Source: Synechococcus sp. PCC 7336 (GTDB lineage: Bacteria > Cyanobacteriota > Cyanobacteriia > Thermostichales > PCC-7336). From it: a DNA stretch of 64,000 nucleotides. The notes beneath the pieces are model-generated. The model searched no databases. It had not been told where the DNA came from and worked only from the letters and a program-made list of their open reading frames with translations. Shown piece by piece: positions 1-64,000 of this stretch. The stretch lies in assembly GCF_000332275.1 (NCBI RefSeq), contig NZ_CM001776.1:62001-126000 (forward strand). Reading direction: 5' to 3'. How positions within the stretch are numbered: the stretch's first letter is position 1; each line of letters starts with the position of its first letter. A program made the translations under genes and the position numbers.

Positions 1-1
1 A

Positions 2-211
2 CCGAGAGAGGCGATCGTCTACGACTTGGTCTATATTCCCAAACCGACGGCGTTGCTCAAATATGCTGCTGCCCGCGAACTCGTTGCCATCGACGGGTTA
101 GAGATGTTGGTACAGCAGGGGGCGATCGCCCTGTCCCTGTGGCTGGGCGGGCGAGAGGTGCCGGTGGAGGTGATGCGTCGAGCGGCTTTGGCCCATCTCG
201 GGCTGGATTAA
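2..211 (+). CDS. aroE: Shikimate dehydrogenase, C-terminal part (partial)
   Basis: This is the 3' end of a gene that enters from the left edge; the frame is open from base 2. AroE reduces 3-dehydroshikimate to shikimate with NADPH in the shikimate pathway. The visible 69 residues match the family's C-terminal region: the stretch IVYDLVYIPKPTALL corresponds to the conserved D-x-x-Y-x-P-x-x-T-x-L-L segment, and DGLEMLVQQGAIAL to the conserved nicotinamide-side helix. The TTG at base 26 is internal and not a start. Its stop codon overlaps the stop of the convergent glycosyltransferase gene by three bases, so the two transcripts meet tail to tail. Confidence 0.85.
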   Translation, partial: PREAIVYDLVYIPKPTALLKYAAARELVAIDGLEMLVQQGAIALSLWLGGREVPVEVMRRAALAHLGLD

Positions 212-1107
212 GCCGATTCTTGCTGGGGCTGCGAGGTCGATTCGAGCGGATCTTGCCGATCTTGCTGCATGTGCAGTTCCACCAGCTTGGCATCGACTAA
301 AAAGCGGAACCAGAAGGATTGCAGAACGTGGAAAATCAAGCCTGCCCGCCCATCTAAAAAGCCGAGACGCAGGAAGTAGCTGTAGAAGAAGAAGAGAAAC
401 GGACGCAGTAGAGGCGGGCTCTTGTACCAGATATTATTTTTGAGCCAGCGCTTTTTCATGCGGATGTCCCCGCGCAGAGTCGCCGGTAACGTTTGGGCCT
501 CCTCTTTGGCCTGGGAGATCCTGCGGTTGACTTCGGCGGCTTCGGCAGTGGACCAGCGGTTGTGGGAGGCGGTCCAGGTTTCGAGGCTAGTGAGCTGCAG
601 ATCTAACATCGTGCCTGCGAGTTTGCGGGTGGCTCCCGGCACAATGTAGTGCTGGTCGTAGAGACGTTCTTCACACTGACCGCACTTGGCCCGAAACAGG
701 CGCAGGTGCCAACTGGGATTGATGTTGCCGTAGCGAATGGGTTTGCCTAGAAAGTAGGAGAGCCGCCGAATCAAGTAGCCATCCACATCGGGCTCTGAAT
801 CGCTGGCCTTCAGTTGGCGAATACTGGCCGCCAGTTCGGGCGAGATTACCTCGTCGCTGTCGAGATGCAAGACCCAATCCTCTGGGGCCAAGTTGGCATA
901 GTCCTGAGCCCAGTTGCGCTGTTTGGAATAGTTTTTGAATTCGTGTTGCACCAGCTCGCAGCGATAGGAGCGAACGATATCGAGGCTGCGATCGCTGCTG
1001 TAGGAGTCCACTACCAGAATGCGCGCAACCAGTTCCTGACAGGATTCGATCACCTGGGCGATCGAAGCTTCGGAATTAAACGTCAAAACAATGGCAACGA
1101 TATTCAT
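208..1107 (-). CDS. Family 2 glycosyltransferase (WaaE/KdtX-like)
   Basis: This 299-residue protein is a GT-A fold sugar transferase that probably adds a sugar to a lipopolysaccharide or other surface glycan at the cytoplasmic membrane. The N-terminus (MNIVAIVLTFNSE) and the DSYSSDRS segment are the nucleotide-sugar binding start of GT2 enzymes. DWVLHLDSDEVIS contains the DxD-type metal site, and QRNWAQ is typical of the WaaE/KdtX subgroup. The C-terminal third is basic and aromatic, with a likely membrane-associated helix (LLRPFLFFFYSYFLRLGF). It is the last gene of a minus-strand run with the acyltransferase and GT4 genes upstream, 19 bases after the acyltransferase stop. The acceptor sugar cannot be read from the sequence. 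Confidence 0.85.
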   Translation of the reverse strand: MNIVAIVLTFNSEASIAQVIESCQELVARILVVDSYSSDRSLDIVRSYRCELVQHEFKNYSKQRNWAQDYANLAPEDWVLHLDSDEVISPELAASIRQLKASDSEPDVDGYLIRRLSYFLGKPIRYGNINPSWHLRLFRAKCGQCEERLYDQHYIVPGATRKLAGTMLDLQLTSLETWTASHNRWSTAEAAEVNRRISQAKEEAQTLPATLRGDIRMKKRWLKNNIWYKSPPLLRPFLFFFYSYFLRLGFLDGRAGLIFHVLQSFWFRFLVDAKLVELHMQQDRQDPLESTSQPQQESA

Positions 1108-1126
1108 ATGCGCCTTCTAGACATCA

Positions 1127-1717
1127 TTAGCAATCGATCGCTTCTAGGACTCCCTCAAACTGGCGAGGCTTGACGGGCTTGCAGGGATTGCCCGCGCAGA
1201 CTTGCCAGGAGGGTAAATCTTTAGTGACCACCGAACAAGCCCCCACTAAAGCTCCGTCCCCCACCGTCAGTCCCGGCAGCACAAATGTTCTAGCCCCTAA
1301 GAAGACATCCTTACCGATCGCAATTTTGGCGGTCATGAGGGGATAGCTACGGATGGAGAAATCGTGGGTGCCCGTACATAAATAACATTCTTGAGCGACA
1401 ACAGTCCGTTCTCCCAGTTCAATTTCGCCGAGGGAATAGAGATTGGCCCGATCGCCGATACAAGCGCGATCGTGCAAAGTCACATGCCAGGGGATTTGAA
1501 TGCGGGCTCTTTGGTGGACAAAGACCGACCCCATCACTTTGCAGCCAAATCGTTTCAGCACCCAGACTCGCCAGCGATTCAGGGGTTTTGGCGTCCAGCT
1601 ACACAGCAGCGTCCAGCAGGTGGCCCACAACAGCACTCGCAAGCGATGGTGCAGCGGCCAAGGGGAATTGAGGGAATGCTTGGATGCGTGAGTTTGGAAT
1701 TGAGTAGCGTCCATCAT
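1127..1717 (-). CDS. WcaF-like hexapeptide-repeat acetyltransferase
   Basis: The 196-residue product is a left-handed beta-helix acyltransferase of the colanic-acid WcaF type, which acetylates a sugar in a polysaccharide precursor using acetyl-CoA. The N-terminal 60 residues are rich in Trp and Arg (HHRLRVLLWATCWTLL), as in WcaF proteins. From residue 75 onward hexapeptide-type turns follow (IGDRANLYSLGEIELGERTVV, IGKDVFLGARTFVLPGLTVGDGALVGACSVVTKDL). CTGTHDF supplies the catalytic His region and AGNPCKPVK is the usual C-terminal acetyl-CoA contact. It lies between two glycosyltransferase genes on the same strand, 19 bases from the upstream one, so it probably modifies the same glycan. The substrate sugar is unknown. 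Confidence 0.85.
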   Translation of the reverse strand: MMDATQFQTHASKHSLNSPWPLHHRLRVLLWATCWTLLCSWTPKPLNRWRVWVLKRFGCKVMGSVFVHQRARIQIPWHVTLHDRACIGDRANLYSLGEIELGERTVVAQECYLCTGTHDFSIRSYPLMTAKIAIGKDVFLGARTFVLPGLTVGDGALVGACSVVTKDLPSWQVCAGNPCKPVKPRQFEGVLEAIDC

Positions 1718-1736
1718 GACCCACTAACTGCTTGCA

Positions 1737-2918
1737 TTATCTGACGTCGGCGATCGCTTCGCACTGGTCAGGTGTTCCCTCGATCGCCGCGACTAGATCG
1801 CGGGCGGCCTGACTGATTTCAAATCGCTTGAAAAAACTTTGCTGTGCCAGTGTTTGCATCTGTCGTCGTTCGGACTCATCCAGAGCCAGCCACTGCTGCA
1901 ACAATTGCAGGGTGCCCTCCAGCGTGTCCTCCGCTGCCAGCCCCGCCCGATCTGCGACAATTTCCCGCCAGATGTTCACCTGTGTGGAGATCAGCACGGG
2001 AACTTGACAGGCCATCGCTTCCACCACGGCAATGCCGAAGTTTTCTTGATGGGAGGGTAACACAAAGGCTTCAGCAGCTCGTATCGCCCCCCATTTGGCA
2101 TCATCCGACAACATCCCAGTCCAGGTAATGCGGGCGGCAATCCCCAACTGTCGGGCTCGTTCCTCAAGCTGCGCTTGCCAGTCCACTTTGTCCGGTCCTG
2201 CCATCACTAGGTGCAAGCGATTGTCGCTGCTGGCGACTGTGGCAAAGGCTTCAATTAGCAGATCGCAGCCTTTTTTGGGGTGGATGCGACTGAGGAATAG
2301 GAGTAAGCGGCGATCGCGCAGTTGTGGGAAGCGATCGAAGAATGCCTGTTTCTGCCGTTCTGGCTCATTGGGAGGGGTGCGGGTGCCGTAGTTCACCACC
2401 ACTTCGTTGCAGTGGTAAAGCCCAAACGATTCTCGTGCCAATTGCCGTTCCTGCTCGCAGGTGAACAACACCGCCCGAGCATCCCGCAGGACGCGATATT
2501 CACCCCAAGGCCAGTACAGCCATTTTTTCAGGTGTTTGAGGGGATAGCGTCGCTTGAACCAGGGGTCTAACATGCCGTGGGGAAAGACAAAATAGGGGAT
2601 ATCGCGATCGCGCAGCACCTGCCAGGTGCCGAAGCCGCTATACTGCCACAGCCCCCGCACGATCGCGCAGTCGTAGTGGCCGACATTGGCCTGCAGCCAA
2701 GGTACGAACTTGGGGGCATAGGCATAACTGGTTTTCCCCGGTCCCAAAGCATAAACGGGGTAGTCTAAAGCCTGCAGCCAAGGGGCATCGGGGGCGTCTA
2801 GGCTGGCGAGTTCGATCTGGTGGCCCAGATCGGACAGAGCGCGGCTGGATTGACGCACATTTTCGGCGGGGCCGCCGCCGTCAGGATCGAGGGAGGTGAT
2901 GATTTGTAGAATTTTCAT
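1737..2918 (-). CDS. GT4-type (GT-B fold) glycosyltransferase
   Basis: This 393-residue protein has the two Rossmann-like halves of retaining GT-B glycosyltransferases. The N-terminal half starts with MKILQIITSLDPDGGGPAENV, the glycine-rich acceptor-side loop. The C-terminal half has FLSRIHPKKGCDLLIEAF and the E-x7-E type motif in EAFVLPSHQENFGIAVVEA, which binds the nucleotide-sugar donor. It begins the first minus-strand glycan run and is 19 bases upstream of the acyltransferase. A terminator-like hairpin at 3026-3054 lies upstream and would separate this run from transcription coming through the insertion element and Uma2 gene. Donor and acceptor are not known. Confidence 0.88.
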   Translation of the reverse strand: MKILQIITSLDPDGGGPAENVRQSSRALSDLGHQIELASLDAPDAPWLQALDYPVYALGPGKTSYAYAPKFVPWLQANVGHYDCAIVRGLWQYSGFGTWQVLRDRDIPYFVFPHGMLDPWFKRRYPLKHLKKWLYWPWGEYRVLRDARAVLFTCEQERQLARESFGLYHCNEVVVNYGTRTPPNEPERQKQAFFDRFPQLRDRRLLLFLSRIHPKKGCDLLIEAFATVASSDNRLHLVMAGPDKVDWQAQLEERARQLGIAARITWTGMLSDDAKWGAIRAAEAFVLPSHQENFGIAVVEAMACQVPVLISTQVNIWREIVADRAGLAAEDTLEGTLQLLQQWLALDESERRQMQTLAQQSFFKRFEISQAARDLVAAIEGTPDQCEAIADVR

Positions 2919-3025
2919 GGCGATCGCGGGGCTTGTCCTATTTAACTTTCCAATGGTTTTCTAGCAATGACATGACTTGGAATGAAAAAAAGTACAGGTA
3001 AGAGTAGATTGACCCTCCTTCAAAA

Positions 3026-3054
3026 ACCCGACCTAGCTGAGGCTGAGGTCGGGT
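3026..3054 (-). terminator. Rho-independent terminator read on the minus strand
   Basis: ACCCGACCT (3026-3034) and AGGTCGGGT (3046-3054) form a perfect 9-bp stem with an 11-base loop. On the minus strand the stem is followed directly by TTTTTG, as expected for an intrinsic terminator. It would stop minus-strand transcripts coming from the Uma2 gene or the IS before the glycosyltransferase at 2918. Confidence 0.7.
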
Positions 3055-3270
3055 GCAAGTGAGTTGAATGGAAGGTTAGAGCTCGACTTTAGCAATATGG
3101 CTCATTGCTTCCCAGTTGTCGTCGATCGCCGTCCAGATAGAGTGGTGCTCTCAGTATGGCTCGGACCAACCTGGGCGGCCCCTTTGCAACAGGATTAAAG
3201 TGGCCAAACGGCACATTGCTTTGACCTGAGTTCGATGGCGCTGCATTGCCCTCACCCCCGGCCCCTCTCC

Positions 3271-3280
3271 CAATTTTGGG
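3271..3280. repeat. 10-bp target-site duplication, left copy
   Basis: CAATTTTGGG lies immediately before the IS left end. The identical decamer follows the right end at 4772-4781. The uninterrupted repeat copy at 19.3 kb contains it once, which confirms duplication on insertion. Confidence 0.93.
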
Positions 3281-4771
3281 CTATCCATTAGGCACAAGTC
3301 GATGGAGAGCTTACTGTGACTGGATTATAAACTGCAGTAGAGACTGAAGCAGTTGTAGCCGGAGGGAGAGAAACCATGCAAGATTGGGTCAGCCAAGAAA
3401 TCAACCCGATCCACTTCGCCGATTTGCGACATGCAAAGCGGTTGGGGCAGATCGTCACAGACTTGAGTGAGCAGCCCACAGCGAGCGTGCCTCAGGCGAG
3501 TGGGAATGCCTCAGTGGCCCAAGGAACCTATCGATTTTGGGCCAACCCGAAGGTGAGCACGAGCAGCATTCTGGACAGTCATCGTGATGGAGTGGTCAGG
3601 CGGGCCCTCACGGGCAAGACGGTGCTGGCCATTCAAGACACAACGGATTTCGACTTCACCACTCACCCCCAGACCGAAGGGCTGGGCTTCATCAATCAAA
3701 GCCATCAACAGGGAATCAAAGTCCACAGGTTGTTTTGCGGTGAGCGGCGAGGGAGAACCCTTAGGTCTGTTGAGTCAATTCATCTGGAATCGCAAACAGC
3801 GGCGCGGGAAGAAAGAAAAACGCTCAGTGACTCCCATCGAGCAAAAGGAAAGCTATCGCTGGATAGCAACTCTCGCAGCCGTAGAGCGAGAGCTCGCGGG
3901 CCAAGAGCAAGTGGTTCATATTGGCGATCGAGAAGCAGACATCTTCGAACTGTTTGCCCATCCCCGTGCGGACAACAGGGAGTTACTCATCCGCGCAAGG
4001 CACAATCGCAAACTTAGCCACGAGCTGGGCAAGTTCATCCCCACCCTCGAACAAGCCCCAGTCTTGGGAGCGATGAGCCTGCAAGTGCAGCGTAATCCCA
4101 AGCGAGCGGCCCGCATTGCCCAGTTGCAGGTGCGGGCGATGGCGGTGACGCTGGAGGTGCCATCGCATCACCTCAAAGCCGCGAGCTTAGAGCCCGTGCG
4201 CCTCAATGCCATCTTCGTGGAAGAAACCGTCCCCCCTGATGATGGCGCTCAGCCGATTCGCTGGGTTCTGCTGACCAGCTTGCCAGTTGAGAGCTTCGAG
4301 CAGGTCTGTCAGTGCATCCGCTGGTATAGCTACCGCTGGCTGATTGAGCGGTTTCACTTCACCCTCAAAAGTGGCTGTGGCATCGAACAGCTCCAACTGC
4401 AAAGCTATGAGCGCTTGCTCAAGGCTCTGGCAACCTACAACGTTGTAGCTTGGCGATTGATGTGGCTGACCTACCGCGCTCGACTCACCCCGCAAGCCTC
4501 CTGTGAGCTCGTTTTACAGCCTGCTGAATGGCGGCTGTTACGACGCAAGTTTGTGCCGAAAAGTCGCTCTCAAAAGCCACCCACTCTGCAACAGGCAATG
4601 CTGTGGATTGCTCGATTGGGAGGCTTCTTGGCTCGCAAGGGCGATGGCAACCCTGGATTGAAGACGCTTTGGCGAGGGCTGACCAAACTCCACCATTTGC
4701 TTGAAGGGGCTCAACTGGCTTCTCAAAGCTAGTGCCTGTCTATGGTTCAGCTACTTTTGCCTAATGGATAG
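3281..4771 (+). mobile_element. IS4-family (Tn5/IS50-like) insertion sequence, 1491 bp
   Basis: The ends are inverted repeats: CTATCCATTAGGCACAAGT at 3281-3299 matches the complement of 4753-4771 in 18 of 19 positions. A 10-bp target duplication (CAATTTTGGG) flanks the element, within the 9-12 bp range of IS4 elements. Inside is one transposase gene, disrupted by a frameshift, and nothing else. The element has landed in the central palindrome of a dispersed repeat; the copies at 19.3 and 49.2 kb show the empty site. With both ends intact it could still be moved in trans if an active relative exists in the genome. Confidence 0.93.
3376..4732 (+). pseudogene. Frameshifted IS4/Tn5-type transposase
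   Basis: The reading frame that starts at ATG 3376 (MQDWVSQEINPIHFADLRHA) codes for the N-terminal DNA-binding part and the first catalytic Asp region (TVLAIQDTTDFDF). Around 3728 the homologous sequence moves to the next frame and continues to 4732. Removing one G from CACAGGTTGTTTT restores KVHSCFAVSGEGEPLG, the expected family sequence. Downstream, HIGDREADIFELF holds the second Asp, and YRWLIERFHFTLKSGCGIE is the Y-(2)-R-(3)-E-(6)-K signature of IS4 transposases. About 451 residues would be made if repaired. A single-base insertion is more likely than programmed frameshifting, because no slippery run is present at the site. Confidence 0.92.
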
Positions 4772-4781
4772 CAATTTTGGG
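4772..4781. repeat. 10-bp target-site duplication, right copy
   Basis: CAATTTTGGG directly follows the IS right end and matches 3271-3280 exactly. Confidence 0.93.
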
Positions 4782-4973
4782 AGAGGGGAGCAACAGCCTC
4801 AAACCCGCAATCTACCGTTCTGTTCCCCTTCCCCCAAAATTACGGCTGACGCCACGCTTCGCGAGGGGGGAAGGGGTTAGGGGATGGGGGCCAGACACCT
4901 GCCAAACGGCACATTGCTTTGACACGGGTGGATTAAAGCGGCTGGAAATTATTGGGATTGGTATTTTCACGAG

Positions 4974-5888
4974 TTAGAGCGTATTTGGATCGATTCCCTT
5001 CTGTCGGAGTTTGTTCAGCAAGTGTTCGCGCAACTGTCGTTCCCGTTCGGCCCGTTGACTTTCCTGCTCAGCTCGCTGGCTCTCCTGCTCGGCCCGCTGG
5101 CTCTCCTGCTCGGCCCGCAAAGCTTCCTGCTGAGCCAGTAATGCTTCCCGTTCAGCGCGCTGGCTTGCCTGCTGAGCCTGTCGCAATGCTTCTCGTTCAG
5201 CGCGTTGGCTTGCCTGCTGAGCCCGTAAAGCCTGTTCAGCCCGCAAAGCTTCCTGCTCCGCCCGCAGGTTCTCCCGCTCGGCAACCTCTGCAGGTGCCGT
5301 CAATCGATTCCCCTCTCGATCGTACCAGTACAGCCACTCTCTCTGGCAATTTCTGTAGGTGCCAAACTCTCTGCCCAAGCCCAGGCCAATCTCGGGCAAC
5401 CAAACGGGATCGCCCTCCAGCAAGACATAGCGATCGCCTTCCAATCGGTAAATCTCTAGGGGCTGACGCCGTTTTCGCCTGCAGTAAACGGGATTGTAGA
5501 TGACGTAGTACAACACTCCGATACTGGCGTAGTCTGCCAGCTTGGAACCGTACTCTTGCCCGTAGCTGCGAGAGACGTATTCCACCACCAGAAGCGGGAG
5601 TGCGCCCTCATGCCAGACCACATAGCTCTGTCTGCCGTCCGAGCGATCGAACTGTTCCACCCCCAGACTCAAAAACCCATCCGGGACAATAGCAGGTGTA
5701 TTGAGTTTGTAATAAACCCCTAAGTTGATGCCCCAGAACCAATCGCTGCGATCGCGCCAGTGCCAAGCGAGGATGTCGCCCAGGAGGCTGGCGACGAGCG
5801 TTTGCAATTCGCTATCCACAGGGGCAAAGTCAGTTTCGGGCAGTTCGTCTTGAGTGGGGAGGTGTTGCCGGGGGTTGAACTGTACCAT
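4974..5888 (-). CDS. Uma2-family (DUF820) protein with long C-terminal coiled coil
   Basis: Residues 1-185 match the Uma2 family, a PD-(D/E)xK nuclease-fold group greatly expanded in cyanobacteria whose role is unknown. Visible motifs are AIVPDGFLSLGVEQ (acidic metal site), LPLLVVEYVSRS (E of the core strand) and SKLADYASIGVLYYVIYNP. From about residue 205 to 290 the chain becomes highly charged, with repeated blocks built on RAEQESQ, RAEREAL and AQQA, a predicted single long alpha helix or coiled coil. The DNA there is correspondingly repetitive. The 304-residue length exceeds the usual Uma2 length of about 190 because of this tail. The gene stands alone between the IS region and the polysaccharide genes. 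Confidence 0.85.
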   Translation of the reverse strand: MVQFNPRQHLPTQDELPETDFAPVDSELQTLVASLLGDILAWHWRDRSDWFWGINLGVYYKLNTPAIVPDGFLSLGVEQFDRSDGRQSYVVWHEGALPLLVVEYVSRSYGQEYGSKLADYASIGVLYYVIYNPVYCRRKRRQPLEIYRLEGDRYVLLEGDPVWLPEIGLGLGREFGTYRNCQREWLYWYDREGNRLTAPAEVAERENLRAEQEALRAEQALRAQQASQRAEREALRQAQQASQRAEREALLAQQEALRAEQESQRAEQESQRAEQESQRAERERQLREHLLNKLRQKGIDPNTL

Positions 5889-6030
5889 CAGGCCCGCTCC
5901 GCGCCGATCTCACTCTATCGTAGCGCTAGCTGCAGTGTCGCTCCAGCCGAGCGCGCTAAACGGGTTACCTGCGATTGAACCAGGCCGAACGGAGGGGCGG
6001 GGTTCAAAAACGGGTCTTCTTGGGAGTCAG

Positions 6031-6699
6031 TCAATCCACAAAGCCGCGCTCCCGCGTGAAATACGGCAGCTGCGGATCTAACTCCTTCACCGCCGTGGCG
6101 GGAGTACCGCCGTAAAGCTGGTATGGCGTCTCGAAAGACTTATTCAAGAGGGATTTTGCCCCCAGAACGGAGTAATTGGGCAGTTGCGAGCCCCCCAGTA
6201 AGACGCAGTTGGTGCCCACAAAACAATAGCTGCCAATGTTGATGGGGGCACAGGATTGCCGGTTTTCCGCTAAATCGATGCTGTGGGTGAGAATTTGGGA
6301 GGCAAAGCCGGCGAAGGTGGAAAAACTGCCGATGCGAACGGCGTCGGTGCAATCGATGATGTGGCGATTGGTAATGGCGGCGTGGTCTTCCAAGACCAGT
6401 TGAGGCTTGCGATCGCTTTGACGGACGAAATGGTTTTTGTTGTCGGAAGGAAACCCCGTAATCCAATTGCCGCGACCGATTCTGGCAGATGCCCCCAGTT
6501 TGACCAAATCGAGGTTTTTACAGACGGTCAGATGGCTGATGGACGAGCCTGCAGCCATTTCGAGCCGCTTGGGCAAAACAAGTGCCAATCCAATCCGGGC
6601 TGTGGGATGAATCTCGAAGCCAAACCCGCAACACAACAGGCGGCGGCGCAGAGGCCAGGGCAACAGCCAACTGAGCAGGGTTAGCAGGACTTTCAACAC
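6031..6699 (-). CDS. Hexapeptide-repeat acyltransferase of the glycan cluster
   Basis: A start at GTG 6699 gives a 222-residue protein. The frame is open up to 6813, but that extension lies inside the preceding gene and has no family character. The chosen GTG has GAGGAG eight bases upstream and overlaps the preceding stop in TGTTGA fashion. The N-terminus (VLKVLLTLLSWLLPWPLRRRLLCC) is hydrophobic and could anchor the protein. A left-handed beta-helix follows (IHPTARIGLALVLPKRLEMA, LVLEDHAAITNRHIIDC, CFVGTNCVLLGGSQLPNYSVLGAKSLLNK, YGGTPATAVKEL). It probably acylates a polysaccharide sugar. Acyl donor and substrate are unknown. It is the last gene of the second minus-strand run. Confidence 0.8.
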   Translation of the reverse strand: MLKVLLTLLSWLLPWPLRRRLLCCGFGFEIHPTARIGLALVLPKRLEMAAGSSISHLTVCKNLDLVKLGASARIGRGNWITGFPSDNKNHFVRQSDRKPQLVLEDHAAITNRHIIDCTDAVRIGSFSTFAGFASQILTHSIDLAENRQSCAPINIGSYCFVGTNCVLLGGSQLPNYSVLGAKSLLNKSFETPYQLYGGTPATAVKELDPQLPYFTRERGFVD

Positions 6700-7820
6700 G
6701 ATGTCAGCTCCTCGTAGAGTGCAACATATTCGGCCACCATCCGATCGGGCTCGAACCGCTTGACATTCTCCAATCCCCGACGCACGTATTCCGAACGCAC
6801 TTGAGGCTCGCAAAGCTGTAACACAGCCTCGCCAAAGGCCGCCCGATCGTCAATCGGGCAGACCATTCCAGCCTCGCCCACCACTTCCGGCAGGGCAGTG
6901 CGATCGCTACAAATCACGGGACAGCCGCAGGCTTGTGCCTCGATCGCAGGCCAGCCAAATCCTTCTGACTTGGAGGGAAACAGCAGGGCAAATGCGCGGT
7001 TGTAGAGGGCTTCCAAACAGTCGTTAGAGGGTTTGGGGACTTGCACGACGCGATCGCTCAACTGGAGGTGCTGCACCATCTCAGACAGGGATTCATTGAG
7101 GGGGGCACCGGCAAATACGAGATTGCCCGACCAGCGATCGCAGATGTCGGCAAAACTCTTCAGTAAACCGTCGCGGTTTTTGCGCGGCAGGTTGGAGCCC
7201 ACGTGGAGGAGGAAGGGCTGGGAGCGATCGAGCTGCTCTAGGGTGGAGAGTCTGCCCTCCACCTGTTCGGGAGGGAGTTGCCGGTAGTTGTGGTTCAAGG
7301 CGTTGAGGATCGTGCGGATTTGGCCCCGAGGGTTGTGCTGACCCACCCAAGTTCGAGCGTCATTGGCCGTATATTCGGAGACGCAGGCGATCGCCCGCGA
7401 TCGCCGCAGCCCCGACAAGATCCACCGCTGCAGCAGCTTGCCAGCAAATGAGGCCGAACAGGCAGCCTCCGCATCCCCCCAGGCCCCTCGAATCGCGAGT
7501 AAATCGTGGCAGGTGATGACATGGGGAATGTTCTGCAGAACCCCAACATAGGCAGCGTTGGAATGATCGCAAATATGAACCACATCCGCCCAATCGAGCT
7601 GGCCTCGCAACTGCTGTGGAAAGATTGCAAACTTATCGATATAGCCCAACCATTTATTCCATCCGGTCGGAGCCGCATCTTTGGCCGCAAACCTGGGCTC
7701 GGGGTAGATGGGGCGAACCTCGTGCCCCAGCCGGACTAAGCCCTCCTGCATCATGCGGGCAAAGCGCCGCATACTCTCCTGGCGATCGGGAGGGTAGTTA
7801 GCCACGAGCAAAACATTCAT
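6693..7820 (-). CDS. GT4-type glycosyltransferase
   Basis: This 375-residue GT-B fold enzyme starts MNVLLVANYPPDRQESMRRFARM, the acceptor-side loop of GT4 enzymes. The central part has VVHICDHSNAAY and HVITCHDLLAIRG, as in mannosyl/glucosyltransferases of the WbaZ/MtfB type. The donor half shows FLLHVGSNLPRKNRDGLL and the E-x7-E region ALLFPSKSEGFGWPAIEAQACG. It overlaps the start of the next acyltransferase by seven bases and follows the O-antigen polymerase-like gene by 11 bases, so it belongs to a translationally coupled operon. The sugar transferred cannot be stated. Confidence 0.88.
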   Translation of the reverse strand: MNVLLVANYPPDRQESMRRFARMMQEGLVRLGHEVRPIYPEPRFAAKDAAPTGWNKWLGYIDKFAIFPQQLRGQLDWADVVHICDHSNAAYVGVLQNIPHVITCHDLLAIRGAWGDAEAACSASFAGKLLQRWILSGLRRSRAIACVSEYTANDARTWVGQHNPRGQIRTILNALNHNYRQLPPEQVEGRLSTLEQLDRSQPFLLHVGSNLPRKNRDGLLKSFADICDRWSGNLVFAGAPLNESLSEMVQHLQLSDRVVQVPKPSNDCLEALYNRAFALLFPSKSEGFGWPAIEAQACGCPVICSDRTALPEVVGEAGMVCPIDDRAAFGEAVLQLCEPQVRSEYVRRGLENVKRFEPDRMVAEYVALYEELTSC

Positions 7821-7831
7821 CAGGATAGTCG

Positions 7832-9253
7832 CTAACCTCTGTACTGCCGAGCGGGTCTCGACCGCGCCGAGGAGCCCCGTGCAGACTGACGGGCAACTGC
7901 GGGGGATAGGATTGAATGGCTATTGCAAGCCGCCAAACAAAGCCCCGTGCCGAGAATAATCAACCCCTGAATATTGGTCACCCCCCATTGTCCGATCGCA
8001 ATCCCCAAGCCGGTAGCGCAAAACAGCAAAAACGGCAGCACTTCTCCCTGTTGGAGTTGTCGATAGCTCCGCTGCCCGAGCCAAACGGCCAGAAAAACTC
8101 GGTAGATCAATAACGCTAGGCCGATAAACGGTCCGCTCTCTAGCAACACCCGGCCCCATTCTCCTTCCGAGAGTAAAAAAGTCACACGACCGGTTTGCAG
8201 CTTAGATCCGACATTGGTGCCCAACCCCAACCCGTGACCGAAGGGGGGAATATTCCCGGCGGAGGTTAGCGGCCCCAAAAATTGTGCGAGCAGGCGATCG
8301 GCAACCCCTAGAAATCCTTCTAGAGCATTGTCTCTGCCAAACCTCCTATTGACCAATTCGACGCGAGTGGCGAACACTTCGAGTCCTTCTTTGAACACCG
8401 TAAATCTGCCTACGATCGCCAGTAAAACTGTCCCCGCCAGAGCCAGTTTGCCCACCTTCGGCAAGAGCTGCCTGGGGCGCAGGAAGGCTGCCACCAGCAG
8501 TCCTGCGAAGACGATGAATTCGCTCAACGCCATGCCGCGACTGCCCGATACGGCTGTGGCCAAGAGAATCGCAATCCCCGAACTGACGAGCAACCAGAGG
8601 GGATAAACTTTGGGGCGCGCGAATCCCCAGCACCAAAAGGCGGTGACTAAAGAGAAATACCCTGTGGGTCCTGTGGAGAAGGCGAATGTGCCGGAAGGAC
8701 GAATTTTTCCGAGGGCCGAACTGAGGAGATTGCCTGTCTCCCCGCCGGGGGAGGCATTGAGCCACGCCTCTGGACTGGCATCGAATTGTGCCGCCATCAA
8801 GAGGGCGATGGGAACGGAGAGAGAGAGCGTCCACCATCCTAGAGCGCGCACGTCTCGCCCTCGCAGCACTCGGCCCATCACAAATATCAAGGGAAGGTGG
8901 AGAAAGTTGACTCGCAGTCCGTAGAGAATAGTGGGAATCACAACTCCCCGAGGATCGGCGAGTGCAGCCAGGAAGCCCCCTCCTAAGGTCAGGGGAGCCA
9001 GAAAATATAAGGAATTTAGAAAACCATTGCGGGGAAAAAAGTGGTGCTTCCAGGCCAGCCAGTAGATACAGAGCACGACTGGATCTCTGACGATCAAGAG
9101 GGGAGTTGAAAGGGGCACTAAAAACCACTTGCGCAAGGCCCCTTCAAAAATGACCAATAAAAAGTACAGCCAAATCAGCCATCTCGCCGCTCGCAGGGCT
9201 TGCTCTGTTGGAGTTGAGCTTCGGGTTGGGGTCGAGCTTCGGGTTCGAGGCAT
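7832..9253 (-). CDS. O-antigen polymerase/ligase-like membrane protein
   Basis: The 473-residue protein has about ten to twelve hydrophobic segments (for example LIWLYFLLVIFEGALRKWF, TILYGLRVNFLHLPLIFVMG, LLVSSGIAILLATAVSGSRG). The large periplasmic loop contains FGHGLGLGTNVGSK and is followed by LLESGPFIGLALLIYRVF, an arrangement typical of the Wzy_C / WaaL family. These proteins polymerise O-antigen repeats or attach them to lipid A core or another lipid. The first 17 residues are a low-complexity RSSTPT duplication encoded by an 18-bp tandem repeat. Whether it is a polymerase or a ligase cannot be decided here. It lies in a minus-strand run with GT4 enzymes on both sides. Confidence 0.8.
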   Translation of the reverse strand: MPRTRSSTPTRSSTPTEQALRAARWLIWLYFLLVIFEGALRKWFLVPLSTPLLIVRDPVVLCIYWLAWKHHFFPRNGFLNSLYFLAPLTLGGGFLAALADPRGVVIPTILYGLRVNFLHLPLIFVMGRVLRGRDVRALGWWTLSLSVPIALLMAAQFDASPEAWLNASPGGETGNLLSSALGKIRPSGTFAFSTGPTGYFSLVTAFWCWGFARPKVYPLWLLVSSGIAILLATAVSGSRGMALSEFIVFAGLLVAAFLRPRQLLPKVGKLALAGTVLLAIVGRFTVFKEGLEVFATRVELVNRRFGRDNALEGFLGVADRLLAQFLGPLTSAGNIPPFGHGLGLGTNVGSKLQTGRVTFLLSEGEWGRVLLESGPFIGLALLIYRVFLAVWLGQRSYRQLQQGEVLPFLLFCATGLGIAIGQWGVTNIQGLIILGTGLCLAACNSHSILSPAVARQSARGSSARSRPARQYRG

Positions 9254-9264
9254 CCCAGCTAGTC

Positions 9265-10494
9265 CTACATGCAGTGGGCGATCGCTTTTACCATGGTACG
9301 GCTATAAACCGACCAGGTTTGCCGTCGAGCGGTGGCGCGGGCCGCTTCCCCCATCTCGGCCAGACGATCGCGATCGCGATCGAGCAGCTCCAGTTTTTCG
9401 GCGATCGCCTCTGGCGAACGGATGGGAATTAACCAACCGTCCACACCGTCAGCGAACAGATCGGGGGCGGCAGTGCGATCGGTGGCAATGGCGGGCAATC
9501 CTTGGGCCATCGCTTCCAGCAGGACGAGGCCAAAGCCTTCAAATAGAGAGGGGAATACAAGGACATCGTGGCGGCGCATCTCGGCCAGCACTCCTGCATG
9601 GGGCAGCGATTCAATCCAGCGATAGGTGTCGAGGGCTCGTTCGAGGGGCTCACAGGGGCCAGTGGGCCGACCGATCAATGTGAGCTCGACCCGATCGCCC
9701 AAAATTTCGACGGCATCGAGTAGGTAAGACACTCCCTTACGCTGCCCCAAACTGCCCACAAATAACACCTTGAGCGCCTCGCCAGGGGGAGAAACGCGGC
9801 GCGGTGTGGCAGCCACGGGGGGAGCGCCATAAGGGATGACGTGGATGGGGGCGTCGATTTGGGGGGCCAGTTCGAGGGTTTTGCGGGTGAAACTGCTCGC
9901 CACAAAGATGGCATCGGCTCCGGCGAGCTCTCGGTCTTTACGTGCTAACTTGGCCTCACTGTCGCGCATCGCCACGATGGTGTCGGCCCAAGCAGGATTG
10001 AGCTCGGCTTCCTCCTGTTGAATTTCCCGAGCGGCCCGCCAATATCCAATCGGCAGATCGTAGAGGCACTTCAGACCCAGTTGGCGGGCCTCTGCAAAGG
10101 TTTGCAGCGCGCCATCTTCATAGCAGTAGACCCCCTGCAATCGTTCTGGCAACTGGGCCAATTGGCGGGCTACGTGGCGATCGAGATCCCTAAATACCGC
10201 ATCCACGCAGGCCCAGCCGATTTCATGGCGCACAGGCCACCGCCAGCCCAAGCGCAGCGAGGCTAAGCGCAATGCCTCCCGCCACGGGCGCGTGGCGATT
10301 TTCTCCACCGGCAGATCGTAGAAGCGGCGCAGCAGCTCTTTCTGGACTCCCTCTGGCAACCAGTGCAGATAGGGATCGGCGGGCTTGATGGAGAGGGCGG
10401 TGTAAAACGCTTCCAGTTGGCCCGCTTCCTGCAAGCCAGAAGCTAGAGAACGCACGAAGGTGTTGCCACAGGGATGAGTTAAGAGAATTGACAC
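9265..10494 (-). CDS. GT4-type glycosyltransferase
   Basis: The 409-residue protein begins at a GTG (VSILLTHPCGNTFVRSLAS) that has GAGGAGG four bases upstream and overlaps the previous gene by 16 bases. It has a long N-terminal acceptor domain and, from about residue 240, the donor domain KVLFVGSLGQRKGVSYLLDAV. The E-x7-E type motif is in VLVFPSLFEGFGLVLLEAMAQG, followed by the nucleotide-contacting PAIATDRTAAPDLF. The sequence MRDSEAKLARKDRELAGADAIFVASSFT is typical of GT4 enzymes such as cyanobacterial exopolysaccharide transferases. The C-terminal half carries extra charged DRDRDR repeats encoded by overlapping HIP1 sequence. Its sugar specificity is unknown. Confidence 0.88.
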   Translation of the reverse strand: MSILLTHPCGNTFVRSLASGLQEAGQLEAFYTALSIKPADPYLHWLPEGVQKELLRRFYDLPVEKIATRPWREALRLASLRLGWRWPVRHEIGWACVDAVFRDLDRHVARQLAQLPERLQGVYCYEDGALQTFAEARQLGLKCLYDLPIGYWRAAREIQQEEAELNPAWADTIVAMRDSEAKLARKDRELAGADAIFVASSFTRKTLELAPQIDAPIHVIPYGAPPVAATPRRVSPPGEALKVLFVGSLGQRKGVSYLLDAVEILGDRVELTLIGRPTGPCEPLERALDTYRWIESLPHAGVLAEMRRHDVLVFPSLFEGFGLVLLEAMAQGLPAIATDRTAAPDLFADGVDGWLIPIRSPEAIAEKLELLDRDRDRLAEMGEAARATARRQTWSVYSRTMVKAIAHCM

Positions 10495-11498
10495 AGAGCC
10501 TCCTCAAACACTTGCAAATAGGCTTTCGCAACGCGATCGCGCTGATGGCGGGCTAAATGTTCGGGGGCGCGCTCGCGATACTGGGAGAGGGCCTCGGGCT
10601 GCCGGAGTAGATTGGCCAATTGTCTGGCGAGTGCCACTGCGTCACCGTTGGGGAAGGTAACGCCACAGGGACCAATCGCATCTTTCAGTCCCCCTGCTGC
10701 CGAACCGACGGCCACGCATCCACAGGCAATCCCCTCTAGCGCCACGAGACCAAAGGGTTCTGCCCAGCGGGACGGAATCGCCACGATCGTATGGCGGTTG
10801 AGGCAGCGAACGAGCTCCTCGCCGGTTTTGACCCCGACGAATTCAACCTGGTGCTGCAATCCCAGTCGCTGCACCTGCGCTTTTAAGGGGTCGGCTTCAG
10901 GACCGGCACCCACAATGGTCGCGTTGGGTCTTAACTGTTCTTTTTGGAGTAGTGCTAGAGCGTCGATTAAGAGGTCTGCTCCTTTATCCGACACCAGCCG
11001 ACCTAGAAAGACGAGATCGCGATCGCGATCGATCTCCGGCATGACGCGAAATAAGTCCTCTCGGTAAGGATTGCCGATCGCCACAGAGGGACGGTCGATA
11101 TGCTTGGCAATGGCTTCGCTGACAGAAATAGAGCTGGCGTAACGCAAGAGCCAAAGCTTGATACGCGCGGGTAGGGTTATCTTGCCGCTGGCATCGCGCA
11201 GCCAGGTGTGGTGTGCCACCACCCAAGGTCGTCGAACGATCGATAGCGGCCAGAGTGCTTGCAAACTGATGTTGTTTTGGAAGTAGAGATCGCACCAACG
11301 CATCAGATCGAGCAGTTGGCGGGGTTGCGGGCGGCGAATGACCTCGAAGCCGAAGTCGCAGGGGTTGCGGGCGGGGGTTTGAGTCACCAGCCGGACCACA
11401 TGGCCGCTGCGGACAAATTCCTGGGCTAACAGCAGCGATACGGATTCTATACCGCCAACATCGGGGGGGAATCGATGGGAGGAGATTAAAATTTTCAT
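10479..11498 (-). CDS. GT4-type glycosyltransferase
   Basis: I place the start at ATG 11498 (MKILISSHRFPPDVGGIESVS) because it has GAGGGGG upstream and matches the family N-terminus. An in-frame ATG at 11576 would add 26 unrelated residues across the hairpin at 11554. The 339-residue protein has the VGGIE acceptor loop, LVFLGRLVSDKGADLLIDAL at the domain junction and AIPSRWAEPFGLVALEGIACG, the E-x7-E donor motif with a shift seen in several GT4 families. It is the first gene of the second glycan run. The next gene starts within its last codons, so translation is probably coupled. Confidence 0.87.
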   Translation of the reverse strand: MKILISSHRFPPDVGGIESVSLLLAQEFVRSGHVVRLVTQTPARNPCDFGFEVIRRPQPRQLLDLMRWCDLYFQNNISLQALWPLSIVRRPWVVAHHTWLRDASGKITLPARIKLWLLRYASSISVSEAIAKHIDRPSVAIGNPYREDLFRVMPEIDRDRDLVFLGRLVSDKGADLLIDALALLQKEQLRPNATIVGAGPEADPLKAQVQRLGLQHQVEFVGVKTGEELVRCLNRHTIVAIPSRWAEPFGLVALEGIACGCVAVGSAAGGLKDAIGPCGVTFPNGDAVALARQLANLLRQPEALSQYRERAPEHLARHQRDRVAKAYLQVFEEALCQFS

Positions 11499-11553
11499 TT
11501 TCCCCCTCAGATGCAATTCGAGTCTATGCAGCTTGCTAGGAACAATAGTACGA

Positions 11554-11586
11554 ACGGGCAGATGTGCCATCGTCACATCTGCCCGT
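11554..11586. other. Strong hairpin between ftsH and the glycan operon
   Basis: ACGGGCAGATGTG (11554-11566) pairs perfectly with CACATCTGCCCGT (11574-11586) around a 7-base loop. It lies downstream of the ftsH stop, read on the minus strand. No clear T-run follows in either direction, so it may act as an RNA stabiliser, a weak terminator or a protein site. Confidence 0.55.
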
Positions 11587-11635
11587 ACTGTACAACCGAT
11601 TGGATTCGAGAGGGCGATCGCTCTTTAGAGGTTGC

Positions 11636-13528
11636 TTATGCGATCTTGGGGGGAAGTTGTGCTTTCTCGGGGAGGGTTGCATATTCCTCGACGATCGAAC
11701 GGAACTCTTCTCCGTCCAAAGTTTCCCGCTCGATGAGGGTTTCGGCTAGACGATCGACTGCGTCGCGATTTTCCAGCAGAATAGAGCGCGCCTTTTGATA
11801 GCAGCGCTCCAGAATCTCGCGCACCTGCTGGTCAATCCGGGCAGCAATGTCTTCAGAGTATTCGCTGCGATTCTGCCAGCCGCCCCCCAAGAACACCTCT
11901 TGGTTGGGTTGTTCTAGCATCAGCGGCCCCAGATCGGACATACCGAAGCGCGTCACCATCTGGCGCACCAGACTGGTGTTTTGCTGCAGGTCGTTGCTAG
12001 CCCCCGTGGTAACTTCGCCGTAACCGAAGACAATATCTTCAGCTGCACGACCGCCAAATCCCACCACTACGCGATCGAGCATCCAGGCGCGGCTGTAAAG
12101 ACCGCTATCCATTTGCTCTTCGTTGGGAATGGGTTGAGCAAAACCACCCGCGCCACTCGATCGCGGGATAATGGTGACCTTATTGAGAGGATCGGAGTTC
12201 TCCAGTAGGGTCATCAGGAGAGCGTGGCCCACTTCGTGATAGGCAATCAAGCGCTTTGACTTGCCATCGAGTAGGGGAGGCTTGGTCAAGCCGATGGTGA
12301 TGCGATCGATCGCATCGTCGATATCTTTGTCCTTGATTTCCAATTGCTGGCGGCGGGCAGCCAGAATCGCCGCCTCGTTGAGCAGATTGGCTAGATCGGC
12401 ACCGGCAAAACCGGGGGTACGGCGGGCAATGTTCTCCAGGTTCACATCATCGGAGAGCTTTTTATCGCGGGCGTGGACCTTGAGGATTTCGTGACGGCCC
12501 TTGAAGCTGGGGCGATCGACGGTGACTTGGCGATCGAATCGGCCGGGACGCATTAGGGCAGAGTCGAGTACGTCGGCCCGGTTTGTCGCCGCAATGATGA
12601 TAATGCCGGTGTTGCCCTCAAAGCCGTCCATTTCGGTCAGCAGTTGGTTGAGGGTTTGCTCGCGCTCGTCATTGCCGCCGCCAATACCGGCTCCCCGCTG
12701 GCGACCCACCGCGTCAATCTCGTCGATAAAGATGATGCAAGGGGCGCTTTCCTTCGCTTTCTTAAACAGGTCGCGCACCCGAGAGGCCCCTACCCCCACA
12801 AACATTTCCACAAATTCAGAGCCGGAAATGGAGAAGAAGGGCACTCCGGCTTCTCCGGCGATCGCCTTAGCCAGCAGCGTCTTACCGGTGCCGGGAGGGC
12901 CAACCAGTAGCACGCCCTTGGGAATTTTTGCCCCTACTGCAGTAAAGCGCTCGGGCTTTTTCAGGAAGGTGACCACTTCCTGCAGTTCTTCTTTAGCTTC
13001 TTCAATCCCCGCCACATCGTCGAACTTGACGCCAGTTTTGGCTTCCATCTGGAAGCGAGCGCGGGATTTGCCGAAATTCATGGCTTGGCCGGGACCTCCC
13101 CCTGCGCTGCTGCGACGGAAGAGGAAGAACAGACCAACTAACAGGAGGACGGGCAGCAACAGATTGCCGATGATGCCCATCAGTGCGCCGCCATCGCCAC
13201 TGCGCTTGTAATCGACGTCAATGCCTCGGGCAGTCAAATCCTGGGTTAGGTCGGTAATGCTCTCGCGGATGGGAATGAGGTTAATCTTATAGACTTGTGG
13301 GGTGCCATCCGTCGCAGGGTCTTCGGCCTTCACCTCAGCCACACCGTTGCGATCGTCAATGGTTACTGACAGAACCCGACCCTCTTCTACCTGCTGTAGG
13401 AATTCGCCATACGAGGGAGGCATGGCATAGGCGGGAGCCGCCCCGACGATCGGCAGTTGCATTAAGCTGAGGCCGATCAGCATTGCAAACGCCGTTCTCT
13501 TGCAAGTAGATTGCCAATGGTTTTTCAT
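11636..13528 (-). CDS. ftsH: ATP-dependent zinc metalloprotease FtsH
   Basis: The 630-residue protein is a membrane-bound AAA+ protease that in cyanobacteria degrades damaged membrane proteins such as photosystem II D1. An N-terminal hydrophobic segment (residues 10-35, ending APAYA like a signal peptide) precedes a lumenal/periplasmic domain and a second membrane span ([15 protein letters not shown]). The AAA module shows Walker A GPPGTGKT, Walker [13 protein letters not shown] and the pore-loop MFVGVGASR. The SRH follows as [18 protein letters not shown]. The zinc protease site is [10 protein letters not shown], with the distal acidic residue region after [11 protein letters not shown]. Length and order match the family. 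[14 protein letters not shown] suggests the branch of Synechocystis slr1604-like FtsH, but I do not assign the paralogue firmly. Confidence 0.96.
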
Positions 13529-13905
13529 AAGAACGCTCTAAACGATACGAATCGATGCGAGGGAGGCTTGCATCTGGCTTGTTTACTAAACTTAACTTAG
13601 AGTTCAGTAATGCGACAAGCTTATTGCGGAGTTGACGAACTGTGTCCGTATTATTCAGAGCAGTTTTAGCTTGACGATCGCCGCAAGCGCAGTCCGTTCA
13701 AATGCTGACTGGGCGGACTTCTGACTCGGGCGATCGCCATCTCGCCGGAATACTCTCTCCATGCCGCGAGCCCTTCTGCCGCCATCGCAGTTGGGGTCTG
13801 TCATCTCGACTCGATCGCCCTTCCATGCGTTCTCATGCAGTTTGCGCTACAGCCAGTTAATATGTCGTTCACAGCTTATCTGCCCCCAACTCCCCCCAGC
13901 CATTT
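13529..13905. other. Divergent intergenic region, ftsH / sirohydrochlorin chelatase
   Basis: This 377-base gap separates two divergent genes and must hold promoters for both. The part next to ftsH is AT-rich (TTACTAAACTTAACTTAGAG, 13582-13601, is a near-palindrome containing CTAA/TTAG). The part next to the chelatase has HIP1-like GATCGCC motifs. I see no gene or structured RNA I can support. Confidence 0.4.
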
Positions 13906-14715
13906 GTGAAGCCCCATTGGTCTCCCCCCGCTATTGTGTTAGTCAGCCACGGCAGTCGCGATCGCCGCGCTCGGGAGGCATTTGCCCAATTCACGCACAA
14001 TTGTCAGAACGCTCTGACACCGCAGGTGGTGGTCGGCACTCAACTGGAACTGGCTGAAGCCTCGTTGGCCGCACAAATGGTGCAGGCGATCGCCCGCTGG
14101 CCCCTTGCCATTCAAACGGCTGTTGTCATTCCCGTCATGATGGCTGCAGGCGTTCACGTGCGAGAAGATATTCCAGCCGCTGTCGATCGAGTGCAGCAGC
14201 AGTATCCTCAAATCTCCTTTGACATCGCCCCGCCACTGGGGCAAGCTCCGCAACAGTTTGAGGTCTTAGCAGATCGAATGGCAGCGCTCTCTGCCGCTCG
14301 GGGATGGACGGCGGAGGGCTGGGTGCTGTGGGGGCACGGCAGTCGGATACTGTCGTTTGCCCATCAATTCAATCGCCTCGGCCAGCAGCTCGCTATGGCT
14401 GCTAACTGTCCGGTGGTAACCGCCTATGGCATGCAGGCCCCCGCTCTAGAAGCACAGATAGAAGCACTCTACGAAGCTGGATGTCGGCGCATCGGCATTC
14501 TGCCCGGATTATTGTTTTCTGGCGCGCTGTCAGATCGGCTGGTGGCTGCGGCAGAACAGTTGGAGCGTCAATATGGCGATGTGGCGATCGCCGTTGCAGA
14601 TGTCTTGATGCCTCACCCCCGCTGGATTGAGGTAGTGGGGCAATGGGGTGCGGGGGAGAGTGCAATCTCTCCAGAGCCATTGCCTGCCATCGAGCTAACG
14701 GTGGGTTTGGTATAG
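13906..14715 (+). CDS. Sirohydrochlorin chelatase, CbiX/SirB type
   Basis: The 269-residue protein has two tandem copies of the chelatase fold, as in long-form CbiX. The first half starts IVLVSHGSRDRRAREAF and includes MMAAGVHVREDIPA. The second begins WVLWGHGSRILSFAHQFN and continues to GILPGLLFSGALSDRLV. The two SHGSR / GHGSR motifs carry metal-binding His residues. CbiX/SirB inserts Fe2+ (siroheme) or Co2+ (cobalamin) into sirohydrochlorin. The next gene, cobA, makes the precursor precorrin-2 and starts 14 bases downstream, which strongly supports the assignment. Which metal is used cannot be decided, and the symbol is left open for that reason. Confidence 0.88.
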   Translation: MKPHWSPPAIVLVSHGSRDRRAREAFAQFTHNCQNALTPQVVVGTQLELAEASLAAQMVQAIARWPLAIQTAVVIPVMMAAGVHVREDIPAAVDRVQQQYPQISFDIAPPLGQAPQQFEVLADRMAALSAARGWTAEGWVLWGHGSRILSFAHQFNRLGQQLAMAANCPVVTAYGMQAPALEAQIEALYEAGCRRIGILPGLLFSGALSDRLVAAAEQLERQYGDVAIAVADVLMPHPRWIEVVGQWGAGESAISPEPLPAIELTVGLV

Positions 14716-14729
14716 CGAGGAAAGCAGCG

Positions 14730-15485
14730 ATGGCAGGCAAGGTCTATTTAGTCGGAGCGGGACCGGGAGATCCGGGTTTGATGACGGTACGGGGGAAAAC
14801 TCTGCTGGAGCATTGCCATGTGGTGGTATATGACGCTTTAGTCAGCCAGCCGATTCTCGATGTGGTTCCCCCTCAGGCAGAGCGCATTTATGCTGGTAAG
14901 CGCAAAGACCAGCACAGCTTGCCCCAAGCCGAGATTGCGCAACTGCTGATCGATAAAGCGCGATCGCATGCAGTAGTGGTGCGGTTGAAGGGGGGAGATC
15001 CATTTGTGTTTGGGCGCGGTGGCGAAGAAATGTTGGCTTTGCGGCAGGCAGGCATTGATGTAGAGGTGGTGCCGGGAATCACGGCGGGGATTGCGGCTCC
15101 AGCCTATGCCGGTATTCCTGTAACCCATCGGGACTATAGCTCTTCAGTCACGTTTGTAACGGGACACGAGGCGGTCAATAAGTATCGCCCGCAGGTGAAC
15201 TGGAGAGCTTTGGCGACGGGGACCGAAACCCTAGTGGTGTATATGGGGATTCACAATCTCAAAACCATCGCCAGCGAGTCGATCGCGGGCGGCAAACCTG
15301 CCGATACTCCCGTAGCAGTGATTCGCTGGGGAACTACGCCCCAGCAATCTGCCATTCAAACCAATCTAGCTGAAATTATCGATCGCTACGAAGACTTAGA
15401 CTTAGCCCCCCCCGCAATTGTGGTCATCGGTCCGGCAGTCAATCTCGGCCCCCTCCTGCAGCCAGAACTTTTCAGAGATCCCTAG
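14730..15485 (+). CDS. cobA: Uroporphyrinogen-III C-methyltransferase
   Basis: The start is ATG 14730 (MAGKVYLVGAGPGDPGLMTVRG), preceded by GCGAGG; the open frame extends upstream to 14643 but only inside the chelatase gene. The 251-residue enzyme uses two S-adenosylmethionine to convert uroporphyrinogen III into precorrin-2. Motifs are VGAGPGDPGLMTVRG (SAM loop), YDALVS, RLKGGDPFVFGRGGEE and VVPGITAGIAAPAYAGIPVTHRDY, all diagnostic of CobA/SUMT. MGIHNL and VIRWGTTPQQ are also conserved. It is the single-domain form, without the CysG dehydrogenase/ferrochelatase part, consistent with a separate chelatase immediately upstream. Confidence 0.96.
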   Translation: MAGKVYLVGAGPGDPGLMTVRGKTLLEHCHVVVYDALVSQPILDVVPPQAERIYAGKRKDQHSLPQAEIAQLLIDKARSHAVVVRLKGGDPFVFGRGGEEMLALRQAGIDVEVVPGITAGIAAPAYAGIPVTHRDYSSSVTFVTGHEAVNKYRPQVNWRALATGTETLVVYMGIHNLKTIASESIAGGKPADTPVAVIRWGTTPQQSAIQTNLAEIIDRYEDLDLAPPAIVVIGPAVNLGPLLQPELFRDP

Positions 15486-15566
15486 GATGCGCAACTGAGC
15501 TGCAATGGAGTCTCAATCTCCAGGTCTCTTCGTCTCAAGAATGACGAGCGAGATCTAGAGGCTTCT

Positions 15567-15815
15567 GTGCCTAATCGATATCTCGAAGCAATGAACAATA
15601 CCGGCGTCCGTGCGTTAGCCCGTGCCAAGAGAGCCTGTCGACAGAGCACTGGATTGAAGTGGGTTAAGCTAAAGTCGATCCCTTTAGAAGAGATCTATAG
15701 CGGTACATTAGAGTGTGGCGTTCTTTTCAGATTAAAGGCAGACAATTTTGAGTACCTCGATCGAAGATCTAGTTTAAATGAAAATGCCTCTTTAAGCTCT
15801 ATGGAAATCGCTTGA
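15567..15815 (+). CDS. Small protein of unknown function, first gene of the ATP-grasp operon
   Basis: I do not recognise this 82-residue protein. The frame begins at GTG 15567, and an internal ATG at 15591 (MNNTGVRALARAKRACRQS) is an equally plausible start giving 74 residues. The N-terminal part is basic (ARAKRACRQSTGLKWVKLK), the middle has IYSGTLECGVLFRLKADNFEYL, and the C-terminus is Ser/Asn/Glu rich, ending SSMEIA. There are two Cys and no membrane segment or signal peptide. It ends 12 bases before the ATP-grasp gene, with GAGG in that gap, so the two are almost certainly co-transcribed. It could be a substrate or partner of the ligase; that is inference. Confidence 0.6.
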   Translation: MPNRYLEAMNNTGVRALARAKRACRQSTGLKWVKLKSIPLEEIYSGTLECGVLFRLKADNFEYLDRRSSLNENASLSSMEIA

Positions 15816-15827
15816 GGAAAAATAAAG

Positions 15828-16877
15828 ATGAAAATATGCTTCATTATGTACCCGTGGGAACGTGTAGACCCCGATTCAGACTCGACATTGAGGCTCATTC
15901 ACGAAGCCATATTGAGGGGACATACCGTTGCAATAACCAGCACCCATAACCTCACTGTCCGAAATAATGTTACAGGCTCATTCTGTGATGTTATTGTGCA
16001 GAAATCAAAGGTTAGCAACAATTTCAAGACATTCTATAACACAATTGAATTTCGTCGTTCCCAGTTACCGCTATCGGGGTTTGATGCCATTCTGATGCGC
16101 GACAACCCACCGCTAGACAATCTTGCAATTAACTTTTTAGATTCAGTTCGGTCCGATACATTCATTATGAATGATATCGACGGTTTGAGGCTTGCCAATA
16201 ATAAGCTCTACACTGCTTCTTTTGTGGATCTGGCGCATGAATTTATACCTGTCACTCACGTTTCTAAAAATCGTGACTATCTCGAACGTATGTTTTTCGA
16301 GTCCGATAGTGATAAAATGATCCTCAAACCGCTGACTGGTTATGGCGGTCGAGGTGTGATTGTACTTGAGAAAAGTGCTAAGCATAGTTTCCGCTCCTTG
16401 CTAGATTTTTATATTGGCGGAAATAACAAAGAATCTAGCAGGGAAAATTATGTCATCTTACAGGAATACGTCAGCGGAGCAGAAGATGGAGATGTTCGAA
16501 TTTTAATTCTCAATGGCGAGCCGATCGGAGCGATGCGGCGTATACCTGCTGAAGGAGATGTCCGCTCGAATGTACATGCTGGCGGGACCGTTGTCAAACA
16601 TACACTGACTAAGCACGACAAACAGCTTTGCAAAGAGATTGGACCGAAGTTGGTTCGCGATGGCATCTACTTTACGGGTATTGACGTTATTGGCGGAAAA
16701 TTGATTGAAGTGAACGTCCTCAGTCCTGGCGGTATTACTCGCATCAATAAACTCAATCGAACCCGCTTGCAGGAACTGGTGATTGATTTTGTGGAAAGTG
16801 TCGTCAACTCTAAAGAACTAGCCATCAGGCGTAAAAATGAATTTCGTCAAGCAATCGAAGATGCAAACCTTGGATGA
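15828..16877 (+). CDS. Glutathione-synthetase-like ATP-grasp ligase
   Basis: The 349-residue protein aligns with GshB along its length: a preATP-grasp domain with ICFIMYPWERVDPDSDSTL and DAILMRDNPPLDN, then the ATP-grasp core. NDIDGLRLANNKLYTASF corresponds to the GshB NKP/NEKLF region, MILKPLTGYGGRGVIVLEK is the ATP-binding glycine loop, and GDVRILILNGEPIGAMRRIPAEGDVRSNVHAGG matches the GshB Arg/Gly segment. EVNVLSPGGITRIN supplies the metal ligands. GshB joins glycine to gamma-glutamylcysteine. Here, however, the gene sits with an amidohydrolase/peptidase fusion and not with gshA, so a different amide ligation is likely. It has low HIP1 and higher AT content than its neighbours. Its stop lies inside the next gene. 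Confidence 0.88.
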   Translation: MKICFIMYPWERVDPDSDSTLRLIHEAILRGHTVAITSTHNLTVRNNVTGSFCDVIVQKSKVSNNFKTFYNTIEFRRSQLPLSGFDAILMRDNPPLDNLAINFLDSVRSDTFIMNDIDGLRLANNKLYTASFVDLAHEFIPVTHVSKNRDYLERMFFESDSDKMILKPLTGYGGRGVIVLEKSAKHSFRSLLDFYIGGNNKESSRENYVILQEYVSGAEDGDVRILILNGEPIGAMRRIPAEGDVRSNVHAGGTVVKHTLTKHDKQLCKEIGPKLVRDGIYFTGIDVIGGKLIEVNVLSPGGITRINKLNRTRLQELVIDFVESVVNSKELAIRRKNEFRQAIEDANLG

Positions 16878-18858
16878 ACAACAACTTCTCGATCGCCTAT
16901 CTGCAGGCGAAACTTTTGCAGCCACTTTAGCCGATGGGTCGTTGGACATTTGGGTGCGAGAATACGTGCCATACCTCTGCACAGCCATTCATGCCGGTCA
17001 CCGCTTGCGCCCGGACCTAGAAGAGATTTGTGCGATCGACGAGCAGGAGCGCCTGCGGGAGGAGGACCCATATACCGACACGGCGATCGAGTCTTTTCCG
17101 ATCGCGCTGGTGGCTAGAGACTCTCGCTACGAATACGATCTCAATCGATCGCCGGAAGAATGTCTCTACGAAGTAGCCTGGGGAAAACAGGTTTGGCAAC
17201 AACCCCTCGATGAGGCACAGCGCCAAACTAGCCAAGAGCGGCATTCGCGTTATTATCGCATCCTCGAAGCACTAATTACTCAAATACAGCAGCGCTTTGG
17301 GGGCTGCTTGGCGATCGATGTGCATAGTTACAACTGGCAAATCAGGCAGTACGAAGAGGCTCCGATCTTCAATTTGGGAACAGCTCAACTCAATCTTCGT
17401 CGCTGGTCCAAACTGCTGAAAGTCTTTGAGGAAGGTCTGGGGGCGATTGACTTACCCAATCTGGATACAACAGTAGCTCGCAATCAGGTTTATCGAGGAC
17501 AAGGGTTTCAAGCTAAATTTATCGGAGATCGATTTCCGGTGGCTCCAGTCATCCCGCTCGAAATCAAAAAAGTGTTTATGGATGAAAAAACTGGTGAAGT
17601 TTTTCCCTTAGCGATCGAAAGTCTGCGACAGGGTCTCCATCGAGCTGTGCTAGATACTGCTGCTTATTTTAACCAGTATTTGGGACATTCTAAGCTTCGA
17701 CGACCTGCTGCCCTCTTGTCATCTACAATCGATCCTCTAGTTTTAAAAGTCGATAGAGCGCTGTATCGATTGGCTAAGGATGTAGATACACTCCAGTATG
17801 TCAACCCAATCAATCTTCAGCAGGAAAAGCGCACTTTTCTTGCCCGCAAGCGATACGAGCCTAATTTTCGCTATCGGCAGTTGCGCATGGACCCATATGA
17901 TTTTCGAGAGCAGCTCTATCAACTTCCAGTTTCTCAAATTTCAGATCCGTCCTTGCGAGATCTCTATCGATCTGTTGTGGATAGTTTTGCCATTAAAGTT
18001 GAATTATTAACTCACGTCGGTACGCCTCAATTTCTCTACAACTCTTTACGTTATTATGGCGAGCCCAGCCCGACCGATATTGCGAATGCACACTTTTTGC
18101 TGCATGCTCCTGAAATTCCGGGGTATGAGGAGCAGCCCAGCGAGATAGATGCAGAGATGGCCAAAGTGGAATTCGAACGGGCAGCAAGAGACTTCGGTTT
18201 AAATTGCCAAGTTGCGATCTCGACGCGATTGGTGGCCAATGCAATGGTTGATAACAACCGCAGGCTATTATTAATCAATCGTAACGCCAAGTTGACTCAA
18301 ACAGAGTTAAATGCACTGGTTCATCACGAGTTGGGCGTGCATATGGTTACGACCATGAATGCATTAGAGCAACCCTTAAAGGTTTTCAGACTGGGGCTTC
18401 CAGGCAACACATATACACAGGAAGGGCTTGCTATTCTCGCAGAGTATCTGTCAGGCAATCTCAATCTATCGCGCTTAAAGCAACTTGCCATGCGAGTCTT
18501 GACAGTGAACGTAATGCTTCGAGATATGGACTTTGGATCGATTTTTGATTATTTAAAAGACGAACATAAGCTCTCAGATGATAAGGCTTTTTCTCTGGCT
18601 ACTCGCGTTTTTCGAGGCGGTGGATTTACGAAAGATTATTTATACCTGAGAGGCTTAAAAGATATAGTATCGCTTTACCATGAATGCGATATCAATTCTC
18701 TATTGATTGGCAAAACATCGAGTAGTTTTCTACATACAATCGGCGAGTTGATCGAACGTAGAATATTGCTGTCGCCCAAGCTGCGATCGCAGGCAATCTC
18801 TGACTGTCAACCCCCTCCCAATCCGGTATTAGATTATCTTGTTAGCTCAATACAATAG
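16837..18858 (+). CDS. Fusion: N-formylglutamate amidohydrolase-like + QEGLA (DUF1704) metallopeptidase
   Basis: The 673-residue protein contains two enzymes. Residues 40-220 resemble N-formylglutamate amidohydrolase: AGHRLRPDL, EDPYTDTAI, ARDSRYEYDLNR, the His of QERHSRYYRIL, LAIDVHSYN and PIFNLGT. Residues 290-673 match the family annotated as flavohemoglobin-expression-modulating QEGLA protein (DUF1704). It has HHELGVHMVTTMN (an HExxxH zinc motif, near residue 497) and TYTQEGLAILAEYLSG (third ligand Glu, near 528). The eukaryotic MATCAP tyrosine carboxypeptidases share this HExxxH core. Two starts are possible, ATG 16837 (41-base overlap with the ligase gene) or ATG 16861. No signal peptide is visible, so it is probably cytoplasmic. 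The physiological substrate is unknown. Confidence 0.85.
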   Translation: MNFVKQSKMQTLDEQQLLDRLSAGETFAATLADGSLDIWVREYVPYLCTAIHAGHRLRPDLEEICAIDEQERLREEDPYTDTAIESFPIALVARDSRYEYDLNRSPEECLYEVAWGKQVWQQPLDEAQRQTSQERHSRYYRILEALITQIQQRFGGCLAIDVHSYNWQIRQYEEAPIFNLGTAQLNLRRWSKLLKVFEEGLGAIDLPNLDTTVARNQVYRGQGFQAKFIGDRFPVAPVIPLEIKKVFMDEKTGEVFPLAIESLRQGLHRAVLDTAAYFNQYLGHSKLRRPAALLSSTIDPLVLKVDRALYRLAKDVDTLQYVNPINLQQEKRTFLARKRYEPNFRYRQLRMDPYDFREQLYQLPVSQISDPSLRDLYRSVVDSFAIKVELLTHVGTPQFLYNSLRYYGEPSPTDIANAHFLLHAPEIPGYEEQPSEIDAEMAKVEFERAARDFGLNCQVAISTRLVANAMVDNNRRLLLINRNAKLTQTELNALVHHELGVHMVTTMNALEQPLKVFRLGLPGNTYTQEGLAILAEYLSGNLNLSRLKQLAMRVLTVNVMLRDMDFGSIFDYLKDEHKLSDDKAFSLATRVFRGGGFTKDYLYLRGLKDIVSLYHECDINSLLIGKTSSSFLHTIGELIERRILLSPKLRSQAISDCQPPPNPVLDYLVSSIQ

Positions 18859-18979
18859 ATTTGAGACTGCGATCGAGCGGCGGGATAGCGAGCTGTTTCG
18901 AGAGGGGGATGCCATCCTGTAGCTCTATAGGGTTGTGCAGAACCTATTGATGAGATCCTCGATCTCGTCCGTCGCCGTT

Positions 18980-19174
18980 CTAATTCTCGCCGCGATCGCT
19001 CAACGCCTGAATAGACCGTGCATTACTGTCAACCAATTGCTTTAACTCAGCAATTTCTGTTTTAAACTGCTCAAAAGCGCGCTGGTTCGCCTCCTCGTGC
19101 TCGATCTGCATTTGGGCCAACTGCTGGATTAATCTACCTGCGATCGCAAAATTTTCCCGAATTTCATCGTCCAT
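18980..19174 (-). CDS. Small coiled-coil protein, duplicate 1
   Basis: The 64-residue product MDDEIRENFAIAGRLIQQLA... is predicted to be almost entirely alpha-helical, with heptad spacing of hydrophobic residues (LIQQLAQMQIEHEEANQRAFEQF...). It has no Cys and no membrane segment. A second gene at 19573-19767 encodes the same protein with changes limited to residues 36-52. Homology extends into both flanks, so this is a recent local duplication. The family is unknown to me. A coiled-coil dimer or a regulatory subunit is plausible but not shown. Confidence 0.6.
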   Translation of the reverse strand: MDDEIRENFAIAGRLIQQLAQMQIEHEEANQRAFEQFKTEIAELKQLVDSNARSIQALSDRGEN

Positions 19175-19272
19175 GCCGCTGACTCACCTCGACGTACCCA
19201 TCATGCCAAATCTTGCCGTGCCAACCCAAACCGAGTATGCCCCCACCGGACATCCTCAAGCAGACAAGTTGC

Positions 19273-19280
19273 TCTAGACA
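19273..19280. repeat. 8-bp target duplication of MITE copy B, left
   Basis: TCTAGACA occurs here and again at 19468-19475, exactly bounding the 187-bp element. Confidence 0.8.
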
Positions 19281-19467
19281 TCAGTTCGGCAAGTGTCTCT
19301 GGCCACCATCCCCTAACCCCTTCCCCCCTCGCGAAGCGTGGCGTCAGCCGTAATTTTGGGGAAGGGGAACAGAACGGTAGATTGCGGGTTTGAGGCTGTT
19401 GCTCCCCTCTCCCAATTTTGGGAGAGGGGCCGGGGGTGAGGGCAATGCAGCGCCATCGAACTCAGGT
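19281..19467 (-). repeat. MITE-like dispersed element, copy B (uninterrupted)
   Basis: This 187-bp copy is inverted relative to copy A. It starts TCAGTTCGGCAAGTGTC and ends CCATCGAACTCAGGT. Short imperfect inverted termini (TCAGTTCG against TGAGTTCG) and the flanking TCTAGACA duplication fit a non-autonomous transposon. Inside lies the perfect palindrome built on CCCCTCTCCCAA / TTGGGAGAGGGG. It has no coding capacity. It sits between the two duplicated coiled-coil genes. Confidence 0.8.
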
Positions 19468-19572
19468 TCTAGACACAACGCCCGCGTTCTTGCTAGCGAA
19501 CGGAGACCGCTGACCTCCCTTACAACCTGCCCAGCCCACCGTTCACTCTAGCCCATCAGCACAATCGCTGTT

Positions 19573-19767
19573 CTAATTCTCGCCGCGATCGCTCAACGCC
19601 TGAATAGCCCGAGAATTGCTCTCCACAAGCTGCTCTAATTTCACCACTCGCCGCTCGAACCGTTCAAAAGCACGCTGGTTCGCCTCCTCGTGCTCGATCT
19701 GCATTTGGGCCAACTGCTGAATTAATCTACCTGCGATCGCAAAATTTTCCCGAATTTCATCGTCCAT
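19573..19767 (-). CDS. Small coiled-coil protein, duplicate 2
   Basis: This 64-residue protein is identical to the product of 18980-19174 over the first 35 residues and over the C-terminal QALSDRGEN. It diverges in the middle, where FKTEIAELKQLVDSNARS becomes FERRVVKLEQLVESNSRA. The changes keep the heptad pattern and charge, which suggests the protein is under selection. DNA identity continues beyond both ends of the gene (for example CATGCCGCTGACTCACCTCG upstream of both). It lies 130 bases from pyrH on the same strand, where frr often lies in other genomes. Confidence 0.6.
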   Translation of the reverse strand: MDDEIRENFAIAGRLIQQLAQMQIEHEEANQRAFERFERRVVKLEQLVESNSRAIQALSDRGEN

Positions 19768-19897
19768 GCCGCTGACTCACCTCGATGTACCCATCATGCC
19801 AAATCTTGCCGCGCGAACCTACACTATGCTTGCCTGCACGAAATCCCCCCGAGAATCCGCCCCGATCTAGAAGTCGCAACCAAACTTGCCAGGATTG

Positions 19898-21069
<1,172 letters not shown>

Positions 21070-23100
21070 ATGGTGCAACTCAATCTGGACATCGTGACTC
21101 CTGCGGAGGAAGGAAGGGTGGTGTTGGGGCGAACCTTGCCCGCATTGCTGGACGAGGCTTGCGAACAGCGACCTAATCTGGCAGCCCTGAATCAGTGGGT
21201 CGATCGCCAGTGGCAGCCCCTCTCCACTCAAGCCTTGCGGGTAGCAGCTGAGGAATTGGCCTTGGGGCTGCTGGATTTGGGGGTGAAAAAAGGCGATCGC
21301 GTGGCGTTATTTATGGAGAGCAATACGCAGTTTGCGATCGCCGATATGGGTTGCGCGATCGCGGGGGCCGTGAATGTCCCTATCGATCTATTAGAGGCTC
21401 CATCTGCAATTCAACATATTTTGAACCATGCCGAAGTCAAGATTGTAATGGTTTCCAGTTGGATGCTACTGCAAAAGATTGCGCCTTATTTAGGAACTTC
21501 GAGATATTTGAAAACGGCGATCGTGGCCGATAAAACCTTTCCCACAACCGAGGACTTTCACTTTCCCGCCCTCAAACTTAATGACTTGACCCTGAATGAG
21601 GTGCGCGCCCGAGGGCGCAAGCAGTTTTCGGTGGGGAAACGCCGTTGGTTGCGTTCTCGCATTCAACCCACCGATCTGGCCACGATTATTTATGTGATTG
21701 GTTCCGTCGAGCACATTAGCGAGCCGGATCGGGGAGGCCGATTGGCCCACTTAGCCGATGCTATGCACCGACAGTTGCTCAGTCGCAGTCAAGCGGGGCC
21801 TGCTTGCGATGTGCCGCGCGGCGTAGCTCTTACCCACGAAAACATTACCGCGAATATTTTGGCGGCGTTTGACTCCCATCCCGATCTCAAATTGGGGCAG
21901 TCGGAGGTGGCGCTATCTTTCTTGCCTCTCACCCATATTTTTGCGCGGGCCTTTCTGTACGGCCACCTCTATTACGGGCACAGCGTGTTTTTCTCCAGCC
22001 CCGAGCGGGTGGGTCGAATGTTGCGGATGGTGCAGCCCACTATTTTTATTACGGTGCCGAGGCTGTTGGAAAAAGCCTACGAGCGGATTCTGAGTTCCGG
22101 CAGCCAACGGCGGGGGGTGTCAAAACTACTGTTTAATTGGTCGCTGCAATTGGCCCATCGCTACGAGATCGGACAGCCGCCACAAGGACTCTATGCCCTG
22201 CAACTGTGGCTGGCCAATCGGCTGGTGTTTCCCAAGTGGCGGGAAGCTTTTGGAGGCAAGCTCAACTATTTGATTTGTGGCGGCGCGGCCTTGAGGGCCG
22301 ATATTGCCAATGTATTTTCGGCAGCCAATATCCCCGTTTTGCAGGGCTACGGGCTGACGGAAACCAGTTCGGTGGTGTGTTACAACCGAGGCTCTCGGAA
22401 TCGGGCCGGTACGGTGGGGGTGCCGATTCCGGGGGTGGAGCTGGCGATCGCCGCAGATGGCGAGATCTTGGTGCGATCGCCCTACGTGATGAAGGGCTAT
22501 TACCGAGACGAGGCGGCAACGCGAGCGGTGCTCGATCGCGATGGTTGGTTTCACACGGGCGACTTGGGTCGCTTGAGTGAAGACGGTTTTCTGGAGATCT
22601 CGGGTTATAAGAAAGAGTTATTCAAACTCTCTACGGGCAAATACGTGTCGCCGCAGCCGTTAGAGCGGTATTTGATGCATTCGCCATTTGTGGATCGAGC
22701 GATCGCCGTTGGAGCCCATCGCAAGTTCTGCTCGATGCTAATTTTCCCCAATCGCGAGCGGCTGCAGCAGTGGGCGATAGAAGAGGGAATTGAGACAGAG
22801 GAGGAGGATTGGTTGGAGCATCCGCAGGTGTTGCAACTGTTCCAAACCTTGGTGGATGAGGCCAATGAATGTTTGCCCTATTGGTCGCGGGCCAAGCAAT
22901 TCCAATTGGTCGATCCAGATGTGGCCTCAGAAAGTGGCATTTTTGCAAACGATCGCCCCATGCACCGAGCCCATGCCCACAAAGTATTCGCTGCGGCGAT
23001 CGACGCCATCTACAGTACCCCCATCAAACAACTGGTTTTTGCACTTGCAGTTCCCCTAACCAGATTGGCGCAATTTGCGGGGCGCTTGACTTCGACCTAG
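21070..23100 (+). CDS. Long-chain acyl-CoA/ACP synthetase-like protein with an altered P-loop
   Basis: The 676-residue protein belongs to the adenylate-forming family that activates fatty acids to acyl-CoA (or acyl-ACP in cyanobacteria). Conserved parts are VKKGDRVALFMESNTQFAIADMGC, LPLTHIFAR, INYLICGGAALR-like LNYLICGGAALR, LQGYGLTETSS (A5), WFHTGDLGRLSEDGFLEISGYKKELFKLSTGKYVSPQPLE (given here in parts: WFHTGDLG, A7, and GKYVSPQPLE, the catalytic Lys loop). The A3 P-loop, normally YTSGTTGxPRG, is missing: residues 208-250 read YVIGS, then about 35 unrelated residues, then VPRGVALTHENI. This may abolish ATP use or mark a non-canonical enzyme. It leads the beta-oxidation cluster, 36 bases before the fadN-like gene. 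Confidence 0.85.
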   Translation: MVQLNLDIVTPAEEGRVVLGRTLPALLDEACEQRPNLAALNQWVDRQWQPLSTQALRVAAEELALGLLDLGVKKGDRVALFMESNTQFAIADMGCAIAGAVNVPIDLLEAPSAIQHILNHAEVKIVMVSSWMLLQKIAPYLGTSRYLKTAIVADKTFPTTEDFHFPALKLNDLTLNEVRARGRKQFSVGKRRWLRSRIQPTDLATIIYVIGSVEHISEPDRGGRLAHLADAMHRQLLSRSQAGPACDVPRGVALTHENITANILAAFDSHPDLKLGQSEVALSFLPLTHIFARAFLYGHLYYGHSVFFSSPERVGRMLRMVQPTIFITVPRLLEKAYERILSSGSQRRGVSKLLFNWSLQLAHRYEIGQPPQGLYALQLWLANRLVFPKWREAFGGKLNYLICGGAALRADIANVFSAANIPVLQGYGLTETSSVVCYNRGSRNRAGTVGVPIPGVELAIAADGEILVRSPYVMKGYYRDEAATRAVLDRDGWFHTGDLGRLSEDGFLEISGYKKELFKLSTGKYVSPQPLERYLMHSPFVDRAIAVGAHRKFCSMLIFPNRERLQQWAIEEGIETEEEDWLEHPQVLQLFQTLVDEANECLPYWSRAKQFQLVDPDVASESGIFANDRPMHRAHAHKVFAAAIDAIYSTPIKQLVFALAVPLTRLAQFAGRLTST

Positions 23101-23136
23101 GGGAACTGACGACCGAATGAGACATGAGGGATCTGA

Positions 23137-25497
23137 ATGATGTTTCGACCATTCCGAACAGCAGCAGTTCTCGGCGCGGGGGTGATGGGCAGCCAAATTG
23201 CCGCCCATCTAGCCAATGCCGGCCTAACCGTTCACCTACTGGATTTGCCGAGCGATCGCGGCTCGAAAAACGCTCGCACTGAGATGGCTCTGAAAAAAGG
23301 GCAGAAGCAATCGCCACCGATTTTCTTTAGCGAGACTGTCGCTCGGCGGGTGTTGGCGGGCAATTTTGAAGACGATTTCCATCGCCTGTCTGGGGTGGAT
23401 TGGGTTATCGAGGCAGTGGTAGAAAATCTGCCGGTCAAGCAGGAGTTGATGGAGCGGATTGAAGCCGTGGTGGGTGAAGATGCCATCATTTCCACCAACA
23501 CCAGTGGGTTGCCGGTGAGCGAGATTGCCCGAGGGCGATCGCCCTCCTTCCGCCGCCGCTTCTTAGGCACTCACTTTTTCAACCCGCCTCGCTATCTCAA
23601 ACTGCTGGAATTGATTCCGACAACCGAGACCGACCCGCAAGTGTTGGAACGGGTGCAATGGTTCGGGCGAATGCATCTGGGCAAAGGGGTGGTGGTGGCC
23701 AAAGATACGCCCAACTTTATTGCCAACCGGATTGGCGTGTTTGCCACAATGCTTGCTTTGAAGTGGTGGCTGGATGAAGGCTACACGATCGAGGAAATCG
23801 ATACGCTGACCGGGACGTTGGTAGGACGACCCAAGTCGGCCACCTTTCGAACAGCAGATCTGGTGGGGCTGGATACGTTGCTGTATGTGACGGACCATCT
23901 CTACGAAGCAATTCCCCATGACGAAAGCCGGAAGCTGTTGCTGGCTCCCGAGGTAATGCGCAAGTTAGTGGCGACGGGCAGTTTGGGGGCAAAAACGGGC
24001 CAGGGATTTTACAAGAAGGTCGATCGCCAAATTCTCTCCCTCAACCCCGACTCATTAGAGTACGAACTGCCTCGGCCACTCGATTTAGATCTGGAGGCGA
24101 TCGCCAAGCTGCCCCTAAACGACCGCTTGCCAGACCTCTACGCCGACCCCGGTCGAGCTGGCGCTTTCTTCCGTCAAACCAGCTTGGAAATCCTGGCCTA
24201 TGCCGCCAGCCGCATTCCCGAAATTGCCAACAGTCCGATCGAGATCGATCGCGCTTTGCGATGGGGCTTTGGCTGGCAATTAGGGCCGTTCCAAACCTGG
24301 GATGCGTTGGGCTTTAGCAAGGTATTGGAGGATATGAAAGCCGCCAATCTGACGGTACCCGATTGGGTGGAGCAGATGGAGCTGTCGGGCTTGACCGAGT
24401 TCTACAACCGCGTCGAAGAAGGCAGCGCCGAGGTGTTGTGGGTATACGTTCCCGAAACCGGCTATGCACCTGTCGATATCACGCCGGACGAGTTGGATCT
24501 CGACGACCTTAAAGCCGATCCTGCTAAAACCCTGTGGAGCAATCCCGAAGCAGCACTGCTGGATATCGGCGATGGGGTGTTGCTGTACGAGTTTCGCTCG
24601 AAGGGCAATACCCTGACCGACAAGGTGGTGCGGGGACTGAACGAAGTGCTGGATTTTCTGGAAAGCGCTTCCTACAGCGGTTTGGTCATTGGTAACGACG
24701 GCCCTAATTTCTCGGCGGGGGCCAATTTGCAGGAAATGGCCGGGACTGCACAGCAAGGGGGTGCAGACGCGGTTGCGCAGATGCTGGCTCAGTTCCAAGG
24801 CTTAATGCAGCGGCTTCGCTATTTCCCCAAGCCGATTGTGGCGGCGATGCGGGGGCGAGCACTGGGGGGTGGCTGCGAGCTGGTGATGGCTTGCCCCCAC
24901 GTGGTGGCAGCGGCAGAAAGCTACATCGGCCTGGTGGAACTCAGTGTCGGACTGGTACCTGCTGGAGGGGGCATGTTGCGGATGGTGTCGCGGGCGGTCG
25001 ATCGCGCTGCCAGCGAATCTCCCAGCCACATCCAACCTTGGCTGAAGGCGGCGTTTGAAACGATCGCCACGGCCAAAGTATCCAACAGTGCGGCAGAGGC
25101 GATCGCACTGGGCTATTTGCCCGCTGACACGGTGGTGGTGATGAATGGCGATCGCCTCCTCTACGTGGCCAAGCAAGAGGTGATGCGCCTGGAGCGAGAG
25201 GGCTACGCACCCCCTCCAGATAATGTCTTGATGCTACTGGGCAGTTCAGCTCGGGCGGTGTTGGAGCATATGGCTTACACGATGGTGGAGGGGGGCTATG
25301 CCTCGGAATACGATCGCGCTTTGGCCCATCGCTTGGCCTATGCCATGACGGGTGGGGAGTTGACGGTGCCGTCATTGGTGCCGGAGCAGTATTTGCTCGA
25401 TTTGGAGCGGCAGGCGTTTGTGCCGCTGTTGGCGGAGGCGAAAACGCAGGAACGGATGGCGTATTTGTTGAAGCACAAGAAGCCGCTGCGCAATTAG
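23137..25497 (+). CDS. FadN-type 3-hydroxyacyl-CoA dehydrogenase / enoyl-CoA hydratase
   Basis: The 786-residue bifunctional enzyme does hydration and NAD-dependent dehydrogenation of fatty acyl-CoA in beta-oxidation. The order is dehydrogenase first, as in Bacillus FadN: AAVLGAGVMGSQIAAHLANAG (NAD fold), VIEAVVENLPVKQEL, IISTNTSGLPVSEIA, then FLGTHFFNPPRYLKLLELIPT with the catalytic His and the conserved Asn-Pro. The hydratase domain begins near residue 470: GLVIGNDGPNFSAGANLQEM (oxyanion hole), RGRALGGGCELVMACPHVV and IGLVELSVGLVPAGGG with a catalytic Glu. It is 36 bases after the ligase gene, with GAGGG before the start. It works with the thiolase and FadE encoded next. Confidence 0.93.
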   Translation: MMFRPFRTAAVLGAGVMGSQIAAHLANAGLTVHLLDLPSDRGSKNARTEMALKKGQKQSPPIFFSETVARRVLAGNFEDDFHRLSGVDWVIEAVVENLPVKQELMERIEAVVGEDAIISTNTSGLPVSEIARGRSPSFRRRFLGTHFFNPPRYLKLLELIPTTETDPQVLERVQWFGRMHLGKGVVVAKDTPNFIANRIGVFATMLALKWWLDEGYTIEEIDTLTGTLVGRPKSATFRTADLVGLDTLLYVTDHLYEAIPHDESRKLLLAPEVMRKLVATGSLGAKTGQGFYKKVDRQILSLNPDSLEYELPRPLDLDLEAIAKLPLNDRLPDLYADPGRAGAFFRQTSLEILAYAASRIPEIANSPIEIDRALRWGFGWQLGPFQTWDALGFSKVLEDMKAANLTVPDWVEQMELSGLTEFYNRVEEGSAEVLWVYVPETGYAPVDITPDELDLDDLKADPAKTLWSNPEAALLDIGDGVLLYEFRSKGNTLTDKVVRGLNEVLDFLESASYSGLVIGNDGPNFSAGANLQEMAGTAQQGGADAVAQMLAQFQGLMQRLRYFPKPIVAAMRGRALGGGCELVMACPHVVAAAESYIGLVELSVGLVPAGGGMLRMVSRAVDRAASESPSHIQPWLKAAFETIATAKVSNSAAEAIALGYLPADTVVVMNGDRLLYVAKQEVMRLEREGYAPPPDNVLMLLGSSARAVLEHMAYTMVEGGYASEYDRALAHRLAYAMTGGELTVPSLVPEQYLLDLERQAFVPLLAEAKTQERMAYLLKHKKPLRN

Positions 25498-25527
25498 GGA
25501 TTGAGTGGGTCTGGTACTTTCCTGGCT

Positions 25528-25563
25528 TTGCACTCAGCCCCCCAAATCCCCCATTCTGGGGGA
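25528..25563 (+). repeat. Palindromic repeat between the fadN and thiolase genes
   Basis: TTGCACTCAGCC is followed by AAATCCCCCATTCTGGGGG, whose CCCCCA/TGGGGG arms make a hairpin. The same sequence occurs in inverse orientation at 31789-31825. Within the operon it could stabilise or attenuate the mRNA before the thiolase gene. Confidence 0.6.
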
Positions 25564-25661
25564 CTTGCCGAGATTTTCTGAGCTAGCTCTGTGCCGATCC
25601 CACAAGCCAATACCCGCGACTGGTTTCACAGGAGCGATACTCCCCCTTTGAGGTAATCCCG

Positions 25662-26849
25662 ATGAAAAACGCATACATCATATCGAGTCTGAGAACTGCT
25701 GTAGGCAAAGCCCCCCGAGGCAGTTTGCGTACCGTCCGTCCCGACGAATTGGGTGCTGCCGTGGTGAAGGCAGCGATCGCCCGCGTGCCCAATTTGGACC
25801 CCAACATCATTGATGACGCCATCTTTGGCTGCGCCTTTCCCGAAGCCGAACAGGGGATGAATTTGGGGCGGGGGGTGGCCCATCGAGCGGGCTTGCCCGT
25901 TTCTGTGCCCGGTTGTACGGTCAATCGCTGCTGTGCTTCGGGGTTGCAGGCGATCGCGATGGCGTCTCAGGCGATCGAGACCCAACAAGCGGAGGCGATT
26001 GTCGCTGGTGGGGCCGAATCCATGAGCTTAATGCCTCCGGGCGGCCACTACCTCGCCCCCAACCCCGAGTTGATGGAACAGTGGCCGGAAACCTATATGA
26101 CGATGGGGTTGACTGCAGAGCGAGTGGCGCAGGATTTCCACATTTCTCGTCAGGATCAGGATGAGTTTGCCCTGCGATCGCACCAGCGGGCTTTGGCGGC
26201 GATCGAAGCTGGACGCTTCGCTGAGGAAATCGTCCCTTTCACTGTCCGAGCCACCGTTTATCAAAACGGCCATCCCCAACCCCTCGAAACCCCCTTCGAT
26301 CTTGACGAAGGCCCCCGCCCGGATACCAGTCTCGAAGCACTCGCCCGTCTCAAGCCTGCCTTCAAAGCCAACGGCACCGTCACAGCAGGCAATTCCTCGC
26401 AAATGTCGGATGGGGCGGCGGCGGCGATCGTTGTCAGTAAAGGGTTGCTGGCACGATTGGGAGTGAAGCCGCTGGGTCGACTGCTGGGCTATGCCGTCGC
26501 CGGAGTTCCGCCAGAGATTATGGGCATGGGGCCGGTGGCAGCGGTACCCAAAGTACTCGCTCAGGTGGGTATGGACCTGCAAGAGATCGGCGCGATCGAA
26601 CTGAACGAAGCCTTTGCGGCCCAATCGCTGGCCGTAATTCGCAAGTTGGGGCTGGATGAGTCGATTGTGAATGTGAATGGGGGGGCGATCGCCCTCGGCC
26701 ATCCCCTCGGCTGCACGGGGGCCAAACTGACGGCAACATTGCTGCACGAGATGAAGCGTCGCGGCATCCGTTACGGCCTTTGCACCATGTGTATTGGCGG
26801 CGGCATGGGGGCTGCAGGGGTGTTTGAGAATTTGAGTTTCCAAAATTAG
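25662..26849 (+). CDS. fadA: Acetyl-CoA C-acyltransferase (3-ketoacyl-CoA thiolase)
   Basis: The 395-residue thiolase cleaves 3-ketoacyl-CoA with CoA, the last step of each beta-oxidation turn. The nucleophile Cys is in [17 protein letters not shown] (around residue 90). The conserved C-terminal motifs are [19 protein letters not shown] (His) and [18 protein letters not shown] (second Cys). VAGGAESMS and [12 protein letters not shown] are also family features. The length is standard. The start at ATG 25662 has TTGAGGT upstream. The 164-base gap from the fadN-type gene carries a hairpin repeat; the FadE gene starts 18 bases after the stop. A biosynthetic (PhaA/AtoB) role is possible in principle, but the neighbours argue for degradation. 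Confidence 0.93.
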
Positions 26850-26867
26850 CTGCTGGAGGTGTTGGCG

Positions 26868-29363
26868 ATGAATGTCCTTCAACCAATCGTCGTTATCCCA
26901 ATTCTGTTCGTTGCGCTCCTCGCACTGGGCTATATCGGAGTTCCCATGTGGGCGTGGTTTACCTATCTCGCGGCGTGCCTAGCTTACGCTCACAGCCCGG
27001 TTTGGCTGTGGGTCTCGTTCGGTTTGGCGGCGATCGCCCTCAACCTTCCCGTCCTGCGTCGAGTCCTCGCGACCGCTTGGGTGATGAAGGGGATTCGAGC
27101 GCTCGACCTGCTGCCGCGCATTTCCGAAACGGAACGGGCGGCGATTGAAGCGGGGAATGTTTGGGTGGACGGAGAACTGTTCTCCGGTCGGCCTGACTTT
27201 CGGCGAATGATGGACGAGCCCTACCCGCAACTGACGGCTGACGAGCAAGCGTTTCTGGACGGACCGGTGGAACGGGCTTGCCAAATGACCAGCGATTGGG
27301 AAATTTATCAGCGCCGCGACTTGCCCCCTAAGGTGTGGGATTTTCTCAAACGAGAACGATTTTTGGGCCTGATGATTCCCCCAGAATATGGCGGTCTGGG
27401 CTTCTCGAATGCAGCCTACAGTGCCGTGATGGCCAAGTTGGCTTCGCGATCGTTCACCTATGTCGCCACCGTCGGCGTCGCCAACTCCCTCGGCCCCGCC
27501 AAACTCCTGCTCAACTACGGCACGCCAGCCCAAAAGGATGACTACTTGCCGCGACTCGCCCGTGGCGAAGACATTCCCTGCTTCGCTCTGACCGAACCCA
27601 CCGCTGGCTCCGATGCCGCCAGCATCACCTCTAATGGCATCGTCTTTAAAGCAGACGACGGCAAGCTCTACCTTCGCCTCAACTGGAAAAAGCGGTATAT
27701 CACCCTCTCCACCATCGCCACTCTGCTCGGCCTTGCCTTCCAACTCAAAGACCCCGAGAACCTATTGGGCAAAGGGGAAAACGTCGGCATCACCTGCGCC
27801 TTAATTCCCACCCACACCCCTGGCGTCACCATCAATCAGCGACACGACCCTATGGGTGTCCCCTTCTACAACTCCCCCACCGAAGGCCGCGATGTCATCG
27901 TCTCGATCGAGCAAATCGTCGGCGGCACGGCCCAAGCGGGAGAGGGCTGGAAAATGCTGATGCAAACCCTCGCTGCCGGTCGCGGCATCAGCTTCCCAGC
28001 CACCTGTGCGGGCGTGGCTAAATTGGTTTCCCGAGTCACCGGAGCCTATGCCACTGTTAGACAGCAGTTCGGCCTTTCCATCGGCAAATTTGAAGGGATT
28101 GAAGAGCCCTTGGCTCGCATTGGCAGCTTGACTTACATCGTCGATGCTGCCCGCCTCTATACCGTTGGGGCAGTGGATAAAGGGGAAAAACCGGCCGTGG
28201 TTTCGGCGATCGCCAAATACACCACCACCGAACTCTCCCGTCAAATTATCAATGACGGTATGGATATTCTCGGGGGGGCAGGCATTTGTCGGGGACCGCG
28301 CAATCTCCTGGCTAACATCTACACTGCCACGCCCATTTCCATCACGGTGGAAGGGGCCAATATTCTGACGCGATCGCTGATGGTCTTCGGCCAAGGCTCC
28401 ATCCGCTGTCACCCCTACCTCTACGCCGAAATCGCCGCCCTCGAACAGCAGGATCTCGTCGCTTTCGATCGCGCCTTCTGGCCCCACATCGGTCACTTCG
28501 CCCGCAACTACTTCCGAGCCAAACTGCTCAGCCTCACCCGAGGACGCCTCGCCCGTTCCCCCATTGCCGGTCCTACGGCTCGGTACTACCGCAAACTTGC
28601 CTGGTCTTCAGCCATCTTTGCCTTACTGAGCGACCTAGCCACAATCTCCTTCGGCGGCAGCCTCAAACGGCGGGAAAAACTTGCTGGACGCTTCGCCGAT
28701 ATCCTTGCTTGGATGTATTTGGGCACAGCCACCCTGCGTCGATTTGAGGCAGAAGGTCGCCGGTCGGAAGATTTACCGCTGCTGGATTGGGCCATGCAAT
28801 ACAGCTTCGATCGCATTCAAACTGCCTTTGAAGGCATCCTCAGTAATTGGTCGGCTCCGATCGCGGGCGGTCTGCTGCGCGGTCCCTTCGCAGGCTGGCG
28901 GCGACTCAATCCAATTGGTCTCATGCCCAGCGATCGCCTGGGCGCTCGGGTCGCTCAAATTCTGCAAGCTCCCGGTCAGCAACGCGATCGCCTCACCCAG
29001 GGCATCTACATTCCTGCTCATCGAGAGGACGATGGCAGCGAGGAATCACTCGCTCGCCTAGAGCGAGCATTTGCTCTGGCTGTCGAGACCGAACCAATCG
29101 TCAAAGCCATCAAAGCAGCTTGCAAATCCGGTCAACTTCCCCCACAAAAACCGCAACAGCTCGTCCGGGCAGCATTGGCTGCCGAAGTGATTTCTGCGAC
29201 CGAAGCCGAGCGGCTCCAAATCGCTGAAGCGGCTCGCTATGACGCTATTCAGGTGGATGCCTTCGATTTAGCAGGCGATCCGCCGATTGCCCAAAGGGTA
29301 CAGAAGGGTGGATTCGCTGAGGCGATCGGCCATGCCTTTCCCGTTGCAGCGGCCACAGGCTAA
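26868..29363 (+). CDS. fadE: Acyl-CoA dehydrogenase, E. coli FadE type
   Basis: The start is taken as ATG 26868 (MNVLQPIVVIPILFVALLAL), with CTGGAGG upstream; a TTG at 26859 is less likely. The 831-residue protein matches the large E. coli FadE (814 residues). It has two N-terminal hydrophobic segments (residues 5-65). The flavoprotein core has PPEYGGLGFSNAAYSAVMAKL, CFALTEPTAGSDAASI and GTAQAGEGWKMLMQTLAAGRGISFP. Then comes MDILGGAGICRGPRN, with a DUF1974-type C-terminal region from about residue 530. It does the first, FAD-dependent step of beta-oxidation, probably at a membrane. Cyanobacteria usually lack this enzyme. It ends 52 bases before the hydrolase start. Confidence 0.92.
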   Translation: MNVLQPIVVIPILFVALLALGYIGVPMWAWFTYLAACLAYAHSPVWLWVSFGLAAIALNLPVLRRVLATAWVMKGIRALDLLPRISETERAAIEAGNVWVDGELFSGRPDFRRMMDEPYPQLTADEQAFLDGPVERACQMTSDWEIYQRRDLPPKVWDFLKRERFLGLMIPPEYGGLGFSNAAYSAVMAKLASRSFTYVATVGVANSLGPAKLLLNYGTPAQKDDYLPRLARGEDIPCFALTEPTAGSDAASITSNGIVFKADDGKLYLRLNWKKRYITLSTIATLLGLAFQLKDPENLLGKGENVGITCALIPTHTPGVTINQRHDPMGVPFYNSPTEGRDVIVSIEQIVGGTAQAGEGWKMLMQTLAAGRGISFPATCAGVAKLVSRVTGAYATVRQQFGLSIGKFEGIEEPLARIGSLTYIVDAARLYTVGAVDKGEKPAVVSAIAKYTTTELSRQIINDGMDILGGAGICRGPRNLLANIYTATPISITVEGANILTRSLMVFGQGSIRCHPYLYAEIAALEQQDLVAFDRAFWPHIGHFARNYFRAKLLSLTRGRLARSPIAGPTARYYRKLAWSSAIFALLSDLATISFGGSLKRREKLAGRFADILAWMYLGTATLRRFEAEGRRSEDLPLLDWAMQYSFDRIQTAFEGILSNWSAPIAGGLLRGPFAGWRRLNPIGLMPSDRLGARVAQILQAPGQQRDRLTQGIYIPAHREDDGSEESLARLERAFALAVETEPIVKAIKAACKSGQLPPQKPQQLVRAALAAEVISATEAERLQIAEAARYDAIQVDAFDLAGDPPIAQRVQKGGFAEAIGHAFPVAAATG

Positions 29364-29415
29364 TGCGGTTTTGGGTTGTCAAACCCCTGACCGAACCGCC
29401 CGAGAGGAGATGCAG

Positions 29416-30405
29416 ATGGAACCCGTCAAAATAAAATCTGCCAAATTCGGACACCACCGCGAAGGAACCTTTATTGGGGTAGGCGGCTTGCGCCTCTACT
29501 ACCAAAGCTGGCTGCCCCCCCAAGCACCGCGCGCTATCTTGGTTTTGGTCCACGGCTTGGGCAGTCATAGCGGCAGCTTCGAGAACCTCGCCAACCTGTT
29601 AGTACCCTACGGCTATGGCATGTATGCCTTCGACATGCGCGGCCACGGGCGATCGCAAGGGCAGCGGGGATACATCCAAACTTGGTCGGAGTTCCGCCAA
29701 GATCTCGACACCTTCCTGGCCCTGATCGATCGCCAAATCAGCGCTTGCTCGCGCTTTTTAGTCGGCCACAGCCTCGGTGCGGTGGTCATACTGGAGTTTT
29801 TGATGCGCTCGCAGCCCTCTGTATCTCAACCCTCTGTATCTCAACCCTCTGTATCTCAACCCTCTGTATCTCAACCCTCTGTATCTGGGGCGATCGCGAT
29901 GGCTCCCGCTCTAGGCCGGGTGGGGGTGCCGCCCGTAAAATTGGCGATCGGGCGAGTACTCTCCAACATCTGGCCCCGCTTCAGTCTCGACACCGGCCTC
30001 GAGGCTGAAGCAGCCGTTCAGGATAAAACACTCCTGCAAGCCAATCTCGAAGATCCGCTGCGACATACCCAAGGCACCGCGCGGCTGGCGACAGAATTTT
30101 TACAAACCGTCGATTGGATTCACGAGCATGTCGATCTCTGTCAGTTTCCCCTATTGATCCTGCATGGCGGTAGCGATCGTATCGCTCTGCCCGAAGGCAG
30201 CCAGCAATTTGCCGAGCAATTGCCCCACCGCGACACATCCTGCTTGGTTTATCCCAATACCTATCACGATCTCCATCAAGAGGTGAATGCTCCCCAGGTG
30301 GCTGCCGACCTCCATCAATGGGTCGAAGCTCGCAGCGATGCGCAACAATGTCAGATTCTAGCCTTGCCCCAGCGTGGCGATCGCGTCATTTGGCAAGCCT
30401 CCTAG
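29416..30405 (+). CDS. Alpha/beta hydrolase, monoacylglycerol-lipase-like
   Basis: The start is ATG 29416, six bases after AGGAG; ATG 29410 lies too close to it, and an upstream in-frame ATG at 29287 is inside fadE. The 329-residue protein has the oxyanion region LVLVHGLGSHSG, MRGHGRSQGQRGYIQTWSEF, nucleophile elbow GHSLGAV, the Asp in ILHGGSDRIALPEGS and the His in NTYHDLHQE, the layout of monoacylglycerol lipases. It would release fatty acids for the cluster upstream. Directly after the nucleophile helix the chain contains five QPSVS repeats coded by a 15-bp tandem array (29812-29886), which relatives do not usually have. No signal peptide is seen. Confidence 0.88.
   Translation: MEPVKIKSAKFGHHREGTFIGVGGLRLYYQSWLPPQAPRAILVLVHGLGSHSGSFENLANLLVPYGYGMYAFDMRGHGRSQGQRGYIQTWSEFRQDLDTFLALIDRQISACSRFLVGHSLGAVVILEFLMRSQPSVSQPSVSQPSVSQPSVSQPSVSGAIAMAPALGRVGVPPVKLAIGRVLSNIWPRFSLDTGLEAEAAVQDKTLLQANLEDPLRHTQGTARLATEFLQTVDWIHEHVDLCQFPLLILHGGSDRIALPEGSQQFAEQLPHRDTSCLVYPNTYHDLHQEVNAPQVAADLHQWVEARSDAQQCQILALPQRGDRVIWQAS
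29812..29886 (+). repeat. In-frame 15-bp minisatellite, five units
   Basis: The unit CAACCCTCTGTATCT (first copy CAG for CAA) is repeated five times inside the hydrolase gene and codes for QPSVS each time. As the unit is a multiple of three, copy-number changes keep the frame. The near identity of the units implies recent expansion. Confidence 0.95.
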
Positions 30406-31209
30406 TCGCCAAGGAGCTGAACTGCCCGATATGACTTTCGGCAGCAGCCTAGAATATCTCTAGATGCCTTGCCGACCGATCGCCATCAGAAGAATCGCGA
30501 TCGGTTGGTGCAAAAAATCTATGCCAAACTGGTGCAAAACATACATTAGATTTTGCATTCGCAGCTCGTTGATATCACTCAATTCTGCTTGACTGGCAAT
30601 ATTGCCAATCCACTTTCTGCGTAGAAATAGCGATGTCAACCTTTAATTAGAATCTTCATTCACAGAGTTTGTTGCCAGATGGCTTTTACAGATTCTTTTT
30701 CTCAATCCTGAAATAACACTGACCCTAAATGCCTAACGCAGGCAGAGGATCTCTGGAGAATACTTGGGCAGCTTCTATCGACAGCCCAGAGAGATCCTAG
30801 CGAGGCAACATCCAAAGTCTTTACCAGAAAAGCATCTCAGCCCTAGAGGCTTAAATATTACCTGCCAGCCGCCGCCGCCAAGCCTAGCAATATCTTAATG
30901 ACAAATAGAGTTCTATGATTGTCAGTTAAGTGTTTTCCACTATACCGTTTTAGTGCATATATTGAGCTATAGTTCTTTTAGTGTATATATGAGTCGAAAT
31001 TAAAGTTTGAGTAAGTATTCTAGGCAGCAAGTCGAGCGGTGGCCTCATACTATCTTCATGCTTGTGCTGGCTCCGGCAGTCGTTCTTGTTAGCCATACAA
31101 CCTGAACTCTGTATTCCTGCTAGCTATACTCACTTAACTTTACTTGGCGACGCAGACATGGCCTGGGTTTGGAGTGGCCTGACAGCAACGATAGATAGAG
31201 GACATTCTC
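30406..31209. other. 804-base AT-rich intergenic region
   Basis: No gene is supportable here. A hairpin follows the hydrolase gene: 30472-30483 pairs with 30497-30508 (arms ACCGATCGC / GCGATCGGT) and could end that operon, although no T-run follows. Two imperfect direct repeats, TTTTAGTGCATATATTGAG (30948-30966) and TTTTAGTGTATATATGAG (30976-30993), lie 28 bp apart and may be regulator sites or promoter elements for the VOC gene. The rest (30510-30940) contains short AT-rich runs and no recognised RNA. Confidence 0.4.
30948..30993 (+). promoter_or_regulatory. Two AT-rich direct repeats upstream of the VOC gene
   Basis: TTTTAGTGCATATATTGAG and TTTTAGTGTATATATGAG differ by one substitution and one missing T. 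They lie about 220-260 bases upstream of the VOC start. A paired regulator site is possible; TATATATGAG also resembles a promoter core. Confidence 0.35.
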
Positions 31210-31698
31210 ATGCAAGATCTATTGGTGAGTCCAGCATTCGTGACAAAAGAGCAGAAGGCTCATATTGATTCTTCTGATTTGAGGGGGAAGCAAATTTTTC
31301 ACTTGTCTTTATCAGCTCTCAACCTCAACGATATTCGTCAGTTTTATGAATCAAACTTCGAGTGTCAGGTGAGGCGGGTCACCAAAACTGGCAAAGGGAT
31401 GCATATTAACTTCTTCGGGCATCAGCTCACATTTATGGAAGTGACGCCAGAAAGACACAATCAAGTGGTCGAGCAAAACGAGCATGGTTCTCCCCTCGTT
31501 CATTTCGGTACAGCCTTGCCCTATCCCCTTTGGCTCAGCATTAAAGATCGCTTAGAAGAAAATAATGTCCTGTTTTGTGTCAAACCTCACTTAAAGTTTA
31601 AGGGGGAAAAACACGAACACTATGCAATGTTTGTCAAGGATCCTTCCGGCAACGCAATTGAAATAAAAAGTTTTACGGCCACAAAAGACTGGCTATGA
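31210..31698 (+). CDS. VOC (glyoxalase/dioxygenase-fold) family protein
   Basis: The 162-residue protein has the vicinal-oxygen-chelate fold. IFHLSLSALNLNDIRQFYES is the first beta-alpha-beta unit with a candidate metal His. INFFGHQLTFMEVTPE and LVHFGTALPYPLWLSIKDRLEE form the middle with a second His. YAMFVKDPSGNAIEIKSF is the conserved C-terminal unit with the metal-binding Glu. Related proteins act on dicarbonyls, catechols or unknown substrates; the substrate here is not evident. The ATG at 31210 has GAGGAC upstream. The gene stands alone, with long intergenic regions on both sides. Confidence 0.8.
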   Translation: MQDLLVSPAFVTKEQKAHIDSSDLRGKQIFHLSLSALNLNDIRQFYESNFECQVRRVTKTGKGMHINFFGHQLTFMEVTPERHNQVVEQNEHGSPLVHFGTALPYPLWLSIKDRLEENNVLFCVKPHLKFKGEKHEHYAMFVKDPSGNAIEIKSFTATKDWL

Positions 31699-31788
31699 AC
31701 TGCGTCTAGGCTGAAAACTATAGTTTTGAGGAGATGACGACTAGTAACCCATCTCACGAACGTTGTCGATCGCTCGTTTGCCATCTAA

Positions 31789-31825
31789 CCCCCCTAGAAT
31801 GGGGGATTTAGATGGCTGAGTGCAA
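31789..31825 (-). repeat. Palindromic repeat, inverted copy of the 25.5-kb element
   Basis: Read on the minus strand it gives TTGCACTCAGCC, then ATCTAAATCCCCCATTCTAG and GGGGG, matching 25528-25563 apart from a few bases. Its position after the VOC gene suggests a transcript end or a dispersed palindrome. Confidence 0.6.
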
Positions 31826-31869
31826 GGTATATCGAGTAGTTCTCTAGGAGTACCACACTATATTCAATC

Positions 31870-31902
31870 GATTTTGTTCCATATCGAACAGATTTTGTTC
31901 CA
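31870..31902 (+). promoter_or_regulatory. Operator-like repeats upstream of succinate-semialdehyde dehydrogenase
   Basis: GATTTTGTTCCA occurs at 31870-31881 and 31891-31902, 21 bp apart (two helical turns). Between and overlapping them, TGTTCCATATCGAACA (31875-31890) is a near-perfect palindrome (TGTTC-N6-GAACA). The site is about 110 bases upstream of the dehydrogenase start and may bind a dimeric regulator. Confidence 0.45.
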
Positions 31903-32011
31903 AAAGTAAAGAGAAAATGGAAGCCGGAAGACTGAGCGAGTTGAGGTATCGATAGCTCTACCAGCTTGCGACAGGCGAAACAATCCACAACTCAAACCGA
32001 GGAAGCAACTT

Positions 32012-33517
32012 ATGCGGCAAGTGATAGAAAAGGACCGGATTGAGAAGATCGCTTTCGCCCCACTTCAGAATGCTGCCAAAAAGCTCTACATTGGCGGCCA
32101 ATGGGTGGATGCAGAAGCTGGGCGCACGTTTGAGGTGAGCGATCCTGCTGCGGGAGAGTCAATTGCTGAAGTTGCGGACGGTGGGGGGGCTGAAACCGAG
32201 CAGGCAATTGAAGCCGCTCGTATAGCGTTTAAAGAATGGGCAGCCATGCCAGCCAAGCAACGCGGTAAGCTCTTGAGCGAGGTTCAGAGTACCCTGCAAG
32301 AGCGGGCGGACGAGATTGCCAAGATTGTGACTCTGGAGAATGGCAAACCGTTTGCCGAAGCTCGGGGAGAAGTCAATTTTTCGCTGGGTTACTTTAGCTG
32401 GTTTGCAGAAGAAGCTCGCCGAGCCTATGGAAACCTCGTTCCTTCTCCTTTTCCGAACAAGAGGCTGTGGGTGCAATCTCAGCCATTGGGGGTGGTGGGA
32501 GCCATTACCCCTTGGAACTTCCCGGCAGCAATGGTGGTGCGGAAAATTGCCCCAGCTTTAGCGGCTGGATGCACGGTAGTGCTCAAGCCTGCAGAGGACA
32601 CACCTCTGACTGCGCTGGCGATCGCCAAAGCCTGCCACGATGCCGGCCTGCCGCCGGGGGTCTTTAATGTGGTGACGGGGAAGAATCCCCGCCCGATTTC
32701 GGCAGCGATGCTCGACAGTCCTGCCGTGCAGAAAATTGGCTTCACCGGGTCTACCGAGGTGGGCAAACTGCTGATGGAGCAAGCCGCCAAGTCACTCAAG
32801 CGCGTTTCCTTCGAACTGGGTGGCAACGCGCCTTTCATTGTGTTTGACGATGCCGATCTAGAAGCAGCGGTAGCGGGGGCGATCGCCATGAAGTTTCTGC
32901 GGGTGGGAGGACAATCCTGCATCTGTGCCAATCGGATCTACGTGCAGGAAAGCATCGCCGAGCGGTTCATTGCTGCATTTATCGAGAAGGCTAAAGCCCT
33001 CAAACTCGGGACGGGATTCGAGCCAGGTATGCAGATCGGTCCCCTCATCAGCGAGCGCGCGTGCGAAAACATTCACAGCTTGGTGGAAGACGCCATTTCT
33101 CGCGGAGCTGAGGTTGCGTTAGGCGCTGCTTATTTAAACGAGGGCAATTATGCCCGAGGTACCTTTTATGCGCCTACGGTGCTGCTCAATGTCGAAGACA
33201 ATTGGCCGATTTGCCAGCAAGAGATCTTCGGTCCCGTCGCCCCCATTATGACGTTTCAGTCGGAGGAAGAAGCGATCGCCAGAGCCAACAATACAACCTA
33301 CGGCTTGGCTGGATATGTATATACTCGCGATTTGGGTCGGGTGATACGAGTCACAGAAGCGCTTGAATATGGCTTGTTGGGGGTGAATGATGCTGCCGGA
33401 TACACCCACGAAATTCCATTTGGCGGATTTAAGGAATCCGGTCTGGGTCGCGAGGGGGGCCGAGAGGGCCTGAAGGAATATATGGAGACGAAATCCATCG
33501 TCGTGAATCTCTCTTGA
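32012..33517 (+). CDS. gabD: NAD(P)-dependent succinate-semialdehyde dehydrogenase
   Basis: The 501-residue aldehyde dehydrogenase most resembles GabD/SSADH, which oxidises succinic semialdehyde to succinate; in cyanobacteria this step closes an alternative TCA route via 2-oxoglutarate decarboxylase or the GABA shunt. Features are VGAITPWNFPAAMVVRKIAPALAAGCTVVLKPAEDTPL (coenzyme site; shown in parts as ITPWNFP and KPAEDTPL), IGFTGSTEVGK, FELGGNAPFIV with the general-base Glu, and GGQSCICANRIYV with the catalytic Cys. The C-terminus has PFGGFKESGLGREGG. GAGGAAG precedes the start. No partner decarboxylase or GABA transaminase lies nearby, so substrate assignment rests on similarity. Confidence 0.9.
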   Translation: MRQVIEKDRIEKIAFAPLQNAAKKLYIGGQWVDAEAGRTFEVSDPAAGESIAEVADGGGAETEQAIEAARIAFKEWAAMPAKQRGKLLSEVQSTLQERADEIAKIVTLENGKPFAEARGEVNFSLGYFSWFAEEARRAYGNLVPSPFPNKRLWVQSQPLGVVGAITPWNFPAAMVVRKIAPALAAGCTVVLKPAEDTPLTALAIAKACHDAGLPPGVFNVVTGKNPRPISAAMLDSPAVQKIGFTGSTEVGKLLMEQAAKSLKRVSFELGGNAPFIVFDDADLEAAVAGAIAMKFLRVGGQSCICANRIYVQESIAERFIAAFIEKAKALKLGTGFEPGMQIGPLISERACENIHSLVEDAISRGAEVALGAAYLNEGNYARGTFYAPTVLLNVEDNWPICQQEIFGPVAPIMTFQSEEEAIARANNTTYGLAGYVYTRDLGRVIRVTEALEYGLLGVNDAAGYTHEIPFGGFKESGLGREGGREGLKEYMETKSIVVNLS

Positions 33518-33531
33518 CTTCAGTTTGACAA

Positions 33532-33641
33532 CTGACTGTTCCCTAACCCCTTGCCCCAATTCTGATACGAGTGGGTTTGACGAGGCGCTCTCGGCGAACC
33601 CGAGCTGACTGTTCCCTAACCCCTTGCCCCAATTCTGATAC
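33532..33641 (+). repeat. Two identical 37-bp direct repeats
   Basis: The sequence beginning CTGACTGTTCCCTAACCCCT and ending CCAATTCTGATAC is present identically at 33532-33568 and 33605-33641, 73 bp apart. It lies between the dehydrogenase gene and a degenerate repeat element and has no coding potential. Confidence 0.85.
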
Positions 33642-33694
33642 TGCTGGCCAATTTAACATTTAGAAATATTGGCATGGTGCAAGTCCTCTGCATG

Positions 33695-33811
33695 GCCCTC
33701 ACCCCCGGCCCCTCTCCCAAGTTTGGGAGAGGGGAGAAACAGCCGAAAATCCTTACGGGGCCTTGTTCCCCTGCCCCCAAAGTTGGGGGTAGGGGTTAGG
33801 GGAAGGGGGCC
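33695..33811 (+). repeat. Degenerate relative of the MITE-like element, copy D
   Basis: This region shares the core of the dispersed element: the palindrome from GCCCCTCTCCCAA to TTGGGAGAGGGG and the distal GGGGTTAGGGGAAGGGGG. It has lost the recognisable termini, and the intervening sequence differs. It is in the orientation of copy A. No flanking duplication was found. Confidence 0.65.
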
Positions 33812-33933
33812 ACAGGCATCTAGACAAATGGCCAATGTTTCGGAATATGAATTTCGCCAGCAGCATCAATTCTGGGACAGGGGGTTCTCGACAAAAAGAT
33901 GGGGCTCTCAGCGATCGCGGGAGCACGATCGAC

Positions 33934-34656
33934 CTATTGCAATAACCGAAAAGACCCGAGAAACTGCGGCACGGCCTCAGTTTCTGTCTGCCGTATCAAC
34001 TGGCTGCCAGCCAAGACATAAAGGTGTTTGCCGACGACATAGGTGTGGAAGGTCATGCGCTCGCCGTTGCCTTCGAGCTGGAATTCGCGGGCGGGGTAGG
34101 ACTCGAACTTGAAAGGGCGATCGCCGACTAATTCAAAGTCAGTCCGGGCAATAATGCCCTCGCGAATTTGCGCGAGTAAGTTCTCCAGTCGCTCTGGAGG
34201 AACCACATCATTCACTGTCGTATAGGCAGCCAAAAAGCGGGAGGAGGGTAGGTTTGCAGCTACTACATCAAAGTCTAAGGAGCCCACCGAAGTTTCCAAT
34301 GTGGTAGTTTCCTCGCTCATCACCCCCTGCGGCATCCAAATACCAAACCCCGCATCCCGAAACAGCAGCGGCTGCCACTGCAGCAATTCGTCCTTAATAA
34401 TCAGGACTGCTTCGGGTTCCTGTTCCTCTAGGCGGCGGAGTTCTTCCTCCATCTGCCGAACGCCATCTTCAAAAAAATCGGGCCGGTCTTGAATGAGTGG
34501 ATCGGGAAGTTGGGCCAATACAGAGTCTTGCTGGGATGAGTCGGCAATTGGGCCAGACCGAGCGGGGCGATCTCCTGACACTCCCCAGGCACTGGTGGCA
34601 ATAGCAGTGACGACGACTAGCCGCAAGACAAACTGAATGCTGCACGATTGAGTCAT
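33934..34656 (-). CDS. Secreted protein of unknown function
   Basis: The 240-residue protein begins with a signal-peptide-like segment (residues 1-27, CSIQFVLRLVVVTAIATSAWG). A Ser/Gln-rich linker and a charged helix follow (EEELRRLEEQEP). The C-terminal 140 residues are a mixed alpha/beta domain: FRDAGFGIWMPQGVMSEE, FDVVAANLPSSRFLAAYTTV and FHTYVVGKHLYVLAGSQL. Similar exported proteins of unknown role occur in cyanobacteria, with a C-terminal part resembling PsbP/DUF1795-type folds, but I cannot confirm the family. It is divergent to mutL, sharing a 128-base promoter region. Confidence 0.6.
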   Translation of the reverse strand: MTQSCSIQFVLRLVVVTAIATSAWGVSGDRPARSGPIADSSQQDSVLAQLPDPLIQDRPDFFEDGVRQMEEELRRLEEQEPEAVLIIKDELLQWQPLLFRDAGFGIWMPQGVMSEETTTLETSVGSLDFDVVAANLPSSRFLAAYTTVNDVVPPERLENLLAQIREGIIARTDFELVGDRPFKFESYPAREFQLEGNGERMTFHTYVVGKHLYVLAGSQLIRQTETEAVPQFLGSFRLLQ

Positions 34657-34784
34657 AATCCCTTCATTCGACCTCCGATGGGAGTACTGTCAGGCTAACA
34701 AAAACAATCTGACAGCGGGAATGGAACAGGCAAGCCTCCCATTCCGCCGATTACCATAAGCAAGCAACCTCGAACTCCAGTCCC

Positions 34785-36554
34785 ATGAGTGCCATTCGTC
34801 CGCTACCCCGATCGACCGTCAAGTTAATGGCGGCGGGGGAGGCGATCGATTCGCTCGCAGCAGCGGTGCGGGAGTTGATTGAGAATGCCGTGGATGCAGG
34901 AGCCTCGCGCATTGCCATTCAAGTGTGGCCGGAGAGATGGACAGCGAGCGTGACAGATAACGGCTGCGGCATTGTGGCCGAAGAGCTGCCCAGTGCAGCA
35001 TTGACCTATTCCACCAGCAAACTGAAGGTTCCGAGCAATTGGCAACAGGTGACGACGTTGGGCTTTCGTGGCGAAGCGCTGCACAGCTTAGCTCGGGTCA
35101 GCCGCCTCAGCATCCGCACCTATGCCCGCACCGACGAGCACGGCTGGCTGGTCACCTATAACCGCGATGGCAAACTGGAGAGCTTACAACCGGCAGCGGC
35201 AGCTCGCGGTACGACGGTTAAAGTTGAGGATCTATTCGATAATTGGCCCGCTCGCCGTCAGACATTGGGCGATCGCGCCAACGAACTGCGCCGCGTCACC
35301 GAAGTCATCCACGCTGCCGCCTTGGCCTATCCCCAGATCGGCTGGTCCCTAGCGATCGACGATAAACCCAGCTTCAATCTTTGGGCCGGGGAAACGGCTG
35401 CCGATATCCTCCTGCAGATTGTGCGGCGGCTGGAGCGATCGCAGCTAGCCCACTCAGACACTCCAGGACCGTTCCCCGGAGATTGCCTCGAAGTCACTCT
35501 CGGCTTGCCCGATCGCTACCATCGCCCCCGCCCCGATTGGATACGCGTCGCCGTCAACGGACGGTTCGTGCGCCTGCAACCCCTCGTGCGCGCTATCCAA
35601 GCCGCATTTCGCCGCACGCTTCCCCGCGATCGCCATCCCCTCTGCCTGGTCCACCTGCACGTTGCTCCCGAGTGGGTGGACTGGAATCGCCATCCGGCTA
35701 AAACCGAGCTGTATTTGCAGCACCTAGACCGCTATCGAGAAGCAGTGCAGGCAGCCATTGCGGCACTCTTGACCGAATGCGAACCGACGGCCTCCGAGCG
35801 ATCGCGCCAGTTTCTACGCTCTCGACAGCAGACTTCTAGCAGCGCGAAAGAAGCTACTGCCACCTACGCTCCCCTCGAATCGACAGTTGTGCTGGCCCAA
35901 TTGCAAAACACTTACATTTTGGTGGAGACTGCTCGCGGCTTGTGGCTGGTGGAGCAGCACGTTGCCCACGAACGGGTGCGTTACGAAGCTCTGCAGCAGG
36001 AATGGAACCTGGCAAACATCGACGAGCCGATTTTGCTCGCAGACTTAGGTGAGACTCAGTTGGCGCAACTGAAACAGTTGGGCTTAGAGCCAGAGCCGTT
36101 TGGCGATCGCCACTGGGCCGTCCGCCATCTTCCCCGTCTATTAATTGACGAGCCCGATCCCGCCACTGCCCTGCAAGACTTGAGCCACTGCGCCGATCTC
36201 GATGCCGCCCGCGTCACCCTAGCCTGTCGTACCGCCATCCGTAACGGCACCCCCCTCGATCGCCCTCAAATGGAGCAGCTCGTCCGACAGTGGCAAGCCA
36301 GTCAAAATCCCCACACCTGTCCCCACGGCAGACCCACCTACCTGGCTCTGAACGAATCGGACCTATCGCGCTTTTTCCGGCGGAACTGGACGGTGTGCAG
36401 CCAAACCTGGGGAACTGGGGGCCGAGTACAGGGGAAGTTGGGCGATCGCCTCAGTCGCGACATTCGCAGCCGCAAGACCCCCTCGGGAACAGTAGGGGAT
36501 CGCTCTCTATCCGACCGCAGCCCCAACAATTCGATCTCCCAATCCTCTGACTGA
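34785..36554 (+). CDS. mutL: DNA mismatch repair protein MutL
   Basis: The 589-residue protein couples MutS mismatch recognition to strand processing. The N-terminal GHKL ATPase is complete: LMAAGEAIDSLAAAVRELIENAVDAGA, VTDNGCGI, TSKLK, TTLGFRGEALHSLARVS. The DNA-binding transducer domain follows (VAVNGRFVRLQPLVRAI, VDWNRHPAKTELY). A Ser/Glu linker near residues 335-360 joins the C-terminal domain, which has EQHVAHERVRYE in place of the endonuclease motif DQHAxxExxxxE. ACRTAIRNG and CPHGRPTYL are the other metal-site motifs. The D-to-E change at the first position is unusual. It is preceded by the divergent secreted-protein gene. Confidence 0.95.
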   Translation: MSAIRPLPRSTVKLMAAGEAIDSLAAAVRELIENAVDAGASRIAIQVWPERWTASVTDNGCGIVAEELPSAALTYSTSKLKVPSNWQQVTTLGFRGEALHSLARVSRLSIRTYARTDEHGWLVTYNRDGKLESLQPAAAARGTTVKVEDLFDNWPARRQTLGDRANELRRVTEVIHAAALAYPQIGWSLAIDDKPSFNLWAGETAADILLQIVRRLERSQLAHSDTPGPFPGDCLEVTLGLPDRYHRPRPDWIRVAVNGRFVRLQPLVRAIQAAFRRTLPRDRHPLCLVHLHVAPEWVDWNRHPAKTELYLQHLDRYREAVQAAIAALLTECEPTASERSRQFLRSRQQTSSSAKEATATYAPLESTVVLAQLQNTYILVETARGLWLVEQHVAHERVRYEALQQEWNLANIDEPILLADLGETQLAQLKQLGLEPEPFGDRHWAVRHLPRLLIDEPDPATALQDLSHCADLDAARVTLACRTAIRNGTPLDRPQMEQLVRQWQASQNPHTCPHGRPTYLALNESDLSRFFRRNWTVCSQTWGTGGRVQGKLGDRLSRDIRSRKTPSGTVGDRSLSDRSPNNSISQSSD

Positions 36555-36817
36555 ACAAAGGCTAGGGGGTTGACTTTACAAAATTTCATAAAAATCTAGA
36601 ATGGAGAGAGATACGGGCTCGAATTGCTGGCGACAAGTTGATTCGCAGCAATGGATGTGTGCCGGTGCGGGTTGCGAGCCCCTCCCGCTAGAATGCCAGC
36701 AATCTGCTGGTTGGCTGTTTGCCCAGTGCAAGTAGTGCGCTCGATCTCCATGATGAGTACGACTATTTTGTGGCAGGGTATACATAAGACAAGGGTTAAA
36801 AGCGTCTGGATCGCTAT

Positions 36818-37636
36818 ATGTTGCCTATGTGGGAAAACTTAAAGCACCGTGCCAAAAACTACTTTGTCGCTGGTTTGCTCACGGTCATTCCTTTGGCCAC
36901 CACTATTTGGTTAGTGGTGGAGGTGGCAACTCGCAGTATCAAACTACTGACCGCTATCCCCAAGCAGTTCAACCCACTTCAAGGAACTCACCCACTCTTA
37001 GCCAACGCCCTCGAAATTAGCGTTGGGTTTGTGGCCCCCATTCTGTTTATCTTGCTGATTGGATTTATGGCCCGCAATATTGTGGGTCAGTGGCTACTGA
37101 ACGCGAGCGAACGGCTGCTGCACGCAATCCCGGTGGCTGGCGCACTCTACAAAACTCTCAAACAGCTTTTAACCACATTGTTCTCCGCCCGGGGCAAGCA
37201 ATACAGCAAGGTGGTGTTAGTCGAATATCCCCGTAAGGATGCTTGGTCGCTAGGATTTGTCACGGGGGATTTTGAGGCCACGTTGGGGCAGGAAGCCGCT
37301 TTTCCAGATGAGTGGTTGAGTGTGTTTGTGCCGACGACGCCAAACCCCACTTCGGGCTGGTATGCGATTGTTAGAGCCTCCGATACCATTGCCCTCAACA
37401 TGCCTGTGGAAGATGCCTTCAAACTATTGATATCGGGTGGCATTGTCAGGCCAAACTCCTTCCAAACGAGCTTACAGAGGGTTTCGAGAACCCCGGTGAA
37501 TTTACAAGATTTGGTGGAAGAAGAGGTGAAGCGCGAATCGCAGCCGTTCACTTTACCCCCTCGGGAAGACAAGGAATTGGTCGAGTTGCAGTTTGGCGAT
37601 CGCGAGAGCGATTCCACTCGAATGGATCTGAGTTAA
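36818..37636 (+). CDS. DUF502 family membrane protein
   Basis: The 272-residue protein has two membrane segments: residues 15-40 (YFVAGLLTVIPLATTIWLVVEVA) and residues 67-90 (VGFVAPILFILLIGFMARNIVG). These are followed by the DUF502 signature IPVAGALYKTLKQLLTTLF, VVLVEYPRKDAWSLGFVTG and VFVPTTPNPTSGWYAIV. The C-terminal tail is charged. The family is widespread in bacteria and plants (COV-like) and its biochemical role is unknown; a link to membrane trafficking or surface integrity has been proposed in plants. Two start codons (36818, 36827) are close. The gene is not in an evident operon. Confidence 0.9.
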   Translation: MLPMWENLKHRAKNYFVAGLLTVIPLATTIWLVVEVATRSIKLLTAIPKQFNPLQGTHPLLANALEISVGFVAPILFILLIGFMARNIVGQWLLNASERLLHAIPVAGALYKTLKQLLTTLFSARGKQYSKVVLVEYPRKDAWSLGFVTGDFEATLGQEAAFPDEWLSVFVPTTPNPTSGWYAIVRASDTIALNMPVEDAFKLLISGGIVRPNSFQTSLQRVSRTPVNLQDLVEEEVKRESQPFTLPPREDKELVELQFGDRESDSTRMDLS

Positions 37637-37677
37637 TGCCCCAAACTGGTACTGGCGGTTCGAGGATTCAGCGAACT

Positions 37678-38172
37678 CTACAGCGGCACTGAAGCGCGAT
37701 CGATCGCCCTCAGCCCGCCAAATTTTTCGGCAATGATGTCATCGTAAGTATCGGCGATGGTGGCGACGGAGAGGATGCAGGTTTGCAGCTCCACTAAAGC
37801 CATGTTTTCGCCCCCCAGTACGCTTTCGGCAAACACGACATTTTTGCTCTCGTCGAGGTGAAATGCCCCAAACCGCATGCGGCGGTTTTCGTGCAAGAGA
37901 TATTGCATTAGGTCAGCATCCATCGAGCTGCCGATGGTCACGCAACTGGCAGCCCGCACGATCGCCATCTCGGAGTCTTCCCAAGGATGCACCTCCCAAG
38001 GCAACACCTCCACCTCCACCATGGTGGACTCGTACAGCAGATCGAATTTAGGGCGATCGCGCACCGCCCGCATGGCACCGAGAAAGAGACGCGAGTTGAA
38101 GAGATAATCGGCCACTTTTCGGTAGGTCGACGCTTGCGTGCTGTTGGCAAAGGCAATGGCGAGTTCTGACAT
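37678..38172 (-). CDS. YbjN/CesT-fold protein
   Basis: The 164-residue protein resembles the YbjN domain, a type III secretion-chaperone-like fold common in cyanobacteria. The match lies in the second half: MQYLLHENRRMRFGAFHLDESKNVVFAESVLGG, MALVELQTCILSVATIADTYDDIIAEKFGG. The N-terminal 35 residues contain ASTYRKVADYLFNSRLF. No catalytic motif or membrane segment is visible. Such domains bind peptides or proteins. It lies 33 bases after the devA-type gene on the same strand and may be part of that operon. Confidence 0.6.
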   Translation of the reverse strand: MSELAIAFANSTQASTYRKVADYLFNSRLFLGAMRAVRDRPKFDLLYESTMVEVEVLPWEVHPWEDSEMAIVRAASCVTIGSSMDADLMQYLLHENRRMRFGAFHLDESKNVVFAESVLGGENMALVELQTCILSVATIADTYDDIIAEKFGGLRAIDRASVPL

Positions 38173-38205
38173 TTTGCTGGGATATTGGGCGGGTTCGATG
38201 CGGAA

Positions 38206-39012
38206 TTACAGGATGAACATGCGGCGATCGAGGGAAATGGGATCGTGGGTTTTGACAAAGTGCTCTAGACTGTCGTCCGATTCGAGGCTGCCGTCGATCA
38301 GGTTGACGATGCGATCGGCCACGTCCAAGATGCGGTTGTCGTGGGTCACCATCAAGATGGTGCAATCCCGCTCTTTGGCTAATTGCTGCATCAGGGTAAC
38401 CACCTCTCGACCCGAATCCTTATCCAATGCTGCTGTGGGTTCGTCAGCCAGGATGAGACGGGGTTGATTGACGAGGGCGCGGGCGATCGCCACCCGTTGC
38501 TTTTGCCCCCCCGACAGAGATTTCGGCTTGTAGTCCACCCGATCGGCCAGCCCCAGTTGGCTCAACATCTCCACCGCCAGTTGCCGTTTTCGATCGCGAT
38601 CGCGGGTCAATTCCACCGCCATTTGGACGTTTTGGGCAGCCGTGAGGGATTCGAATAAATTGTGACCCTGAAAAATAAAGCCAATATTGCGACGCACGTC
38701 CACCAGTTGGGCTTTGTTCAGCCCCACCAACTCGCGCCCCAACACCTGCAAACTTCCCTCCCGGGCACTGCGCAGGCCGCCAATAAGGGTGAGTAGAGTG
38801 GTTTTCCCCGATCCCGAGGGACCGGTCATGATGACAATTTGGCCCTTGGGCAGGTCGAGCGAGATGTCGTGGAGCACCTGCTTGCGCAACTCTCTCTGAC
38901 CGAAATAGAAATTGAGCTGGCGAATGCTGACGGCGCAATGCTCTCGATTGGACTCGTCTAGCACGACCTCCGATCGCTCGGGTGCTTGGCGCACAACGGT
39001 GGGTACATCCAT
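38206..39012 (-). CDS. devA: DevA-type ABC exporter ATPase
   Basis: A start at ATG 39012 (MDVPTVVRQ) shares its A with the preceding TGA stop, giving 268 residues. The protein is the ATPase of a MacB/DevBCA-like exporter. Visible are Walker A TGPSGSGKTTLLTLIGGL, the Q-loop FIFQGHNLFESLTA, signature LSGGQKQRVAIARALVNQP, Walker B LILADEPTAALD and the switch His in MVTHDNRI. In Anabaena DevBCA with TolC exports heterocyst glycolipids; in non-heterocystous strains relatives export other lipids or drugs. Order here is devB-devC-devC-devA, all overlapping. Confidence 0.92.
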   Translation of the reverse strand: MDVPTVVRQAPERSEVVLDESNREHCAVSIRQLNFYFGQRELRKQVLHDISLDLPKGQIVIMTGPSGSGKTTLLTLIGGLRSAREGSLQVLGRELVGLNKAQLVDVRRNIGFIFQGHNLFESLTAAQNVQMAVELTRDRDRKRQLAVEMLSQLGLADRVDYKPKSLSGGQKQRVAIARALVNQPRLILADEPTAALDKDSGREVVTLMQQLAKERDCTILMVTHDNRILDVADRIVNLIDGSLESDDSLEHFVKTHDPISLDRRMFIL

Positions 39013-40178
39013 CAACCAAATACCTCTGCCGGATCGGTGGCCTGAACTCTGCGCAGGGCGATCGCCCCCGAGATCGAACACATCACAAACGTTGACAGCA
39101 ACATGCCCAGCGCTCGACTGACATTCATTTGCATGATTAAACCCGTTGCGTTAGACGCCAGTTGGTACAACCCCATGCTAGCCACCAAACCCGGAATATA
39201 TCCCATCACCGATAGCAGCAATGCCTCTTGCAGAATGACCCCAAACAAAAAGGAATTGTTATAGCCGATCGCCTTGAGGGTGGCATATTCCGTCCAGTGG
39301 TCGGCCACATCGGTATACAAAATCTGATAGACGAGAATCACCCCAACTGCAAATCCCATCGCGGTAAGCAGGCCGAACACGAAGCCAATATTGGTATTTT
39401 CCTGCCAGTAGGTCACCTCTCGCTGGGCAAAGTCTGCCATGCTCAATACCGTGACATCTGGAGGCAATCCCTGCTGCAGCGATCGCACTAAGGCATCCAC
39501 ATCGGCACTGGGGGCGACTTTTAACACCCCCACATCCACCGTATTGAGGGTGCGGTTCTCCACTTCGGGGCCTTGAATGGCGAAATACCGCAAGAAGTTG
39601 GTATCGCTCATGAGGAGATTGCCATTGCCAGCAGCGAAATCGGTACCGAGGTTGAAGGTGCCCACGACGGTGACGCGGCGCTCGGCCAGCTCGGTCTCCA
39701 GTCCAACAACTTTAGGACCCACCTCGGGGCGGGCTTTGAGATCCATCATCACCGTCTCGGGCATGCGCAGCGCCTCCACACGCTCCTTCACTTCAGGCAG
39801 GAGCAGCACGGGATCGTTGAGATTGAAGGCAATAGCTCGCAGGCGGCGGGTGCGACCCGTTTCTGGATTTTTCCAGGCTGCGCCCACTTCCAGATAAACG
39901 GGATAGGCGGCTTCGATGCCTTCGTAGGCAAGGGCTTGGTAGAGGCGGTTGCGAGCAAACTGCTCGGGCACAAACATGTTCTCTTTGATGCGGCTGACGA
40001 TGGCAATTTCGCCATTCAAGACTTTGTGCAATTGCACTTGGCTGTCGTAGAGGGCATTGCGGAACCCCCTGAAGACAAACATCAAAATGACCGCAAAGGC
40101 CACCCCCGCCAAGGCCACAAATAGGCGACGGCGTTCGTAGGTGAGGTTGTACCAAGCGAGAGGCGTGCGCTGTGCCAT
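39012..40178 (-). CDS. devC: DevC-type ABC exporter permease, second paralogue
   Basis: The start is ATG 40178 (MAQRTPLAWYNLTYERRRLF), which overlaps the upstream stop as TGATG. The 388-residue permease has the MacB/FtsX layout. A first membrane segment (VALAGVAFAVILMFVFRGF) is followed by a large periplasmic domain of about 220 residues. Three membrane helices close the protein (NIGFVFGLLTAMGFAVGVILVY, LLLSVMGYIPGLVASMGL, and MLLSTFVMCSISGAIALR). LKAIGYNNSFLF is the coupling segment. It ends ATDPAEVFG. It is about one third to one half identical by eye to the adjacent upstream permease, so the pair could form a heterodimer. Confidence 0.9.
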   Translation of the reverse strand: MAQRTPLAWYNLTYERRRLFVALAGVAFAVILMFVFRGFRNALYDSQVQLHKVLNGEIAIVSRIKENMFVPEQFARNRLYQALAYEGIEAAYPVYLEVGAAWKNPETGRTRRLRAIAFNLNDPVLLLPEVKERVEALRMPETVMMDLKARPEVGPKVVGLETELAERRVTVVGTFNLGTDFAAGNGNLLMSDTNFLRYFAIQGPEVENRTLNTVDVGVLKVAPSADVDALVRSLQQGLPPDVTVLSMADFAQREVTYWQENTNIGFVFGLLTAMGFAVGVILVYQILYTDVADHWTEYATLKAIGYNNSFLFGVILQEALLLSVMGYIPGLVASMGLYQLASNATGLIMQMNVSRALGMLLSTFVMCSISGAIALRRVQATDPAEVFG

Positions 40179-41320
40179 CAAAACACCTCCGCCGGGTCTG
40201 CCGAAACGACCTTTTGCAAAGAAATACAGGCCGAGATCGCACACATGCCGATCGTCAAGAGGAAGACGAAGATGGCCCGATCGCTATTCATCCCAATCGG
40301 CAATGTCCCATCTGTTGCCTTCAAGGTGAGCTGATACAACCCCAAGGACAGTAAAAATCCCGGTACGTATCCCAGCCCTCCCAGAATGGCAGCCTCTTGC
40401 AGCACAACGCCAAATAAGTAGGTGTCGCCATAGCCCATCGCTTTGAGGGTGGCGTATTCGGGCAGGCGATCGCTAATATCCGCGTAGAGAATCTGATACA
40501 CGATCACGGCCCCCACCACCAGAGACACCGCCACCCCCATGCCGAAAATAAACCCAGTGGAGGTGGTATTAATCCAAAAGGAGCGCTCCCGCTCGACCAT
40601 TTCTGTCTGGGTAAACACCTCGACATCCTGAGGCAAGATCTGCCGCAGTCGATCCCGCACTTGCACCGGATCGGCCCCCTCAGCCAGAGCAATCACCCCG
40701 AGATCGATTAAATCGAGGGGGCGGCGTTCGAAATAGCGACGAAAGTTGGTGTCGCTCACCATGACGGTACCATCTGCCGCAAAGCCTCCCCCGAGGGAGT
40801 ACTGACCGCCAATGGTGACGCGCCGATTGTCCACCTCCGTTTGGGTGCCGACAGCGGTGGGGCCGAACTCCGAGCGCGAGCGCAAATCCATCAAGACCGT
40901 ATTGGGCTGCACCAAAGCAACCAAATTCTCGGGTTGGGAGAGTTCCGGTAGGGCAAAGAGGCGATCGTTGGGGTTGATGCCAAAGAAGAACATTGCCCGA
41001 CTGATGCCGGTCTCGGGGTTGCGCCACTGCAAATAGCCCACATAGAGGGGCATTGTCTCTTCTACCCCTGCAATGCCAGCAGCCTCGTACAAGCGTTCGA
41101 GGGGAAAGGGTTTGGCGGTGCTGATTTCGGGGGTGAGGGGAGAAATTAGAAAAACGTCGCCGTTCATGCGGGTATATAGTTGCGAAGCGGTGGTGGACAG
41201 CGCCCCCAAAAAGCCCAAGTTCATAAAAACGAGTAGAACGGCAAACGCTACCCCAGCCGCCGCGACGACTAGGCGCGATCGCTCGTGGATCAAATTCAAC
41301 CAGGCTAGAGGGGTTCTCAC
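40178..41320 (-). CDS. devC: DevC-type ABC exporter permease, first paralogue
   Basis: The 380-residue permease begins MRTPLAWLNLIHERSRLVVAAAGVAFAVLLVF (first membrane helix), has a long periplasmic part with IGGQYSLGGGFAADGTVMVSDTNFRRYF, and ends with three helices. LKAMGYGDTYLFGVVLQEA is the ATPase-contact region, and the protein ends VSADPAEVF, as in its neighbour. It overlaps the devB-type gene by four bases (41317-41320) and the second permease by one. The tandem paralogues are separate full-length genes and neither is truncated. Confidence 0.9.
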   Translation of the reverse strand: MRTPLAWLNLIHERSRLVVAAAGVAFAVLLVFMNLGFLGALSTTASQLYTRMNGDVFLISPLTPEISTAKPFPLERLYEAAGIAGVEETMPLYVGYLQWRNPETGISRAMFFFGINPNDRLFALPELSQPENLVALVQPNTVLMDLRSRSEFGPTAVGTQTEVDNRRVTIGGQYSLGGGFAADGTVMVSDTNFRRYFERRPLDLIDLGVIALAEGADPVQVRDRLRQILPQDVEVFTQTEMVERERSFWINTTSTGFIFGMGVAVSLVVGAVIVYQILYADISDRLPEYATLKAMGYGDTYLFGVVLQEAAILGGLGYVPGFLLSLGLYQLTLKATDGTLPIGMNSDRAIFVFLLTIGMCAISACISLQKVVSADPAEVF

Positions 41321-42564
41321 GATTCGCTTGCTAGATTGGGTTCGCCTGAATCTGAGGTACTGGCTCCGGTTGTTCCCCCAGATGGGCTTGCACTTGCTGC
41401 CAGCTCGATTCGCACATCCACTTGCAGATTGGTCAGGGCCGCCACCCGATCGCTGTCGTCGATCCGAATTTTGACTTCCACCACCCGAGAGTCCGCGTTG
41501 GCGGCCGGATCGTCATCGAGCACGTCATTTTTAAAAATCTGCCAGCCAACCTGCTCGACTGTTCCCTCCAAGGGGCGATCGAAGGCACCATTGCGACTGC
41601 TGACGGTGGCCGGTTGACCCTGCCGGACTAGAGACACGTCGGTTTCGTACACTTCCGCCACCGCATACATTTGGCTGGTGTCGCCCAAATCCACAATGCC
41701 GTCTTCAGCGGCGATCGCCTCTCCCGCTTTGGTCAACACCTGCAAAATTCGCCCCGTTTGCGGTGCCCGAATAATCGTGCGCTCCAATCGCGCTTCTGCC
41801 AACTCTAAGTTGCGGCGGGCCGACTCGACTGCCACCTTTACCTGCGCTAGCTCTAAGTCAGCGCGGGCAGCTCTGAGCTGGGCTCGGGCATTCGACATGT
41901 CAGTTTCGCGGGCAGTTTGCAACTGCACCAGCAACGCCCGAGCATTATTGATCTGCTCGTTGAATTGAGCCACTGTAGTCTGCTGCCGTTCCAGCTCCTG
42001 TTTAGAAATTGCCCCTTCGGCAAACAACCTCTCAAACCGCCTCAGATCGTCTTCTTCCTGCTTTAACTCCGCTTCCAATTCGCGCACGGCGGCAGCCCGA
42101 GCTTCAATTTCAAAAGCGGCAGGGCGATCCACTTGCTCCAATCGCGTAATGGCCTCTTGCACCCTCGCCCGACCCAGTTCAATTTCTGCAGCCAGTTCAA
42201 TTTCTGCTTCCGCCAACTGGCTAGCGGCCAAATCCCGTTCGGACTGGCGCTCTCGATATGTCTCTAGATACGCAATGACGCCATTGCTTTCTATCCAGTC
42301 CCCTTGAGCCACCTCCAGTCGAGCGATTCGCTCTCCGGTTGGACCGCTGACCCGTATCACTTCTCCCCTCGGTTCCAGCCGTCCCAAAGCCACCACAGCG
42401 ACTCGACGGGGCAGTTGTTCTGTAGGAGGGACAGGATTTAAGGGATCGCCTGCCACCTCGGCCCGACGTAAACGAGCCACACCCACTACGAGTAGAACTA
42501 CTGCTAGCGCACTAGCGGCGATCGCCAGCATCCAGCCTCGTCCAAACTGCTTGGAGATATCCAT
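41317..42564 (-). CDS. devB: DevB-type HlyD membrane fusion protein
   Basis: The 415-residue protein bridges the inner-membrane ABC permease and an outer-membrane TolC channel. It has an N-terminal membrane anchor (MLAIAASALAVVLLVVGVARL) and a lipoyl half-motif GRLEPRGEVIRVSGPTGERIARLEVAQGDWIESNGVIAYLE (positions about 55-100). A long coiled-coil hairpin spans residues 105-260, rich in Glu, Ala and Arg. The second lipoyl half is TIIRAPQTGRILQVLTKAGE. A beta-barrel and membrane-proximal domain follow. The C-terminus is Ser/Thr rich. It is the promoter-proximal gene of the export operon. Confidence 0.92.
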   Translation of the reverse strand: MDISKQFGRGWMLAIAASALAVVLLVVGVARLRRAEVAGDPLNPVPPTEQLPRRVAVVALGRLEPRGEVIRVSGPTGERIARLEVAQGDWIESNGVIAYLETYRERQSERDLAASQLAEAEIELAAEIELGRARVQEAITRLEQVDRPAAFEIEARAAAVRELEAELKQEEDDLRRFERLFAEGAISKQELERQQTTVAQFNEQINNARALLVQLQTARETDMSNARAQLRAARADLELAQVKVAVESARRNLELAEARLERTIIRAPQTGRILQVLTKAGEAIAAEDGIVDLGDTSQMYAVAEVYETDVSLVRQGQPATVSSRNGAFDRPLEGTVEQVGWQIFKNDVLDDDPAANADSRVVEVKIRIDDSDRVAALTNLQVDVRIELAASASPSGGTTGASTSDSGEPNLASES

Positions 42565-42779
42565 ACTTGCTCCAGCTCGCCTCGTTCGATCTTTAGGCCC
42601 CGTTGGAACTGAGGAGGTGCGCCATTGTGCAACAGCAAGCTCCTACAACAGCACTGGAGTTTAATTGTAGTCAACAAATCTTAAAAGTTACTTAACCGAA
42701 GGAGCAGAGACTGGCGATCGAGGTGTTGAGAGTCATCGCCAATCCCGCTTTAGAACTCGATACTTTGCCACACCACATC

Positions 42780-43004
42780 TCACTCCCCTTCTACCGCTAA
42801 TAAAGTTCCTTCTCGCAAAACGGCTTGGGCTAGATTTAGCGCAAAAACTTGGCGTTCCCAACTAGCGCTTGCCTCTGCTTGTTGCAACATTCGGGCAAGT
42901 TGTGCTTGTGTTTTAGCGTAGCCATAGAGTGCGTGTAGAATCTCCTCAAAACTATGCTGCTCTAGTAACTGAAAAACTGTTGTTTCCACTCGTTCGTCTA
43001 GCAT
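42780..43004 (-). CDS. Small helical protein of unknown function
   Basis: The 74-residue product (MLDERVETTVFQLLEQHSFEEILHALYGYA...) is predicted to be alpha-helical. Its N-terminal half resembles short regions that appear in several unrelated cyanobacterial proteins (FEEILHALYGYAK). It has no Cys and no signal or membrane segment. It is transcribed in the same direction as the devB gene that starts 216 bases further on. I do not recognise the family. Confidence 0.5.
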   Translation of the reverse strand: MLDERVETTVFQLLEQHSFEEILHALYGYAKTQAQLARMLQQAEASASWERQVFALNLAQAVLREGTLLAVEGE

Positions 43005-43685
43005 TGCTATGAATCCCTCTCGAAGCGATGGAGCGATCGCCTACCGCAATTCCCTTGCCAACTCGGACGAGTGAGTCATTCAGCACAGAGATCGCTGCGC
43101 TGCCCTGCGATCGGGAACAGAAGATGCGTTTGGTTCGCTCAAAAATCCATCGTCACCCTAGCTTAAGTTTCCCAATTTCATAAAAAGTTTTTTTCTTAAA
43201 TTTCATGTGAATCTTAAAGTCCTAAAAAAGCTATCGATTTTCCGTTTGAATCAGACAAATTAAAGACATAGATTGTGTCCGCCCTAACTCCTAAGTAACA
43301 AAAACAACAGGAATGAATTCTCTATGAAGATCTTACGTTTCTTCGTAAAGCATCCTCATGTTGGGCACAAAAATAGCGTATAAAATTAAATAAAACGATT
43401 TTATTTAACAAATAATCGAGAATAGCCTGTCATTAACAATCTGAGAAGCATCATCCGCCTGCAGTCTATGTACCTCGGCATCAATTCCGAGCGGCCATCC
43501 ATCTGAGTTGGAGGAGGTCGCAGTCATTCCCCTCAGGCCGAATTGGCCACAACAGCATCAGGTGCTTAACGCAAGTCCACAATTGCCTCGATCCACAAGC
43601 ACTACAATGGGAATCGGCTTTTGCCCGCCCCATCAATATCAGTCCTCATAGCCTTCATAGACAGACTCTTGTACAGGAGATCGTA
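43005..43685. other. 681-base intergenic region upstream of hemL
   Basis: The central part (43140-43460) is strongly AT-rich, unlike the surrounding genes. It contains a perfect 10-bp inverted repeat at 43386-43408. A 19-codon frame, MKILRFFVKHPHVGHKNSV (from 43324), has no ribosome-binding site I would trust. The 43540-43685 part is of ordinary composition and probably holds the hemL promoter and leader. No RNA family was recognised. Confidence 0.4.
43386..43408. promoter_or_regulatory. AT-only perfect inverted repeat
   Basis: TTAAATAAAA and TTTTATTTAA are separated by CGA. The symmetric site lies about 280 bases upstream of hemL in an AT-rich block. It could be an operator or a weak RNA hairpin; no factor is known to me for it. 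Confidence 0.4.
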
Positions 43686-44984
43686 GTGATTGCAAGCACG
43701 TTTAAAACAACTGAGTCACAAAAAATTTTTGCAGCCGCCCAATCCCTCATGCCCGGTGGCGTTAGCTCCCCCGTTCGCGCCTTTAAGTCGGTGGGGGGAG
43801 ACCCGATCGTGTTCGATCGCGTCAAAGACGCTTATATCTGGGATGTGGATGGCAATCAATATATCGACTACGTGGGCACCTGGGGACCGGCGATCGTCGG
43901 TCACGCCCATCCCGAAGTGCTCGCCGCACTGCATGCTGCCCTCGACAAAGGCACCAGCTTTGGCGCGCCCTGCCTGTTGGAAAATCAATTAGCCGAAATG
44001 GTGATTGAAGCGGTTCCCAGCGTTGAGATGGTGCGGTTTGTCAACTCCGGCACCGAAGCCTGCATGTCAGTCTTGCGTCTGATGCGGGCCTTCACCCACC
44101 GCGACAAAATCGTCAAATTCAAGGGCAATTACCACGGCCACGCCGATATGTTCTTAGTGGAAGCCGGTTCCGGCGTCGCCACTTTGGGGCTGCCCAACTC
44201 CCCTGGCGTCACCGCCGCGACCGCTGCTGACACCCTCACTGCCCCCTACAACGACCTCGCGGCAGTCGAAGCACTGTTCGAAGCCTATCCCGGCCAAATT
44301 TCTGGAGTCATTCTAGAGCCGATGGTGGGGAATGCAGGGTGCATCGCGCCTGCCCCAGGATTCTTGCAGGGGCTGCGGGATATGACTCGCAAGTACGATG
44401 CCCTGCTGGTATTTGACGAAGTCATGACAGGCTTCCGGTTGGCCTATGGCGGCGCTCAAGAACGCTACGGCGTCACCCCCGACCTGACGACAATGGGGAA
44501 AGTCATTGGCGGCGGTTTGCCCGTTGGAGCCTATGGCGGTCGCGCTGACATCATGGGCATGGTGGCTCCTGCAGGCCCTATGTACCAAGCGGGGACACTA
44601 TCCGGCAATCCCTTAGCGATGACGGCTGGTATTGCAACACTGGAAATTCTCAAGCGCCCCGGCACCTACGAGTTCCTGCACAACGCCAGTCAAACAGTGG
44701 CTGAGGGGTTGGTGGCGGCTGCCCGAGCTGCCGGTCACGAAGCCTGCGGCCAATCTGCGGGCGGTATGTTTGGCTTCTTCTTCAATCCCGGCCCCGTTAA
44801 TCGCTTCGACGATGCCAAGCGGTCAGATACGGAGAAGTTCAGCCGCTTCCACCGCGCCATGTTGGAGGCAGGTGTCTATCTAGCTCCCTCTCAGTTCGAG
44901 GCGGGTTTCACCTCTTTAGCCCACACCGACTCGCTCGTCGAGCAAACATTGGCGGTGGCAAAAGAGGTCTTTGCAACCCTCTGA
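43686..44984 (+). CDS. hemL: Glutamate-1-semialdehyde 2,1-aminomutase
   Basis: The 432-residue PLP enzyme converts glutamate-1-semialdehyde to 5-aminolevulinate, the entry to chlorophyll, heme and bilin synthesis. It starts at GTG 43686, after CAGGAG. Family motifs are [92 protein letters not shown] and the PLP Lys in [35 protein letters not shown] completes the active site. Length and N-terminus are standard. It is monocistronic, convergent with the pentapeptide-repeat gene. Confidence 0.98.
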
Positions 44985-45086
44985 AATCGTCTCTTCGGTG
45001 TTGGATTGAGGCGATCGCTCCCTGAGTTTGTTCGCAACAGGACTCAATCGGCTGTCGACCTCGAAGGTTAGCAGTCCTAGCAGCTC

Positions 45087-45815
45087 TCAGGCCACCTTGC
45101 GCATGCCAGCCCGCTCGGGGCTGAAGCTGGGATTGAAGCGGGTCTCTCCGTCGTAGACTGCTTCTGTGAGATTGACAGTCTTGAGATCGGTAAAATGGGT
45201 GCTGTCTTGCTCCAGAATCGCTTCCCGCAGATCGGCCCGACTGAGATCGGCCCCATTCAGCACCACCATGACCAGAATGGTTCCTCGCAGGTCGGCTCGC
45301 TCTAAGATCGAGGCCGAAAGATTGCCCTGAAATAAGTTAGCACCGCGCAAATTGGCTCGACTGAGATCGACATTTTTGATTTGGGCTCGCCTTAAATCTG
45401 CCCTGCCCAAGGTCGCGCCTTTGAGATCGGCCCCATCTAAAACCGCTTCTGTCAAATTTGCCTCGCTGAGATTGGCTCCCCACATCACAGCCCCCTTGAA
45501 GTTGACTGCCGTGAAATTTGCCCCCACCATCTCGGCCCCGCAGAGGCTGACGCCAAACAAGTTGGCATAGCTGAAGTTACCCCCCGTTAAACTGGCACCG
45601 CTGATTTCGGCCATCGCTAAATTGGCGCGCACCAGACTGGTGTCGGTCAAATTGGCGCGACAGAGTTCCGCACCGGTTAGATTCGCCCCATCCAGTTTGG
45701 CTCCACTCAAGTCGACTCCGCGCAAATCTGCTTCAGGGAGCTCGATCCCTTGGAAATCCCGCTCGCCTAAAATATATCGCTCAACCAGATTGGCTACATT
45801 CCGATCGCCAGACAC
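45087..45815 (-). CDS. Pentapeptide-repeat protein
   Basis: From residue 20 to 215 the 242-residue protein consists of about 37 A(D/N)LxX pentapeptides (for example ADLRG, ANLTG, ADLSR), which fold as a square right-handed beta-helix. The run is continuous and the complementary strand shows a matching antisense open frame, which is an artefact. The C-terminus (YDGETRFNPSFSPERAGMRKVA) is the common cap of cyanobacterial family members. Function is unknown; some relatives bind DNA gyrase, others are lumenal. No signal peptide is seen, so it is probably cytoplasmic. Confidence 0.93.
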   Translation of the reverse strand: MSGDRNVANLVERYILGERDFQGIELPEADLRGVDLSGAKLDGANLTGAELCRANLTDTSLVRANLAMAEISGASLTGGNFSYANLFGVSLCGAEMVGANFTAVNFKGAVMWGANLSEANLTEAVLDGADLKGATLGRADLRRAQIKNVDLSRANLRGANLFQGNLSASILERADLRGTILVMVVLNGADLSRADLREAILEQDSTHFTDLKTVNLTEAVYDGETRFNPSFSPERAGMRKVA

Positions 45816-45993
45816 GCACCCTACTCCCGTTCAATGGAGATCGCCTTAGTGGCGAAATTGTCTTTCATGGTTTGGCACACACCACAGGCAGGGGAATTGC
45901 AAACTATGGCTCACTCTGCCAACCGACTTTACTCTGCCCGTCAGATAAAGACTTCCTGACAAGCAGGACAAAACTGGTCTTAGGGCTCAGATA

Positions 45994-46013
45994 GTTGCGA
46001 TCGCGATCGCAAC
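45994..46013. repeat. 20-bp perfect palindrome of two overlapping HIP1 sites
   Basis: GTTGCGATCGCGATCGCAAC is its own reverse complement and holds two overlapping GCGATCGC sites. A third copy, in GAGATCGCGATCGCTG, follows within 20 bases. It lies between the pentapeptide-repeat gene and the small gene at 46081. Confidence 0.7.
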
Positions 46014-46080
46014 TCCTCCGAGATCGCGATCGCTGAGCATCGAGCTGAAATTGGCGATTCTGACAGTGTTGGATGGGCAA

Positions 46081-46305
46081 ATGACCGTGACTTTAGGAAC
46101 GATTGCGAAACAGGCGTTGCAGGCCAAAGTTCTAACCCTGCAACAGGAAGCCGAAATTCAGGCGGTGTTGTGGGAAGAGGAGATGGCGATCGCCGCCACT
46201 GACGATCGGATAGCTCTGATGGCTTTGATCGTGGCAGTACGAGCGGGGGAAGTCAGGAAAACTTCTCGTCTGTTTCGATTTAGCGATAGCCCGCCGCCCC
46301 ATTAA
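46081..46305 (+). CDS. Small cyanobacterial-type helical protein
   Basis: The 74-residue frame starts at ATG 46081 (MTVTLGTIAKQALQAKVLTL); the frame is open from 46051 with a TTG. LGTIAKQALQAKVLTLQQEAEIQAVLWEEE resembles short cyanobacterial proteins that begin TLxxxAxQxxxxxxLTxxQExxIxxxLW, often of unknown function. The second half contains DDRIALMALIVAVRAGEVR. The end is Ser/Pro rich and may be unreliable. The upstream region is the HIP1 cluster. Confidence 0.5.
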   Translation: MTVTLGTIAKQALQAKVLTLQQEAEIQAVLWEEEMAIAATDDRIALMALIVAVRAGEVRKTSRLFRFSDSPPPH

Positions 46306-46549
46306 AGCTGCCCCATTAAAATGGACGGCTACCCAGCGGGGATAGCAATACCTGCGATGGTTTTGCCACAGTGGCAACTCCCCCTACCGAGAAATCTGCT
46401 CGAACAGTGGGCGATCGCTCCCATTCTGCCGCGACAGTTCGTTACAATTTGGATTGTGTTGCAATATTTCTCAGAAATTGAGTAGCAGGTGCATCGCCAT
46501 TGGACCTGCGCGCCTACAAACCCCAGCCGGGTGTTATGGATAGTACAGC

Positions 46550-47269
46550 ATGACCGTATCGCCAGCCTCGAACACACCCGCTATGGAGATATCCACTCGG
46601 GACCTATCTGCAGCGGCAGCATCGGCTATCTCAGCAGTACTCGACAGTCTGGCCTTTGACGATCGCGGCTTAATTCCGACTGTCGTACAAGACTATCTCG
46701 ACGGCACCGTCTTGATGGTGGCCTGGATGAATCGGGAGTCATTGCACAAAACCCTCCAGACTGGGGAAACCTGGTTTTGGAGCCGATCTCGCCAGGAACT
46801 TTGGCATAAGGGGGCAACCTCCGGCCACATCCAACGGGTGCAGCAATTGCGCTATGACTGCGATCGCGACACATTGTTAGTCGTAGTGGAGCAGGTGGGC
46901 GATATTGCCTGCCATACAGGAGCGCGCAGTTGCTTCTTTACCCCTCTGCCGCGAACAGGCGAATCGAGTGCCACTCAGGAGATTGCAACGGCTGCCGATA
47001 CTCTGTCTCAGGTATTTGCTGTCATCAAAGACCGTCAAGTCAACCCTCGCCCTAACTCTTACACCAACCAGCTGTTCGAGCAGGGAGATAATAGTATCCT
47101 CAAAAAGCTCGGCGAAGAAACTGCCGAAGTTGTGATGGCCGTTAAAGACCGCGATCCTGACGAGATCGCTGGGGAAATGGCCGATCTTTGGTATCACTGC
47201 CTTGTCGCATTGGCCCATCACCAAGTAGATCTAACGGATGTCTATCGCAAGCTCCAAAACCGTCGCTAA
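46550..47269 (+). CDS. hisIE: Bifunctional phosphoribosyl-AMP cyclohydrolase / phosphoribosyl-ATP pyrophosphatase
   Basis: The 239-residue enzyme performs steps 2 and 3 of histidine synthesis. The HisI domain (residues 35-130) has [52 protein letters not shown] and the metal Cys/His of [10 protein letters not shown]. The HisE domain (residues 145-239) has [26 protein letters not shown] and [13 protein letters not shown], the Glu cluster that binds Mg-pyrophosphate. The first 30 residues are Ser/Ala rich; ATG 46583 is an alternative start. The DUF1997 gene starts within its last codons. Confidence 0.95.
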
Positions 47270-47825
47270 AGACGACGCAATCGATCGCCAACAACTCCAG
47301 GTACTGGTCAATCAGGCGGGGGAGGTCGATATGGCCACCGCAATCCAGCCCCTGGCAGAGTATTTGCGCGATCATCCTAACTGGATCGATCGCTGTTTCA
47401 AGCCTCTGACAGTCACGCCTCTCTCCGAGGCCAGTTACCGGTTGCAGTTTTTCCGCATGGGGGGACTGGGGTTCGAGCTGGAACCTCACTTCGGTATCCA
47501 AATTGGTTCTGAGAATGACACCCTGTTTTATCTCGACTCGATCGAATTACCGGGCGATGCCGAATGCCCTTACCAGGTAAACTGCCATTCGGAGTTTCGC
47601 CTAGAGGAGCGCCAAGAAAAGAATGCCCCCATCACTCGCGTGTACTGGACCCTTCACCTCGATATTGTGGTGCAGTTGCCCAAGTTTTTGCAGGTACTCC
47701 CTCGCAAGCGGGTCAAGTCGGTGGCAGAGGGCCTTGTCAGCGGCGTCGCGCGCCGCATGTGCGATCGCCTCACCCACAATATTTGCAAAGATTATGCCAA
47801 ACATATCGGCCATACGGACGCGTGA
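47238..47825 (+). CDS. DUF1997 family protein
   Basis: The 195-residue protein matches the DUF1997 family of cyanobacteria and plastids: [51 protein letters not shown] (residues 40-92) and the C-terminal [38 protein letters not shown]. Members resemble lipid-binding START/SRPBCC-like folds in pattern; function is unknown. The frame overlaps hisIE by 32 bases. An internal ATG at 47331 ([12 protein letters not shown]) would remove the overlap and still keep the family domain. Confidence 0.82.
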
Positions 47826-47862
47826 AGGAAACTCCCCAACATCGTCAAAGCAGCCTAACGAT

Positions 47863-48570
47863 CTAAGCCGTGTAGGCTTCACTGGCGGCAGCCAGAAGGC
47901 GATCGCGCCCCGCATCCATCACCTTTTTCCCCTGCAGCTCGCCCGTATTTGCCCCCGGACAGATCCAAGCGGGGGCAGGGGCGGGAATGACATCGAGTAA
48001 TTTGCCGACATTGCGCAGTTGTCGGGGCCAATGAAAGGTTTTGGCTTGACGCAGGGGATTCAGTCGACCGCCGGCGTCGGGCAAGAGGTGGCGTCCTGAA
48101 AACAAAACGCCCCCGAGGTCGGCATAGAAAACACAGCTGGAGCCGGGGGTATGGCCGGGGGTCCAAATGAATTGGATGTCTGGAGCGAGATCGAGGCGAT
48201 CGCCAAAGGTTAATAGTCTCAGGTGGGGGAGCAGGTAAGCCTCCTGTTCTTGCACGACTACATCGCAATCAAACCGCTTTGCGATCTTCGCCACAGAGCT
48301 GGTGCTGGCGGCAGGCGATCCGATGGCAGTGCGGTGGGTGAGGGCGATCCAGCGAACGCCCCCCAATTGGGCTAGGCGATCGCACACCTGTGGCGTGGCT
48401 GCCGGACAATCGACCAACAGATTGGCAAAGGTTGATGAATGGCGATCGCGGCGCACGAGCGCGTAAGCTGTTCCCCCTAAAGATTCGCGGTTGGGTCGAA
48501 AGGCATAGATATTGGGCAGGACTTCGGTATCGAGAGACATGGGGCACTTGGGGCAGGGCTCGGACTTCAT
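47863..48570 (-). CDS. Metallo-beta-lactamase-fold protein with degenerate metal site
   Basis: The 235-residue protein has the MBL fold pattern: ALVRRDRHSSTFANLLVDCP, the strand RWIALTHRTAIG, IQFIWTPGHTPGSSCVFYADLGGVLFSGRHLL and a C-terminal helix. In active MBL hydrolases the first site reads HxHxDH; here the corresponding segment is THRTAIGSPAAST, with one His and no Asp-His pair. GHTPGSS keeps the second His, and SGRHLL replaces the usual SGD. It may have lost hydrolase activity or use a different metal arrangement. ATG 48540 is an alternative start. Its substrate is unknown. Confidence 0.82.
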   Translation of the reverse strand: MKSEPCPKCPMSLDTEVLPNIYAFRPNRESLGGTAYALVRRDRHSSTFANLLVDCPAATPQVCDRLAQLGGVRWIALTHRTAIGSPAASTSSVAKIAKRFDCDVVVQEQEAYLLPHLRLLTFGDRLDLAPDIQFIWTPGHTPGSSCVFYADLGGVLFSGRHLLPDAGGRLNPLRQAKTFHWPRQLRNVGKLLDVIPAPAPAWICPGANTGELQGKKVMDAGRDRLLAAASEAYTA

Positions 48571-48586
48571 GTTAGGACATCAGTCC

Positions 48587-48626
48587 TCCTGTACCCATCT
48601 TTACTCTCCTGTACCCATCTTTACTC
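48587..48626. repeat. Perfect tandem repeat of a 20-bp unit
   Basis: TCCTGTACCCATCTTTACTC occurs twice head to tail. It lies 16 bases upstream of the MBL start (read on the minus strand) and about 190 bases upstream of nblA, so it may be a regulator site shared by both divergent genes. Confidence 0.85.
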
Positions 48627-48657
48627 TGAAGGAGTACAGTCCAACCGCGAGTATTGT

Positions 48658-48672
48658 GTAAATTATTGTTAC
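48658..48672 (+). promoter_or_regulatory. Possible NtcA-like site upstream of nblA
   Basis: GTAAATTATTGTTAC is an inverted repeat of GTAA/TTAC. The NtcA consensus is GTA-N8-TAC, and this site has nine central bases, so it is an imperfect match. nblA genes are commonly activated by NtcA under nitrogen limitation, which is the only reason to propose it. Confidence 0.3.
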
Positions 48673-48813
48673 GCTTCTTGGAGATAGCTTGACTTCTTCC
48701 TGTTTGTATTGGTTGATTCTTTTTTCGGTTTGGATTTGGGGTTCTATAGTTGAAATTGATGCTCGATCCTTGCATCGATTGATGAAACCAGCCAGTTGAA
48801 GAGGTGATGAGTC

Positions 48814-48993
48814 ATGGAATCTTCCACCAGTTTGAGTATGGAACAGCAGTTTCAACTGCAGCTCCTGCACCGAGATGTCAAAAAAATGAATCGAGAGCAG
48901 GCTCAGGAATTCTTGATGGAGCTGCTGCAACAAATGATGCTGAAAGACAACGCGATCGCGCAGATGTTTAAAGGAAGAAGCCCAGCAACCTAG
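48814..48993 (+). CDS. nblA: Phycobilisome degradation protein NblA
   Basis: This 59-residue protein starts MESSTSLSMEQQFQLQLLHR and continues with VKKMNREQAQEFLMELLQQM. That pattern, LSxEQQFxLxxxxxxVxxMxxxQAxxFLxxLxxQMM, is the NblA signature, and the length is typical. NblA dimers bind phycobiliproteins and bring Clp protease to phycobilisomes during nutrient starvation. The gene stands alone; GAGGTG precedes the ATG at a suitable distance. Its presence shows that the organism makes phycobilisomes. Upstream 190 bases include the tandem repeat at 48587 and the NtcA-like site. Confidence 0.88.
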   Translation: MESSTSLSMEQQFQLQLLHRDVKKMNREQAQEFLMELLQQMMLKDNAIAQMFKGRSPAT

Positions 48994-49184
48994 TCTTGCA
49001 GCCTAACCAAAGCGTACTTTTCGATATAAAACAACGCGAATCTGAGTCTAAAGCCCGGAGGGGAGTGCCGTGCTGGACCTCGAATGGTTCCTGCACTAGT
49101 GGGCTGAGAACATTCCCAAGACTTAACCACAAGCCAATATCTATGGTAAAGACTGGCAACATTTGTCACTCGAAATCGATGCTG

Positions 49185-49384
49185 CACAACGTCAGTTCGA
49201 TAAGTGTCAGGCCCCTATCCCTTCGCCCCTTCCCCCCTCGCGAAGCGTGGCGTCAGCCGTAATTCTGGGGGAAGGGGAACAGAACCGTAGATTGCGGGTT
49301 TGAGGCTGTTGCTCCCCTCTCCCAAGTTTGGGAGAGGGGCCGGGGGTGAGGGCAATGCAGAGCTATCGAACTCAGGTTGCACAA
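49185..49384 (-). repeat. MITE-like dispersed element, copy C, with target duplication
   Basis: The element proper (49192-49377, 186 bp) begins near TCAGTTCGATAAGTGTC and ends CTATCGAACTCAGGT, as in copy B. TGCACAA flanks it at 49185-49191 and 49378-49384. It carries the uninterrupted palindrome CCCCTCTCCCAA-(g)TTTGGGAGAGGGG, the site where copy A received the IS. It has no coding capacity and lies between nblA and the HTH gene. Confidence 0.8.
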
Positions 49385-49461
49385 TCGATTTCGGTCGATC
49401 CCTCTCTGTCTAATTGTGCTTTGTCAGGCCGATGTTTTTCTGAATTTGTGAGGCCAAGTCG

Positions 49462-49656
49462 ATGAACGATTTCAGTGCTGTCCCAACAAACCCAATGAGA
49501 GCGTCCCCTGCTCCGCCTGCAGTCAGCTCTCGCGGTCCCGGATTAATCTACGTTAAGGCTTGGATGTTCCGAGCCCATCAGATTTCCCATCCCGAACCTT
49601 GCCTCAAGCCTATCCGCAAAGCATGCAAGTGGTGGCATCCGCTACACCACAAGTAG
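49462..49656 (+). CDS. Possible small hypothetical protein
   Basis: A 64-codon frame begins MNDFSAVPTNPMRASPAPPA, is Pro/Ser rich at first, then basic and aromatic (KACKWWHPLHHK). GAGGCC lies upstream of the ATG. No family is recognised and no neighbour supports it. It may be a chance frame. Confidence 0.25.
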   Translation: MNDFSAVPTNPMRASPAPPAVSSRGPGLIYVKAWMFRAHQISHPEPCLKPIRKACKWWHPLHHK

Positions 49657-49746
49657 TCCAAAGGCTCGCCACCCCCTACTGCTCTTCACCCCTCACTCCG
49701 ATCGGCGATCGCGGCAAACAAAAGTCGAGCAACGACAACAGGAAGC

Positions 49747-50481
49747 TCAGTCGAAGAATAAGTCAGGATCGCCTTCGAGTGCGATAGTGTATTCAAAATT
49801 GCCCGGACCCACATTCTGCTCCAGCGTCCTCATAATTGCTTCCGCATCGTCATAAGGACCGGCGAAATAGAAGGGCTTGCCATCCCTGCCGCACTCAATC
49901 GGATTTTGGCCGTCCCACTCCCCCAAATGAGCGCGGCAGGCTTCGAAATCTGGATGGGGTTTCAGCCCCAGCCCTGCAGCATACTGCTCGGCACCGAAGA
50001 CAATTGCCTGTGCTTGCGCCAAACTAATGCGCTGAGGCTTGTCCTCAGAGGCAGCGTAAACGAGTTTGAGATAGTGCGTATATTCATCCCCATTCAATTG
50101 TTTGGGTCCCATTGCATCTTTCACTCCCAGACACCAATAATCCACGAGATAGTTGCAAACCACAAACCGGTTATAACCGGGCTTGCGCGCCACCAGAACC
50201 ACAGCTAATCCCGATCCTGCCTCGTCTGCTTTCTTGTTCTTACGGGCAAACCGCTTGCCTTCGGAACCAAACAGAGCTTCAGCCGTGTTGCTAGCGACCC
50301 AGCAGTCTGCGATCGGGGCCAGACCCCTCGCATCGGCGTTGGAGATCGCGCTTTCTCGAGCTTGGGCTTGCACCACCCCTTTTACCTCCGCTACCCGCAA
50401 GCCCAATTTGCGGGCAATTTGTTTGGGCGAGAGGCCCAAAGCCCTCAAGTTAGCAATCTCTCGTTCCTGTTCCGGTTGCAT
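49747..50481 (-). CDS. HTH-domain protein of unknown function
   Basis: The 244-residue protein starts with a helix-turn-helix (EIANLRALGLSPKQIARKLGLRVAEVKGVV, residues 7-36), of the type that reads DNA in sigma-like or Sec-independent regulators. After a short linker the main domain includes GSGLAVVLVARKPGYNRFVVCNYLVDYWCLGVKDAMGPKQL, a pattern I have seen in actinobacterial HTH proteins of unknown function. It also has AEQYAAGLGLKPHPDFEACRAHLGEW. The C-terminus is acidic. It has no membrane segment. I cannot assign a function; a nucleic-acid-linked role is suggested only by the HTH. Confidence 0.6.
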   Translation of the reverse strand: MQPEQEREIANLRALGLSPKQIARKLGLRVAEVKGVVQAQARESAISNADARGLAPIADCWVASNTAEALFGSEGKRFARKNKKADEAGSGLAVVLVARKPGYNRFVVCNYLVDYWCLGVKDAMGPKQLNGDEYTHYLKLVYAASEDKPQRISLAQAQAIVFGAEQYAAGLGLKPHPDFEACRAHLGEWDGQNPIECGRDGKPFYFAGPYDDAEAIMRTLEQNVGPGNFEYTIALEGDPDLFFD

Positions 50482-50796
50482 CGCGCTATCTCCATCTTGG
50501 CTCGGGTTTCTTCTGAGGCTACATCAGAGATCGTTGAGGGGTTAGCGAACTTGAGAAGTCACTAACAAATAAATGTGTAAGTCCTTATTCTAGCCCCAGG
50601 GTAGCTTTGCCTCGAGCGGCAATTATCAAGCTGTACCGTTCAAACCCTTCACTAAGATTTTTGATTTGAGAGTCATCTTTTCAGATTAACGCTCGGAAGA
50701 TAAGCAATTCTACCTACTTTTAAGCGAGCGATCCTAGGAAAATCCGATTGAATTCAGATTGAATTTAGAAAACCACCCCAATGTCGCGCTCGAGAG

Positions 50797-52149
50797 ATGG
50801 CTCTAAAGATGCAAAGTAACTCTTCTGATTCCTTAAACTCGTTAGCTCTACTCAAAAAGCAACTGAACTCTCAGGGAGTTCATAGTTTTGAAGCGATCGC
50901 GGAAGCGCTATACCAACAAAAACAACGCCAAAGTCAAGCGGGCCTCTATTCCCAAGATAGATTCACCCAGACCGGTAGCGATTGTGAGGCTGTCGTCATT
51001 TCTCCCTCCACTGGCGAGTCGGTTAACTGTATTTTGTGGTGCATCAATCACTACCTGGGATTGAACAGAAATCCTAGAGTCATCGATCGCGCTCGCGAGG
51101 CGATCGCGCAATTTGGCACTGGCTGCGGTACATCTGCCCTTTCTGGCGGCATGAGTGCTCTCCACAAAGCAGTCGAAGCTCGGCTGGCACAGTTGGTTGG
51201 CAAAGAGCGTGCGATCTTATTCCCAACTGGATATACGACTAATTTGGGCGTTCTTTCCGCACTACCGGGGAAGCATGATTTTCTACTCTTCGATCGCGAA
51301 GCTCATGCCTCGATTATTGATGGCGTCAAGTTGTCGGGACGAAAATTTTCTTCTTTTCGCCATAACTCTATTGACGATCTAGAGCGAAAACTCAGACGAT
51401 ATCGAGAACAATATGACAATATCATCGTTATTGTTGAGTCTGCCTACTCTATGAGCGGAGATCTAGCACCGCTAAAAGAAATTGTGAGCCTCAAGCAAAC
51501 GTATGATTTCCATCTCTACGTCGATGAAGCTCATACGTTTGGTTTGTATGGAAAGGATGGTGCCGGATACTGCCAGGAGCTCGGCATTACCGACTCGGTT
51601 GACTTTATTATGTCCACTCTATCGAAAGCAACTGCTTCCATTGGGGGATTCATTGCCTGTAAGGCCAAATACATTCCTTTACTGGAATGGTGCGCGAATT
51701 CTTTTATTTTCCAAGCCAGCTTAACTCCTGGCGATGCAGCAACAATTTTGGCTGCTCTCGATGAATTGGCAGATCGTCCCAGTTTGCGGACGCAACTACA
51801 CGCAAAAAATGCCTACATGAGGCAAAAACTCCTATCTATAGGGTTTAATCTGGGCAATAGTCAGAGCCCGATCGTGCCTATTTTCATTCCAGATCCAGAG
51901 AAGCTTTTGCAATTTAACAAAGAGCTATTCGAACGAGGGATCTTCTCTGTATCAATTGTCTATCCGGCTGTAAAACCTGCAGAAGGTCGGCTTCGCTTTA
52001 TTTTGAATGCCTCGCATACCTACGAGCAAATCGATCGCACGCTCGACGCTCTCGCACACTTGGGCAAAAAGTACGGCCTTATTAGTCCTAAAACTAGCAG
52101 CAGGGAATGGCTCTCACTAGCGCCATCCCAAATTGCTCTAGCAAGCTAA
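50797..52149 (+). CDS. Alpha-oxoamine synthase family PLP enzyme
   Basis: The 450-residue protein belongs to the family of 8-amino-7-oxononanoate synthase, 2-amino-3-ketobutyrate ligase, serine palmitoyltransferase and CqsA. These enzymes condense an amino acid with an acyl thioester and release CO2. Motifs are CINHYLGLNRNPRV, FGTGCGTSALSGGMSALHKAVEARLA, DREAHASIIDGVKLSG (His that stacks on PLP), LYVDEAHTFGLYG and MSTLSKATASIGGFIACK with the PLP Lys. Which acyl donor is used is unknown. The nearby genes (peroxiredoxin-like and thioredoxin) do not specify it, and no biotin genes are present. An N-terminal extension of about 45 residues exceeds the usual KBL/BioF length. Confidence 0.85.
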   Translation: MALKMQSNSSDSLNSLALLKKQLNSQGVHSFEAIAEALYQQKQRQSQAGLYSQDRFTQTGSDCEAVVISPSTGESVNCILWCINHYLGLNRNPRVIDRAREAIAQFGTGCGTSALSGGMSALHKAVEARLAQLVGKERAILFPTGYTTNLGVLSALPGKHDFLLFDREAHASIIDGVKLSGRKFSSFRHNSIDDLERKLRRYREQYDNIIVIVESAYSMSGDLAPLKEIVSLKQTYDFHLYVDEAHTFGLYGKDGAGYCQELGITDSVDFIMSTLSKATASIGGFIACKAKYIPLLEWCANSFIFQASLTPGDAATILAALDELADRPSLRTQLHAKNAYMRQKLLSIGFNLGNSQSPIVPIFIPDPEKLLQFNKELFERGIFSVSIVYPAVKPAEGRLRFILNASHTYEQIDRTLDALAHLGKKYGLISPKTSSREWLSLAPSQIALAS

Positions 52150-52312
52150 TCGCACTTGAACAAAGGTAGATATTCTTATGAACCAATACCCATTATTTCT
52201 CAATCGCTTTGCTTGGGAGCCCTTCGAATGAGCTCTTGAAGCATTCAAATATCCGATTGAATTATTTCCTCGATTAGAATCGCTTCCATTTACACCTACA
52301 AAGGAGATTGTC

Positions 52313-52969
52313 ATGAGCCTAACCGAACAATTATCTGCCCAAGCAGCCCAATATCGCGCTCAATTGCCAGATGAGGTATTAGAAAAAATGGCTCGCACCA
52401 CTGCCGATCTAGCAGTATCTGGAATCGTAGATCGCAGCCTCAAAGCAGGCGATCGCGCCTCCAACTTCACTCTCCCTAACGCTGTGGGGAAAGACGTGCA
52501 ACTGAGTGAGCTGTTAGCTGATGGACCCGTTGTTTTAAGCTTCTATCGAGGTCAGTGGTGCCCCTACTGCAACTTAGAATTGCGGGCCTTGCAAGAAGCT
52601 TTGCCAGACATAACTGCTGCTGGCGCCAATCTAGTAGCAATTTCGCCCCAAACCCCCGATCGCTCGCTGTCTACCGTCGAGAAAAACGAATTGACATTTG
52701 AAGTTCTGAGCGACGTGGGCAATCGTGTTGCTCGCCAATACGGTCTAGTCTTCACTTTGCCTGAAGAGTTACGTCCTATCTATGCCAGCTTTGGTATCGA
52801 TGTCCCCGCCCACAATGGCGACGAAACCTTTGAATTGCCCCTTGCTGCCACCTATGTCATTGCGCCTAATGGCATCATTGCCCATGCCTTCATCAACGCG
52901 GATTACAAGCAACGCCTCGAACCCGCGAATATCATCGCAGTTCTAAAGGCTCTTGCAGTAGCTGCTTGA
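52313..52969 (+). CDS. AhpC/TSA-type peroxiredoxin-like protein
   Basis: The 218-residue protein has the thioredoxin fold of the AhpC/TSA group. The active-site segment is FYRGQWCPYCNLELRALQEALP, with a CxxC (CPYC) in place of the typical peroxidatic Cys of 2-Cys enzymes. Around it are VGKDVQLSELLADGPVVLS and LVAISPQTPD. The N-terminal 60 residues are helical (LSAQAAQYRAQLPDEVLEKMART), as in the 'peroxiredoxin-like family' proteins that reduce peroxides with thioredoxin or glutathione. It starts 163 bases after the PLP gene and is followed within 75 bases by a thioredoxin gene, a likely electron donor. Confidence 0.85.
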   Translation: MSLTEQLSAQAAQYRAQLPDEVLEKMARTTADLAVSGIVDRSLKAGDRASNFTLPNAVGKDVQLSELLADGPVVLSFYRGQWCPYCNLELRALQEALPDITAAGANLVAISPQTPDRSLSTVEKNELTFEVLSDVGNRVARQYGLVFTLPEELRPIYASFGIDVPAHNGDETFELPLAATYVIAPNGIIAHAFINADYKQRLEPANIIAVLKALAVAA

Positions 52970-53040
52970 AGATTTCCATCTTTCCCGAGTGCGAGAAAGT
53001 ATTGCTGACGTTTCACCCACTCACCATTAGGAGAAAATCT

Positions 53041-53406
53041 ATGTTTGCACCGATAACCTCTACACCGATCGAGCTAACTGACAATACCTTTGCTACTGAA
53101 GTTCTCGATAACGCCCTCCCCGTTTTAGTCGAGTTTTGGGCTCCTTGGTGTGCGTCCTGTCGCGCTATTTCCCCTGTCATTGACGAGCTAGCAATGAAGT
53201 TTGACGGACGTCTCAAAGTGGCCGCGATGGATATTGAAGAATATGAGGAAGTTGCGACGGAATACAACATCAGTACGATTCCCACACTCGCAATTTTCCA
53301 GAACGGTCGCGAAGTCGAGCGCATCCAAGGGCTGCAGTCCAAGAAGGTGATAACGGACAAGATTGTGGCTGCCATTGACTCCTCCGCACCGAACTCTGCG
53401 GCCTAG
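53041..53406 (+). CDS. Thioredoxin with a WCASC active site
   Basis: The start is ATG 53041 (MFAPITSTPIELTDNTF), with AGGAG about ten bases upstream; the open frame reaches 52966 inside the preceding gene. The 121-residue protein is a thioredoxin: PVLVEFWAPWCASCRAISPVIDELA holds the redox Cys pair in WCASC (canonical WCGPC), and STIPTLAIFQNGREVERIQG contains the conserved cis-Pro. Substituting Gly-Pro by Ala-Ser between the cysteines usually changes redox potential. It follows the peroxiredoxin-like gene closely and may reduce its product. Confidence 0.9.
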   Translation: MFAPITSTPIELTDNTFATEVLDNALPVLVEFWAPWCASCRAISPVIDELAMKFDGRLKVAAMDIEEYEEVATEYNISTIPTLAIFQNGREVERIQGLQSKKVITDKIVAAIDSSAPNSAA

Positions 53407-53558
53407 CAAGCGAGGTTGAGCTAACGCTTCACAGAGGCAACCGCATCCTGCCGTCTCGAGCAGCCCCCTGCTTGTGGCGGCGCGCAGCTATTTTGTTCGT
53501 AGAGGGCGATCGCTCGACTGCCAGTCGAGCATCAAGTAACCGTGCAAACTTCGACGAG

Positions 53559-54191
53559 CTAGCTGTGAATTCTGGGTTCGGGATGCAAGCTGGAGAGAAT
53601 CTCGCTTTCCACAGCCGCTAATGCTGTGAGGCGAGCATTGACAACTGGGCGCTCGAAATAGGTGTCGGCTAGCACCCAGTAAATGCCGTAATGTCGCGCC
53701 TCGGATGCCATCAAGCCGCGATAAAACGCAGCCAATTCTGGCTCGGGACAATATTGTCCCAATAAGCCCAATCGCTCGTGACTGCGAGCTTCAATTAAGC
53801 CGCAAACGAGCAAAAAGTCGAGCATGCGCTCGGGTTCTTGGCGACGCACCTGCGCTTTTAACTTGCCACCGTAGGGGGGCGCATTTAGGGGTGCCAGCGA
53901 TATGCCGCGCTTGTCTAACCAGCCATTAACTTGCTCGAAATGTTCCAGCTCTTCGCGGGCGATCGCCGTCAGCATGCGCACCAGTTTTGCACTGGAGGGA
54001 TAGCGAAACATGAGATTGAGGGCGGCACTGGCAGCTTTGCGCTCGCAATGGGAATGATCGAGCAGAATTGTGTCTAGGTTGGCGATCGCCTGTTCCACCC
54101 ACCCGCTGCGCGTAGGCTGCAGTAAAAATCGAATGCGGGAATCGACTTCGGGATGCGATCGCTCGATCGAGACAGTCACGGGTTCATCCAT
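53559..54191 (-). CDS. miaE: tRNA 2-methylthio-N6-isopentenyladenosine hydroxylase
   Basis: The 210-residue di-iron oxygenase hydroxylates ms2i6A-37 in tRNAs that read U-starting codons. The di-iron site residues are visible: DHSHCERKAASAALNLMFRYP (E and H), REELEHFEQV (ExxH), and EARSHERLGLL and MASEARHYGIYWVLA (E-x2-H pairs). The N-terminal LDTILLDHSHCE is typical. It ends next to the convergent thioredoxin cluster and precedes (on the minus strand) nothing but a 152-base gap. It lies 43 bases downstream of glgA and could be co-transcribed with it. Confidence 0.9.
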   Translation of the reverse strand: MDEPVTVSIERSHPEVDSRIRFLLQPTRSGWVEQAIANLDTILLDHSHCERKAASAALNLMFRYPSSAKLVRMLTAIAREELEHFEQVNGWLDKRGISLAPLNAPPYGGKLKAQVRRQEPERMLDFLLVCGLIEARSHERLGLLGQYCPEPELAAFYRGLMASEARHYGIYWVLADTYFERPVVNARLTALAAVESEILSSLHPEPRIHS

Positions 54192-54234
54192 TCAAGTCTT
54201 GCCAGTCCAGCCTAAACTACTTTCGAGGCGGCCA

Positions 54235-55683
54235 TTAAGTCAGCGTGACAGCTTCCGGCGACGAATTGGACAGCATCTCCAGCAAATCTAACCCCATAAT
54301 GTAGCCGTAGACTTTGATGTAGTCCCGAGCCGATCGCGCCCAGCTAAAGTCCTGTGCCATGCCCCGCTGCTGCAGTGCCCGCCAAGCATCCTTATATTGA
54401 AATCCTTCCCAAGCCCGCACCATACAGGTATAGAGATCTAGGCCCTCGTAGCGATCGAAACAGTAGCCCGTCCCCGTCCCCTCTATCGGACTGTGGTGGG
54501 ACACCGTATCCACTAAGCCACCCGTCCGTCGCACAATCGGTACGCAGCCATAGCGGAGGGCAATCATTTGGCTAATGCCGCAAGGCTCGAACCGGCTGGG
54601 CATGAGAAAAGCATCGGCTCCAGCGTAGATGCGTTGGGCTAATTGGGCATCAAATCCACAGAAGAAGGTGACGCGATCGCCCCAGCGATCGCTTAACTCC
54701 TGCAGTTTGCCTTCGTAATAGGGATTGCCACTGCCGAGAATAACCAGTTGGGCATCGCTATAGGCCAAGAATCTCTCCAATGCCTGCAAGGCTAGGTCAA
54801 TACCCTTCTGCTCTACCAATCGCGAGACTATTCCCAGCAAAAAGGCGTTGGGGTTGGGGTTGAAGCTAGCATCGGCCTGCAGCGCTGCTTTATTGGCAGC
54901 CCGCAGCTCCAAAGTGTCGAGACTGTAGGGTTTTGCGAGAGTTGCATCGGTCTCGGGGTTGAACCGATCGCGATCGATGCCATTGAGAATGCCGTGCAAG
55001 CGCAGCCCAAGCGAAGAGAGCAGCCCATCCAAATCTTCCCCCTGCTCGGGACGACAAATTTCGCGGGCATAGGTGGGCGAGACAGTAGTGACTTGGTCCG
55101 CATAGGCAATCCCTGCAGCCATGGTGTTGCGAGCGTCAAAGTACCAGGGCAGTGAGGTCATGCGATCGAGCATCCAGCGCCACGGCCCTTGATAGGCCAA
55201 GTTGTGAATCGTAAAAACCGTGCCGATATCGGAGGTCTCTCGCATCCAAGCCGGCACTAGACCGGTGTGCCAATCGTGGCAGTGGAGGATATTCGGCTTC
55301 CACCAGTAGTTCCAAGCAAATTCGGCCACGCAATTGGCAAAAAACGTAAATCTCCAGGGCTCGTCTTCGCCAGAGTAGATGCGGTGCGGGGCAAAGGCGT
55401 AGTGTTCGACCAAATAGAGGGGGACGTCGGTTTCGGGCAATACCGTTTTGTAAATATTACAAGTGGAATCCATCACCCGGGCGGTCCAAATTGGCCCTTG
55501 CTTGACGCAGTCCGCAAGCTCCTCCCGCAGCCATAAGAAGCCATAGAAGGGCATGATAATGCGAACATCCAAGCCTTGCTGGCGCAATACGGGGGGCAAG
55601 GTACCCACGACATCGGCCATTCCCCCCACTTTTGCAATCGGGGCGGCCTCGGCGGCAGCAAACAAAATTTTGATATCGGCCAT
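54235..55683 (-). CDS. glgA: Glycogen synthase
   Basis: The 482-residue GT5 enzyme extends alpha-1,4-glucan from ADP-glucose. The N-terminal motif KVGGMADVVGTLP contains the ADP-glucose Lys (usual KVGGLADVVG, with Met for Leu). HCHDWHTGLVPAW, VFTIHNLAYQG and RDRFNPETD follow. The donor half has LLGIVSRLVEQKGIDLALQAL, FLMPSRFEPCGISQMIALRYGCVPIVRRTGGL with the E-x7-E residues (shown here in two motif regions), and a C-terminal helix. Length and order match GlgA. It is transcribed toward miaE. Confidence 0.96.
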   Translation of the reverse strand: MADIKILFAAAEAAPIAKVGGMADVVGTLPPVLRQQGLDVRIIMPFYGFLWLREELADCVKQGPIWTARVMDSTCNIYKTVLPETDVPLYLVEHYAFAPHRIYSGEDEPWRFTFFANCVAEFAWNYWWKPNILHCHDWHTGLVPAWMRETSDIGTVFTIHNLAYQGPWRWMLDRMTSLPWYFDARNTMAAGIAYADQVTTVSPTYAREICRPEQGEDLDGLLSSLGLRLHGILNGIDRDRFNPETDATLAKPYSLDTLELRAANKAALQADASFNPNPNAFLLGIVSRLVEQKGIDLALQALERFLAYSDAQLVILGSGNPYYEGKLQELSDRWGDRVTFFCGFDAQLAQRIYAGADAFLMPSRFEPCGISQMIALRYGCVPIVRRTGGLVDTVSHHSPIEGTGTGYCFDRYEGLDLYTCMVRAWEGFQYKDAWRALQQRGMAQDFSWARSARDYIKVYGYIMGLDLLEMLSNSSPEAVTLT

Positions 55684-55808
55684 GATAGGGGCAGGAGCGT
55701 GTCCCTTGTACCATACGGCATTTGTCGCACTAGATGCGGTGCCTCAGGGGTTGGGGGATCGCATTGAGGCTTCGGGCTAGAGTGGTGCTATCTAGCTAGA
55801 GTCTGGCA

Positions 55809-56912
55809 ATGCTCGAGTTCCCGTTTGCCCCCTCTGCGAGCCCCCGACAGGTGCCTCACGCAGGCTACCACGGCACTAACCGATCGCAGCATTTCTTCGA
55901 AGGTTGGTACTTTCGCGTCACGCTGCCGCAGGAGGGCCAGAGCTTTGCCTTTATGTATTCGATTGAAGATCCCGGTGGAGGCAGCGATCGCAGTGGGGGC
56001 ACTGTCCAAGTGTTGGGGCCGCAGGACGAGCTGGCCTGGCGATCGCTACCCAATGTGAATGGATTTTGGGGCGATCGCGATCGGCTAGCGTTGGGCCATT
56101 GGGGGCAGGTTGTTGCTGGGATGGTGCCTCCCCATCAACTCCTGCCCGCCGGAGAATTTTTCCGGCGAGTCCGATCGGGATATCAAGTCAGCGATCGCCT
56201 CAACCAGGGGTGTTTTTGGGAGCCGCAGCGGGGGGAGTGGGTGCGCTGGCTCTACCGGGTCGAGCCGCTGTATAGCTATGGCGGGCTGCAGCCGGAGGCC
56301 ACGATGGGCTGGCTCTCCTATCTGTCCGTATTCGAGCCGGGCTGGCAAATTTTGATGGCGATGGGTCGGGCGACGGGATGGGTGGAATGGCGGGGGAGGC
56401 GGCACGAGTTCGAGCGCGCACCGGCCTATGCCGAGAAAAATTGGGGCGGAGCGTTTCCCCTCAAGTGGTTTTGGCTCCATTGCAATGCTTTCGAAGACCA
56501 ACCTCAGATCGCCCTCACCTGTGCGGGGGGACTGCGGAAGCTGTTGTGGCAAACGGAAGCCGTCGGCACGGCCAGCTTGTCTTGGGGCGATCGCTGCTAT
56601 CGGTTTATGCCCAAAGATAGTCAGATTCGCTGGAGTGTAGCCCCTTGGGGGCGTTGGGAGTTTGAGGCGGTACGAGACGGCGATCGCCTGCTATTGCGCG
56701 GCAGTGTCGATCGTCCTGCCACTGCTGTAATGGTGCCTACCGCCTCGGGTATGCGCTATGCCTGCTGGGATACAACCCAGGGGGAGTTGGAGCTGCAGTT
56801 GTGGCGAGAATCGGAGGATTGTTGGGAATTGGTGCTAGAGGCTCGCAGTCGGTTAGCCGGTTTGGAAGTGGGGGGCGATCGTTGGGATGAGAGTTGGACG
56901 CACCAGACCTAA
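55809..56912 (+). CDS. Tocopherol cyclase
   Basis: The 367-residue protein resembles tocopherol cyclase (VTE1, Synechocystis slr1737), which closes the chromanol ring of 2,3-dimethyl-5-phytyl-benzoquinol to form gamma-tocopherol. Characteristic segments are GYHGTNRSQHFFEGWYFRVTLPQEGQSFAFMYSIEDPGG, FHWLP-like GYQVSDRLNQGCFWEP, LYSYGGLQPEATMGWLSYLSVFEPGWQILMAMGRATGWVEWRG and AYAEKNWGGAFPLKWFWLHCNAF. The length is in the family range. The start at ATG 55809 has no strong ribosome-binding site. The next gene (DUF262) begins 12 bases after the stop, although the two seem functionally unrelated. Confidence 0.9.
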   Translation: MLEFPFAPSASPRQVPHAGYHGTNRSQHFFEGWYFRVTLPQEGQSFAFMYSIEDPGGGSDRSGGTVQVLGPQDELAWRSLPNVNGFWGDRDRLALGHWGQVVAGMVPPHQLLPAGEFFRRVRSGYQVSDRLNQGCFWEPQRGEWVRWLYRVEPLYSYGGLQPEATMGWLSYLSVFEPGWQILMAMGRATGWVEWRGRRHEFERAPAYAEKNWGGAFPLKWFWLHCNAFEDQPQIALTCAGGLRKLLWQTEAVGTASLSWGDRCYRFMPKDSQIRWSVAPWGRWEFEAVRDGDRLLLRGSVDRPATAVMVPTASGMRYACWDTTQGELELQLWRESEDCWELVLEARSRLAGLEVGGDRWDESWTHQT

Positions 56913-56924
56913 GGGAGAAAAATA

Positions 56925-58691
56925 ATGGCAACCATGAATTTCAACACCACCAACTCCACCTTTCGGCAGCTTCTCGGCAACGGCTTAACCTATCGCGTAC
57001 CTCCTTTCCAGCGAGATTACTCTTGGACAGAAGACGAATGGGAAGACCTTTGGCAAGACATCCTCGGCTTATTTGATGAAGATGGCGAACCCGCCCATTA
57101 CATGGGTTATCTCGTACTACAATCCTCCGACAGCAAACAATTCGATATCATTGACGGACAGCAACGCATGACCACCCTCAGCGTCGCGATCCTCGCCGGA
57201 CTTGCCTACCTAGAAGATCTCGTTAAAGCAAACCTCGATGCCGATAAAAACCGCCGCCGCAAAGATCAATTGCAAAATAGCTATATCGGTTACGTCGATC
57301 CTGTCAGCCTCGTCCCCCGTTCCAAACTCGAACTCAATCGACACAATAACCGCTTTTATCAAACCTATCTCGTCCCCCTTGCCCCCATTCCCAGACGAGG
57401 GCTCAATGCCTCAGAACATCTTCTCAGAAAAGCCTTTGAATGGTTTAAAACCCGCTTTAAAACTAAATGTGGAACCCAGATAAACAGCGGTGAAAATTTT
57501 ACGGCCATGCTCGATACTCTGGTAGATAAACTCTTCTTTACTGTTATCACTGTCACCGACGAACTCAATGCCTTTACAGTTTTTGAGACTCTCAATGCCC
57601 GAGGGGTAAGACTCTCTGCTACAGATCTCCTGAAAAACTATCTATTTTCTTTGATTAGCACCCAAGAAACTCATGAAACAGAACTCAAAGCTCTTGAAGA
57701 CTTTTGGGAACGCATTGTGGGCTTGCTCGGTAGTGAGAGTTTTCCTGAATTCCTAAGAGTCTTTTGGAACAGCCGCAATAAACTCGTCCGCAAATCAGAT
57801 CTATTTAAAACCATTCGTCGTCGGCTTACCACCCGCGAACAGGCGTTTGAGCTCGTTCGGGATTTAGACCGTTTTGCCGCCATTTATGCTGCTCTACGCG
57901 ATCCCCAAGATGCTAACTGGGAAATTGAAGAACGGGCAGCCCTCCAGCAATTACAGATGTTTAACGTGCGTCAACCCCTAGCAATGTTGATGGCTTGCTA
58001 TCACAAATTTTTCGACGGCGATCGCCCTACATTTAGGCGAATAGTCAGAGCAATCTCTGTGATTTCTTTCCGCTACAATATCATTTGTAGCTTGCCGACT
58101 AACGAACAAGAGAGACTCTATAACGAAATTGCTTATAAAGTCTCTGACGAAACCTACCGAACCGATAAAGAGGTGCTGGCAGCCCTGAAGGAAGTCTACC
58201 CAGAAGATGGACCATTTAAAGCTGCTTTTGCCGACAAGCAATTACGTACTGGCAACAGTAGAAATAGAAAAATTGTGCGCTATATCCTCTTTGAAATCGA
58301 AAAACAGAAATACGAACATGCTTTTGATTTCGAGAGTGTAACCTATAACCTAGAGCATATCTTGCCAGAAAACCCTTCAGCAACTTGGGATTACATTGAC
58401 GAAGTCAAACAAGATCGTCTAATTTACCGCTTAGGCAACATAACCCCTCTAGAAACCAACAAAAATCAGGATCTTGCAAACCAAGGATACGATGTGAAAC
58501 GGCCGATTTACGAAAAAAGTAATTTTCAAATGACCCAGGCGATCGCCAAGCACTATGAAACTTGGGACGAACAAACAATTGAATCGCGCCAAAAAAAACT
58601 TGCCAACGTAGCAGCCGGTATTTGGCACATTGAGTTCCCCCCAATGCGCCATCAGCGCAGCACCTCCACACGGGTAGCCCGTTGCGATTGA
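56925..58691 (+). CDS. DUF262/DUF1524 protein (GmrSD-type, possible defence nuclease)
   Basis: The 588-residue protein combines two domains of single-chain GmrSD-type restriction enzymes. The DUF262 (GmrS, NTPase-like) part is at residues 1-250: GLTYRVPPFQRDYSWTEDEWEDLWQDI, FDIIDGQQRMTTLSV (IDGQQR motif) and FETLNARGVRLSATDLLKNYL. The DUF1524 (GmrD, HNH-like) part is at the C-terminus: NLEHILPENPSATW (the His of HxxP) and RLGNITPLETNKN. GmrSD cleaves glucosylated or hydroxymethylated phage DNA. It stands alone without a methylase. It uses somewhat more A/T than its neighbours. Its last 40 bases overlap the 3' end of the convergent M48 gene. Confidence 0.88.
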   Translation: MATMNFNTTNSTFRQLLGNGLTYRVPPFQRDYSWTEDEWEDLWQDILGLFDEDGEPAHYMGYLVLQSSDSKQFDIIDGQQRMTTLSVAILAGLAYLEDLVKANLDADKNRRRKDQLQNSYIGYVDPVSLVPRSKLELNRHNNRFYQTYLVPLAPIPRRGLNASEHLLRKAFEWFKTRFKTKCGTQINSGENFTAMLDTLVDKLFFTVITVTDELNAFTVFETLNARGVRLSATDLLKNYLFSLISTQETHETELKALEDFWERIVGLLGSESFPEFLRVFWNSRNKLVRKSDLFKTIRRRLTTREQAFELVRDLDRFAAIYAALRDPQDANWEIEERAALQQLQMFNVRQPLAMLMACYHKFFDGDRPTFRRIVRAISVISFRYNIICSLPTNEQERLYNEIAYKVSDETYRTDKEVLAALKEVYPEDGPFKAAFADKQLRTGNSRNRKIVRYILFEIEKQKYEHAFDFESVTYNLEHILPENPSATWDYIDEVKQDRLIYRLGNITPLETNKNQDLANQGYDVKRPIYEKSNFQMTQAIAKHYETWDEQTIESRQKKLANVAAGIWHIEFPPMRHQRSTSTRVARCD

Positions 58692-59521
58692 TTGGGGAAC
58701 CGCTGAGCAATCATGGCATTGAGCCGCTCGATCCGGTCTTCAGTATGGGGGTGAGTGCTGACAAAGGCGGGGGGGGAGCTAGCTCCCAATAGTTTCGAGA
58801 GAAATTGAGGCATGGCATTGGGGTCGTACCCCGCCTGCGCCAGGATATCGAGCCCTTCAGCATCCGCTTCGTATTCTGCAGCTCGACTGCGGGGGCGACG
58901 AATGCCTAGTTCTACCCCCAGCGCTGCTAAGGCGCTATTGTCCACCCCTAGCGCCTGGGCTCCCGCCTGGGCGAGAGTGCTGCGCCGCATCTGCTCGACG
59001 ACGTGGCGTTCGGTGATGTGAGCCATTTCGTGGGCCAAAACTGAGGCGATCTGGGCTTCGTTATCTGCTGCACGGAGAGTACCCGTAGTGATGTACACAA
59101 AACCGCCCGTGGTGGCGAAGGCATTAATGGAATTGTCTCTCACCACCTGAATGGTAAAGGGCAAATCGGGGCGATCGGTGTGGGGCACCAGTCGGCGGCC
59201 AATGCGGTTGACTCGGTTGACCAACTGCGGGTTGGTTTCGATCTGAAATTCGCCGCTGCGCACCAATTGGTTGTTAATATCGCGGCCTAGCTCGATTTCC
59301 TGACGCTCCGAAATATTCGAGAGTTGAATGGCTCGCAAGCCATTGAAGAGCAGCCGCCCGAAATCAATCGCGTTGGCGGGTGGAGCAGTGATTGTTGCGG
59401 CAGCAGCAATTGTGGCGACGGCAGTAGAAACCAAACGGCGGTAGATATGTCTGGTGTGAGTACGTTTGTTACTGACAGGCTGCTTGGATTGGTGGAAGAG
59501 AGAGGTGAGAAAACTTGGCAT
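58652..59521 (-). CDS. Exported M48-family metalloprotease
   Basis: The start is placed at ATG 59521 (MPSFLTSLFHQSKQ); the open frame reaches 59533 through a TTG. The protein of 289 residues has a positively charged start and a hydrophobic stretch ending in PPANA (residues 30-46), so it is exported or membrane anchored. The zinc site is IASVLAHEMAHITERHVV (HExxH), with the distal Glu in AAEYEADAEGLDILAQAGYDP. VSTHPHTEDRIERLNAM is the family's C-terminal motif. Such BepA-like proteases act on envelope proteins. Its last codons overlap the 3' end of the DUF262 gene. Confidence 0.92.
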   Translation of the reverse strand: MPSFLTSLFHQSKQPVSNKRTHTRHIYRRLVSTAVATIAAAATITAPPANAIDFGRLLFNGLRAIQLSNISERQEIELGRDINNQLVRSGEFQIETNPQLVNRVNRIGRRLVPHTDRPDLPFTIQVVRDNSINAFATTGGFVYITTGTLRAADNEAQIASVLAHEMAHITERHVVEQMRRSTLAQAGAQALGVDNSALAALGVELGIRRPRSRAAEYEADAEGLDILAQAGYDPNAMPQFLSKLLGASSPPAFVSTHPHTEDRIERLNAMIAQRFPNQSQRATRVEVLR

Positions 59522-59807
59522 TGTCGCAAACAAGCTCGACTACTTTTAGGTTAATTAATTTTGCCCAGTTTGAAACGGGCGGTCGAGGCAAGCTGCGGTG
59601 CGCGCTGCCGCAATTGCGGTGGAGGTTTCTGCAAGATCGCGACCAGTGGTTTGTAGCGCCCACTGGCAATAGGGCTGAGATTGCTGCACTTCAGATATAG
59701 CCGGGGTTAAGCTATGTAACAGCTACGCCAAATGGATGGCAAGATAGCTCGGTCTGTCGAGCGCAAGCTGAATCTTGCCGGATGCAGAACTATCGGATAC
59801 AGAAATT

Positions 59808-60443
59808 ATGGCAAATCAACCGATAAGACGGGCGATCGCAATTGCAGCAGGATTGTGGGGGGCGTTCGCCCTTGCTTCAATGGACACAGCGGCGATCGCG
59901 CAAACCGAATTTCGGCTGCTGGGGGAACCGGTCCTGACGCTGCGCAATCCAGCAGGAGAAACTGCCACACGGGCAGAATTGGTGGAGCAGCGATTTAAAG
60001 CCATTGTGGAGAGCGGACCCATTGACGATTTAGAGGTGAGTACGCGAGGAAATGCCGAGGCGGCCCAACTGCTGTTGAATGGTGCAGTGTTGGTGGATGT
60101 GACCCTTGAGGATGCGGCGGCGAACGCCACGGGTAAGGCGATCGCTCTGGCCGAAGTCTGGGCGGAGCGGCTGCAGACTATTTTGGATCGGCCCGAAGTG
60201 CGGCAGCAGATTTTAGCGACGGCAAATATGCCTGCCCAACTCGTAGTGGGTGGGCGGCGATATGTCAGACAATCCGAACCTGCCCCCGACTTGGGGCGGT
60301 TTGTGACTGACGGCACTCGGGTCCAAAACCGCGTGATTTTCTGGATGTCGTCCACTCGCGAGCGCCGCTTGCCCCAGCCGATACCCAGCGAAATTTACCT
60401 GCTCGATGGTTTCCGCCAATTTATCCCCTATCGCGCCTCTTAG
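59808..60443 (+). CDS. Secreted protein of unknown function
   Basis: The start is ATG 59808 (MANQPIRRAIAIAAGLWGAF), which leaves a signal-like hydrophobic segment ending near AIAQ; an upstream in-frame ATG at 59775 adds 11 residues. The 211-residue mature region has a conserved-looking order: FRLLGEPVLTLRNPAGE, TRAELVEQRFKAIVESGPIDDLEVSTRGN, AVLVDVTLEDAAANATGKAIALAEVWAERLQ. Proteins of this pattern, with TGK-AxxxAxxWAxxL, are common in cyanobacteria as exported proteins upstream of mechanosensitive channels. I cannot assign a role. It precedes the M48 gene by 12 bases. Confidence 0.65.
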   Translation: MANQPIRRAIAIAAGLWGAFALASMDTAAIAQTEFRLLGEPVLTLRNPAGETATRAELVEQRFKAIVESGPIDDLEVSTRGNAEAAQLLLNGAVLVDVTLEDAAANATGKAIALAEVWAERLQTILDRPEVRQQILATANMPAQLVVGGRRYVRQSEPAPDLGRFVTDGTRVQNRVIFWMSSTRERRLPQPIPSEIYLLDGFRQFIPYRAS

Positions 60444-60455
60444 CGCTCAATCGCC

Positions 60456-61277
60456 ATGTCCTCAATCTCCCGCAAAATTTTGTCCGGTTTGACTGCCGAC
60501 CGATTTCGGCATCCCATTGACGAGCAAGCGACGCGATCGCTCCAACAACTGCCGGGTTTGGGCCTGCTCATCCAAACGCTGATGGCCCCCGCTGCCGAAC
60601 AAATTTTCTATCTTGACAACATTGCCTCCAGTCTTCAGGTGGGCCCAAAGCAGCTACCCGACTTATTTCGCCTCTTGCTAGATGCCTGCCACATTCTCGA
60701 TATCGAGCCGCCCCAACTCTATGTCAAACAAAACCCCAGCCCCAATGCCTATACGTTTGCGATGCAGGGCAAACAACCCTTTATCGTCGTTCACACATCG
60801 CTACTAGATCTGTTAGAGCCACTGGAAGTGCAAGCGGTGCTGGCCCACGAGTTGGGCCATCTCAAGTGCAACCACGGCGTCTATCTCACCATGGCCAATA
60901 TTCTGATGCTATCGGCCAGCTTGATTCCGTTTGGAACCTTGCTGCAGCAGTCGCTGCAGGAGCAGCTAATGCAGTGGGTGCAATGTGCGGAATTTAGTTG
61001 CGATCGCGCGGCGCTGTTGGTCGCGCAGGAATCTAAAACGGTGGTGTCGGTGTTGATGAAACTATGTGGCGGTTCTCCTCAACTGTCATCGCAGCTGAAT
61101 GTGGACGCCTTTTTGGAGCAAGCCCGCACCTACAGCGAACTCGATCGCGACGACTGGCAAGTGATGCTGAAACGATTGCAGAATGCAGGGCGATCGCACC
61201 CCGTTCCCGTTCTGCGCGCTCGCGAAATCGATCGCTGGTTCCGCAGCAACACTTACGAACAACTCATGTCCGCTTAA
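60456..61277 (+). CDS. M48-family metalloprotease, HtpX-like
   Basis: The 273-residue protein is a second M48 protease, distinct from the exported one at 58652. Its zinc site is VQAVLAHELGHLKCNHGVYLTMAN (HELGH, about residue 128) and the distal Glu is in QCAEFSCDRAALLVAQES. A hydrophobic stretch ILMLSASLIPFGTLLQQSL lies between them, as in Ste24/HtpX-type enzymes. There is no signal peptide. It lies 12 bases after the secreted-protein gene on the same strand and shares an operon with it. Its substrate is unknown. Confidence 0.92.
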   Translation: MSSISRKILSGLTADRFRHPIDEQATRSLQQLPGLGLLIQTLMAPAAEQIFYLDNIASSLQVGPKQLPDLFRLLLDACHILDIEPPQLYVKQNPSPNAYTFAMQGKQPFIVVHTSLLDLLEPLEVQAVLAHELGHLKCNHGVYLTMANILMLSASLIPFGTLLQQSLQEQLMQWVQCAEFSCDRAALLVAQESKTVVSVLMKLCGGSPQLSSQLNVDAFLEQARTYSELDRDDWQVMLKRLQNAGRSHPVPVLRAREIDRWFRSNTYEQLMSA

Positions 61278-61297
61278 AGGGGCGAGCGATGCAAATG

Positions 61298-61531
61298 TCA
61301 GGGACTGGCCTCACCGCCAGTGGGAAGCCATTCAGATGCGGTATTGAATAAATTCACTGCTGCTTCCCAAATGCTGATGGGAGTAACGCCAAAGATAATA
61401 AAGAGTAGTAGGAGCAATACGAGCACGCTCAAAGCCGAAAAAATCGTACTTTTGAGCACCCGCACAGCCCAAACCACCGCAACGATGGTAATTGCAAGCG
61501 CAGCTAGTGCTGCGATGGTTTCCATTGACAT
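61298..61531 (-). CDS. Small membrane protein
   Basis: A start at ATG 61531 (MSMETIAALAALAITIVAVV) gives 77 residues; an upstream frame to 61552 is less likely, and ATG 61525 is also possible. Two hydrophobic segments (residues 5-22 and 26-50, LKSTIFSALSVLVLLLLLFIIFG) with a basic link between them predict a two-span membrane protein. The C-terminus is exposed (NTASEWLPTGGEASP). No family is recognised. It is convergent with the HtpX-like gene, ending 20 bases after it. Confidence 0.6.
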   Translation of the reverse strand: MSMETIAALAALAITIVAVVWAVRVLKSTIFSALSVLVLLLLLFIIFGVTPISIWEAAVNLFNTASEWLPTGGEASP

Positions 61532-61614
61532 GCCCCACACTCGCGAACCCACTCGATCGCAGCTTATCAGAGGGGCTCTGCCCCATTGAAGGGGAATTCA
61601 AACCGGCCCGTGCC

Positions 61615-61911
61615 TCAGCAGAACTGGGAGGAACCATCCGACACTGCATCTGCCTTCTGTAGCAGCCATACTTGCCAGTCTCCGTCTAAGCAAATATCCT
61701 GCCGAGGATCGCCGCTAAAATAGACCACCTGCCCGTTTTGACTGATGCAAAACAGCACCGCTCCCCATTCGGCTGTCAACTTAGACACCTTAAACGGACC
61801 GTCTCGATAGGCTTGCAAGTATTCGCCATCCAGCGCCGATACGCTGGGCACATCTCGGCCGCAGTGACGGAGCAGAATATTGATGCGACGGTTGACATCG
61901 TTCGGAGTCAT
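61615..61911 (-). CDS. Small protein of unknown function
   Basis: The 98-residue product (MTPNDVNRRINILLRHCGRD...) has an alpha/beta pattern, with EWGAVLFCISQNGQVVYFSGDPRQDICL in the middle and WQVWLLQKADAV near the end. It has no signal peptide or membrane segment. It contains four Cys. No family is recognised. It reads away from the sensor gene that starts near 62404. Confidence 0.5.
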   Translation of the reverse strand: MTPNDVNRRINILLRHCGRDVPSVSALDGEYLQAYRDGPFKVSKLTAEWGAVLFCISQNGQVVYFSGDPRQDICLDGDWQVWLLQKADAVSDGSSQFC

Positions 61912-62403
61912 GTCAGTCGAAGGGAATGCGCCATCTCAACTTCCCCAACACTTACGTAGAACTTGATTGTGGCACCTGACTCAGAGCAAAACTGCGATCG
62001 GTCGAACAGAGTTTGTTGCAATCGCAGACTTTGATGGGAAGTTTGGTTGCCCATTGGCCCCCGACCTAACCTCCCTCGTTCCCACTCGGATGCGAGTAGT
62101 CTTGGTTCGCTTTTTATAGTGAATGTTTTGCAACAGATCTCATTTTGCAAAACGTTACAACACCTGGCGTTCGCGCTGGCAATAATGGGGAAAATTCACA
62201 GGGGAAGACCCCTTCTAGCCTTTTTCTTTAGGTCAACAGAGAGGCGCTCTCGCCGATCGATGCACAATTCCATACACTAGAATTGCGTTCTACTTCCTCT
62301 AGGGGCGTATTTGACAAATCTCGTCAAATATCTGGCTAGCCAGCTCATCAGTAAAGTTATTTCGCAACCGCTCTTGACTCTGTTTTTATCCGCGAGACTC
62401 AGA

Positions 62404-64000
62404 ATGCAATGGGGGCTGCGATCGCTGCCTGTCCGTTTGATGTTGGCTTTTGCCGGACTGGCGATCGCTTCCATTAGCGCAGTCACCTATCTATCCGTCA
62501 ATCGAGAGCGGCAGGCATTTCAGAGCCACCTGCAGCAGCAGGCAGATTTGCTGTTAGAAAGTCTCGAAGCAACCGCCTCCAATTCCTACGAGCAAGAGGA
62601 TATTGATGCCTGGTACCGTATGATTCGGGCCTATATGGTGAGCGAATCGCCCACGTCTTTAAAGGGCACCATCTATGCTCCCAACGGAGAGACGCTCGCT
62701 CAAACCAGCGAACACTCAGCCCAAATTCCGATTGGCCTGGAGGTGCTGCCAACAGGAACACCTGTCTATATCTGGAATGCCGAACATTTGACGGCCATTC
62801 GCAAGACAACTCGCGATCGCACGCAGTTGGGAGCAGTTGCAGTGGAGCTGTCTACCGAACGCCTTGAAGACGACATCGAGACAGCCTGGCTCAATGCGCT
62901 TAATGTTGCCTTCGGTGCTAGCACGATCAGTACTCTGTTGGCCCTCTTGCTCGGGCGCACCATCACCGGTCCACTCGGACGAATGGTGAAAGTGACCGAG
63001 CAAATTGCGGCAGGTGATTTCTCTCAGCGGCTGCCCCATCGCGGCGGCGGCTCGGAGTTGTCGGTGTTGGCGGGCTCGTTCAATGATATGGCCACCCAGC
63101 TACAAGACCTCATCGCCCGCAAGGGTGCCATTCTCAAATACGCCCCCGATCCAATTGTCACCTTTGACGCCGCAGGCTGCATCGTCGATTTCAATCCGGC
63201 TGCCGAGCAGGTTTTTGGCTGCAGTAGCGAGGCAGCTCTGGGGCGCTCCCTCGCCCGCTTGGTGCTTCCCTCCCCTTGGAAAGAGCAACTGGAAGCGGAC
63301 ATCGAGCGCGGCATTGGCGGAAATAGCCGCCAATTTCTCGATCGCCGCACGGAATTGCCTGCCATTCGTGCTGACGGCAGTCAGTTTCTCGTGGAGATGG
63401 CGATTAGTTTAATGACAGTTCGGGAAACTCCTCTCTACACCGCTACGTTCCGGGATATGACCGAACGCCGACAGGCGGAAGCCGCCCTGCAGGAGAGTGA
63501 GGCTCGATTTCGGCAAATTTTCCACAATGCTCCCATCGGTATTGCCACGATCGCCGCTCGCAACCAAAAAATTTTGCAGGTCAATCCCACTTGGTGCCAG
63601 ATTTTGGGCTACACGCCCTCGGAGTCGATGCAGTTAACGCTATCTGATGTGGCGGCTCCCGTTCGGGCTGGAGATCGGCAGCTTGCCGAAGCCACTCACT
63701 TCGCGATTGCGGGCGAGAACCTGCAACAGGAATGGCGCTTGGTGCGTCGAGACGGACAGGAAATTTGGGCCCTGGTGACGCTGACCGATTTACCGGCTGC
63801 CGATGGGGAACCGCCCGTTAGCTTGGCCATGCTGGAAGACATTACTCAACGCAAGCAGGTTGAGGCCAAATTGCGCCACGATGCCTTTCACGATGCCCTA
63901 ACGGGGTTGCCCAATCGCACGCTGTTGCTGGCGCGGTTGGAGCGTGCTTACACCCGCTATTGCCAGTATGGAGAGGGCCATGCATTTGCCTTGCTGTTTG
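62404..64000 (+). CDS. HAMP-PAS-PAS-GGDEF sensor protein (partial)
   Basis: The frame is open to the right edge, so the gene is cut. I take ATG 62404 (MQWGLRSLPVRLMLAFAGLA) as the start; an in-frame TTG at 62311 with AGGGG upstream would add 31 residues. A membrane segment (LPVRLMLAFAGLAIASISAVTYL) and a periplasmic domain of about 140 residues precede a second span (VAFGASTISTLLALLLG). A HAMP domain (RTITGPLGRMVKVTEQIAAGDFSQRLP), two PAS domains (AILKYAPDPIVTFDAAG, IFHNAPIGIATIA) with their PAC parts, and the start of a GGDEF domain (HDALTGLPNRTLLLARLERA) follow. It should make cyclic-di-GMP; an EAL domain may lie beyond the edge. Confidence 0.9.
   Translation, partial: MQWGLRSLPVRLMLAFAGLAIASISAVTYLSVNRERQAFQSHLQQQADLLLESLEATASNSYEQEDIDAWYRMIRAYMVSESPTSLKGTIYAPNGETLAQTSEHSAQIPIGLEVLPTGTPVYIWNAEHLTAIRKTTRDRTQLGAVAVELSTERLEDDIETAWLNALNVAFGASTISTLLALLLGRTITGPLGRMVKVTEQIAAGDFSQRLPHRGGGSELSVLAGSFNDMATQLQDLIARKGAILKYAPDPIVTFDAAGCIVDFNPAAEQVFGCSSEAALGRSLARLVLPSPWKEQLEADIERGIGGNSRQFLDRRTELPAIRADGSQFLVEMAISLMTVRETPLYTATFRDMTERRQAEAALQESEARFRQIFHNAPIGIATIAARNQKILQVNPTWCQILGYTPSESMQLTLSDVAAPVRAGDRQLAEATHFAIAGENLQQEWRLVRRDGQEIWALVTLTDLPAADGEPPVSLAMLEDITQRKQVEAKLRHDAFHDALTGLPNRTLLLARLERAYTRYCQYGEGHAFALLF

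Follow-up and report, generated by a model that had tools for sequence, protein, structure and literature searches.

Results

The window (the whole stretch of DNA that was analysed, 64,000 nucleotides of Synechococcus sp. PCC 7336) lies within a 5.07-Mb single-contig genome. Profile searches place cbiX and cobA upstream of a gene for an ATP-grasp ligase, followed by a gene for a fusion of an N-formylglutamate-amidohydrolase-like (FGase) domain with a MATCAP (QEGLA) metallopeptidase domain (Table 1). The sequence-only reading had described a three-gene operon made of these two genes and a small open reading frame (ORF) before them; all three ORFs are present where it placed them, and the ligase and the fusion are real and overlapping, but the 82-residue ORF is unsupported as a member. 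The fusion ORF opens at 16837; in an alignment of 43 relatives M9 (ATG 16861) is a near-invariant column, and we consider this ATG most likely to be the true start. The overlap with the ligase is then 17 nt, not 41, in agreement with the overlaps of -17, -20 and -23 in 68 of 80 relative loci. Just downstream of the pair there are two near-identical 64-residue coiled-coil-like ORFs (18980-19174 and 19573-19767, both on the minus strand) with no family match.

Table 1. Features of the locus (window coordinates)
Feature	Position	Strand	Remark
82-codon GTG ORF	15567..15815	+	probably not a component
PRK12458-type GshB-like ATP-grasp ligase	15828..16877	+	349 aa
FGase-MATCAP (QEGLA) fusion	16861..18858	+	665 aa; start ATG 16861 likely
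N-formylglutamate-amidohydrolase-like (M14-like) domain of the fusion	16969..17526	+	residues 45-230; PF05013
MATCAP/DUF1704 metallopeptidase domain of the fusion	17842..18840	+	residues 336-668
Putatively acquired segment	15650..18900		mostly 40-47% GC

The proposed GshB-type ATP-grasp identity of the ligase is borne out by PF02951 (82 bits) and PF02955 (184 bits), and the protein passes the subfamily model NF009110/PRK12458 with 453.3 bits (cut-off 408). With the glutathione synthase equivalogs it scores 237.4 bits for TIGR01380, below the cut-off of 299, and 277.5 bits for NF003573, narrowly above the cut-off of 272. The ATP/Mg catalytic residues K126, K167, D286, E294 and N296 are retained, the GshB N-domain is intact, and the pocket motifs D18, R91, R238-P240, R246-N248 and A251-G253 are kept; instead of the SPTC of four gammaproteobacterial canonical GshBs, the ligase subfamily and the rhizobial enzymes carry a conserved SPGG. 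The best structural match of the ligase model (pLDDT 86.5) is E. coli GshB (1gsa), then RimK, then LysX/ArgX. The parallel drawn earlier with tubulin tyrosine ligase (TTL) is not supported, considering that TTL is absent from the 50 structures nearest to the model; we reject a kinship with TTL beyond the ATP-grasp fold, while the MATCAP homology is real but distant.

A better-scoring canonical GshB is encoded at 3.16 Mb in the window genome, and a separate canonical GshB is found in 22 of the 25 genomes with the operon ligase; the three genomes with this ligase only (L020, L073 and L085) are all draft bins. On account of this paralogy we judge glutathione synthesis unlikely as the sole role of the ligase, and the ligase is probably distinct from the housekeeping enzyme.

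The composition of the fusion, proposed from the sequence, is confirmed by PF05013 (N-formylglutamate amidohydrolase; 80.3 bits, cut-off 28.9), the MATCAP family PF08014 (330 bits, cut-off 27) and the QEGLA model TIGR02421 (378 bits, cut-off 339), and both folds are supported by an AlphaFold model with pLDDT 93.2; the HutG deformylase model TIGR02017 is missed (12.1 bits against 278.75). The N-terminal half of the model matches the N-formylglutamate amidohydrolases 2q7s (TM 0.69-0.70 by target) and 2odf, and the C-terminal half matches human MATCAP 7z5g. The proposed kinship with MATCAP therefore holds in fold and catalytic set, but it is distant (19-20% identity).

The zinc-site motifs of the MATCAP domain are HE498LGVH502 (HExxxH) and QE529GLA, and H497, E498, H502, E529, R590, R593, K599, D600 and Y603 are invariant in 43 sequences. 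The FGase domain has the conserved residues H52, E76, R97, D101, N103, D161 and H163; H52, E76 and D161 are invariant in the same 43 sequences. The zinc histidine H163 is found in all of them except a Vibrio fusion with no adjoining ligase (L011 4974-6965), in which it is lost (H163Y). An alignment built from contigs gives the zinc-site and catalytic residues as invariant in 41 of 41 sequences. In human TMCP1 the aligned counterparts of E498 and E529 are E281 and E316, the mutation of which strongly lowered activity (PMC10499314).

A single scan with the fusion as query, run over bacterial and archaeal contigs, gave 80 loci from other genomes. The ligase stands immediately upstream of the fusion, in the same order, in 78 of them; as for the other two, L019 ends at a contig edge and L087 has no ligase. 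The paired loci span Gammaproteobacteria, Bacteroidota, Desulfobacula and Nitrospirota bins, the genes mostly overlap by 8-23 nt, and the ligases are 59-75% identical to that of the window. Among 274 Gammaproteobacteria (PRK12458-type ligases called at 353 bits or more, canonical GshB reaching at most 244 bits), 12 of the 14 genomes with such a ligase encode MATCAP no further than about 1 kb from it, and 27 of the remaining 260 have any MATCAP gene at all (Fisher p = 1e-9, genomes taken as independent). The survey of co-occurrence that the sequence-only reading had suggested links the two genes; the ligase and the fusion are a widespread conserved functional pair, far beyond chance.

The arrangement varies in a few lineages. 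On rhizobial plasmids FGase, MATCAP and ligase are separate adjacent genes in that order, and the rhizobial FGase aligns with the FGase domain of the fusion (hhalign probability 100, 37% identity). The rhizobial MATCAP proteins (L012 6789-8657 and L013 6759-8645) begin with some 240 extra residues that bear a weak likeness to FGase; these may be a decayed copy of the domain, the intact one being encoded separately. In Thiomicrorhabdus (L087) the fusion lies directly behind rimB, rimK and an AstE/AspA gene, which replace the usual ligase. Many of the 80 loci have a divergent LysR-type regulator gene. A role in anti-phage defence was rejected: none of the three window proteins matches a PADLOC model, and the sole match in a phage collection was partial, with 28% identity.

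The segment that contains the pair has 51-55% GC locally at 16.85-17.45 kb and otherwise mostly the lower values of Table 1, and the DNA on either side has about 55-60%. Few cyanobacteria carry MATCAP: by TIGR02421 it is found in 2 of 59 relatives, the window genome included, and in 5 of 386 genomes of a phylum-wide sample. In quick trees both proteins fall within marine gammaproteobacterial sequences (ligase, 23-row set, SH-aLRT 96; fusion, 5-row set, SH-aLRT 98). Taken together, the trees, the low GC and the rarity in cyanobacteria make it well supported that the pair was horizontally acquired from marine Gammaproteobacteria; the exact donor is not well supported, given the long branches of the window sequences and the use of quick trees.

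The 82-residue ORF has no family match in profile searches and no homologue in 72,556 plasmid records or in any of the 80 loci; a search of 385 further cyanobacterial genomes gave nothing beyond chance (best E 0.01). Its three codon positions hardly differ in GC (0.45/0.45/0.43; the ligase has 0.51/0.35/0.43), shuffling the 342-nt gap yields an open frame of its length in 4.8% of cases, and it straddles a GC step from about 55% to 40%. Being an orphan with no codon-position signal that sits across this step, it is probably not a component of the operon. Its in-frame codon score against the island genes is slightly positive (0.10, with window genes only as the reference), so that it may still be translated. 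We also considered and rejected two origins of the ORF. It is not a DUF413/MaoP remnant, because its own genome has no DUF413, and DUF413 proteins compared with the window by tblastn produced chance matches only; nor is it a repeat or paralogue, there being no copy elsewhere in the genome.

The 80 loci have no small gene in common, and the closest relatives (L016-L018) have no conserved one beside the ligase. In 30 of the 80 the gene just upstream, in the same orientation, is DUF413/MaoP-like, and several of the encoded proteins have very acidic tails; a different, acidic ORF of 80-87 residues lies upstream in seven Colwellia-group loci; the remaining loci have larger upstream genes or none. 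In Photobacterium the DUF413/MaoP-like proteins (L035 4544-4891; similar in L014, L030, L042 and L045) have strongly acidic tails, e.g. YDEDDDSDSDPDLDI, with a divergent LysR gene beyond; it is possible that these tails are a candidate tail substrate.

Discussion

We tentatively propose that the two genes form a make-and-trim module that acts on a glutamate-containing peptide or conjugate, is put to hypo-osmotic use and was horizontally acquired, a reading in which belief and doubt are nearly balanced. The ligase would work on a short peptide or conjugate, probably a gamma-glutamyl or Glu-containing one, turning a carboxylate of it into an acyl phosphate and then joining an amino acid to it. 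The co-translated fusion would cleave the same class of bond that the ligase makes: the MATCAP domain, as a metallocarboxypeptidase, would take off the C-terminal residue, and the FGase domain would hydrolyse an amide of the N-acyl-glutamate type. Between them, ligase and fusion may control how long or how abundant one tagged species is (compare RimK/RimB and poly-glutamate on RpsF), and may be switched on by hypo-osmotic conditions in marine bacteria.

We infer these reactions, the preference for glutamate and the action of both enzymes on one substrate from several circumstances, to which the L087 arrangement belongs. FGases cleave amides of N-acyl glutamate. Human enzymes of the MATCAP family cleave off C-terminal Tyr and Glu and act as deglutamylases on tubulin (PMC10499314). 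RimK and RloC are ATP-grasp enzymes in operons with glutamate-directed peptidases (PMC11957791, PMC12239564), and the Rlo operon, which joins an ATP-grasp enzyme with a protease, governs tolerance of hypo-osmotic conditions (PMC12239564). In RNA-seq of Photobacterium damselae at 1% NaCl (low salinity), the ligase was up 38.4-fold and the fusion 27.5-fold, among the most induced genes (PMC10308900), the tagged genes being equated with L030 by name and order. Near this operon there is a small lysine/aspartate-rich ORF (L030 3077-3247, minus strand); judged from locus-tag order only, it may be A0J47_RS17005, a gene induced 18.6-fold at low salinity.

The logic of ligation and removal put forward in the sequence-only reading is thus retained, given the conserved pair, the RimK-RimB and RloC-RloA precedents and the L087 context; its small-protein substrate is not, for the 82-residue ORF, which has neither relatives nor a coding signal, is absent from all other operons and so fails the test which that reading had set for itself. 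Several points count against the make-and-trim proposal as well. Co-expression in one operon fits sequential steps equally well as opposing ones; the ligase passes NF003573, if narrowly, and keeps the pocket motifs of GshB; RimB and RloA are aspartic peptidases unrelated to MATCAP or FGase; and the link to RimK comes from one locus.

The main rival is a pathway for a thiol or peptide metabolite, in which the ligase makes a glutathione variant or another gamma-glutamyl tripeptide and the hydrolase domains process its precursor or recycle its product, in sequence and with no protein target. We hold it to be rather improbable, yet deserving of serious attention. It agrees with the intact GshB N-domain and pocket and the 1gsa-like fold, with the 80 loci having no conserved protein partner gene, with the LysR-type regulators, and with the polyamine genes induced together with the pair in P. 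damselae (PMC10308900). On the other hand, no gshA-like gene was seen beside the pair, the genomes keep a canonical GshB, and the MATCAP relatives characterised to date target protein tails (PMC10499314).

That the ligase gene is an ordinary glutathione synthase gene and a chance neighbour of the peptidase is quite improbable: the NF003573 score and the three draft genomes with this ligase alone would allow it, but the missed TIGR01380 cut-off, the canonical GshB of the window genome and of most others, and the MATCAP linkage stand against it.

LysW carrier systems consist of an ATP-grasp ligase, a small acidic protein and a carboxypeptidase. Even with this precedent, with LysX/ArgX among the structural neighbours of the ligase and with the acidic upstream products described above, a ligation-removal cycle on a small protein encoded beside the ligase is very hard to credit, considering the state of the 82-residue ORF, the want of a small gene common to all loci, the lack of a conserved one beside the ligase in L016-L018, and the DUF413 tails, which are not conserved.

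To return to the make-and-trim proposal, a close known counterpart is RimK-RimB (rimABK, RpsF polyglutamylation), where an ATP-grasp ligase is co-transcribed with a peptidase that removes its product, and RimK is the second nearest fold to the window ligase. Here, however, the ligase is of GshB type, the place of the aspartic RimB is taken by a MATCAP metallopeptidase and an FGase domain, and RpsF is not indicated as a target; the locus falls outside RimBK, its ligase carrying a GSH-S N-domain and no PF05618 protein being present. The rlo operon of Pseudomonas aeruginosa (RloA protease, RloB, RloC ATP-grasp) likewise combines an ATP-grasp enzyme and a glutamate-directed protease with a hypo-osmotic tie, but RloA is a secreted retropepsin and RloB a membrane protein, and neither is found at the window locus. 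Human MATCAP/TMCP1 and TMCP2 share the fold and the HExxxH...E catalytic set with the fusion, which differs in its low identity, its FGase domain and a bacterial host with no microtubule substrate. GshB has the same fold, ATP/Mg residues and pocket motifs, whereas the window ligase belongs to the distinct PRK12458 subfamily with SPGG for SPTC, coexists with a canonical GshB and is locked to a peptidase gene. The FGase domain has the M14-like fold, the His/Glu zinc-site pattern and the D-x-N-R motif of the HutG family (2q7s), but misses its model and is fused to MATCAP.

Bacterial MATCAP (QEGLA/DUF1704) proteins have so far been annotated only as 'flavohemoglobin expression-modulating', and a literature search, with most subscription papers outside its reach, found no paper linking them with an ATP-grasp ligase. 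The strict pairing with the ligase offers a biochemical setting in which this family can be tested, in marine bacteria that are amenable to genetics and for which an inducing condition is known, and it is relevant to the source of the tubulin-tail carboxypeptidases. It is tempting to go further and to see here a third class of bacterial glutamyl-tagging switch, whose writer would be a ligase of GshB type and whose eraser the bifunctional FGase-MATCAP protein. Salinity would then set the tagging of one cellular peptide or protein tail, and the eukaryotic tubulin-tail carboxypeptidases would derive from such bacterial erasers; we consider this extension unlikely. In one gammaproteobacterial genome (G604:C57:1838-3980) a tandem of two PRK12458-type ligases accompanies a single MATCAP gene.

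Follow-up and report, generated by a model that had tools for sequence, protein, structure and literature searches.

The gene at positions 21,070 to 23,100 of the window (the 64,000-nucleotide stretch of Synechococcus sp. PCC 7336 DNA analysed here) would be the 'ligase' of a complete cyanobacterial β-oxidation operon, and acyl-adenylate formation has most likely been lost in the clade of long-chain acyl-CoA-synthetase relatives to which its product belongs. The reading that we favour, with a probability of about 0.6 on sequence and model grounds, is that this relative of acyl-CoA ligases does not adenylate and has been kept to bind or transfer acyl groups or acyl-CoA in this operon without ATP. 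The motifs that have gone are those that hold the ATP phosphates and drive adenylation (the A3 P-loop, the A8 arginine, the A10 lysine and, in half of the members, the A5 glutamate), and what is kept is the fold together with the side for the acyl group and adenine (A5 Tyr/Thr), the A7 aspartate that binds ribose, and the CoA-side loop of A8. Such a protein would remain in the CoA-facing state, work without ATP, and bind acyl groups or acyl-CoA or transfer them between a lipase or Aas (acyl-ACP synthetase) and FadE. With the ATP-handling parts gone in all relatives examined and the rest kept by selection, its probable role is either to handle activated fatty acids with no need of ATP or to guide them. 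The ligase-like gene occurs in 74 of the 388 sampled genomes of a class often said to lack β-oxidation, with FadB, thiolase and FadE linked to it almost wherever the neighbourhood is visible; if the operon ligase cannot adenylate, both how these phototrophs make acyl-CoA and what an adenylate-forming fold does without an ATP site become testable. Cyanobacteria are stated to lack β-oxidation in an excerpt of PMC7379126, and in an excerpt of PMC7133116 no β-oxidation homologues were found in Synechocystis.

Table 1. Features of the ligase-like gene and its operon (positions in the window; residue numbers refer to the window protein).
Feature	Positions	Strand	Remarks
ATP-site-degenerate long-chain acyl-CoA-ligase homologue, 676 aa	21070..23100	+	PF00501 and PF23562
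YVIGS, residues 208-212, at the A3/P-loop position (canonical YTSGT)	21691..21705	+	
Insert of about 35 residues, 213-247, in frame	21706..21810	+	pLDDT < 50 over 213-242
VPRGVALTHENI, residues 248-259, retained end of the A3 segment	21811..21846	+	
His299 and His304, clade-specific histidines	21964..21981	+	72/74 and 73/74 of the clade; mostly other residues in the 77 canonical relatives
A5 QGYGLTETS, retained	22342..22368	+	Glu to Gln in 36/72 clade members
A7 GWFHTGDLG, retained	22543..22569	+	Asp498 in 71/71 of the clade
A8 GYKKELFKLSTGKYVSPQPLE, with Tyr513 in place of the Arg invariant in the superfamily; loop on the CoA side kept	22603..22665	+	
A10 position ESGIFANDRPMHR, catalytic Lys motif gone	22930..22968	+	
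FadB/FadN-type 3-hydroxyacyl-CoA dehydrogenase / enoyl-CoA hydratase	23137..25497	+	
FadA-type thiolase	25662..26849	+	
FadE-type acyl-CoA dehydrogenase, 834 aa	26859..29363	+	with ACDH_C
Monoacylglycerol-lipase-like alpha/beta hydrolase (Hydrolase_4)	29287..30405	+	true start probably later

The reading frame is uninterrupted over its full length (Table 1), and the ANL superfamily fold is present, with a match to PF00501 at 203 bits and a C-terminal match to PF23562 at 39.7 bits. Set against the features of a functional ATP-dependent acyl-CoA synthetase, the protein lacks the A3 motif, the A8 arginine and the A10 lysine, and retains the A7 aspartate and the Mg-binding glutamate of A5 (Glu431, equivalent to Glu328). 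At A3, where canonical enzymes have YTSGTTGxPKG, Y208-VIGS is followed by the insert (VEHISEPDRGGRLAHLADAMHRQLLSRSQAGPACD) and then by VPRGVALTHENI; A8 has GYKKEL in place of DRKKEL or GRAKD; and A10 reads ANDRPMHR where the lysine motif TPTLKxKR is expected. Nor is this an Aas-type A8, since GRAKDTIVLxNGENIEP is replaced by GYKKELFKLSTGKYVSP when the protein is compared with the Aas proteins L003, L017, L019, L027 and L038. The first-pass annotation had described an otherwise intact enzyme in which A3 was exchanged for about 35 unrelated residues. The in-frame insert is indeed there, and A5 (YGLTETS) and A7 (HTGDLG) are as it described them, but the insert has been added to a P-loop that was already non-canonical, the A8 arginine and the A10 lysine are lost as well, and the C-terminal Lys loop that it took to be intact is the A8 loop FKLSTGKY, not A10.

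These losses are shared by the whole clade. In the class-wide search, clade members or pieces of them scored E = 6e-101 or better and the best other row, on the Aas side of the gap, 7e-99, the one exception to this cut being a short extra fragment in G083 at 8e-90. We compared the 74 clade members with five Aas proteins and with 77 canonical relatives from other phyla, the latter taken from 80 loci among the matches listed after three had been dropped (two clade members and one truncated protein); statements on relatives outside the cyanobacteria thus apply to the matches listed. Already among the seven close relatives from the first search (L010-L016), those without the insert also lacked TSGTTG. 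Canonical A3 occurs in none of the 74 clade members (73 readable at this site, L187 being the exception) versus 73 of 77 canonical relatives under a strict pattern, and the other four are near-canonical (one HTSG, three with a single-letter difference). The A8 arginine is found in 0/71 clade members versus 77/77 canonical relatives, and the A10 lysine motif in 0/74 (four are cut off before it, leaving 70 readable) versus 76/77, and in all five Aas proteins. At A5 the canonical relatives have Glu throughout (77/77), whereas the clade is divided evenly between Glu (36) and Gln (36). Glu328, Gly384, Asp418, Arg433 and Lys524 (Arg433 in T. thermophilus LACS numbering) are reported as invariant across 374 superfamily sequences in an excerpt of PMC6122825. 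Measured against these five, the clade lacks the equivalents of Arg433 and Lys524 throughout and has lost that of Glu328 in half of the members readable there, but keeps Gly384 and the ribose-binding Asp418 (Asp498 in the window protein).

Published single mutants indicate how much such changes might cost. Excerpts of PMC2793005 report that FadD13 K487A lost 96.3% of activity and that K172A raised the Km for ATP tenfold, and Table 2 of PMC6122825, also available in part, gives effects of 2,000-fold for T161A, 50-fold for E306Q and 4-fold for K169M in CBL. These mutants support a severe, not always total, loss of activity, and as activity can survive one such change, residual adenylation by the clade proteins is conceivable. 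That we are dealing with an acyl-CoA synthetase that still depends on ATP, bound in a new way by the remodelled loop (and by the insert where there is one), nevertheless strikes us as quite unlikely. The retained Tyr/Thr of A5 and Asp of A7 would provide adenine, α-phosphate and ribose contacts, and an operon that needs acyl-CoA would have its natural source in the ligase slot; against this, the Arg433 and Lys524 equivalents are gone from every readable member, the loop is often acidic (position 212 is Glu in 38 of 73 clade members), and the model gives the insert region a pLDDT below 50. Among the three alternatives that the first-pass annotation had left open (an inactivating insertion, use of another ligase, or a non-adenylating acyl-binding variant), the third fits best, no readable member having A3 (73), the A8 arginine (71) or the A10 lysine (70); it is also backed by purifying selection and a conserved operon, grounds which that annotation did not have. 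We found no account of the cyanobacterial clade in the literature searched, which covered few subscription journals.

The insert itself appears to be a secondary feature. Of the 73 clade members readable at A3, 65 have no insert, yet the canonical motif is absent from these too. Because the insert-free members lack the same motifs, loss of adenylation, as judged from the alignment, is not caused by the insert, contrary to the earlier suggestion that it inactivates the enzyme. Nor do the relatives present the picture expected of a simple mutation in this copy, in which they would lack the change and no conserved replacement would be seen. Inserts at the same site, with 38-40 residues between the flanking motifs, occur in eight genomes (the window genome, G187, G194, G201, G215, G221, G228 and G364), so that the segment is shared in length and place with seven others, but in shuffle tests against these seven the window insert showed no significant sequence similarity: 57 of 1000 shuffles scored as well against the G364 insert, and 318-486 of 1000 against those of the six f27 genomes. 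The G364 insert does resemble those of the f27 genomes, a match equalled by 1-15 of 1000 shuffles. On these shuffle results a common origin is suggested for some inserts, namely that of G364 and the f27 set, and is not shown for the window insert. By a quick method, the insert label requires two changes on a tree of 82 rows, 70 from the clade and 12 from canonical relatives (four clade members of fewer than 500 residues, insert-bearing G221 among them, were omitted), and its carriers lie near the base of the clade. In the predicted structure the insert, which a minority of the clade carries, forms a loop modelled with low confidence where the ATP phosphates would otherwise sit.

A sequencing or assembly error is extremely improbable. 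The source genome is a single 5.07-Mb contig in which the 133-bp stretch with the insert is present once, other matches within the genome being only 14-21 bp long. The insert reads as ordinary coding sequence, because its third-position GC (0.60) is close to that of the whole gene (0.63); this normal codon composition and the seven other genomes with inserts of similar length at the site speak against an error. Nothing positive speaks for one beyond the circumstance that the search of class genomes yielded no near relative in which the exact insert could be compared. An origin from a repeat or mobile element was rejected, given the single genomic copy and the lack of any match when a plasmid collection was searched with the insert stretch. 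A hidden frameshift swap was likewise rejected, as no A3-like motif was seen when 21641-21900 was translated in the other five frames.

Structure prediction offers a further hint at the state of the protein. The AlphaFold2 (AF2) model of the window protein has a mean pLDDT of 88.3, and its structural match to 5bsr gives a VIA Z of 44.2. It aligns over the whole chain with 5bsr (496 residues at 3.1 Å), 4g37 (506 at 3.2 Å) and 4eat (492 at 2.9 Å), and over less of the chain with 5bsm (413) and 4g36 (429). The model of L054, a canonical ligase from a Rhodothermales genome, made by the same procedure (pLDDT 90.4), shows the reverse, with 490 residues at 4.3 Å for 5bsm and 488 at 4.2 Å for 4g36 versus 403 for 5bsr and 411 for 4g37. 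Going by the entry titles, we take 5bsr, 4g37 and 4eat to represent the thioester-forming state, and 5bsm and 4g36 an ATP- or adenylate-state. It is thus suggestive, as one model against one, that the window protein is modelled as thioester-forming and canonical L054 as adenylate-forming; 5bst and 5bsw, both with adenylates, land on opposite sides of this conformational contrast.

The gene neighbourhood is conserved as well. In the window, genes for FadB, thiolase and acyl-CoA dehydrogenase adjoin one another on one strand, and NCBIfam Staph_FadB is the best match of the FadB/FadN-type neighbour. Together with the ligase-like gene, the stretch 23137-29363 makes up a complete β-oxidation gene set in a photosynthetic cyanobacterium. 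FadB adjoins the ligase-like gene in all 64 loci with at least 3 kb downstream (73 other loci were examined), and the order ligase-FadB-thiolase-FadE holds in 48 of the 49 cyanobacterial loci for which 8 kb or more could be read; the remaining one, L226, does have FadB and thiolase. With strict partner motifs, the counts with and without were 28 and 40 for the ECH motif, 57 and 11 for HCDH GAGVMG, and 32 and 10 for lipase GHSxG; for the loci missed, the patterns are taken to be too strict. An upstream lipase is common, not universal: it is present in 36 of the 56 unfused loci with at least 3.5 kb upstream (in 35 within 2.5 kb, in one close or overlapping). In three genomes (G030, G155 and G160; loci L052, L165 and L221) the lipase is fused to the ligase-like protein, giving about 990-1020 aa. 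We also considered whether a further conserved gene separates lipase and ligase, and rejected this, because no family other than the lipase (42 loci) was widely recurrent. In L204 (G132) the upstream lipase lies on the opposite strand, unlike all other upstream-lipase loci examined, and in L188 and L194 the upstream lipase homologue is much extended at its N-terminus, in an ORF of up to 841 aa.

This linkage might also be explained by a pure scaffold or allosteric pseudoenzyme, which would bind free fatty acid or acyl-CoA and organise FadB-FadA-FadE or the lipase with no chemistry of its own. The strict operon association, the three lipase fusions and the conservation of the fold without adenylation motifs fit such a role, but the clade-specific histidines at 299, 304 and 317 and the retained CoA-side A8 loop suggest that there is more to the protein, even though the window copy has Met317, and we consider it an unlikely explanation. 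Clade-specific residues besides His299, His304 and His317 are Phe267 and Ala292. Cys554, tried as a clade-specific nucleophile, was rejected, being Cys in 71/71 clade members but also in 18 of the 77 canonical relatives. A bolder and rather doubtful proposal is that of a CoA-facing, ATP-independent acyl-thioester enzyme that moves acyl groups from Aas-made acyl-ACP or from the fused lipase onto CoA, using the vacated ATP pocket with His299 and His304; if this were true, fatty acids would be burnt in cyanobacteria by an operon that has no classical acyl-CoA ligase. The clade resembles ANL pseudoenzymes in having lost catalytic residues and retained the fold; in the literature searched, no paper was found for 'ANL superfamily' with 'pseudoenzyme', and a closer precedent could lie beyond it.

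Another source of acyl-CoA in the genome may be conceivable. The PF00501 profile gave 18 matches on the source genome, of which the window gene, matched in pieces, accounts for two, and two Aas-type proteins (L003 and L230) have canonical A3, A8 and A10. Further matches are presumably an acetyl-CoA synthetase-like protein (L001), an acetoacetyl-CoA-synthetase-like protein, MenE and an FAAL. Most of ten further matches sit in very long ORFs, which we take to be typical of NRPS. The cyanobacterial Aas belongs to the same superfamily as the window protein, with 34-41% identity over parts of the second half, and unlike it keeps YTSGTTGxPKG, GRAKD and a TQTxKIKR-type A10 (in the five aligned proteins and the second copy of this genome). 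On this basis fatty acids could be activated by one of the two Aas-type enzymes, the window gene being a decaying relic, and the long branch of the window copy (0.67) would agree with decay. The frame is open, the insert is divisible by three, FadB linkage is strict wherever there is room to see it, and dN/dS in relatives is low, all of which make the relic very improbable.

Selection was measured in pairs of other clade members, as the window copy has no close relative, and in these the gene is under purifying selection. Nei-Gojobori dN/dS ranges over 0.044-0.243 in 12 clade pairs, all but one of which fall within 0.04-0.12; a number of synonymous distances are above 1 and therefore rough. 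For FadB and thiolase, the partner genes, the corresponding range is 0.03-0.12 in the 11 pairs that have both. Such values and the open frame are not those of a pseudogene. Over 52 codons of the A3 region, two insert-bearing f27 pairs have 10 non-synonymous versus 25 synonymous differences and 5 versus 28, so that in relatives the A3 region, too, is constrained.

As to origin, a quick tree places the cyanobacterial clade on one side of a branch from the 12 canonical outgroup rows (SH-aLRT 99). The closest canonical relative among the matches listed is the Rhodothermales protein L054, at 41% identity. It shares with the window protein the fold, A5, A7 and the A8 loop FKLSTGKYV, and occupies the same operon slot, before FadB-thiolase-FadE (partner identities 53, 62 and 60%), but it keeps A3, the A8 arginine and the A10 lysine, as expected of ACSL/FadD (EC 6.2.1.3), all absent from the readable cyanobacterial clade members. 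The same operon slot thus holds a canonical ligase in Rhodothermales and a counterpart without ATP motifs in cyanobacteria, a natural comparison. Within the cyanobacterial phylum, A3 is kept in 22 of 22 loci examined from outside the class. Judging by where they fell in the phylum-wide search, we presume these loci to represent non-photosynthetic lineages. That search also gave one more protein from the class of the window genome, L235, and this one lacks A3. The canonical outgroup points to loss as the direction of change, and the simplest history would be that a working operon ligase was deprived of its ATP site before the cyanobacterial clade diversified. The Staphylococcus aureus fadXDEBA locus is likewise a β-oxidation operon with a ligase gene, and its FadB has two domains in unusual order, a likeness to the Staph_FadB match of the window neighbour; its gene order is unlike that of the window, and the abstract names no lipase (PMC12369327, available in part).

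Two minor observations concern repeats in the window. Inside the lipase-like gene, 29815-29886 is a perfect 15-bp tandem repeat of 4.8 copies (CCCTCTGTATCTCAA) that encodes a QPSVS peptide repeat and looks like a recent in-frame expansion. On the minus strand, the neighbouring 64-aa ORFs at 18980-19174 and 19573-19767 have the same start (MDDEIRENFAIAGRLIQQLAQMQIEHEEANQRAFE); one of them was searched in Pfam and gave no match.
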